The translations under genes and the position numbers were made by a program. From positions 1-34,058 of the forward strand of contig CALMON010000071.1 in assembly GCA_937871785.1 (NCBI GenBank): a DNA stretch of 34,058 nt. Reading direction: 5' to 3'. Of this stretch, positions 1 through 34,058 are shown in pieces (positions within the stretch are counted from its first letter, which is position 1; every line of letters starts with the position of its first letter). The notes beneath the pieces are model-generated. The model did no database searches, was not told where the DNA came from, and worked only from the letters and a program-made list of their open reading frames with translations. The stretch is from an uncultured Granulicella sp. (GTDB taxonomy: Bacteria > Acidobacteriota > Terriglobia > Terriglobales > Acidobacteriaceae).

Positions 1-1013
1 CTACCGACCGGCTGCTGAATACGGGTGCCCTGGTAATCTCCAAAAATGAAGAGCTTGTCCTTGATGATGGGCAGCCCGGCGGAACCGCCAAACTGACTCT
101 GGTTGTAGGTCGACTTGGGCCCGGCCGGCAGATCGTTATAGGGAAACTCGTAGTTCGGGTTAGCCGCAAACTTGTTGCTGCGGTAGAACTCAAACGCGGA
201 CCCATGCAGATTGTTGGTACCGGATTTGATGGTGCTGATCACCAGAGCGCCACCCGCACGGCCATATTGCGCCGGGGCTACGCTGGTGTCGACCTTGAAT
301 TCCTGCGTCGCGTCGACAGGAGGAAAGAAGAGGATGACGTTCTGGAGGCTGTCGTTGTTGTCGACGCCGTCGAGAAGGAAGTTATTCGCTTGCGGTCGCG
401 TTCCGTTGACGGAAAGGACGGCTCCGCCAACATTGCCGAAGCGGCCGGCCGGGTCCTGACCCTGTTCGCCGGTGGCTCCGGTGGTGACGCCGGGCGTCAG
501 CAGGGCAAGGCTGATCGCGTTACGGCTGTTGAGAGGCAATTCGGTGATCTGCTTTTCTTCGATCGTTTCACCCAGGGTGGGGTCCGTGGTGTTGACCAGG
601 GCGGCGGCATCGGTCACTTCGACCGTGGTTGTTTGTTCGCCAGCCTTGAGGGAAAAGAGCAGCGTCTGGGTGGTCGTGACCCGGATCGTAAGCGCCTGCG
701 TTTGCGATTGGAAGCCGGGTGCGGTTACGGTTGCGACGTAGTCACCGGCCGGCACCGCGGGAATGTTCAGCTCGCCACTGCCGCTTGAGCTGCCGGTCAG
801 CTTCAGGCCGGTGGTTCGATTGAGAAGCGTAACGCTTGCCTGCGGAATGGCCGCGCCGGTAGCATCTGTAACCGTGCCGACGACGCGACCGGATTCGGCC
901 TGTCCGTAAGCCGCCAGCGATGCGCCGAAGGCAACGGCGCCGACGATAGCGGTCGCGCAGCCTATCCGGAATGCCCCAGCACGGAGGATACGTGATTTTA
1001 GGTGAAATTTCAT
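1..1013 (-). CDS. TonB-dependent receptor, Oar-like, N-terminal part (runs off the left edge)
   Basis: This is the first 337 codons of an outer-membrane receptor; the rest, including the barrel, lies outside the window. Translation from the ATG at 1013 gives a basic start and a hydrophobic signal peptide ending near AAYGQAES. A carboxypeptidase-regulatory-like beta-sandwich follows (GRVVGTVTDATGAAIPQ, residues about 43-125). The plug domain has the family's EEKQITELPLNSRN and LLDGVDNNDSLQNV motifs and the 'FEFYRSNKFAANP' and 'SQFGGSAGLPIIKDKLFIFGDY' type segments. An AAGGAGAA ribosome binding site lies 8 bases upstream of the ATG. Proteins of this type in Acidobacteriota are about 1100 residues and are thought to take up large or poorly diffusible substrates with TonB energy; the substrate cannot be told here. 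The gene is divergent from the winged-helix/propeller gene, which is a plausible regulator. No break is visible in the part present. Confidence 0.9.
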   Translation of the reverse strand, partial: MKFHLKSRILRAGAFRIGCATAIVGAVAFGASLAAYGQAESGRVVGTVTDATGAAIPQASVTLLNRTTGLKLTGSSSGSGELNIPAVPAGDYVATVTAPGFQSQTQALTIRVTTTQTLLFSLKAGEQTTTVEVTDAAALVNTTDPTLGETIEEKQITELPLNSRNAISLALLTPGVTTGATGEQGQDPAGRFGNVGGAVLSVNGTRPQANNFLLDGVDNNDSLQNVILFFPPVDATQEFKVDTSVAPAQYGRAGGALVISTIKSGTNNLHGSAFEFYRSNKFAANPNYEFPYNDLPAGPKSTYNQSQFGGSAGLPIIKDKLFIFGDYQGTRIQQPVG

Positions 1014-1264
1014 GGTGTGGTTCTCCTTGATACGATCAAGACCCGCAGTTTTCAGCACTGCTGCAAAGTCTTTTCTCGAGCGGAAACGACCATCCTCTTC
1101 TTGCTCTACTCTCTGCAATGGAATTTGGATTCCTTTTGGCTTTATTCGATGTTGATGTGCAAGTTGCTTGGAATGTGTGCTTTGGACCCTTTTCTTGAGC
1201 GTCGCTGAAAGGGTGAAACGGGGTTCTGCGGTTTGCAGTACCATTTGCGTGGAAGAGGCAATCG
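1014..1264. promoter_or_regulatory. Divergent control region between TonB receptor and winged-helix regulator
   Basis: This 251-bp region separates two divergent starts and must hold both promoters. It is richer in A+T than the genes on either side. A short inverted repeat, GGAAT-TTGG-ATTCC, lies at 1120-1133 near its middle and could bind a dimeric regulator. I could not fix convincing -35/-10 boxes. The operator idea is inference. Confidence 0.4.
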
Positions 1265-3550
1265 GTGGCAGTGATTCATAAAACAGATTGGGTGTCGTTC
1301 GGCTTGTTTGAGGTCGACCTCCAGGCGGGGGAGCTGTGGAAGGCCGGCTTCAAGATCCGGCTTGCCGGCCAGCCTTTCACCGTGCTGACCATCCTGCTGG
1401 CGCGTCCGGGAGAGGTTGTCACCCGCGAAGAGCTGCAGCGGCAGGTGTGGGGAACTAACACTACCGTCGATTTTGAGCGCGCGCTGGCCGGCGCTATCAA
1501 CAAGGTGCGGGAGGCTCTTGGCGATTCGGCCGATAATCCCCGATTCATCCAGACCCTGCCCAAGCGGGGTTACCGCTTTATCGCACCGGTGGAAGCGGCG
1601 GCTTCGGCCCCGGTTGCCATCCCGCCGGAGGCCCCGGTTCACGGAGAGGTACTTCTTCCGAAAACGGCGTTTCTGCAAGGCGATGGGCTACGTGGCGATG
1701 AGCGCGCGGCGGGGCCGGCACAGGCCGCTTCGACACCGGCAGAAGCGATTCCGCACCCGCAGGTGGACCTTTCCACCAACCATACGGTTTCGGTTCAGCC
1801 TGCGGAGGTTTCCCTGAGGCGAGGCTGGCTTGTGCCCGTCCCCGTGCTTTCCGCATTTGCGTTTCTGTTTGTGCTGACGGCCGCGCTCGCCCTGTGGCTT
1901 TGGCTGACGCCTTCCGACAATGGCCCTTTGCGTATGGAACAGCTTACCCGTACGGGGGCCATCTCTTCCGGGCCGCCGAACCAGGAAAGCCTGCTGACGC
2001 TGGCAACCGATGGAAACCGCATCCTGACCTCGGTCATGCGCGAAGGCAGGCCGCAGCTTTCCTCCATTTCCCTGAGCACGGGCGAGGTGCAACCGCTTTC
2101 GCTGCCGGGGGAGCTGGTGGCCAGCTCGCTTGCCGATATTTCCCGCGATGGCTCCCGGCTCCTGCTCAAGAGCCAGCTTTCGACCGCCTCCGAGCAGCCG
2201 CTCTGGATTGTGCCGTCTTCTGGCGGCAGCGCCCAGCGGGTGGGCAGTGTGCTGGCTCACGACGCTGCCTGGATGCCCGACGGCCAAAGCGTTCTGTACG
2301 CCAACGGGGACACTCTTTCGATCATCCGGCTGGACAACGGCGTGTCTACGCAGTTCGCGCATCTGGGCGGGCGGGCGTTCTGGATGCGCTGGTCGCCGGA
2401 CGGCAAGCTGCTTCGCTTTACGCTGATTGACCCTGTAAGCCACGCTACGGGCATCTGGGAAGTGCCGGCGCAGGGCGGCACCGCGCACCGCACCCGCACC
2501 CCGCAGGTCACCGGCGGCACGGCGTGCTGTGGAACCTGGACGGCGGATGGCAGCTCCTTTGTGCTGCAGGCGAGCGACAACCTGTGGCAGATGAAAGAGG
2601 GCTTTCGCGGCGTCACGTTTACGCGGCTCACCAACGGCCCTCTGCGGTTCCTGTCACCGGTGACGGCCCGGTCCGGGTCGCGTCTGTTCTTTCTTGGCCT
2701 CGACCGGCCGCAGGGCATGCAGGTCTTCAAAATTGGCGATGGGTTCCAGCCTGCTCCGGCGTTTCTGGCGGAAGCCTCGCGGGTCGATTTTTCTCAGGAT
2801 GGCGCGTGGGTGGCGTGGACCGACAACGACGAAAAGCTCTGGCGCGCCCGCGCCGTCGACGGCAGCGACAAGGTGCAACTGACTCCGAGCTACCTGGAAG
2901 TCTTCATGGCGCACTGGTCGCCGGACGCAAAAAGGCTTGCCGTCATGGCTCGGGAACACGGCAAAGCCTGGAAGATCTACCTTACCGACGCGGATGGGGG
3001 CAAGCCCGAACCGCTGCTGAATGAAGACCGCAATGAGGCCGACCCAGGCTGGTCGCCGGACGGAACGCACCTGGTTTTTGGCCGCGAGCCCGACCTGATG
3101 GGCAAGGAAAGCGGACCCCACGCTATCCAGATCATCAATCTGCGGACCCTGGAAAGCGAAACCATCCCGGGATCGGAAGGCATGTTCAGCCCGCGCTGGT
3201 CGCCGGACGGCCGCTGGATCGCCGCGCTCTCGCTAAATCAGAAGAGCCTGATGCTCTACGATGTGGCGCAGCACCGATGGAAGGACCTGGCCCAGACGAG
3301 CGCCGCGGACCCCTGCTGGAGCACGGATAGCAAGTCGCTTTACGTCCATGCGTTTCTGGCCGAGCACCAGCCCATCCTGAAGATCGGCGTACCGGGGGGC
3401 GAAATGCACGTCGTCGCGGACCTAGGCAATTTCCACGATCGGACGACGGTGAACTACTTCTTCGGCGGGCTCACGCCGGCGTCGGAGCCGCTGGTGCAGC
3501 CGCGTATCGGCGCCGGGAATCTGTACGCGCTGGATCTGAAGGTGCCGTAG
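1265..3550 (+). CDS. Membrane-anchored winged-helix DNA-binding protein with TolB/WD40-like propeller
   Basis: This 761-residue protein has three parts. Residues about 8-112 form an OmpR/CadC-type winged helix, with EVVTREELQRQVW, a helix around AINKVREALGD, and the closing wing motif LPKRGYRFIAPVE. A Pro/Ala-rich linker leads to one membrane helix at about 188-214 (VLSAFAFLFVLTAALALWLW). The rest is a beta-propeller with at least six PD40-type blades: RWSPDGKLL, HWSPDAKRL, GWSPDGTHL, RWSPDGRWI, CWSTDSKSL, AWMPDGQSV. The design is that of ToxR/CadC one-component regulators, which bind DNA in the cytoplasm and sense in the periplasm. This fold combination is greatly expanded in Acidobacteriota. 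The GTG at 1265 is preceded by GGAAGAGG with 6 bases of spacing; a second GTG two codons later is possible. Its likely target is the divergent receptor gene (inference). A similar fusion could also work without DNA binding. Confidence 0.88.
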   Translation: MAVIHKTDWVSFGLFEVDLQAGELWKAGFKIRLAGQPFTVLTILLARPGEVVTREELQRQVWGTNTTVDFERALAGAINKVREALGDSADNPRFIQTLPKRGYRFIAPVEAAASAPVAIPPEAPVHGEVLLPKTAFLQGDGLRGDERAAGPAQAASTPAEAIPHPQVDLSTNHTVSVQPAEVSLRRGWLVPVPVLSAFAFLFVLTAALALWLWLTPSDNGPLRMEQLTRTGAISSGPPNQESLLTLATDGNRILTSVMREGRPQLSSISLSTGEVQPLSLPGELVASSLADISRDGSRLLLKSQLSTASEQPLWIVPSSGGSAQRVGSVLAHDAAWMPDGQSVLYANGDTLSIIRLDNGVSTQFAHLGGRAFWMRWSPDGKLLRFTLIDPVSHATGIWEVPAQGGTAHRTRTPQVTGGTACCGTWTADGSSFVLQASDNLWQMKEGFRGVTFTRLTNGPLRFLSPVTARSGSRLFFLGLDRPQGMQVFKIGDGFQPAPAFLAEASRVDFSQDGAWVAWTDNDEKLWRARAVDGSDKVQLTPSYLEVFMAHWSPDAKRLAVMAREHGKAWKIYLTDADGGKPEPLLNEDRNEADPGWSPDGTHLVFGREPDLMGKESGPHAIQIINLRTLESETIPGSEGMFSPRWSPDGRWIAALSLNQKSLMLYDVAQHRWKDLAQTSAADPCWSTDSKSLYVHAFLAEHQPILKIGVPGGEMHVVADLGNFHDRTTVNYFFGGLTPASEPLVQPRIGAGNLYALDLKVP

Positions 3551-3600
3551 AGCACGTCACGTTCCGGCGACCGCAACATGGGTGAGGAGCCAGCCTTCAA

Positions 3601-5229
3601 TCACTTGCCGCAGGCGGCGAGATCGACCGTCCGGTCCAGCTTATGGGCGACCGCGGCCTGCGAGCACGGCAGGTAAATGTAGTGCGGCTGGTAGTCGATC
3701 AGGCCGGCGCTTTCGGCGGCGGGCACCATCAGCGGATAGCGGCTCAGGAAGTCGCTCGGCATCCAGACGCGGGGGATCGCGAGAAAAAAGCTCGCCGGGC
3801 GGTCGGTGACGACGGCGCTCAAGCGGCCGGAGTCGATCAGCTCGGCGTATTGCGCCAGCAGCGGCGCACCGTAGGTTTGGTTGTTGGCTTCGATCACCGC
3901 GCCGGTTGCGTCCATATCGGCGTAGCTGCTCTTGCCGGCCTGCACGGCAAGTTCCGGGAAGGCCGCGACCATCACGTCGCCGGGAATGGCGCGGAGCTGG
4001 TTTTCAAAAGCGTCGCGCTGCGCGACTTCCGCGGGCGCGGGGACAAATTTATCCGGTACATACACCCGCATCGCGAGTTGTATAAGTGCGGCGCTGTAGA
4101 GCAGCGCCAGGGCGGCCTGGCTATAGGAAGACCGATGTTGCAGCCTTGCGCCAAGCCGTGCCAACGACACTCCGAACAGCACGGCGATCCACAGGTAGGC
4201 CGGCAGCAGGGCGTTGGGGCCGGCGCCGCGATGACCTCGGATGTAGCCCGTAAACAGGATCATGCTGACGCAACCGAACGCATAAAACAGCGTTCGCGGG
4301 CTGCGCCAGCGCGGCGGCGCGAGCAGCGCCGCGGCCAGCGCCACCAGCAGCGCAACACCGTAGGCGCCCAGCACATCGGTAGGCAAAAAACGCAGGCCTT
4401 CGCGCACGTTGTAACCAAACCCCCCCGCCAGGCCGAATACGTAGACGCGATACCAGCCGTGGCTCGTGTGTTGCAGGTACGCAAACGACGCAGCCAGCCC
4501 GGCAAAAAACGCGACGAGCCCGGCGGCGATGCGGCGCGGCTGCCGGTAGTCGTACGCGAGCGCCAGCAACGCGATGGGAAGCACACCCTGCTTGGTCTGG
4601 AAGGCGCACACCCAGAGCAGGCCGGCGAACACCGCGGCGAGCGGGCCTCGCGCGCCGGGTCTCGACAGGCCGGGTCGCGAAACGTACATCGCCGCCATCA
4701 GGAAGAAGAGGTACAGCATGTCGACGCGGCCGACGTCGAACCACTCAAGCACCAGCGGGTAGCTCGAAGCAAAGCAGCCTACGGCGGCCAGCGCGGCGAC
4801 GGCGGCGGTCGGCTTTGCAGAGCCCTCAGCCGCTCCAGCCCGGCGGCTTTCGCGGTAGACCAGGGCGTACAGCAGCGCGAACACGCCGCAGGTCGAGGCG
4901 ATCGACACGAGCCGCAGCGTGACGAAGCTTGCCCCTGTGAAGCGCGCGGCGAACGCCGCCGCGTAGAAATAGATGGGGGTGTACAGAAATGGCGTGAAGT
5001 GGACGTCGGGGGCCGTGTACAGCGGCAACCCGGCGCGGATGTGGCGCACCGAGTCAAGCATCCCGTTTTCGTTGTACGAGTACGCGTAGTGCAGCCGCAG
5101 CTTCGCGGAAAGGAGAAACAACAGCACCATCAGCACGGAAAGCGCGATCACGCCCCAGCGCAGAAAAGCGACAGCGGCAGGCCGCGGCTGGGCTTGGGGG
5201 CCCTCGACAGGTGATTCAGCGGGGTGCAT
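3601..5229 (-). CDS. Multi-pass membrane protein, GT-C glycosyltransferase-like
   Basis: This is a 542-residue polytopic membrane protein. The first membrane helix is at about 24-44, followed by an extracytoplasmic loop with an acidic pair (YSYNENGMLDSVRHIRAG) and then LYTPIYFYAAA. Many hydrophobic helices follow, with a soluble tail of about 140 residues at the C-terminus. An acidic first loop with a Pro/Tyr-rich segment is typical of GT-C enzymes (PMT, ArnT, GT39/GT87 relatives), which move sugars from polyprenyl phosphate carriers onto envelope glycans or proteins. The exact family and acceptor cannot be told. The ATG at 5229 starts 15 bases after the stop of the dehydrogenase gene, and its GAGG site sits in that gap, so the two are very probably co-transcribed. 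It is convergent with the propeller gene, with only 50 bp between stops and no obvious terminator. Confidence 0.7.
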   Translation of the reverse strand: MHPAESPVEGPQAQPRPAAVAFLRWGVIALSVLMVLLFLLSAKLRLHYAYSYNENGMLDSVRHIRAGLPLYTAPDVHFTPFLYTPIYFYAAAFAARFTGASFVTLRLVSIASTCGVFALLYALVYRESRRAGAAEGSAKPTAAVAALAAVGCFASSYPLVLEWFDVGRVDMLYLFFLMAAMYVSRPGLSRPGARGPLAAVFAGLLWVCAFQTKQGVLPIALLALAYDYRQPRRIAAGLVAFFAGLAASFAYLQHTSHGWYRVYVFGLAGGFGYNVREGLRFLPTDVLGAYGVALLVALAAALLAPPRWRSPRTLFYAFGCVSMILFTGYIRGHRGAGPNALLPAYLWIAVLFGVSLARLGARLQHRSSYSQAALALLYSAALIQLAMRVYVPDKFVPAPAEVAQRDAFENQLRAIPGDVMVAAFPELAVQAGKSSYADMDATGAVIEANNQTYGAPLLAQYAELIDSGRLSAVVTDRPASFFLAIPRVWMPSDFLSRYPLMVPAAESAGLIDYQPHYIYLPCSQAAVAHKLDRTVDLAACGK

Positions 5230-5244
5230 CGAGGGCCTCGCTTC

Positions 5245-6090
5245 CTACAGCACGCTGCGGCCGCCATCGACGATCAGGTTCTGGCCGGTCATGTAGCTGC
5301 TCGCGTCCGAGCACAGGAACAACACCGCGCCCTGGTACTCGTCTTTGTGCGCCATGCGCGCCATCGGGATCAGTTGATGCAGCTTGGCGGTGAACTCGTC
5401 GGGCTGCCCGTTGAAGACGCCTCCGGGCGAAATCGCGTTGACGCGAATGCCCTGCGCCACCCAGTAGGTGGACAGGTAGCGCGTCAGGCCGAGCAGCGCG
5501 GTCTTGACCACCGAGTAGGTTACCGGCTTCACCGGCTGGTGCTCGTCGGGCAGGCCTTCCTGCCGGTACAGCCGCTGGTCGGGCGCGATCACCGCCAGGT
5601 CCGAGGCCACGTTGAGGATCACGCCTGCGCCACGCTTCACCATCTCCTGCCCGAAAATGCGCGAGCACAAAAAGGCTCCGGTAAGGCCCACGGCGATATC
5701 GTCGTTCCAGGTGCTGAGTGGGAAGTTTTCGAGCCGCGACCACGGCTGGCCGGGCTTCTGGTCTTCCACCTTGGGGTTGTTCGCTGCGTTGTTGATAAGG
5801 ATGTCGATACGGCCGAACTTCGCCATGATCGCATCGCGCGCCGCGGCAATGGAAGCCTCTGACGTGATGTCGACGGCAAGGCCAAGACACTCCGGGCCGT
5901 GGGCGAGCTGCAACTGCTCGGCGCGCATGGCGGGGTTGGCGACGGCAAGGTCGAGCACGACGATGCTCGCGCCCGCCGCGGCGAGAATCGCTCCATGATG
6001 GTAGCCGAGCAGACCCGCGCCGCCGGTGACGATGGCCACGCGGCCGGTAAGGTCGAAGAGCTCGGAAGGGCGAGTGTTGACGGTAGCCAT
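5245..6090 (-). CDS. Short-chain dehydrogenase/reductase, PtmA-like
   Basis: This 281-residue Rossmann-fold NAD(P)-dependent oxidoreductase is complete. Visible motifs are the nucleotide-binding TGGAGLLG (residues 22-29), NNAANNP, the catalytic-serine region NVASDLAV, the active-site YSVVK, and the C-terminal SYMTGQNLIVDGG. The APDQRLYRQEG insertion and the SRLENFPLSTWNDDIAVG stretch resemble PtmA-type dehydrogenases of surface-sugar pathways (family knowledge). The frame is open to an ATG at 6162. I chose 6090 because the family starts just before the Rossmann motif and because the longer form would overlap the RraB-like gene. The chosen start has only a weak ribosome binding site. The next gene downstream encodes a glycosyltransferase-like membrane protein, so a role in envelope glycan sugar modification is likely but inferred. 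Confidence 0.88.
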   Translation of the reverse strand: MATVNTRPSELFDLTGRVAIVTGGAGLLGYHHGAILAAAGASIVVLDLAVANPAMRAEQLQLAHGPECLGLAVDITSEASIAAARDAIMAKFGRIDILINNAANNPKVEDQKPGQPWSRLENFPLSTWNDDIAVGLTGAFLCSRIFGQEMVKRGAGVILNVASDLAVIAPDQRLYRQEGLPDEHQPVKPVTYSVVKTALLGLTRYLSTYWVAQGIRVNAISPGGVFNGQPDEFTAKLHQLIPMARMAHKDEYQGAVLFLCSDASSYMTGQNLIVDGGRSVL

Positions 6091-6127
6091 GGTCGTTTCA
6101 GTATCGCAGAGACCGGTGCAAGCTGGA

Positions 6128-6475
6128 CTACGTACTTTGAAGGACGCAACCCCAACCGTCATACTCGACCTGGAACAAGCGGCTGACGCAAAGCATAAAT
6201 CCTGACACGCAGCACAGGACGCTCTGATTCGTCGGCATGTGAATGACTGCTACGACCCAAATTTGTTCATCGCCTTGTTTCTGTCGCACAGAAGCTTCGC
6301 CGAAGTTCTTGCCATTGAGGAACTCCGCCAGATCGTTCGCCTTCTGCCGGTCGTCAGTCTTGAACGCAAAATCGACCTTGCGAGGCGTGTCGAAGGTGTC
6401 TCCCCGACCGTTATTCTTTTGCAGAAGATCGTTATCCTGAACAGCATTTTCATGAAGCAGGTCGAAGATCGTCAT
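6128..6475 (-). CDS. Small RraB-like protein (ribonuclease E inhibitor RraB fold)
   Basis: This 115-residue soluble protein has an ATG at 6475 with a strong GGGAGG site 8 bases upstream. The C-terminal two thirds read like the RraB domain. A beta strand KVDFAFKTDDRQKANDLAEF opens the domain, a strand IWVVAVIHMP is in the middle, and the tail FQVEYDGWG matches the 'VEYDGWG' ending of Escherichia coli RraB. RraB binds RNase E and changes its activity. Whether this protein acts on an RNase E/G homologue is unknown. The N-terminal 30 residues (MTIFDLLHENAVQDND) are unlike E. coli RraB and may carry another function. It lies 37 bases upstream of the dehydrogenase start and is probably in the same transcript. 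Cysteines near residues 88-97 (SVLCCVSGFMLCVS) are unusual for the family. Confidence 0.65.
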   Translation of the reverse strand: MTIFDLLHENAVQDNDLLQKNNGRGDTFDTPRKVDFAFKTDDRQKANDLAEFLNGKNFGEASVRQKQGDEQIWVVAVIHMPTNQSVLCCVSGFMLCVSRLFQVEYDGWGCVLQST

Positions 6476-6540
6476 GTCTCAAGCCTCCCACCCGATGATG
6501 TTACATCGAGCCGCAGCACCCTTCCTTAGGTTTCGTTGCA

Positions 6541-6558
6541 GCGTATGGCCGCATACGC
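6541..6558. promoter_or_regulatory. Perfect 7-bp-arm inverted repeat upstream of the RraB-like gene
   Basis: GCGTATG-GCCG-CATACGC is a perfect inverted repeat 66 bp upstream of the RraB-like start and 57 bp past the end of the TetR gene. Its size and symmetry suit a TetR-family operator; it lacks the T-run of an intrinsic terminator. Binding by the neighbouring TetR protein is inference. Confidence 0.4.
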
Positions 6559-6614
6559 GCCACCCCTGAAGGGCAGCGGTACGGAACGACCGTAGAGTCA
6601 CCACTGTACCTTCT

Positions 6615-7253
6615 TCAGCGACCCTGCGCGGTACACGCATCCAGATACGCGTGGGCGAAAAACAACAACTCCTCGCGAAAGGGTTCGAGCTGCCGCTCCG
6701 GGTGCGGCAACTCCAGCAGGCGGCGGCTCACCCCCGTCATCGCCGCCAGCAGCATCGACGCCACGATCTGTGGCGACTTCGTCAGGGCGGTCGACGACGT
6801 CGCAAGCAACGCGATCACCGCCTTGTGCAGGCGCGCCGAAACGCTCTGCGCAATTTTCGCTCCGTCCACGTCCGAGCTCACCGCATACAGCGCGACACTG
6901 ATGCCGGAGTCGGCCATCTTCGCGTCGAGATAGGCGTTGATCAGCGCCGTTGCCATCCCTTGCACCGGCCGGCCTTTCTGCTCGTGGCACACGCCGATCA
7001 TGGAAGCGGAAATCGCTTCCATATGGCACCGCAGCGCGGCCTGCAGCAGCGAGCTCTTGTTCGGGAAATACTGGTACAGTGTGCCGACCGACACACCGGC
7101 GCGTGCGGCGACGCGCGTGGTCGTCAGGCGCTCTTTGCCGATGTCGCGCAAAACCTGAGTGGTGGCCTGCAAAATGGCTTCGACGCTGGCCGCCGAACGC
7201 GCCTGAACCGGCGATTTTCGCGGCTGAAACGGGGCTGGGGCGGCTTGTGGCAA
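6615..7253 (-). CDS. TetR/AcrR family transcriptional regulator
   Basis: This 212-residue regulator has an N-terminal TetR helix-turn-helix at about 20-66. The key segments are RSAASVEAILQATTQVL, TTTRVAARAGVSVGTLYQYF and PNKSSLLQAAL, the last two forming the recognition-helix signature. An all-helical ligand-binding and dimerisation domain follows; its ligand is unknown. The first possible start in frame is TTG at 7253, with CGGAG about 8 bases upstream. An ATG at 7284 reads into a different frame, so the TTG seems right unless there is a frameshift. The gene is divergent from the aldo/keto reductase with 82 bp between starts, so that gene is the natural target. The gene order also allows control of the RraB-like/dehydrogenase transcript. 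Confidence 0.9.
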   Translation of the reverse strand: MPQAAPAPFQPRKSPVQARSAASVEAILQATTQVLRDIGKERLTTTRVAARAGVSVGTLYQYFPNKSSLLQAALRCHMEAISASMIGVCHEQKGRPVQGMATALINAYLDAKMADSGISVALYAVSSDVDGAKIAQSVSARLHKAVIALLATSSTALTKSPQIVASMLLAAMTGVSRRLLELPHPERQLEPFREELLFFAHAYLDACTAQGR

Positions 7254-7335
7254 ATGCGAACTCCGAACCTGAGGCTTTCTTCATCTAACCACAGGTAGGC
7301 ACAAGCTGGCTGCGAAGCGGCCAAGGGAGAACAGC
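7254..7335. promoter_or_regulatory. Divergent tetR / aldo-keto reductase promoter region
   Basis: These 82 bp hold the promoters of both divergent genes. An imperfect dyad CTAACC-ACA-GGTAG at 7285-7298 is a possible operator. It is not the same sequence as the repeat at 6541-6558, so at most one is likely to be the specific TetR site. AAGGGAGA at about 7323-7330 is the ribosome binding site of the reductase. Confidence 0.35.
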
Positions 7336-8211
7336 ATGGTAACGACAAATACACTGGGCGGCACCTTTACATTTCCGGACACGGACCTCACCGTGAAGCG
7401 CATGGGCTATGGCGCGATGCAACTGGCAGGACCGCACGTGACCGGGCCGCCCAAGGATAAGGACGCGGCGATCTCGGTGTTGCGCACGGCTCTCGAAAGG
7501 GGTGTGGACCACATCGACACGAGCGACTTTTACGGGCCGCACGTGACCAACCAGATCATCAAGGACGCGCTACACCCGTATGCCGACGACCTGACCATCG
7601 TCACCAAGCTGGGCGCGCGGCGGGAAGATAGTAAGTGGCTTGTGGCGCTGTCGCGGCAGGAGTTGATCGATGGCCTGCATGACAACCTGCGCAACCTCGG
7701 GCTCGAACGCATGAACGTGGTGAACCTGCGCGTGGGGCCGCCGCTTTCGCCGGCGGACGCCTCCATCGAAGAGCCGATGACGGTGCTTGCGGAACTGCAG
7801 CAGCAGGGCTTGATCGAGCACATCGGCCTGAGCACGGTGACGGCCAGGCAGATTGAAGAAGGGCAGAAGATCGCGCCGGTGGTTTGTGTGCAGAACGAGT
7901 ACAACATCGCCAAGCGCGCCGACGATGCCCTGATCGCGAGCCTCGCCAAACAGGGCATTGCGTATGTGCCCTACTTCCCGCTGGGCGGGTTTACGCCGCT
8001 GCAGGCTTCGGCTCTCGACGAGGTGGCCAAGGAGCTCGGCAGCACGCCGATGATCGTGGCGCTGGCCTGGCTGCTGGGGCATTCGCCGAACCTCCTGCTG
8101 ATTCCGGGGACGTCGTCGGTCAAGCATCTGGAGGAGAATCTGTCGGCGGCGGAGCTGGTGTTGCCGAAGGAGATGGTGGAGAAGCTCGATGCGATCGGCG
8201 CGGCGGCATAA
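7336..8211 (+). CDS. pdxI: Aldo/keto reductase, PdxI/YdbC-like (pyridoxal reductase type)
   Basis: This 291-residue NADPH-dependent (beta/alpha)8 barrel is very close in sequence to E. coli YdbC/PdxI. Shared segments include MGYGAMQLAGP, HIDTSDFYGPHVTNQII, DDLTIVTK, VQNEYNIAKRADDA and YVPYFPLGGFTPLQ. PdxI reduces pyridoxal to pyridoxine in B6 salvage. Catalytic residues visible are Asp61, Tyr66 and Lys91. The usual fourth member, histidine, is replaced by Asn130 (VVNLRVG), as in E. coli YdbC from memory. The ATG at 7336 has an AAGGGAGA site 6 bases upstream. The gene stands alone between a divergent TetR regulator and a strong hairpin terminator. The symbol rests on overall similarity; substrate specificity in this organism is unproven. 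Confidence 0.88.
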   Translation: MVTTNTLGGTFTFPDTDLTVKRMGYGAMQLAGPHVTGPPKDKDAAISVLRTALERGVDHIDTSDFYGPHVTNQIIKDALHPYADDLTIVTKLGARREDSKWLVALSRQELIDGLHDNLRNLGLERMNVVNLRVGPPLSPADASIEEPMTVLAELQQQGLIEHIGLSTVTARQIEEGQKIAPVVCVQNEYNIAKRADDALIASLAKQGIAYVPYFPLGGFTPLQASALDEVAKELGSTPMIVALAWLLGHSPNLLLIPGTSSVKHLEENLSAAELVLPKEMVEKLDAIGAAA

Positions 8212-8235
8212 TTCTGTTCACCCTTGTCGTCTCAA

Positions 8236-8289
8236 CGAAGTGGAGGAGTCTGCTTTCTTGAACGAACGCAGACTCCTCCCTTTACTTCG
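8236..8289. terminator. Bidirectional hairpin between convergent genes
   Basis: A perfect 12-bp stem (GGAGGAGTCTGC, 8242-8253, with GCAGACTCCTCC, 8268-8279) has a 14-base loop. An outer 6-bp stem (CGAAGT 8236-8241 with ACTTCG 8284-8289) extends it across a small bulge. It lies between the stops of the aldo/keto reductase and the glutaminase-like gene. Only a short pyrimidine tract follows on either side. Confidence 0.75.
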
Positions 8290-8334
8290 GAAGGACGAGT
8301 CCACAAGGAAGACAGGCAGACCCTCTGAAGGCAT

Positions 8335-10419
8335 CTATTCCGTCCGCCCCTGCCACTTCTTCGCGAGCGCCGGGTCGCTCAGCGCCTTGATGTACACGCC
8401 GCCCACCACCGAGCGCGCCTGAAATTGCTCCTGCCTGCCGGTCACGGTGTCGTACCAGTCGTTGAGCGGCACGCGCGAGGGTGCGGCGTCGAGCCACTTG
8501 CCAATCAACGCGGCAAAGTTTGTAAACTCTTCCCGCGAGTCCGATAGCGTAAACGTCCAGAACTCCCAATCGAGCTTGGTGTACATTTTGCGGCTGTCGA
8601 GCGGCAGACCGTATGGCTGCAGTTTGGTTTCGTAAAAGCGCAGTTCGCTTTCGCGCACGCTCGCGGGGAACAGGTTGTAGCCGAGCAGCTTGTCCCACAC
8701 CAGGTTGTACTTCTGGCTCCAGCTATCGGCGTCCTCGTAGCCGAGCTTGTAGTGGTCGCCTTCGCGGGCCATCGTTTGCCACTGCCCGGCGTACCCTTTG
8801 GCAAGCGCGGCATACTTCGCCGACTCGGCGGTATGGCCCAGCCCGCGCGCCATTTCGGCGTACGCGGCTATCGCGACGATCGCCTTCAGCGACAGGTTCG
8901 CGTTGTGTGCGACGTGCCCGGCGAAGTCGTCGGTGGTGAGCTGCTTTTCGGGGTCCAGGCCGTGCATCCGCAGGAAGTCGACCCACTTGGTCAGCAGCGG
9001 CCAGTAGTGCTCGGCAAAGTGGAGGTTGCCCTGCGCCCGACCCATGGCCGCGATCATCACCAGCATGTTGCCGCTTTCTTCCACCGGCATCTGGTCGTCT
9101 TCAGTCTTTTCGCCGCCGCCGTACACCTGCCCGTCGGCCAGCGGATACTGGCCCAGGTCGTGCGGCGCAAACGGAAATTTCCAGCGGCCGGTGGCGGCGT
9201 ATTCCATGACCGGCTTCAACTGCGCTTCAAGCAGCGCGGGGCTGAAGAACACGAAGAAGGGCGACGACGGGTAGAGCACGTCGACGGTCGAAATGCAGCC
9301 GTTCGAGAAGTTTTCCTTGGGAAACTGCAGCGGGCTGCCGTCAAGGTCCGTCGCCAGACCGTTGGCCGCCAGCGTTTGCCGGTAGGCCAGCGTGGCGACG
9401 CGTGCGTAGTCCGGCCCGCCCACGCGTTCGAGGTCGGCATGGAGGTCGGCGTCGAACTTCGTCGATCGCATTTCGATGGTCGCAAACTGCGCTTCGGCGG
9501 CGGCCAGCATCCCGCCTTCGGTCGTGCCGCCTTTGGTCCAGTAGGCCTTCAGCTTGCGGTCAAGGTACGCGATCACATAGGTCTGGGTGAAGCTGACGAG
9601 GACGTGGCGGTCGGCCGTTCCGTTTGCGTCGACGGACAGCGGAAAGTCGACCGCCAGAAACGGCGCGCCCCTGTTGGGTGCCTGCGGCATGGCTGTGTCG
9701 TCTTCGGCGGGAAGCGTGCCGCTGGCGGCAAAGGCGTCGGGCGCGCGGCGCGAAAACGACGTGCTCGCTTCCTCGCCTGACGGCACGGCCAAGTGGAAAT
9801 AGCCCCAATCCGCGCGCAAATTGTCGCCACTGCGGTTGAGCACGCGCTGGTCCTGCGAGCCGACGTTGAGCACCGCAAGCGGCCCGGCAGCCGAGCGCCC
9901 CCAGGTCACGGGCTGGTCGGGTGTGTTGACGGCAAGGCGCGGGTCGACCGCGAAGTACACCTGCACGTCGTGGTGCGCGCCGTCGGTAGCCGCGATGTGC
10001 CAGCTCAGGTAGGTTACCGGCCGCGCGAGCACGGTGAGGTCGTTCGGCAGGAGCGGCGAAAGAAAGCTCAGCGTGCAGCGAACGCCCGCGCCTTCAAACG
10101 TGTAGCGTGTGTGCGTGGCCGTAATCTCAAGCCCCGTTTGCGGCAGGGCGGGCATGTCGCGGTCGCGGTCGCCCATCAGGCGGAACGGCTTGCCGTCGAT
10201 GCGCAGCAGGCTGTCCATGGGCTGTTCGGTGCCGGTCCAGTGGCGGGTGGGGCTCGCGGTCAGCGTGTCGGTAAGGGACCATACGCTGAAGTACGGGTCG
10301 TGCGTGATGAGCGGCACGGCGGGCGCGCGGTCCTGCCGCGGCTGCTGGGCGCAAGTCGCCACTGCCAACGCCGCAAGCGCGGCGGCAGCGATCAGTTTCC
10401 GGGCGAGATGCGGACGCAT
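8335..10419 (-). CDS. Exported glutaminase A-like protein (DUF4964/DUF5127/DUF4965/DUF1793)
   Basis: This 694-residue protein starts with a Sec signal peptide (KLIAAAALAALAVATCAQ). The mature part follows the order of fungal glutaminase A (GtaA): an N-terminal DUF4964-like segment (PLITHDPYFSVWSLTD, TGTEQPMDSLLRIDG), a DUF5127 beta-sandwich to about residue 330, a DUF4965 region (VATLAYRQTLAANG, FPKENFSNGCISTVD) and a helical DUF1793 barrel (EESGNMLVMIAAMG, KLDWEFWTFTLS, PLNDWYDT). Fungal members release glutamate from glutamine; bacterial members are common in Bacteroidota and Acidobacteriota, and their substrates are largely unproven. The frame is open further upstream, but the ATG at 10419 has GGAGAAG 5 bases before it and begins the signal peptide. 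It lies 64 bp downstream of a dehydrogenase gene and may share its transcript. Confidence 0.85.
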   Translation of the reverse strand: MRPHLARKLIAAAALAALAVATCAQQPRQDRAPAVPLITHDPYFSVWSLTDTLTASPTRHWTGTEQPMDSLLRIDGKPFRLMGDRDRDMPALPQTGLEITATHTRYTFEGAGVRCTLSFLSPLLPNDLTVLARPVTYLSWHIAATDGAHHDVQVYFAVDPRLAVNTPDQPVTWGRSAAGPLAVLNVGSQDQRVLNRSGDNLRADWGYFHLAVPSGEEASTSFSRRAPDAFAASGTLPAEDDTAMPQAPNRGAPFLAVDFPLSVDANGTADRHVLVSFTQTYVIAYLDRKLKAYWTKGGTTEGGMLAAAEAQFATIEMRSTKFDADLHADLERVGGPDYARVATLAYRQTLAANGLATDLDGSPLQFPKENFSNGCISTVDVLYPSSPFFVFFSPALLEAQLKPVMEYAATGRWKFPFAPHDLGQYPLADGQVYGGGEKTEDDQMPVEESGNMLVMIAAMGRAQGNLHFAEHYWPLLTKWVDFLRMHGLDPEKQLTTDDFAGHVAHNANLSLKAIVAIAAYAEMARGLGHTAESAKYAALAKGYAGQWQTMAREGDHYKLGYEDADSWSQKYNLVWDKLLGYNLFPASVRESELRFYETKLQPYGLPLDSRKMYTKLDWEFWTFTLSDSREEFTNFAALIGKWLDAAPSRVPLNDWYDTVTGRQEQFQARSVVGGVYIKALSDPALAKKWQGRTE

Positions 10420-10483
10420 GTTGCTTCTCCGGTAACACGGCGCGGCCAAGGCTGCCTCGCCGGTGAGCCAGTGTACATCGCGG

Positions 10484-11281
10484 CTACAGGCTGCGGGTCT
10501 GGCCGCCGTCCATGACGAAACAGCCGCCCGTGGCAAAGCCCGCCTGCGGACTGCACAGGTAGGCGGCAAACGAGGCGATCTCGTCCGGCGTGCCGAAGCG
10601 TCGCTGCGGAACCTCGGCCTTGAGCATGGCCTGGACGCCATCCGGGCTGCTTTCAACGCGGCGCTCCCAGGTGCCGCCGGGGAAAAGAATATTGCCGGGA
10701 GCGACGGTGTTGACGCGGATGCGTTCGGGGCCAAGCTGGCGGGCGAGGTTCTTGGAGTAGTTCACAAGAGCGGCCTTGGCGGCGGAATACGGCAGCGGCG
10801 CAGGCGTTGCTTCAACGGCGACGATCGAGGAAATATACAGGATGCTGCCGCGGCTCTGCGCTTCCGTGTCGGAAGCGTTTTTGAGCAGATGCGGAAGCAC
10901 CGCCTGCGTCAGGCGCGTGGAGGCAAAAAAATTCAGCTCAAAGAGGCGCTGCCACTCCGCGTCGGGCTGGTCCCAGCCGGGCTTGCCGGCGCCGGTGCCG
11001 AGGTTCGCGATGAGGTGGTCGATTTGGCCGAAGTGCTCGACCGTGCGCGTGAAGGCGGCAGCGATGGTGGCGGCATCGCCAAAGTCGCCAGCGATGGGCA
11101 GAATGCGCCGGGAAGTGTCGGCGGTGGCGAGTTCGCGCGTGGTGCGCTCAAGCGAGGCTTCGTCGCGGCCGGTGAGCACAATGCGTGCGCCTTCGGCAAG
11201 CAGCGTGGCAGCGATGGCGCGACCGATGCCGCGGGACGAACCCGCAATAAAGCAGACCTGGTCGGTAAGGTGGAGGTTCAT
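10484..11281 (-). CDS. Short-chain dehydrogenase/reductase (classical SDR)
   Basis: This 265-residue NAD(P)-dependent oxidoreductase has the cofactor motif GSSRGIG (residues 14-20), ANLGTG in place of the usual NNAG, the catalytic region ILYISSIVAVE with PYSAAKAAL, and the C-terminal TGGCFVMDGG. It resembles 3-oxoacyl-ACP-reductase-like SDRs, but the substrate cannot be told. The ATG at 11281 has AGGA about 6 bases upstream. It is separated from the upstream dehydrogenase by a 137-bp repeat-containing gap, and is 64 bp upstream of the glutaminase-like gene. The neighbours suggest a role in sugar or polyol oxidation (inference). Confidence 0.88.
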   Translation of the reverse strand: MNLHLTDQVCFIAGSSRGIGRAIAATLLAEGARIVLTGRDEASLERTTRELATADTSRRILPIAGDFGDAATIAAAFTRTVEHFGQIDHLIANLGTGAGKPGWDQPDAEWQRLFELNFFASTRLTQAVLPHLLKNASDTEAQSRGSILYISSIVAVEATPAPLPYSAAKAALVNYSKNLARQLGPERIRVNTVAPGNILFPGGTWERRVESSPDGVQAMLKAEVPQRRFGTPDEIASFAAYLCSPQAGFATGGCFVMDGGQTRSL

Positions 11282-11312
11282 GGGTATCCTGTGTCGATCG
11301 TATGTTTTGGAA

Positions 11313-11410
11313 GAGCTGCGAGCTATAAGCAACGAGCTATGAGGGGATGGAGAGTCTTTGCGCTCTCGGCTCATGGCCTCTCGGCTCACAGCTCTATGCT
11401 CACAGCTCGG
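11313..11410. repeat. Intergenic direct/inverted repeat cluster (GAGCTATGAG type)
   Basis: The left half carries GAGCTATAAGCAAC (11320-11333) followed by GAGCTATGAG (11334-11343), a 14-bp period. The right half carries CTCACAGCTCTATG (11385-11398) followed by CTCACAGCTC (11399-11408), also a 14-bp period. The right half is roughly the reverse complement of the left, so the transcript could fold into a long imperfect hairpin. It lies between two dehydrogenase genes on the minus strand. It may be a dispersed repeat or a processing/termination element. Confidence 0.5.
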
Positions 11411-11418
11411 ACAAACTC

Positions 11419-12279
11419 CTAAACAGCCGTCCAGCCACCGTCGACGTTCAGGTTCTGCCCCGTAACGTAGGTGCTGGCGTCGGAGGCGAGAAACAACAGC
11501 GCGCCGCAAAGCTCGATCGGTCTGCCGATGCGGTTCATCACCGTGTAGCCCTTCAAGCGCGTCACAAACGGCGAATCTTCCTGCACCGCGTTCTGCCCGG
11601 TGCCAACGTCTTCCGTGTTCGAAAAGGGCCCCGGCGAAATGCAGTTGGCGCGCACGCCTTCGCGGCCCCAGAAGCTCGCCGTGTAGCGCGTGAAGGCGGC
11701 CAGCGCGGCCTTCGACGCGGAGTAGCCGGGAGGGTTCAGGCTCGTCGTGCCTTCGTAGAGCTGCGGTCGCGGCGCGACGCTCGCGTACATGGTGGCGATG
11801 TTGATGATCGAGCCGCGACCTTGCTGCTTCATCTTGAGACCGAGCGTTTGCGTCGTCTGCACGGCCCAATACACGCCACCCTGCAGGTTGCGCTGCCACT
11901 GGTCGAAGGTGGAGTTTTCGAGCGAGCCTTCGGGCACGTTGAAGCCGGTCGCCGCGCCGAGCTCATGTGCGTTGTTGATGAGCACGTCGACCGACTTTTC
12001 TTCGGCGGCGATGCCCTTGCAGAGCTCATCCAGCGCGGCGACGTTGTACATATCGATCTGTCGGACGCTGATCCGGTCCGCGCCGAACTGGTTGGCCCAC
12101 GCGGCGGCTTCGGTTTGCAGCCGTTCGCTGCGGCCCAGCGCGACCACGCGCGCGCCGTTGGCCAGCAGCGCCAGCGCGAACGTGCGGCCCAGGAAGCCCG
12201 ACGCGCCGGTAAGCACGGCGGTCTTGCCTTCGAGCGAGAACAGCGAGTTGAGCTTGAGGTCTTCAGCGGTGATGGGCAT
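11419..12279 (-). CDS. Short-chain dehydrogenase/reductase, PtmA-like
   Basis: This 286-residue SDR has TGASGFLG (residues 24-31), NNAHELG, NIATMYASVAP in the serine region, GYSASKAAL as the catalytic YxxxK, and TYVTGQNLNVDGG near the end. The insertion RPQLYEGT corresponds to DQRLY in the other PtmA-like protein of this window, so the two belong to the same subfamily. Such enzymes are often encoded beside sugar isomerase genes in surface-glycan clusters (family knowledge). The ATG at 12279 has AGGA 7 bases upstream, and this site overlaps the stop codon of the isomerase-like gene, so the two are tightly coupled in one operon. The reaction is probably oxidation or reduction of a sugar carbon; the substrate is unknown. 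Confidence 0.88.
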   Translation of the reverse strand: MPITAEDLKLNSLFSLEGKTAVLTGASGFLGRTFALALLANGARVVALGRSERLQTEAAAWANQFGADRISVRQIDMYNVAALDELCKGIAAEEKSVDVLINNAHELGAATGFNVPEGSLENSTFDQWQRNLQGGVYWAVQTTQTLGLKMKQQGRGSIINIATMYASVAPRPQLYEGTTSLNPPGYSASKAALAAFTRYTASFWGREGVRANCISPGPFSNTEDVGTGQNAVQEDSPFVTRLKGYTVMNRIGRPIELCGALLFLASDASTYVTGQNLNVDGGWTAV

Positions 12280-12288
12280 GTGCGTTTC

Positions 12289-13182
12289 CTAGAGAGCTTG
12301 TGTTGCTTGCTGGCGAACGTAATCAGCTTGTGTTTTCAGGAACTCGACTTCGTCGCCGGGCACGCCGCGCGCCACCTGCAGCGTGAAGCCGCCTTTGTAG
12401 TCGATGCTGCGGATAGCTTTGAAGACGTCGTCGAAGTCCGCCGAGCCGGTGCCGAGCGGACGTGTTTCTATGCCGCCTTCGGGCTTGCGGAAGCGGTCCT
12501 TGATATGCACCGAGCCGATGCGGCGACCGTACGCGGCAAACTCTTCAGTGGCCACGTAGCCCAGGCCGGAGGAGTTGCCGGAGTCCCAGTTGACCTTGAG
12601 GTAGGGGTGCTCGAGCCGCGACAGAAAGGCGTGGAACTCTTCAGGGCCGAAGTCAGCTTCGAGGTGCAGCTCCACCTCGTTCTCCTCCGCGATGGGCAGG
12701 GCGCGCTTCAGGATATCGAGCACCTGCTGCTTCTCGTAGTCGCCCGTGATTTTGGAGTTGTCGACGAACGGCAGCACCATGCGGTCGGCACCGATGCGCG
12801 CGGCGACCGGGATCAGCGCGTGGAGGTGCGCTTCGCGGCGTTCGCGCTCGGCGGGCGAGCAGCGGATCAGCGGCACATCCATAAACCAGTCGCCGCACAG
12901 GGCGGGGGTGCGGATGCCGTGTTTCGCTTTCAACTCGTCCATCTCCGCCAGGCCGGCTTCGGAGAAGATCGGGTTGCCGACCTCGCCGGCGGTGTTTTTG
13001 CCTTCGCCGTACGCGTCATGGATCCATTCGATGTAGTCGAGTCCGGCTTCGCGGGCGCGGGCGATTTCCTCCCGCCAGCTTTCGCGCGGAAAGCTTTGGA
13101 ACCGGCCGTCTTCCGGCGGAGAAAGTCGGCCTTGCATGATGCCGATAGGGTGCGCGGTGGTGTGCTCGGTGGCGTGCGGCAT
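12289..13182 (-). CDS. Sugar phosphate isomerase/epimerase-like TIM barrel (AP_endonuc_2 family)
   Basis: This 297-residue protein has a xylose-isomerase-like TIM barrel. It begins with IGIMQGRLSPPEDGRFQSF and shows probable metal ligands in LHLEADFG (Glu), VNWDSGN (Asp) and VHIKDR (His). The last strand reads FTLQVARG, with Gln where many members have Glu. Relatives with the same opening are found beside PtmA-like dehydrogenases in surface-sugar gene clusters (recalled, not searched). The product probably isomerises or epimerises a sugar or keto-sugar. The ATG at 13182 has no clear ribosome binding site; the Met at about residue 15 (MQGRLSPP) is less likely because it would cut the first strand. 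Nine bases separate its stop from the next gene. Confidence 0.82.
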   Translation of the reverse strand: MPHATEHTTAHPIGIMQGRLSPPEDGRFQSFPRESWREEIARAREAGLDYIEWIHDAYGEGKNTAGEVGNPIFSEAGLAEMDELKAKHGIRTPALCGDWFMDVPLIRCSPAERERREAHLHALIPVAARIGADRMVLPFVDNSKITGDYEKQQVLDILKRALPIAEENEVELHLEADFGPEEFHAFLSRLEHPYLKVNWDSGNSSGLGYVATEEFAAYGRRIGSVHIKDRFRKPEGGIETRPLGTGSADFDDVFKAIRSIDYKGGFTLQVARGVPGDEVEFLKTQADYVRQQATQAL

Positions 13183-13299
13183 AGGGGTTCAGCATACACC
13201 GGGCCGCACCGGAAAGAGGCTCGCGCCACGGCCCCAGCCAAGCCCCGCCGCAGGGCAGGGCCGCGCAGCTTAGAATCGTAGCTGGATTCCTTTACGCCC

Positions 13300-14715
13300 A
13301 TGGCAACCCAGGCAATTTTCGAACCGCAGCCGGTGACCGGCCAGACCGAGCATACGCAGCCGGAAAACCGCGCCTATTTTCCAGCGCTGGACGGGGTGCG
13401 CGCCCTGGCATTTCTGCTGGTGTTTGCGCACCACTATATGCGGCTTGAAGTCGGTTGGGTGGGCGTCGATATCTTCTTTGTGCTGTCGGGGTTTCTGATT
13501 ACGGGCATCCTCTACGACACGCGCGATGCCGCGCACCGGGTCCGCAATTTTTACGTGCGGCGGTCGTTGCGCATCTTTCCCCTGTACTACCTTGTTGTGC
13601 TTGCCTTTGTGCTGGCCGCGCCGTTTGCGCATTGGCACTGGGACTGGCGCTGGCTTTCATGGCCGCTCTACGTCGGCAACTGGGTGCTGTTCGTGCATCG
13701 CGGCGCACTCGACCGCGCAACGATGTACCTGTACAATGGCTGGTTGGAAAGCGGACGCGGACAGGTGTACAACATCGGTCACTTCTGGTCGCTGTGCGTG
13801 GAAGAGCAGTTCTATCTCCTGTGGCCTTGGGTGGTATTCAAGGTGCGCAGCCGTCGCGCGTTGATGAGCATAGCTGGCGTGATCGTCGTGTTTTGGCCGC
13901 TGCTGCGCTTTGCCGCCAACGCCACGCTCCCCAAAGACCGCATCAATGCGGATATCATCGCGCACGGCACCGTTTTCCGTCTCGATACGCTGATGGTGGG
14001 TGCGCTGCTGGCGCTGTGGTGGCGCAGCGAGCAGAGCGGTGCGCGCGAGCAGATGTTTCGCGCAGCCAGCCGGGCCATCTGGATAGCCGGTGCGGTGACG
14101 GTTGCGGCTTTGGCGGCGTTTGCCGTGCATCCCGCGCTGCTGCACAACAAAGGGGTGAAGCCCTGGCTGTTCAGCATCGGCTTCACCGTCATCGCGATCT
14201 TTTCCGCGATCCTTATTGTGCGCAGCCTGTTGCCGGGCTCGATTTTCTTCCGCATTTTCCGCCACCCCGCGCTGCGCTGGATGGGCCGCATCACCTACGG
14301 CGCATACGTCTTCCACGACCTGCCGCACAGCGTGTACAGCAAGGTCGCCGACGCGCTGCATGTGCCCACCTGGCCGCTCGCCCTTGTGGGTACGTTTGCG
14401 CTCGCGTGGCTCAGCTTCCGCTTTTTCGAATCGCGCTTTCTGGCACTCAAAGACCGCTGGACAGCGTGCCCCCGCCTTACCGGCGTGCCCGTCGGAAGGA
14501 CGCTGTCCGCTCGAATGGCGTTACCGGTCTCCGCCTTCAGCAGGAGCGCGCAGTTTGCACACTTTGACGCGGCGTTTCGGTGGCGTACCGCAGGGCCACT
14601 TGCAGGTATCATTCACTCATCTGCAAATAGAAGGAGCACCAACCATGAAGTTAGTTCGATACAGACTCGGCGGAACCGACCATGTGGGCGTCCAGGTGGA
14701 GCAGGGAATCGTTGA
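13300..14715 (+). CDS. Acyltransferase family 3 membrane protein, with unusual C-terminal extension
   Basis: Residues 1 to about 390 are an OafA/YrhL-type integral membrane acyltransferase, which moves acetyl or other acyl groups onto sugars of the cell envelope. Motifs are YFPALDGVRALAFLLVFAHHY (catalytic His region), GWVGVDIFFVLSGFLITGIL, FYVRRSLRIFPLYY and FWSLCVEEQFYLLWP. About ten membrane helices follow, ending at FFESRFLALKDR, where the family normally stops. Here the frame stays open for about 85 more residues of low-complexity, Arg/Ser-rich sequence. It overlaps the start of the next gene by 71 bp in another frame. The tail therefore looks like loss of the old stop by mutation or frameshift. 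The ATG at 13300 has only a weak ribosome binding site. The gene is divergent from the isomerase-like gene. Confidence 0.85.
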   Translation: MATQAIFEPQPVTGQTEHTQPENRAYFPALDGVRALAFLLVFAHHYMRLEVGWVGVDIFFVLSGFLITGILYDTRDAAHRVRNFYVRRSLRIFPLYYLVVLAFVLAAPFAHWHWDWRWLSWPLYVGNWVLFVHRGALDRATMYLYNGWLESGRGQVYNIGHFWSLCVEEQFYLLWPWVVFKVRSRRALMSIAGVIVVFWPLLRFAANATLPKDRINADIIAHGTVFRLDTLMVGALLALWWRSEQSGAREQMFRAASRAIWIAGAVTVAALAAFAVHPALLHNKGVKPWLFSIGFTVIAIFSAILIVRSLLPGSIFFRIFRHPALRWMGRITYGAYVFHDLPHSVYSKVADALHVPTWPLALVGTFALAWLSFRFFESRFLALKDRWTACPRLTGVPVGRTLSARMALPVSAFSRSAQFAHFDAAFRWRTAGPLAGIIHSSANRRSTNHEVSSIQTRRNRPCGRPGGAGNR

Positions 14716-15496
14716 TGTTGCGGCCCACCTGCCGAATGCGCCGGCCACCATGCTCGGTGTGCTCGCCCAATGGGACAGCCTGCTGCCGGAACTGAAGAAG
14801 CTCGAAGAGAGCGGCAGTGTCGATCACCCGCTGGATGCGGTGGAGCTTCTTGCGCCGGTTGAGCGTCCGTCGAAGATCTGGGCTATCGGCCTGAACTACG
14901 CGGATCACGCTAAAGAAGCCGGCATGGACCTGCCGAAAGACCAGCTTTGGTTCACGAAAGCGGTCGGAACACTGAACGATCCGTTCGCTCCTGTGCAGGT
15001 GCCGAAAGCGTCGAGCAAGATCGATTACGAAGCGGAACTGGTCATTGTGATCGGCAAAAAGTGCCGGCACGTGCCGGCCAGTGAGGCGTCGTCGGTAATC
15101 GCCGGCTATTGCGTGGGCAACGATGTTTCCGTGCGCGACTGGCAGCTGCGGACGTCGCAATGGAGCCTCGGCAAGTCCTTCGACACGCACGGTCCCATCG
15201 GCCCCTGCCTGGTCACATCTGACTCCATCGATCCGCACCATTTGCAGATTCGCACCTCCGTCAACGGCGAGTTGCGGCAGAACTCGAACACGGACCAATT
15301 CGTCTTCAACTGCTTCCAGATGGTCGAGCAGCTTTCAGATGCCATGACTCTCGAGCCGGGCGACCTGATCTTCACGGGAACGCCGCCGGGCATCGGCAAC
15401 GCGATGAAGCCGCAGCAGTTCCTGCGCGAAGGCGATGTCGTGCGCGTCGAAATCGAAGGCATCGGCGCCATTGAAAACAAGTTCGTCAACGAGTAG
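14645..15496 (+). CDS. Fumarylacetoacetate hydrolase (FAH) family protein
   Basis: This 283-residue enzyme has an N-terminal cap (MKLVRYRLGG) and a FAH domain from about residue 75. The metal-binding set is visible: Glu129 and Glu131 in DYEAELVIVIGK and Asp160 in GYCVGNDVSVRD. Further family motifs are GLNYADHAKE, FDTHGPIGP and FTGTPPGIG. Family members cut C-C bonds of 2,4-diketo acids or hydrate 2-oxo-pent-4-enoates. Close types include 2,4-diketo-3-deoxy-fuconate or rhamnonate hydrolases, which act with SDR enzymes in oxidative deoxy-sugar breakdown. The nearby dehydrogenases fit that idea but do not prove it. The ATG at 14645 has AAGGAG 8 bases upstream. A strong terminator follows. Confidence 0.9.
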   Translation: MKLVRYRLGGTDHVGVQVEQGIVDVAAHLPNAPATMLGVLAQWDSLLPELKKLEESGSVDHPLDAVELLAPVERPSKIWAIGLNYADHAKEAGMDLPKDQLWFTKAVGTLNDPFAPVQVPKASSKIDYEAELVIVIGKKCRHVPASEASSVIAGYCVGNDVSVRDWQLRTSQWSLGKSFDTHGPIGPCLVTSDSIDPHHLQIRTSVNGELRQNSNTDQFVFNCFQMVEQLSDAMTLEPGDLIFTGTPPGIGNAMKPQQFLREGDVVRVEIEGIGAIENKFVNE

Positions 15497-15547
15497 AAAA
15501 CGCAGCACGGCACGCCTTTGTTTTGTCAGGGTGTGCTTCCCCGTAAC

Positions 15548-15583
15548 AAGCAAAGCCCCTGGATAGATCCAGGGGCTTTGCTT
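15548..15583 (+). terminator. Strong intrinsic terminator after the FAH-family gene
   Basis: A perfect long stem (AAGCAAAGCCCCTGGAT, 15548-15564, with ATCCAGGGGCTTTGCTT, 15567-15583) ends in a T-containing tail. It is 51 bp past the FAH-family stop. The symmetrical AAGC/GCTT ends allow action on both strands, but only the plus-strand gene ends here. Confidence 0.9.
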
Positions 15584-15980
15584 TGATTGCCGGAAATGGC
15601 GCTTCAAGCCCCGGAGCCACGGCCGATGCTACCGAAGACGAGCCGTTGTAAATTTTGAAGCCTGCAGCGCAAAAGTATGTTTATATAAAGTGGAAGCGCA
15701 TAACCCTTTTCCAGGTTTCACAGTATCCGACCGGCCTTGCGCTTACCAGCCGGCCTGACGTGATCCGCAAGATCGACCCACCAGTAGAGCAGCTTCAGCA
15801 CCGCACATGCAGTTTGCACCTGGTTTCCCGTTCACCCGGCCGTAGAAACTCTGTACGGAAATACCTGCTTCCAAGCCGTTTCACCGGCCAGCATGCAGCA
15901 GCATATTTGTCGTTAGTGGCGCCTTCAGCACTTTCTTACTGTTTCGACATCCTGATCTCACCGGGTCCGAGGTTTTCGGC
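15584..15980. other. Intergenic region upstream of the cytochrome/DUF1549 module
   Basis: About 400 bp without a convincing gene. A short A+T-rich patch at 15648-15690 contains TTGAAG (15655-15660) and TATGTT/TATATA (15676-15687), a possible promoter with poor spacing, about 290 bp before the next start. An ORF covering 15655-16110 in another frame has no recognisable family and overlaps the real gene start, so I do not call it. A long 5' leader is possible. Confidence 0.35.
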
Positions 15981-18887
15981 ATGGCACGCTTGTATGCACG
16001 AAGTGTATCGCTTACCGCCTTTTCCGCATGCCTGGTGGTGGTGCTCGTCCCCGTTCTTTCCGCGCGGGAGCCTGACCCGCCGCCCGCGATCACCTATGCG
16101 CAAACGGTGAAGCCCGTGTTCGACCAGCGGTGCGGCGGTTGCCACATGAACGGCGGGCACGCCGGCGGGCTGAAGCTCGACACGTTTGAGCTGATGATGA
16201 AGGGCGGCGAGGACGGACCGGTGGTGGCGCTCGGCGACCCTGGGTCCAGCATGCTCGTCAAGGCGATCCATTACGACGATCCTTCCATGCAAATGCCGCC
16301 GAAAGAAAAGCTTTCGGACCACGACATCCTGGTGATCGAAACCTGGATCAAGACGACCGCGAAAGCCTCGTCGCCAGCGCCGAACGCAGACCCGGGCCCG
16401 CCTTCGCCGGCAGCCGCGCTTGCCTCAACACCTCCCTCAGTCTCCTCCCTTCCGCCGACGCACGCATCCGTCGCGGTGAGCCCCACCCCGTCCGCGCCGA
16501 AGCCGGTCGCCTCACAAGCACCAACACCCCCGGAGCATAAGCCGGGAACTCCCGCCGAAGCCGCGCCATCCTTCTCCTTACTGACGGTGTCTGGCCCGGT
16601 ACCGCCCAAACTCGCTGCCGAGCAGGAGCAGTTTTTCGAGACCAGCATCCGTCCGGTTCTGGTCGGGAGTTGTTACTCGTGCCATGGCAGCGCGGCTAAA
16701 GGCGGTCTGCGTCTGGACTCGCGCAGGGCCGTGCTGCAGGGCGGCAAGGATGGGCCGGTAGTGGTGCCGGGACACCCGGAAAGCAGCATGCTGACCAGTG
16801 CGATCCACTACGCGGATACGCGCCTGCAGATGCCGCCGCGAGGCTCGCTGACAGCGCAGCAGATTGCCGACTTCGATGCCTGGATCAGGATGGGCCTGCC
16901 CTGGCCCGCCACCGACACCGGACCGGCGCGCACCGTGGTCAGCGCGGCCGACCGGCAGTTCTGGTCGTTCAGGCCCCCTGTGCGTCCCGCCGTGCCGGCG
17001 ACGAAAAGTGCGTGGGTGGAAACCGACATCGACCGTTTCGTCTGGGCCAAAATGGACGAAAAGGGGCTGAAGGCCAACCCCGATGCGGACAAGCGCACCT
17101 TGCTCCGCCGTGTGACGTACGACCTTACGGGCCTTCCGCCCACACCGACCGAGATGAGTGCATTTCTCGCCGATAAATCCGCCGACGCCTACAAGAAAGT
17201 CGTGTACCGGCTGCTGGCCTCGCGGGAATACGGCGACCGCTGGGGACGCATGTGGCTCGACGTTGTGCGCTACGCCGACACCAGCGGCTCCGATGGTGAC
17301 TTTCCCATCCCCCAGGCCGCCAAGTATCGCGACTATGTGATCGACGCGATGAACTCCGACAAGCCCTACGATCAGTTCATCCGCGAGCAGATTGCGGGCG
17401 ACCTGCTGCCCGCGAGTACCGAACAGCAGCACTGGAATTCCGTGATCGCGACCGGGTACCTGGCCAACGCTTCGGTATATGACGGCGCTCAGGCGAAGGA
17501 TGCGGTCGATAATGTCGGCTATGCGTTTCTGGGGACGACGATGGCGTGCGCCCGCTGCCACGACCACAAGTACGATCCCATTCCTACGTCCGACTATTAC
17601 GCCATGGTCGGCATCATGAAGAGCACGCATTTTCCGAACTCCGGCGACGATACGACGCGCCTGCAGCAGGAATTTTATGTGCGTGATCCGAAGAAGATGG
17701 AAGCGCCGGAAATCAAGACGTACCAGGCGCAGATGAAGCCGATTCTCAACGCGCTCTACGCCGTGTACAAGCTGCCCGGCACCTATGACGACCTGGTGCC
17801 GCAACTGCAGCGCCGGCGTATGGACCTGCAGGCCCACGCGCCGAAGATGCCGGAAGACGCGTTTGCCGTCAGCGACATGCCGCATCCGGTCGACGCCCAG
17901 GTTGAGGTGCACGGCGACCCGGCAAACCGCGGCGACGAGGTGCCGCGGGGAACCCTGCAGGTGCTTGGCGGCGGTCCCTTGCCGGCCCCCGACAAGGGCA
18001 GCGGCCGCCTCGATCTTGCCAACTGGATTGCCAGCGCGGACAATCCTCTTACCTCGCGCGTCATCGTCAACCGCTTGTGGCAAGGTCATTTTGGCCGTGG
18101 CATTGTGCCCACCCCGAACAACTTCGGGACCCGCGGCGTCGCGCCCAGCAACCAGGCGTTGCTCGATTACCTGGCCACGGAGCTTGTGAAAAAGAAGTGG
18201 TCGCTCAAAGCGCTGCAATACGAAATCGTCACCTCGCATGTGTACCGGCTGGCGACTTCGGAGAACGAGGCGAACGACAACATCGACCCCGACAACGTGT
18301 ACCTGTGGCGTCACAACCGCCAGCGTCTCGACGCCGAAGAGATTCGCGACTCTTTGCTGGCCGACTCGCAACTGCTGGACCACACCCCGGCCGGGCCGCA
18401 CCCGTTTCCGCCTCCGAATGAATGGAATTTTGAGCAGCAAATGCCGTTTACGCCGGACCTGGCCAAGTACGACAACAATCACCGAACGGTCTATATGCTG
18501 GTGCAGCGAAACGTGAAAAACCGCTACATGACGTTGTTCGATGGGGCCGACGGCCTGACCAGCACCGATCAGCGCAGCAGCAGCCTCACGCCGCTGCAGG
18601 CCCTCTACTTTATGAATGGCGACTTCCCGATGCATTGTTCGGAAAGCTTCGCCGGCAGCCTGGACAAGCAGGAGGCCAACGATCAGCGTCGTATCGATCA
18701 GGCGTATCGAACGATTTATGGACGAGCGCCCGACCGTGTGGAAATGACGCAATCGATGCGTTTCGTGCAACAACTCACCGACAAGTACGTGGCCGGCAAC
18801 GTGACGCCGGAGGCCGCGCATGAGAAAGCGCTGTCGCACCTTCTGCTGTCCATGTTTTCCAGTAATGAGTTCATGTTTGTGGAGTAA
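15981..18887 (+). CDS. Double PSCyt1 cytochrome c + DUF1549 + DUF1553 (PSD1) protein
   Basis: This 968-residue protein starts with a Sec signal peptide (SLTAFSACLVVVLVPVLSAR). Two planctomycete-type cytochrome c domains follow: haem motif CGGCH at residues 51-55 with distal MQMPP, and CYSCH at 231-235 with LQMPP. A Pro/Ala/Ser-rich linker of about 80 residues (roughly 125-205) joins them. The DUF1549 region starts near residue 350 (IDRFVWAKMDEKGL, LTGLPPTPTEM) and holds a third CxxCH, CARCHDHKYDPI, at 523. The DUF1553 region (NPLTSRVIVNRLWQGHFGRG, FGTRGVAPSN) fills the C-terminal third. Family function is not established; exported redox enzymology on polymers or sulfated compounds has been proposed. 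Most members carry one PSCyt1 domain, so the doubling is notable. The ATG at 15981 follows GAGG by 8 bases. The DUF1501 partner starts 12 bases after its stop. Confidence 0.92.
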   Translation: MARLYARSVSLTAFSACLVVVLVPVLSAREPDPPPAITYAQTVKPVFDQRCGGCHMNGGHAGGLKLDTFELMMKGGEDGPVVALGDPGSSMLVKAIHYDDPSMQMPPKEKLSDHDILVIETWIKTTAKASSPAPNADPGPPSPAAALASTPPSVSSLPPTHASVAVSPTPSAPKPVASQAPTPPEHKPGTPAEAAPSFSLLTVSGPVPPKLAAEQEQFFETSIRPVLVGSCYSCHGSAAKGGLRLDSRRAVLQGGKDGPVVVPGHPESSMLTSAIHYADTRLQMPPRGSLTAQQIADFDAWIRMGLPWPATDTGPARTVVSAADRQFWSFRPPVRPAVPATKSAWVETDIDRFVWAKMDEKGLKANPDADKRTLLRRVTYDLTGLPPTPTEMSAFLADKSADAYKKVVYRLLASREYGDRWGRMWLDVVRYADTSGSDGDFPIPQAAKYRDYVIDAMNSDKPYDQFIREQIAGDLLPASTEQQHWNSVIATGYLANASVYDGAQAKDAVDNVGYAFLGTTMACARCHDHKYDPIPTSDYYAMVGIMKSTHFPNSGDDTTRLQQEFYVRDPKKMEAPEIKTYQAQMKPILNALYAVYKLPGTYDDLVPQLQRRRMDLQAHAPKMPEDAFAVSDMPHPVDAQVEVHGDPANRGDEVPRGTLQVLGGGPLPAPDKGSGRLDLANWIASADNPLTSRVIVNRLWQGHFGRGIVPTPNNFGTRGVAPSNQALLDYLATELVKKKWSLKALQYEIVTSHVYRLATSENEANDNIDPDNVYLWRHNRQRLDAEEIRDSLLADSQLLDHTPAGPHPFPPPNEWNFEQQMPFTPDLAKYDNNHRTVYMLVQRNVKNRYMTLFDGADGLTSTDQRSSSLTPLQALYFMNGDFPMHCSESFAGSLDKQEANDQRRIDQAYRTIYGRAPDRVEMTQSMRFVQQLTDKYVAGNVTPEAAHEKALSHLLLSMFSSNEFMFVE

Positions 18888-18899
18888 GGGAGAAGACCT

Positions 18900-20279
18900 A
18901 TGTCTATCTTGAAACAGCCTTCGCGCCGTACGTTCATCCAGTCGCTGGCCGGTGCCGGTATGCTTCTGCCCGGTATGTTGCATGAGCTGATGGCGGAAAC
19001 CGTGAAGGCGCCGGAACCGGCGAACCCGCTTGCCCCGAAAGCGCCGATGTTTGCGGCCCGGGCGAAGAGCGTCATCTTTTTGTATATGAGCGGCGGCGTT
19101 TCGCACGTCGATACCTTCGACCCTAAACCGAAGCTCCAGGCCAGCCATCACCAGGCCTACAAGGATACGTTCCTCCATGCGTCGCCATGGAGCTTCAAAC
19201 GCTATGCCAAATGCGATACGGAAGTGAGCGAGCTTTTCCCGCATGTCGGCGGCATGATGGATGACATCGCGCTGATCCGGTCGATGCACAACGACATCCC
19301 CAATCATCCGCAGGCCGTGTTGCAAATTCATGGTGGCTCCACTGTTGAAACCCGGCCCAGCATGGGCTCCTGGATGAGCTATGGGCTGGGCACGGTCAAC
19401 CAGGAGCTTCCGTCGTTTGTGGTTCTTGCGCCCGAAATTCCGTACGGCGGCGGTGCCTGCTGGGACAACAGCTTTCTCCCGGCCTGCCATCAGGGCGTCC
19501 GCGTGATTCCCGGGCAGGAAGCGATCCCCAACATGACGCCGCGCAGCTCCCTTGAAGTGCAGGACATGGACCTGGGCATGATCGACTTTTTCAATCGCCG
19601 CAATCTTGCCCAGCACGACAACGACAAAACCCTGGCCGCGCGCGTGAAGACCTTTGAAACAGCCGCGGGCATGCAAAAGCAGGCGCCCGACGTCTTCGAT
19701 CTGAGCAAGGAGTCGGACGCGACGCTGGCCCTCTACGGCATCGATCGCCATACGAAGAAAGGCTTCGGGTGGCAGTGCCTGATGGCTCGCAGGCTAGCCG
19801 AGCGCGGCGTTCGTTTTGTCGAGTTGATCGACGCCGGCTCGGACAAGTACACCAATTGGGACTCGCATCTCGACATCAAAATGCACGCCACACAGGCCCG
19901 CAAGGTCGATCTGCCGATTGCCGGCCTGTTGAAGGATTTGAAGTCGCGCGGCATGTTGGAAGACACGCTCGTCGTCTGGACAACCGAGTTTGGCCGCAAG
20001 CCCGGGGACGGTTCACCCGATGAAGAAGGGCGTACGCATTGGTCGAAAGCCTACTCGTCCTGGATGGCGGGCGGCGGCATCAAGGGCGGCATGGTCTACG
20101 GGGAAACGGACGACTTCGGTTTCGAGACGGTCAAGGATTCCTGCGACATTCATGACTTTCAGGCCACCATCCTGCACCAGATGGGGCTCGACCACAAGAA
20201 GCTCACCTATCGCCACGCGGGCCGGGACTATCGCCTGACGGATGTCTCGGGGCGGGTGGTGACGGAAATACTTGCCTGA
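18900..20279 (+). CDS. DUF1501 protein, Tat-exported
   Basis: This 459-residue protein begins with a twin-arginine signal (SRRTFIQSLAGAGMLLPGM), so it is exported folded. The DUF1501 domain is related to sulfatase/alkaline-phosphatase folds. Visible motifs are FLYMSGGVSHVDTFDPKPKL, IRSMHNDIPNHPQA, the central CLMARRLAERGVRFVEL, WTTEFGRKPGDG and the closing HQMGLDHKKLTYRHAGRD. The biochemical role is unknown. DUF1501 genes nearly always sit beside DUF1549/DUF1553 genes in Planctomycetes, Verrucomicrobia and Acidobacteriota, and the 12-base gap here, with an AAGGGAGA site, fits translational coupling. The two products probably act together in the periplasm. Confidence 0.92.
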   Translation: MSILKQPSRRTFIQSLAGAGMLLPGMLHELMAETVKAPEPANPLAPKAPMFAARAKSVIFLYMSGGVSHVDTFDPKPKLQASHHQAYKDTFLHASPWSFKRYAKCDTEVSELFPHVGGMMDDIALIRSMHNDIPNHPQAVLQIHGGSTVETRPSMGSWMSYGLGTVNQELPSFVVLAPEIPYGGGACWDNSFLPACHQGVRVIPGQEAIPNMTPRSSLEVQDMDLGMIDFFNRRNLAQHDNDKTLAARVKTFETAAGMQKQAPDVFDLSKESDATLALYGIDRHTKKGFGWQCLMARRLAERGVRFVELIDAGSDKYTNWDSHLDIKMHATQARKVDLPIAGLLKDLKSRGMLEDTLVVWTTEFGRKPGDGSPDEEGRTHWSKAYSSWMAGGGIKGGMVYGETDDFGFETVKDSCDIHDFQATILHQMGLDHKKLTYRHAGRDYRLTDVSGRVVTEILA

Positions 20280-20348
20280 AGGTGAGCGCTGTCGGCAAGG
20301 GCCACCGTCCAGATCTGTCCACGCAATGAAAGCTGCTTCAGGAGGTCG

Positions 20349-20762
20349 ATGCGCAAGTACATCGGTATGGGTGTTGGTGGTCTGTGTATCGTCACGATGC
20401 TTCGCCTGGGCGCAACACAAGCGTTCGCCAGCTCGCAGCAGCCCGTGAACGCCGCGGATCCGGCGTTTTACAAAGCGAGTGTCGCCCCGATTCTGCAGGC
20501 GAACTGCGTGCGTTGTCATGGCGGTCTTAACCATCGGGGCGGGTATTCCATGGACAGCCGCGCCTCCCTGCTCAAGGGCGGTGGAACCGGCCCCGCGATC
20601 GTTCCAGGTCATCCCGAGCAGAGCTACCTGATGAAGCTCGTGACGCAGCACGCGCTGGGCGGCGACGATCATCCCATGCCACCGAAAGGCAAGCTTTCCG
20701 ACGCCGACCTTCTTGTGCTGGAGCAGTGGATTCGCGCGGGCGCAGCCGTTCCGACTTCGTAG
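20349..20762 (+). CDS. Small exported monohaem cytochrome (PSCyt1-like)
   Basis: This 137-residue protein has a signal peptide (GVGGLCIVTMLRLGATQAFA) and a single PSCyt1-type cytochrome c domain. The haem motif is CVRCH at residues 53-57 and the probable distal ligand is Met110 in HPMPPKGKLSD. The pattern DSRASLLKGG..GPAIVPGHPE is the same as in the two domains of the DUF1549/1553 protein, so it may be their electron-transfer partner. AGGAGG lies only 3 bases before the ATG, which is shorter than normal and may lower translation; a Met six codons later would lose the charged start of the signal peptide. It lies 69 bp after the DUF1501 gene. Confidence 0.88.
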   Translation: MRKYIGMGVGGLCIVTMLRLGATQAFASSQQPVNAADPAFYKASVAPILQANCVRCHGGLNHRGGYSMDSRASLLKGGGTGPAIVPGHPEQSYLMKLVTQHALGGDDHPMPPKGKLSDADLLVLEQWIRAGAAVPTS

Positions 20763-20897
20763 CTACCCTTTGCTCCGTGGCCGGAAGGGACGACGGTAGA
20801 TGGTATAAAAGCCATACTCCACGCGTTCTCCACGGCACGGCCGGTTACAGAAGCATGCTTTCGGCGACACCGCCATCTGCAGCAAACATGAGGTTCT

Positions 20898-22205
20898 ATG
20901 CGCAGTCGCCTTGAACAATACTTCCGCCTGGCCGACTTGCAGACAAGCTGGCGGACGGAGATGCTGGCCGGCCTGACGACCTTTGTCACCATGGCCTACA
21001 TCGTGTTCGTGAACCCGGCGATTCTTTCGCAAACAGGGATGCCGGTCGCCGCCGTCACCATTGCGACCTGCCTGTGTGCCGGCGTCGGCTCCATCCTGAT
21101 GGGGGTTCTGGCAAACTACCCTCTGGCCCTCGCGCCGGGCATGGGTTTGAACGCCTACTTCACCTACACCGTCGTCAAGGGCATGGGTGTTCCGTGGCAA
21201 ACGGCGCTGGGCGCCGTGTTTCTTTCGGGCATCATCTTTCTCTTGCTCACCGTCGGCGGCCTTCGGCAGAAGCTGGTGGGCGGCATCCCGCATCAGCTTC
21301 ATGCGTCGCTCGCGGGTGGCATCGGGCTCTTTATTGCGTTCATCGGTTTGCGCAACTCGGGCATCATTGTGCCCAGCGCGGCGACGACCGTGACGCTTGG
21401 TAACATGCATGCCCCGGGCGTGCTGCTGGCGCTGTTTGGCGTGGTGCTGATCGCCGTTCTGCAAGTGTTCCAGGTGCGGGCCTCCATGCTGATCGGCGTG
21501 CTGACGACCACGCTGCTCGGCGTTCTGTGCGGCCAGGTGCATTGGCATCCGACGTTCGTTTCGGTGACCGCCATTCGCGCGACGGCGTTTCATCTGGACC
21601 TGCGCGGTGCGCTCCGGATGAACGCGCTTGAAATCATCTTCGTCTTCCTCTTTGTAGACCTGTTCGACAATATCGGCACCCTGGTCGCCGTTACCGAGCG
21701 CGCTGGGCTCATTTCGGCCGATCACACCATCCCGCGCCTGAACCGCATCTTCTTCGCCGACGCCGCCTCCACCGTCTTCGGTTCACTGGCCGGCACCTCT
21801 ACCGTGACGAGCTACATTGAAAGCGCCGCCGGGGTTGCGGCCGGTGGGCGAAGCGGCGTGACCGCGATCACCACGGGCGTGCTCTTTCTCATCTCCATGT
21901 TTGTCGCGCCCGTGGTCGGCGCGATTCCCGACTTCGCCACCGCCCCCGCGCTGATTCTTGTCGGCGCGCTCATGGTGGCGAGCGCCGCGCGCATCGACTG
22001 GAACGATCCTCGCGTCGCCGTCCCCTCGTTCCTGACGATCATCACCGTTCCCCTCACCTATTCGATCGCGACCGGGCTGAGCTTCGGCATCATCAGTTTC
22101 GCTCTGATTGAGGTTGCAACGGGCCGCGCGGAGCGTAAACACTGGATGCTGTACACGCTGGCCCTCTTGTTCTCGCTTCGCTTCGTGTACCTGTCTGCGG
22201 GCTAA
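20898..22205 (+). CDS. NCS2 family purine permease (AzgA/PbuG-like)
   Basis: This 435-residue transporter has about 12-14 membrane helices. It belongs to the AzgA-like branch of nucleobase:cation symporter 2, which imports hypoxanthine, guanine or adenine with protons. Supporting motifs are TEMLAGLTTFVTMAYIVFVNP, NYPLALAPGMGLNAYF, LFVDLFDNIGTLVAV and TSTVTSYIESAAGVAAGGRSG. Length and ends are normal. The ATG at 20898 has GAGG about 5 bases upstream. The 135-bp gap before it contains TATAAA within ATGGTATAAAAGCCAT at 20808-20823, a possible promoter element; I see no purine riboswitch core. The nucleoside hydrolase and amidohydrolase further right make purine salvage a sensible context (inference). 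Confidence 0.92.
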   Translation: MRSRLEQYFRLADLQTSWRTEMLAGLTTFVTMAYIVFVNPAILSQTGMPVAAVTIATCLCAGVGSILMGVLANYPLALAPGMGLNAYFTYTVVKGMGVPWQTALGAVFLSGIIFLLLTVGGLRQKLVGGIPHQLHASLAGGIGLFIAFIGLRNSGIIVPSAATTVTLGNMHAPGVLLALFGVVLIAVLQVFQVRASMLIGVLTTTLLGVLCGQVHWHPTFVSVTAIRATAFHLDLRGALRMNALEIIFVFLFVDLFDNIGTLVAVTERAGLISADHTIPRLNRIFFADAASTVFGSLAGTSTVTSYIESAAGVAAGGRSGVTAITTGVLFLISMFVAPVVGAIPDFATAPALILVGALMVASAARIDWNDPRVAVPSFLTIITVPLTYSIATGLSFGIISFALIEVATGRAERKHWMLYTLALLFSLRFVYLSAG

Positions 22206-22269
22206 ATGCAACCATCCCGCTGTCTTTGCTTGCAGCTCCATTGTCGATTTCCTTTCTGGGAGAACCCTT

Positions 22270-23652
22270 ATGCTGCTCCACTCTTTCATCTTCCCGCGGG
22301 CAGGGGCGATGGCTGCCTTGATTCTGGCGTCGTTCGTGATGGGAGGCGCAGGAAACCCGCCTCGGGTCTATCCCACGGGTGTCACCGTCTACGATCCGGC
22401 GCGCGCGTACAACAGCTTTATCAGCTTCAGCGGAGCCGATGGAAACACGCACCTGATCGACATGGATGGCAACGAGGTGCATCGGTGGCCGCACGAAGGG
22501 CTTCCCGGAGACGTGATCGATCCGCGGCTCGTTGGCGGCGCGCGCGGCCATGTGCTGCTGCAGCTAAGCCGCAACGATGACCCGCGCGGTGGCATCTTCA
22601 CGAACAAAACGGTAGGCGAGCTCGACTGGGCAGGGCAGCCGGTCTGGACGTGGGGCGGCGAGGCTCCGGGAGGTTCGGCGCGGCAGAACCATGACTGGGC
22701 TCGGTTGCCCAATGGCAACACGCTGCTGCTGGTGGCGATTCCCCATGCGGTGAAAGAGATTGGCCCGAAAGAGATTGGCGACCAGGCTATCTACGAGGTC
22801 GCCCCTGACGGCAGGCTGCTTTGGAGCTGGGTAGCCGGAGACCACCTGCAGGACTTCGGCTTCTCGAAAGAAGGACTAGCGTACCTCCGCGAGCGGGTGA
22901 AGCGAAATCCGCCTGACCCGTATGGCTATCTCGAGATCAACGATATGCAGGTTCTTGGGCCCAATCGCTGGTTCGATGCGGGAGACGCCCGGTTTGCCCC
23001 GGAAAACATCATGATCGACGCGCGCAAGGGGAACGTCGTCCTGATTGTGGAACGGAAAACGGGCAAGGTCGTTTGGCGGCTCGGGCCTTACTTCCCGGGA
23101 AGCGAGTTTTCCCCCGACCAGCGGATCGGGAACAAGACGGTGCCGCGGGCCGTCGATCAGATCTCGGGGCAGCACAACGCGCACCTCATCGCGAAGGGGC
23201 TGCCGGGAGCGGGCAATCTTCTGCTGTTCGACGATCAAGGCGGCGCCGGCTTTCCGCCGGCACCGCTGGGCATCTATGCCGGTTCGCGGGTGCTTGAAAT
23301 CGATCCGGAAAAGAAGAACATCGTGTGGCAATACACAGGCGAAAACTCCGGCCGGCCGGTGTGGAGCTTCTTCAGCTCCTTCGTCAGCAACGCGCAAAGG
23401 CTTCCAAATGGAAACACGCTCATCGACGAGGGTATGAACGGACGATTTTTCCAGATCACTTCCACGGGAGACATTGTGTGGGAGTATGTGTCGCCATACC
23501 TCAGTCACAGCGAAGTGAATGGCAAACCGTTTACCGGCAGCCTCGTCTATCGCGCCCAGGCGGTACCGTACGACTGGGTGCCCGAAGGCACACCGCACGC
23601 GGAAATCCCGGTTCAGGAGCTCGATGTTACGAGCTTCCACGTAAGCAAGTAA
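22270..23652 (+). CDS. Exported arylsulfotransferase (ASST)-like propeller protein
   Basis: This 460-residue protein starts with a Sec-type signal segment (RAGAMAALILASFVMGGAG). It then shows repeated propeller signatures of the arylsulfotransferase family: THLIDMDGNEVHRW, GELDWAGQPVWTW, QNHDWARLPNGNTLLL, IYEVAPDGRLLWSW, SGQHNAHLIAKG, AQRLPNGNTLIDEG and FFQITSTGDIVWEY. Characterised ASST enzymes move sulfate between phenols in the periplasm using a histidine intermediate. His residues are present in HDWARL and HNAHLI, but I cannot tell which would be catalytic, and many relatives are not proven sulfotransferases. The frame is open to 22108; the ATG at 22270 was chosen because GGGAGA lies 8 bases upstream and the signal peptide follows. 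It lies 64 bp after the permease gene. Confidence 0.82.
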   Translation: MLLHSFIFPRAGAMAALILASFVMGGAGNPPRVYPTGVTVYDPARAYNSFISFSGADGNTHLIDMDGNEVHRWPHEGLPGDVIDPRLVGGARGHVLLQLSRNDDPRGGIFTNKTVGELDWAGQPVWTWGGEAPGGSARQNHDWARLPNGNTLLLVAIPHAVKEIGPKEIGDQAIYEVAPDGRLLWSWVAGDHLQDFGFSKEGLAYLRERVKRNPPDPYGYLEINDMQVLGPNRWFDAGDARFAPENIMIDARKGNVVLIVERKTGKVVWRLGPYFPGSEFSPDQRIGNKTVPRAVDQISGQHNAHLIAKGLPGAGNLLLFDDQGGAGFPPAPLGIYAGSRVLEIDPEKKNIVWQYTGENSGRPVWSFFSSFVSNAQRLPNGNTLIDEGMNGRFFQITSTGDIVWEYVSPYLSHSEVNGKPFTGSLVYRAQAVPYDWVPEGTPHAEIPVQELDVTSFHVSK

Positions 23653-23703
23653 ACGTGCGCTGTATGCCGAAGAAACAGTGCCTCGGAGACCGTGAGGAAA
23701 AGC

Positions 23704-23787
23704 ATGAAACGACCCTGGCATTCGTTTGCGGCGCTGATGGCCGACTTCGACTTCAAGCCCATCAATCTGCGTGCGCTCGATGGGTGA
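23704..23787 (+). CDS. Possible 27-residue small protein or leader peptide
   Basis: The ORF begins ATG at 23704 with GTGAGGAAAA about 8 bases upstream and encodes MKRPWHSFAALMADFDFKP plus eight residues (27 in all) before TGA. The ribosome binding site is good and the gap between the sulfotransferase-like and GNAT genes has no other gene. No family is recognised. It could be chance, a leader peptide, or the remains of a larger gene. Confidence 0.25.
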   Translation: MKRPWHSFAALMADFDFKPINLRALDG

Positions 23788-23852
23788 TCGCGGAGTTTCA
23801 AGCGAAGTACGTCAACATGGGATCGCGCAAAGGAGGCAGGAGAGCTAACGGC

Positions 23853-24356
23853 ATGGACAACATCACAATACGCAACGCACGGGACGGAGATTTTCTAGCG
23901 TGCATCACGCTTTCGCGAGAAGCGTGGCCGCAGTTCAAGGAGCGTGAATCGATCTACCATCTGTTCTGCAAGTTCTTCTCCTCCACCAGCTTCGTCGCCG
24001 AGCGCGCCGACGGTGTGCTGGCGGGCTTTCTCCTCGGCTTCTTGTCGCAGGTCGACGACCGCGAAGCGTACATCCACCTGGTCGTCGTGGATGGCTCCGC
24101 GCGGCGGCAGGGAATGGCCAGCCGGCTGTATGCCGCCTTCTTCGAGGCTGCAGCGCAGGCGACAGGGACACGGCGCGGTGCGGAACGGGTACGGCTGATC
24201 GTCAACCCGGACAATGCGGCCTCGCTGCAGTTTCACGAACGGATGGGCTTCGTGCCCGACACGCCGGGGCCAACCATCCTGCTGGACGGCGTGGTGGCGG
24301 TGAAGGATTACAACGGTCCCGGCATCCACATGGTGCCGTGCGTGCGCGCGTTGTAG
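23853..24356 (+). CDS. GNAT family N-acetyltransferase
   Basis: This 167-residue protein has a full GNAT fold: an opening strand MDNITIRNARDGDFLACI, strands with FLLGFLSQVDDREAYIHLVVVD, the acetyl-CoA-binding motif A in ARRQGMASRLYAAFF (R/Q-x-x-G-x-G/A type), and motif B in NPDNAASLQFHERMGF. The acceptor substrate is unknown. The frame is open far upstream. I chose the ATG at 23853 because AGGAGAG lies 8 bases upstream and the domain starts there; an ATG 12 codons earlier (23817) is in frame but lacks a site. It is convergent with the alpha/beta hydrolase with 13 bp between stops. Confidence 0.9.
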   Translation: MDNITIRNARDGDFLACITLSREAWPQFKERESIYHLFCKFFSSTSFVAERADGVLAGFLLGFLSQVDDREAYIHLVVVDGSARRQGMASRLYAAFFEAAAQATGTRRGAERVRLIVNPDNAASLQFHERMGFVPDTPGPTILLDGVVAVKDYNGPGIHMVPCVRAL

Positions 24357-24369
24357 AAGGCTGCGTGCG

Positions 24370-25302
24370 TTATGGCAGGAAGCCGCTGAGCGCCGCGATG
24401 AACTCGTCGGGTTTTTCCATGGAGGCCACGTGGCCGCACTCGGGGATCACGACCAGACGCGCGTGCGGGATGCTGGCGGCATCATCCTGGCCGTCCGCCA
24501 GGGGGACGATGGCGTCGTTGCCGCCCCAGATGACCAGCGTAGGAATGGTAATGGCGTTGAGCCGCCCGGTGACGATTTCGGAATCGATCTTTGGGTTGGC
24601 CCGCAGCGACCGTTGCGTGCCGCCGTCGTTGGCCTGTAGCTTGAGCGCGAAGGCCTGACGCACGAACTCCGGCGTCACGCGAGACTTGTCGTAAAAGATC
24701 GCAGCGATTCCCGCGGCGTCCGCAAGCGTTCCGGCGACAGGCGCGGGACCGTTGGAGTGGATCGCCTTGTGCCCCGCGGCATCTTCAAGAATCAACCGCT
24801 CGGGCTTCGGCAGCGCGTAGGGCCCTGCGTTACCAGGCGCAAGCGCCTCGAGAGTGTAGTTGGTCACGATCCAACCGCCGAGCGACTCGCCCGCCAGCGT
24901 AAACCGCTCCACATGGAGCGTGCGCAGGAACTCGCCGAGGAAGTCGACAAACGTCTGGATGCTGTAATCGATAGCCGGCTTGTCCGATTTACCCCAGCCG
25001 ATTTCATCGAGCGCGATGACATGATGATGTTGCGCAAGCGGCAGAATGACATTGCCCCAGTCGAACCGGGCCTCGCTGCCGAAGCCATGCACCAGCACAA
25101 GGGTTGGGCCGTTGCCGGCTTCGTAGTACGCCATGTTCTGCCCGAAGACGAGCGCCGTCTTCTGCGGAGGAAGGGCAGACGGCGCAATCAAGAGCGGCTT
25201 GACCGCTTGCGCCGCGTACCCCAGCGTCGCGCAGGCGACGGCGGCAGCCATGGCGATCAGGCTCACTCCGGTTCGCAGGCTGATGAATCTGCTTCCACGC
25301 AT
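24370..25302 (-). CDS. Exported alpha/beta hydrolase
   Basis: This 310-residue protein has an N-terminal signal peptide (VSLIAMAAAVACATLGYAAQA) and an alpha/beta hydrolase domain. The oxyanion-region motif is LVHGFG (70-75), the nucleophile elbow is GESLGG with Ser140, the acid is Asp263 in WGGNDAIVP and the base is His291 in PECGHVASMEKP, so the triad is complete. DEIGWGKSDKP is typical of the lactonase/MhpC/haloperoxidase-like branch. The natural ester or C-C substrate is unknown; a periplasmic location is likely. The ATG at 25302 has AAGGAGA 5 bases upstream. The promoter side contains a perfect heptamer repeat at 25414-25448. Confidence 0.9.
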   Translation of the reverse strand: MRGSRFISLRTGVSLIAMAAAVACATLGYAAQAVKPLLIAPSALPPQKTALVFGQNMAYYEAGNGPTLVLVHGFGSEARFDWGNVILPLAQHHHVIALDEIGWGKSDKPAIDYSIQTFVDFLGEFLRTLHVERFTLAGESLGGWIVTNYTLEALAPGNAGPYALPKPERLILEDAAGHKAIHSNGPAPVAGTLADAAGIAAIFYDKSRVTPEFVRQAFALKLQANDGGTQRSLRANPKIDSEIVTGRLNAITIPTLVIWGGNDAIVPLADGQDDAASIPHARLVVIPECGHVASMEKPDEFIAALSGFLP

Positions 25303-25413
25303 GGTGTCTCCTTAGCGAGGTTTGTGCGCCCGCGTCGCGGTGCCTCCGGTACAGCAAGTCATGTTTCGGCTCGTTGACGCAAGCCTCTCACGGTATAGTT
25401 TTTCTGGCAACCG

Positions 25414-25448
25414 CACTTACCACTTACCACTTACCACTTACCACTTAC
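25414..25448. repeat. Perfect heptanucleotide tandem repeat, 5 x CACTTAC
   Basis: Five identical copies of CACTTAC stand head to tail with no mismatch, 112 bp upstream of the alpha/beta hydrolase start and about 100 bp past the nucleoside hydrolase stop. Perfect short arrays of this kind change copy number by slippage, so the number may vary between strains and could affect promoter spacing. Confidence 0.95.
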
Positions 25449-25546
25449 AAAGACCCGTGTGTGTCTGAAGCCGTGTCGAAAGCTGTTCGCAAGCGCCGCA
25501 CCTGCCGCGCTTTTCCTTTCGCAGACTATCTCCTCAGCAGGCTTCG

Positions 25547-26746
25547 TCAGGGTCTCATCGGCGCCGTCATCAGCTTCAAAAAGAGCGCCGTAAAGCGAAC
25601 CGTATCGAAGTCCCAGGGAACGTTCGCCACCTTGGCGTCGGGCGGCGGCACAGGCTTTTGCCGCTTGGGTTGCGGAGCGTCGGGCCAGGGCACGCCAGCG
25701 TAGCCGAGCGGCGTTTCATCCCAATACCATGAAGCGCCATAGCTCATGCCCTGCATGGTATCGACGTCCACATAGTACCGCCGCGTTGCGGTGATGATGG
25801 TGGGATCGATCAGGTAGGCCGCCATGACTTCATCGGGCATGCGAAACCACTGTACAGGCTTGTGCTCGCGGTACGGCCTCATCACCAGCTCCTCATACAG
25901 GTGCGCTTCGGCGTCGTTCTGCCCGTGCGCAATGGCGTCAGCCATCTCAGGCGTTTTGTGCAGCTTCTCCGCCAGGTCCACGGTGATCAGGGTCAGCTTC
26001 GGCCACGGCGCGTGCAATACGATTTGCGCCGCCTCGGGGTCGTACACCACGTTCACCGTCTTCGGTTGGATCATGGGGCTCGTGCCCATAAATACGATCT
26101 CCTGGGTCAAAGCGATTATGCCGGAATCCAGCCGAATGGCTAGCGCTATGTTGGTAAGCGCGCCTCCACAATAAAGCGTCACCTGGTGTGGATACTTGCG
26201 AATTTGCTGCACGATGAAGGCGGCCGCGGAGCCTTCGACAGGCTTTACCTTCGCGAAGCCTCCGGGAGGTGGTTCGACGACCTCGGGGCCGGGGCTGTAC
26301 TCGGCATACGCTCCAAGAAACGGGTCCGTCCGCGTGCCTCCATAGAGTCGGGTCAGGCGCAGCGGCGTTTCGCGCGATTGCACCAGCGGAAACTCGGCCC
26401 CCATGTACACCGGCACGGCAGGCCGATGGATATCCTCAAGAAGCTTGAGAACGTCGGCGGTCTCCTGCTTGAGCCAGCCGTTGCCTGTCACGACGGTGAC
26501 GCCGAGCACGTCGATGTTCGGGGACTGCAGCAGCATCACCAGCGGGTCTTCGTTATCGCCGATGATGCCGTCGGTGTCCTGATCAAAGATCACCTAGCGC
26601 GGCTGAGGCGACTCCTGGGCAAAGACCGCGGCGCTCAGGAAACAGCAAAGAAGCAGCAAAAGGCCAGAGCTTTCCAGCGCACGCGAACGGACAAGGCGAG
26701 CGCATCGTCCCTTCTCTCGAGTTGTCCTGAAAGGATTCAGGAACAT
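25547..26746 (-). pseudogene. Exported nucleoside hydrolase gene interrupted by an in-frame amber codon
   Basis: Read from the ATG at 26746, the gene encodes a clear Sec signal peptide (GLLLLLCCFLSAAVFAQE) with GGGAGG just upstream. After 50 codons comes TAG (26596-26594), and the same frame continues without another break to the normal stop. The downstream 348 codons encode a nucleoside-hydrolase-family domain, which cuts N-ribosidic bonds. The N-terminal Asp cluster is DQDTDGIIGDNEDP; other family-type segments are VLGVTVVTGNG, VTLYCGGALTNIALAI and KTVNVVYDPEAAQIVL. Related genes usually read a basic residue before VIFD, so one base change of a Lys or Gln codon would give this TAG. A GTG directly follows the TAG (26593-26591) and could restart translation, giving a leaderless cytoplasmic protein. 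It lies 17 bp after the amidohydrolase stop. A sequencing error is possible. Confidence 0.8.
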
Positions 26747-26763
26747 CAAAGCCTCCCTCTCGA

Positions 26764-28266
26764 TCAGCCACCACTGGTAAGCAGAATCGCCTTCTCGTAG
26801 CGGGCGATCATACCCGGATAGCGTGCCATCACATCGGCTCTCATCTTTTCGGTGTCGACGGTCAAAAACTCCCGGTCCTTCATAACAACCTTACCGTCGA
26901 CAATCGTGGTGCGCACATTGAGGCCAACCACGTTCTGTGCCAGGGTCAAGGTGGGATCGGTGCTGGTGAACTGATCGTAGTCGTCGTGACCGACGAGCAC
27001 GATATCCGCCAGCTTTCCGACTTCGAGGCTCCCTGTTTGGTCGCCAAGCGCCGCCGCCGCCGCACCGCCGCGGCACGCCTGGCGCAGCATGTCGGTGTAC
27101 GTGATCTGCGCCGGTGCGTGAAACGGCGTGGCGTAGCCAAGCGTCTGACCCAGCACCGCGTAGTGCGACACCTGGAAAAGATCAAGCGTGCCACGCGAGT
27201 TCGGCCCGTCGGTACCCAGCCCCACGCGAATGTTTGCGCGGATCATATCGAGCATGCGATGCGGCCCGCCGCCGTAGTTGCCGAACGCGCAGTGTGCCAC
27301 CGAGGCATCGTGCTTCGCGTAGCAGTCGACGTCCGTGGGCGTAAGAAAGATGGAGTGCGCACAGTGCATGCGCTTGTTGAAGATGCCGAGGCTTTCAAAA
27401 TACTCGGGTGGCCGCAGGTTCCAGTTTTCTACGGTGTAGTCCACCTCGTAGGTGCCTTCGGAAAGATGCGTGTGAATGTTTGTGTCCAGCTCGTCCGCAA
27501 GCTTCGACATGCTCACGCGCAGCTCTTCCGTGTTGACCAGGATCTGCCGCAGCGACAGCCACGCCTTGACTCTGGGATTGCTCTGCCAGCGCTTCACCAG
27601 AGCTTCATTTTCCTTGAGCGCCTGGCTGGTGGTCATGATGTGACTTTTCGGTAGCGGCCCGCCATCACCATCCATGTCGCAGGTGTTCAGGGAGATGCGG
27701 CCGCGAATGCCGACCTGGTCGGCGGCTCGCCCCATCTCGTCCGGGTGCGGTCCGCCGGCTTCCAGAAAGCACGTCGTGCCGGCGCTGATCATCGACGTAT
27801 AGCCGACCATGCCGCTGTTGTACACGTCGTGGGGGTCCAGTCCGCTTTCAAACGGAATCAGGGTTTTCTTCCAGCTTGGGCCCTTGCGATGGGTAACGCG
27901 ATGCACGCCGCGAAGGAACTGCTGCGCCGTGTGGTAATGCGTGTCCGTCATGCCTGGCATGGCGATCAAGCCGGAAGCCATGACGGTTTCTTTCGCGGTG
28001 AACATGCCGGAGGCATCCGCTGCTTTACCTATCCAGGCGATGGCATTGCCTCGGACCGCGATAGCGCCATCTGTCACCACGGTGTTCTTCCCGTCGAAGG
28101 TCACCACGTCGCAGCCTGTAATCAGCAGATCGACATGGCTGGGAGCGGCCAGTGGCGCAAACACCTCTGCCCTGGCCAGCCTCGAAACTGCTAAGGCACT
28201 CGCTACAGCCCCGGCGGCAAGAAACTCGCGGCGTGTGATCCCCTGGCTGACTTCTTCCTTTTCCAT
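26764..28266 (-). CDS. Tat-exported amidohydrolase (ATZ/TRZ, cytosine-deaminase-like)
   Basis: This 500-residue protein begins with a twin-arginine signal (ITRREFLAAGAVASALAVSR) and continues as a metal-dependent amidohydrolase. Metal and catalytic residues are visible in TDTHYHTAQQFLRG (HxH), THLSEGTYEVD (His and Glu), HCAHSIFLT (His) and GLGTDGPNS (Asp). A small beta-sandwich is formed by the ends (VDLLITGCDVVTFDG and VRTTIVDGKVVMKD). The family includes guanine, 8-oxoguanine, adenosine and S-adenosylhomocysteine deaminases and triazine hydrolases; the substrate here is unknown. I chose ATG 28266 because AGAGG lies 6 bases after the spacing expected, while the ATG at 28284 has no site. It is the first gene of a two-gene transcript with the nucleoside hydrolase. 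Confidence 0.9.
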   Translation of the reverse strand: MEKEEVSQGITRREFLAAGAVASALAVSRLARAEVFAPLAAPSHVDLLITGCDVVTFDGKNTVVTDGAIAVRGNAIAWIGKAADASGMFTAKETVMASGLIAMPGMTDTHYHTAQQFLRGVHRVTHRKGPSWKKTLIPFESGLDPHDVYNSGMVGYTSMISAGTTCFLEAGGPHPDEMGRAADQVGIRGRISLNTCDMDGDGGPLPKSHIMTTSQALKENEALVKRWQSNPRVKAWLSLRQILVNTEELRVSMSKLADELDTNIHTHLSEGTYEVDYTVENWNLRPPEYFESLGIFNKRMHCAHSIFLTPTDVDCYAKHDASVAHCAFGNYGGGPHRMLDMIRANIRVGLGTDGPNSRGTLDLFQVSHYAVLGQTLGYATPFHAPAQITYTDMLRQACRGGAAAAALGDQTGSLEVGKLADIVLVGHDDYDQFTSTDPTLTLAQNVVGLNVRTTIVDGKVVMKDREFLTVDTEKMRADVMARYPGMIARYEKAILLTSGG

Positions 28267-28893
28267 GAGCTTCCTCTCGCACATCGATTTATTGTTTCGG
28301 TGGGTGGATGAATAGATGGATGGCTGCTGACGTGCGCTGTGCAGGGCTATGCCGAGAGGTCAGCCCCGTTTCGCGAACCGAGGAAAGGTGCGCGTAAGGG
28401 GGAGAACCGAACCCCTTTCCGCGAATCGGAGTGTATTCCGGTAAGAGCTTGTATTTGTTCTGCGGTGCAAATAGGTGATTTGGAAACTGATTGAATCACA
28501 CTTTTGAAACAACGCCAAATGCGAGAGCCGTCACCGGCTTTGCCGCCTGCGGCGACCCGATACGGCGCGTGCCGTTTCTCCGTTAGAAAAATACTGGACG
28601 AATATCTCTAGACATGTTTAGATAGGTGAAATTACCAAGTCACTGATTTGTTGTGTAGGTCAACGCGAGAGCAACCGTGTTCGCACACTATCTTTTCCGT
28701 TTCAACAAACGAGAAGTCGCAGTAGCTTTCAGCTTTCCAGGTTCAATCGGCTGCATTGTCCCGCTGAAACTTTGCAAGACGTATCATCCCTATCTTTGAA
28801 GCAACATTTCGTCCGAAGGCGAGACTCGAGATACCCATCTTGCCGCGCAGTCGCATTCGTGTCTTCAGGAACTCATCTCGAAAGGTTGTGAGT
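28267..28893. promoter_or_regulatory. Long divergent control region between amidohydrolase and TonB receptor
   Basis: This 627-bp stretch has no convincing gene. It becomes A+T-rich from about 28430 to 28830 in contrast to its neighbours. Visible elements are the perfect palindrome TTCGCGAA (28370-28377) with a related copy TTTCCGCGAATCGG (28416-28429), and a hairpin AAGGGG/CCCCTT (28396-28401 and 28412-28417). There is also a 16-bp dyad TCTAGACATGTTTAGA with one mismatch pair (28607-28622). These could be operators for the two divergent transcripts. A TTG at 28840 opens the receptor frame early but has no ribosome binding site. Confidence 0.5.
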
Positions 28894-31800
28894 ATGCCAG
28901 GATTGACCACTTCTTGCCTGTCTGTCGTTCGGCGTTTGTTGCAAGGCACCGCACTTGTCGGCTTCGTCCTCCTTGCGTGCACGCACCTTGCTCAAGGGCA
29001 ATCGCTTGCGGGTCTGGGTGCTCTCAGCGGCACCGTACATGATCCCTCCGGTGCCCTTGTTCCGCACGCCGACGTGCAAGTGGTCAATCCCAGCCTCGGC
29101 ATAGACCGTAGGCTGAAGACCGATGGCTCCGGTCTCTTCTCGGCACCCTCTTTGTCGCCTGCGTCCGGATACAGCGTCATTGTCACGGTCCCGGGGTTCA
29201 GTGTTTCCAAGGTAGATAACATCATTATCCATGTGGGCGATCTCATTACTATTCCGGTTACGCTCTCTGTTTCCGGCTCAGAAACAGTCTCGGTTTCCGA
29301 AAGCGACCAGCCGGTCATCGACCTGAACAAAACTGAAGTGTCTTCGATCGTCAACCAGGAGCAGATTTTGAATCTGCCGATCAATGGCCGTCGCGCTGAC
29401 CAGTTCGCGCTGCTGTCGCCAGGTGTCGTCCCTGACGGTACGACGGGTGAAATCTCCTTCCATGGTGTTCCTTCCGGCAATCTTTTCCTGCTCGACGGCG
29501 TCGATATTACGCAGCAATGGTTCGTTCAGAATGCGGGCGGCAGCGCCCTGCTCTCAAATGTATCCATGGAGGCCGTGCAGGAGTTTCGCACTGAAGTGCT
29601 GGGCTATTCCGCGGAGTTCGGCCGCAGCGCCGGTGGCGTCGTCAACCTGGTCACCAAAAGCGGCACCAACAATTTCCACGGCACGGCTTTCTGGTTCTTT
29701 CGCAATCGCACGTTGAATGCTATCGATCTATTTTCTAAGCTGAACGGCGTGGCCTATAACCCGCCTGAGTTCCGGCATCAGTTCGGCGGAACCGCCGGCG
29801 GTCCCGTCATTAAAAACAAGTTATTCTTTTATTCCAGCTACGAAGGCACCATCCGCAACTTCCCACTCGTCAGCAGCCTTTTCAGCGATGCGACATACGT
29901 CAATCCAACGACCGGTCAGTTCTTGGCTGGCATCTGTAATGCCTCCACAGTCCAGTGTGCGGCCGCGCAGTCTTATATCAACCGGCTGTCTATTCCCAGT
30001 ACGGTCCCGCGACGTCTGCAGCAAAACGCGGGCTATGTAAAATTCGATTATCGTCCCAGCGATAAAAGCACGTATAGCGCCAATTTTAATCTTGTCAATT
30101 ATTCCGCAACACACGATGCCGTTACCGCCGCGGCGGTAACCGATGGCACGGGCGCCGCAGGAACGAATTACAACATCAGCACGCATGTCCGTAACGCGCA
30201 TTTGTTCAATTCCTACGTCTTTAATAACTCGATGGTGAATGAAGTACGCTTCGGCTTTAATGCCGACCGCCGCTTCCAGGGTTTGCCGACCGATCTGGCT
30301 CCACCGAATGGCGTCCACTCCGCGGTCACCGTGGCGGGTATAGGAAGCCTGGGTGTTTCGCAGAATCAATTGCCCAATATTCAACCTACCGAGAAGCGCT
30401 TTGACCTGAGCGACAATTTTTCCCAGCTCAAGGGCAAAAATCAATTGAAATACGGTCTGGATCTCGCCTATCTCCGCAGCGTAGAAAATGCGGTCTTCAG
30501 CGGCCCCGGCGCGTTCACCTATACGAACTTTACCAATTTCGCCTACGATCTTGCACCGTCTCCTACTGACCCGGTTGTTCCGGTGACTTCCACCACGGCG
30601 GGTCAGGCGATTAGCAAGCACTATTCGACCTTCGCGCAAGCTGTCGGTCATCCGCAGACCCGCACTACGATCCGCGACTATGACTTCTTTGCACAGGATA
30701 ACTGGCAAGTAGCACCTCATCTATCGCTCAACCTTGGCGTGCGCTATGAGTACGCCACGTTCACCCAGCCACCACCGCCAACCTACCAGGCCACCAATCC
30801 TACCGTCGGCAAGATCAATCAGCCCAAGAACGATTTCGCGCCCCGTGTTGGTTTTTCGTATGCAGCCAATGAGAACAAGACAGTCGTGCATGGCAGCTAT
30901 GGCATCTTTTACGCTCGACTTCCCGGCGCGACCATCACCCGTCTCCAGCAGCTAGGAGGTACGGTGCGCAAGTCGTTTACTCTCAGCAACACGAACGCCA
31001 CGCAATTCGCGGCTGCCCCAACGTTTCCGAATACCTTCACAAGCCTCGCGCAAATCAATTCGATTCTTAGCCCGAGCTCAATCAACACCGGCTTTGCCAT
31101 TCCGAACCTGGCGACGCCTTACGTGCAGGAGTTCACTCTCGGTGTTCAGCAGGACCTCGGCAAAAAGATGAGCCTCGACATTGCGTATATCGGATCTCGC
31201 GGGCTCAAATTTCTGCAGCGCTCGGACCTCAACGCGGGTCCTCCCACCGGGGTTGACACGTTCAACGTTGTCAACACCGCCGGTGTAACCACGGGTACCT
31301 ACAGCACGCCCGTGTACTATAGCGCCGCTTACGGCAACACCACGTATAACCCCAACTACAATAAAATTCTCCAAATCGATAATGCCGGACGAATTTGGTA
31401 CGACGGTCTCATCATGGAATTTCATCAGCGTGGAGGCAGGTTCTTCCAGAGTAATGTTGCTTACACGTGGTCGCACTCCGAAGACCTCGGTCAGGGTACG
31501 TTTACCAGTAACTATTACTTCACCGATCAAGGCGACACGTACTTCAACGGCTCTTCGAGCATTAATGGAAAGAGTGGTTACGCTTTTGAGAAAGGCCGCT
31601 CGCTTGAAGATCAACGGCACCGCGTTGTGCTCTCGGCGGTGATGGGCGTACCCCATGTCGGTTATTCTTCGAAGCTCGTCAGCGAAACCCTCAACGGCTG
31701 GCTTCTGACTCCGATCTTCACCTATGCCACGCCGCAATATGTCGACTCCACGCTGACGGTGAGCTCAGCCGATCCTCGCCTGTATGTGTCTACCCCCACC

Positions 31801-32163
31801 CTGAGCGGAATCGGGGCGGAAGCGCCGGGTGGCACCCGTGTTCCCTTCCTTCCTACCGCTAACCTTGCGCTCGGTACAACAGCTCAACTGGACGGCAGGT
31901 TGACGAAAAGCTTCAATCTCCCGAAGGATGGTCAATCGATTCAACTCGCCTTTGAAGCTATCAACGCACTCAATCACATCCGGTACACCAGCGTCGTTCA
32001 GTTGGCCTATAAGTCGACCTGGAATACCGCAACGCAAACGGGCACGCTCACGCAGCAGCCTGTAGGTGGCGCAACGGGGTTGGGTGCGGGGAGCGCTTCA
32101 GCGGGCTTCCCCGACGGAACAAACGCACGGCGTGCGCAAGCCTCGTTCCGCTACACCTTCTAG
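28894..32163 (+). CDS. TonB-dependent receptor, Oar-like, complete
   Basis: This 1089-residue outer-membrane receptor has a signal peptide (GTALVGFVLLACTHLAQG) and a carboxypeptidase-regulatory-like domain (LSGTVHDPSGALVPHADV, about residues 45-125). The plug domain shows QILNLPINGRRADQFALL, LFLLDGVDITQQWF and AEFGRSAGGVVNLVTKSGTN. A long beta-barrel ends in the aromatic outer-membrane signature QASFRYTF. The barrel strands FRHQFGGTAGGPVIKNKLFF and FAPRVGFSYAANENKTVVHG are typical of the acidobacterial family. It would import a bulky substrate with TonB; the neighbouring exported nucleoside hydrolase and amidohydrolase suggest nucleosides or related compounds (inference). Start 28894 was preferred to TTG 28840 because AAAGG lies upstream and the signal peptide follows. 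Its base composition is visibly less GC-rich than the flanking genes. Confidence 0.92.
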   Translation: MPGLTTSCLSVVRRLLQGTALVGFVLLACTHLAQGQSLAGLGALSGTVHDPSGALVPHADVQVVNPSLGIDRRLKTDGSGLFSAPSLSPASGYSVIVTVPGFSVSKVDNIIIHVGDLITIPVTLSVSGSETVSVSESDQPVIDLNKTEVSSIVNQEQILNLPINGRRADQFALLSPGVVPDGTTGEISFHGVPSGNLFLLDGVDITQQWFVQNAGGSALLSNVSMEAVQEFRTEVLGYSAEFGRSAGGVVNLVTKSGTNNFHGTAFWFFRNRTLNAIDLFSKLNGVAYNPPEFRHQFGGTAGGPVIKNKLFFYSSYEGTIRNFPLVSSLFSDATYVNPTTGQFLAGICNASTVQCAAAQSYINRLSIPSTVPRRLQQNAGYVKFDYRPSDKSTYSANFNLVNYSATHDAVTAAAVTDGTGAAGTNYNISTHVRNAHLFNSYVFNNSMVNEVRFGFNADRRFQGLPTDLAPPNGVHSAVTVAGIGSLGVSQNQLPNIQPTEKRFDLSDNFSQLKGKNQLKYGLDLAYLRSVENAVFSGPGAFTYTNFTNFAYDLAPSPTDPVVPVTSTTAGQAISKHYSTFAQAVGHPQTRTTIRDYDFFAQDNWQVAPHLSLNLGVRYEYATFTQPPPPTYQATNPTVGKINQPKNDFAPRVGFSYAANENKTVVHGSYGIFYARLPGATITRLQQLGGTVRKSFTLSNTNATQFAAAPTFPNTFTSLAQINSILSPSSINTGFAIPNLATPYVQEFTLGVQQDLGKKMSLDIAYIGSRGLKFLQRSDLNAGPPTGVDTFNVVNTAGVTTGTYSTPVYYSAAYGNTTYNPNYNKILQIDNAGRIWYDGLIMEFHQRGGRFFQSNVAYTWSHSEDLGQGTFTSNYYFTDQGDTYFNGSSSINGKSGYAFEKGRSLEDQRHRVVLSAVMGVPHVGYSSKLVSETLNGWLLTPIFTYATPQYVDSTLTVSSADPRLYVSTPTLSGIGAEAPGGTRVPFLPTANLALGTTAQLDGRLTKSFNLPKDGQSIQLAFEAINALNHIRYTSVVQLAYKSTWNTATQTGTLTQQPVGGATGLGAGSASAGFPDGTNARRAQASFRYTF

Positions 32164-32502
32164 AAAGGTGTATAGGTCGCGCCTTCCTGGGTCTGTGCCT
32201 TGTGTATGTCGATACCCAGGGGCTTCGCCCGGTTGGTAGGAAACGGGCTTTCAGCCCTAAAAGAGGCCACTGCACCCGAAGGAGAACTGCTCCAGTCCCT
32301 GCAACAGCAGCAACAGCACGACGCAAGTCTCTGTTACATCGATCACCGAATTTATCGGCGCGCGCCGCCGTCACTTGCTTCGGAAATACAAAAGTCTTCT
32401 CCTGATAGAGCGTCTTAGCTAGCCCGGAAGTGGCGTGATGCGGCAATTCGTTGGGTAATCGCCCATGGATGTTGCGGCCCGCAGTGCACCGAGGGAAGCG
32501 GT
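32164..32502. repeat. Hairpin-rich intergenic region, REP-like
   Basis: These 339 bp between convergent genes hold a chain of short hairpins. They are CCTGGGT/ACCCAGG (32186-32192 with 32214-32220), GGGC-TTC-GCCC (32220-32230), GGGCT-TTC-AGCCC followed by TAAAA (32245-32261), and GGAG/CTCC around 32281-32293. A CAACAG-type repeat (TGCAACAGCAGCAACAGCA) follows at about 32299-32318. Repeated GGGCTnnAGCCC units resemble REP elements (recalled for acidobacterial genomes, not searched). The third hairpin could also end the receptor transcript. No gene is evident. Confidence 0.45.
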
Positions 32503-34058
32503 CTACGGTTGGGATGGAGGGAAAGGCGTTGGCGGAAGCTTCCGGTCTGGCACGGCCGCCGCCGGTTTGCGCGGAAGCATCGGCTTTTCCGGCATCGGCT
32601 TTTCCAGTGTCTTTGGTGTTGCGGCCGTAGCCGCGTTTGAACCTGAAGCTGCGGGCGCTGCAGGCTCCGCCGCCGGCTTGGGCGCAACCGCGATGCCGTG
32701 CAGCAACTTCCAGCGGTCGTAGCCGGCGTAGAGATTGTCGATCAGCAGCCCGGCGACCAGGCGCGCTCCCTGCGGCGTAGGGTGGATGAAGTCCGCCGCC
32801 ACCAGCCGAGGTTTGCCCGCGTACCAGCGCGCCATGGTGCCGTCGCCGCCCATGGCCGCGTAGGTGTTGAAGAAGGCGGCGTGCTCGTCGGCGGCGGCTT
32901 TTTGCTGGATCGCGACGATCTCGGGAATTTCCGGCATGGTGTGGATGTCGCTGAGGCCGCCGCGCTGGCCACGGTCCATGGGGCTCATCACAAGAATCGG
33001 CACGCCGGGGTCGGCGGCGCGGGCGCGGTCGATCGCGGTGCGCAGCTCCCCATCGAGCGTTTTCACCAGGCCGCCGAACTGGCTTTCGTTGGTGCCGTAG
33101 TTGATGACGATCAGCGCGGGCTGCGTGTGATGGAGCTCTTCGGACCACAGCAGGGGGTCGAACGTGCGCGAAAGCACGGTGGTGGTCGCGCCGTTCAGGC
33201 CCAGCGAGTCATAAAGGACGCCGCGCGTGCCGTGCTTGAAGTCCACGCCGAACAGCGACACGGTCCCGTCCGTCACTTCGACGACGACCTGCTTCGTACC
33301 CGCGGGGAGTGGCACGGTCTGCTGCGCGGCCCCGCGTTCGGCGCGCGTGTTGACGGTCGCCAGAACCGTGCCGCCGGCGCTGACCGTAAAGCTGCCGCCG
33401 TCCGGGCTGGCGAGAAACTGCACGTCGGCCGCTGTCGGCGGGGTGCCGGTGAGCTTGAAGGTGGACTTCGCGCCGACGCCGCCGACGAAGATGCCGCCGC
33501 CCAGACCGTAGCTGCCGCCTTTCATTTTGCCGACGCCGGTCGCCTCGCCCGGAGCGTCTTTCCATCCGCTTGCGTCGATCTCGACGCCGCGATGCCCGTA
33601 CCAGGCCCACGGTTTGGCCGCGAGATTGAAGCCCTGCCCCGCGTCGCCGAAGCGCGCCTGCAGCAGCTCGCGCGCGTCGCCGGTGATGAGGTCGGCAGTG
33701 GTCGGCGAGTCGCCGTAATGGAGGATCGTGACGACGTCGGGCGGCAGCGACGCAGACACGGGCGCGGCAGCCGAAGCGAGATCGGGCGGAGCGGAAGCCG
33801 GGGCCGGCTGAACTGGCGCGGCCGCGGAGGGTGTCTGCGCGCTCCGCTCAAGCTGCCACAGCGCGGCATAGAAGGGATCGAGCGCTAGGCTGTCGTCGGT
33901 GAACGTGGCGCTGATCGGCGGCGGAGGCGGAGGCGCGCCAGGGGCCAGCGGTGTCGGTTTCGCGGGCTGCTGCACCCCGTTGAGCGGCATCGCCGGCGTG
34001 ACCGGGGCGGGAGCGTGTGGCCAATGGAGGCGGGCCGTTTCGCCCAGCAGCGTGGGGT
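32503..34058 (-). CDS. SGNH/GDSL hydrolase-like protein, N-terminus beyond the right edge
   Basis: The frame is open to the window edge (residues PTLLGETARLHWPHAPAP precede the first internal ATG at 33990), so the start lies outside. A Pro/Ala-rich region leads to an SGNH domain. Block I is ILHYGDSPTTADLITGD with the nucleophile Ser, block III is VINYGTNES, and block V is DFIHPTPQGARLVAG with the Asp-x-x-His pair. Between blocks I and III a beta-rich insert of about 130 residues (STFKLTGTPPTAADVQFL, VPLPAGTKQVVVEV) resembles the carbohydrate-esterase SGNH proteins that act on surface polysaccharides or peptidoglycan. The C-terminal 70 residues are Pro/Ala/Lys-rich and probably disordered. The substrate is unknown; deacetylation or acetylation of envelope glycan is a reasonable guess. 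Confidence 0.82.
   Translation of the reverse strand, partial: PTLLGETARLHWPHAPAPVTPAMPLNGVQQPAKPTPLAPGAPPPPPPISATFTDDSLALDPFYAALWQLERSAQTPSAAAPVQPAPASAPPDLASAAAPVSASLPPDVVTILHYGDSPTTADLITGDARELLQARFGDAGQGFNLAAKPWAWYGHRGVEIDASGWKDAPGEATGVGKMKGGSYGLGGGIFVGGVGAKSTFKLTGTPPTAADVQFLASPDGGSFTVSAGGTVLATVNTRAERGAAQQTVPLPAGTKQVVVEVTDGTVSLFGVDFKHGTRGVLYDSLGLNGATTTVLSRTFDPLLWSEELHHTQPALIVINYGTNESQFGGLVKTLDGELRTAIDRARAADPGVPILVMSPMDRGQRGGLSDIHTMPEIPEIVAIQQKAAADEHAAFFNTYAAMGGDGTMARWYAGKPRLVAADFIHPTPQGARLVAGLLIDNLYAGYDRWKLLHGIAVAPKPAAEPAAPAASGSNAATAATPKTLEKPMPEKPMLPRKPAAAVPDRKLPPTPFPPSQP

Follow-up and report, generated by a model that had tools for sequence, protein, structure and literature searches.

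An in-frame TAG between signal peptide and enzyme in a Granulicella nucleoside hydrolase gene, probably a fresh nonsense allele or a draft base error

Layout of the interrupted gene and identity of its enzyme part

The window, which is the whole stretch of 34,058 nucleotides analysed here, is part of contig C71 (37,002 bases) in a draft genome of the genus Granulicella. The draft comprises 3.95 Mb in 269 contigs and is estimated by tool to be 82.9% complete and 3.3% contaminated. On the minus strand of the window, an ATG opens a frame of 50 codons that ends at a TAG, and the TAG is followed directly by a GTG and 348 open codons closed by a TGA (Table 1). The frame is the same on both sides of the TAG. 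Re-reading of the sequence reproduced exactly the coordinates, frame, TAG, GTG and both open parts given in an earlier note on this DNA. The strong ribosome binding site named in the same note is the motif AGGGAGG in front of the ATG, whose best duplexes reach -10.3 to -10.7 kcal/mol when computed against a consensus 16S tail. No Rfam family matched the window at its gathering score, so no RNA element was seen.

Table 1. Features of the interrupted gene and its neighbours in the window
Feature	Positions	Strand	Basis
AGGGAGG, ribosome binding site in front of the ATG	26752..26758	-	Sequence and duplex energy
First 50 codons: ATG, signal peptide and a short linker	26597..26746	-	Sequence; signal peptide by eye
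In-frame TAG; lysine codon in five of five orthologues	26594..26596	-	Sequence; orthologue comparison
GTG, inherited valine codon, possible restart codon	26591..26593	-	Valine in five of five orthologues, GTG in three
Catalytic domain of the nucleoside hydrolase (348 codons, then TGA)	25547..26593	-	PF01156, E 2.1e-48; fold match
Upstream amidohydrolase gene, ending 17 bases before the interrupted gene; N-terminus twin-arginine-like	26764..28284	-	PF01979; N-terminus by eye
TonB-type outer-membrane receptor gene of the cluster, divergently oriented	28840..32163	+	PF25183, E 6.3e-99

The 348-codon part matches the PF01156 profile with 165.9 bits, against a curated cut-off of 34.2. A PDB search with its predicted model (pLDDT 78, pTM 0.82) gave 108 matches at E up to 0.001, and the 50 listed are nucleoside hydrolases throughout. 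By profile and predicted fold, the enzyme part is thus a putative nucleoside hydrolase of family PF01156. A literature search for nucleoside hydrolase together with Granulicella returned nothing relevant.

The classical aspartate motif of the nucleoside hydrolase metal site is DxDxxxDD. The first DxD is invariant in 14 sequences compared here, and the acidic pair after it looks altered in them by eye. At 26540-26593, the subfamily motif DQDTDGIIGDNED likewise differs by eye from DxDxxxDD, as do its counterparts in the orthologues and cluster paralogues. Between the nucleoside hydrolase gene and the next gene, five perfect head-to-tail copies of CACTTAC occupy 25414-25448, the only site in the examined assembly sequence with at least three exact tandem copies.

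Orthologues, selection and the gene cluster

Five of the 27 same-genus genomes (54-100% complete) compared besides the window's own contain a close orthologue, with 73-83% identity in the enzyme part. Each of these orthologues is a single open frame from signal peptide through enzyme and none is leaderless; signal peptides were judged by eye in the window gene and the orthologues alike. The earlier note had proposed an alignment with orthologues at the TAG position, and this alignment gives a lysine codon, one substitution from TAG, in all five and a stop in none. The codon after the junction encodes valine in all five and is spelled GTG in three. In the predicted structure, the residue encoded by the GTG stands directly before the first core strand, which comprises residues 2-5 counted from the GTG, and in the orthologues a signal peptide and short linker precede this point; the claim that the break falls at a domain border is therefore upheld. 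Because the orthologues have valine at this place, the GTG is an inherited residue, and the idea that it evolved as a start codon was rejected. Its position next to the TAG is accounted for by the conserved valine that opens the first core strand in the orthologues.

A wider survey covered 40 nucleoside hydrolase junctions at 29 loci, none of which has a stop at the junction codon. The next codon encodes valine in 34 and isoleucine in 6, a count that is partly built in, since the junction frames were picked by a motif filter that required valine, isoleucine or leucine there and dropped misfits; all that the survey shows independently of the filter is that stops are absent and that the codon is GTG in 15 of 40. 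In profile surveys of PF01156 the window gene counts as free of stops, since the matched region starts downstream of the TAG.

The enzyme part is under normal purifying selection, with no sign of long decay. Values of dN/dS between the window copy and the five orthologues are 0.067-0.132, against 0.030-0.199 among the intact copies, although dS exceeds 1 in 14 of the 15 comparisons, so that these values are unable to date a recent event. The residues unique to the window copy number 18 and are mostly conservative; the other copy without a close sister (L007) has 29, and the four copies with a sister have 0 to 9. With one stop only and such dN/dS values, an old decaying pseudogene was rejected. 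The argument of the earlier note that a dead gene would show more breaks holds to this extent, but it does not bear against anything more recent.

In all five relatives, the orthologue directly follows a tandem paralogue about 40% alike and has a relative of the TonB-type receptor no more than about 6 kb away. Three of the relatives also have an amidohydrolase gene in front; in the other two, none was detected within the 20 kb covered. The window gene belongs to a recurrent Granulicella cluster of a TonB-type receptor, often an amidohydrolase, and nucleoside hydrolases. The window cluster is without the tandem paralogue: the stop of the amidohydrolase gene is separated from the start of the interrupted gene by 17 bases (26747-26763). 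Only two PF01156 genes were found in this genome, the one in the window and one on contig C122. The latter is an unbroken gene with a signal peptide by eye and lies beside a receptor and an amidohydrolase frame of its own (about 4109-10815 of the fetched C122 locus). The window cluster would then be reduced and possibly redundant, and because its paralogue is missing and a second, unbroken nucleoside hydrolase gene is present on C122, loss of the window enzyme could be tolerated.

Broken genes are also seen elsewhere in this draft. In the receptor family PF25183 (OMP_b-brl_4), the genes on contigs C12, C64 and C233 each run over two frames, and one on C54 is interrupted several times, with a TAG among the breaks. 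Family surveys, which register only stops within the matched domain, found such a stop in one of 63 PF25183 stretches (that on C54), in none of 11 PF01979 stretches and in one of 36 PF07690 stretches (C158), the last being a match below the cut-off that runs past the natural end of the open frame. Whether the breaks in the PF25183 genes are real or result from misassembly, one broken gene is unexceptional in this draft. According to the available text of one study, many pseudogenes called from internal stops in public assemblies are artefactual; low coverage is a main cause, and high coverage removes spurious ones (PMC11017572).

Possible readings of the TAG

The results are best explained by an exported nucleoside hydrolase gene with a single fresh nonsense codon, which is very probably either a true mutation of recent origin or, in the consensus of the draft, a wrong base or a minority allele. 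This reading is favoured because the orthologues are unbroken, their lysine codon is one substitution away from TAG, the adjoining valine is inherited, selection on the enzyme part is normal, and TAG is used as an ordinary stop in this genome. Between a true mutation and a base error the chances are roughly even, which is a guess. We infer a recent origin of the TAG and a loss of function. If the TAG is real, ribosomes would start at the strong site, make a signal peptide fragment of 50 residues and stop, and little or no exported enzyme would result. Against a base error may be set the statement in the same source that Illumina assemblies generally have the fewest internal stops (PMC11017572). 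Two further observations count against the fresh mutation or error: the undecayed enzyme part also fits continued use, and the break coincides exactly with the border of the signal peptide, beside a start codon.

How neat this placement is can be expressed by counting. The five orthologues together have 482 codons that are one substitution from a stop (93-105 each). Directly after 45 of them (9.3%) stands an ATG, GTG or TTG, and only three of the 482 also lie within 3 codons of the border, one each in three orthologues and none in the other two. A random nonsense substitution would look so neat in roughly one of 100 to one of 200 cases. These odds are modest, as the pattern was picked after the fact in 34 kb scanned for striking patterns.

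Of the three explanations offered in the earlier note, a very recent nonsense change, or a base error, which the note names in its refuting condition, fits all the results; stop and restart at the GTG is possible, and the evidence speaks against amber readthrough. Readthrough, in which translation would continue through the TAG by insertion of an amino acid and yield the complete exported enzyme, would suit the frame that is open on both sides of the TAG and the normal selection on the enzyme part, but it is highly improbable. Release factor 1 is present and unbroken in this genome, and the 41 tRNA genes found (Rfam model, anticodons by ARAGORN; genome 83% complete) have ordinary anticodons, none of which reads TAG. 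TAG serves as a normal stop codon here: of 319 long open frames, 113 end in TAG, 118 in TGA and 88 in TAA; these frames of at least 350 codons, from 60 stretches (834 kb) that include the window, are the longest open frames without large overlap rather than verified genes, and some are possibly wrong frames in G+C-rich DNA. Neither the five orthologues nor the 40 junctions have a stop at the junction codon. A codon-usage scan of the 834 kb for genes broken in frame gave 38 candidate pairs (15 TAG, 15 TGA and 8 TAA). There is no clear excess of TAG among them; many of these pairs will simply be adjacent genes, and the window gene itself escaped the scan. Genome-wide recoding of TAG was rejected on the evidence of release factor 1, the tRNAs and stop use. 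Since some 17% of the genome may be absent from the draft, a rare suppressor tRNA is strictly conceivable, though there is no sign of one.

A further reading is a crossover between the tandem paralogues, in which the first copy's leader would have been fused to the second copy's enzyme part and the TAG would have arisen at the seam. The first paralogue, present just upstream in all five relatives, is the one missing in the window; its junction codon encodes tyrosine in all five and is also one substitution from TAG, and arginine precedes this codon in all five, as in the window. The linker tells otherwise: QESPQPR in the window is close in length to the linker of the second paralogue, and the first has only QRY. 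At the DNA level, moreover, the window leader resembles neither paralogue's leader over more than a few bases. On linker length, the crossover was judged unlikely, and we give it very little credence.

Restart remains to be weighed. Here ribosomes would end at the TAG and begin again at the adjacent GTG, giving a cytoplasmic enzyme of 348 residues without signal peptide. Such a product would retain the first strand of the predicted model (residues 2-5), a solved relative (8db6_B) aligns its residue 6 to residue 6 of the product, and the GTG is the only ATG, GTG or TTG codon between the TAG and the DQD motif. The distance from stop to start is 0 bases, within the range of -8 to +6 bases to which termination-reinitiation is linked in the available text of PMC10666635; with the start at +2 bases, the loss of native coupling in three E. 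coli pairs was only 5, 20 and 70% (PMC10666635), but such values are relative to native coupled pairs, and the window junction is not such a pair. Some restart at the GTG is possible, being favoured in principle by the adjacency of the two codons. Against it stand the origin of the GTG as an inherited valine codon and the single frames with signal peptides in all five orthologues. The GTG also has no ribosome binding site with normal spacing: the best duplexes are -5.9 kcal/mol at 13 bases and -6.9 kcal/mol at 15-17 bases, all weaker than that of the real start. As an account of the locus, restart is thus improbable, if less so than readthrough or crossover. Still less probable than restart itself is the fuller proposal that the TAG-GTG pair made the exported enzyme cytoplasmic through termination-reinitiation, as a relocation by one substitution maintained in a lineage whose cluster has also lost its tandem paralogue. 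If restart were true, the locus would be a compact example of a single change moving an exported enzyme into the cytoplasm.

The fresh nonsense codon or base error is therefore preferred: the TAG looks like an ordinary mutation or an error of the draft, and not like a new way of reading the gene. It also gives a caution, in that a stop at a neat domain border beside a start codon can arise by one substitution in a conserved motif.

Comparison with known systems

The enzyme part resembles the solved inosine-uridine preferring nucleoside hydrolases of PF01156, such as ZmNRh2b (6zk1) and E. coli YeiK (3b9x), in profile score and fold and in the DxD motif at the first strand. Its predicted model aligns with ZmNRh2b at a TM score of 0.69 by query length. 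Unlike those solved enzymes, it would be exported, as suggested by the signal peptide seen by eye, and the metal-site loop after its first DxD is longer and altered (DQDTDGIIGDNED), which by eye is also so in the Granulicella orthologues.

The hallmarks of a recoded TAG or a suppressor system were not found, in that a TAG-reading tRNA was not detected in the 83% complete genome, release factor 1 is present, and the TAG is conserved in none of the five orthologues and none of the 40 junctions. With the termination-reinitiation of adjacent genes, as described in the available text of PMC10666635, the window shares the adjacency of stop and start seen in coupled pairs. It differs from such pairs in having one ancestral gene instead of two and no known product, and the TAG-GTG arrangement is absent from all five orthologues, each of which is one unbroken frame. 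Also similar are the single-nonsense or spurious internal-stop pseudogenes of draft genomes (available text of PMC11017572), with which the window gene has in common one stop, an otherwise intact sequence, unbroken relatives and a fragmented draft. From these pseudogenes it differs in the place of its stop, at the signal peptide border with a GTG adjoining.
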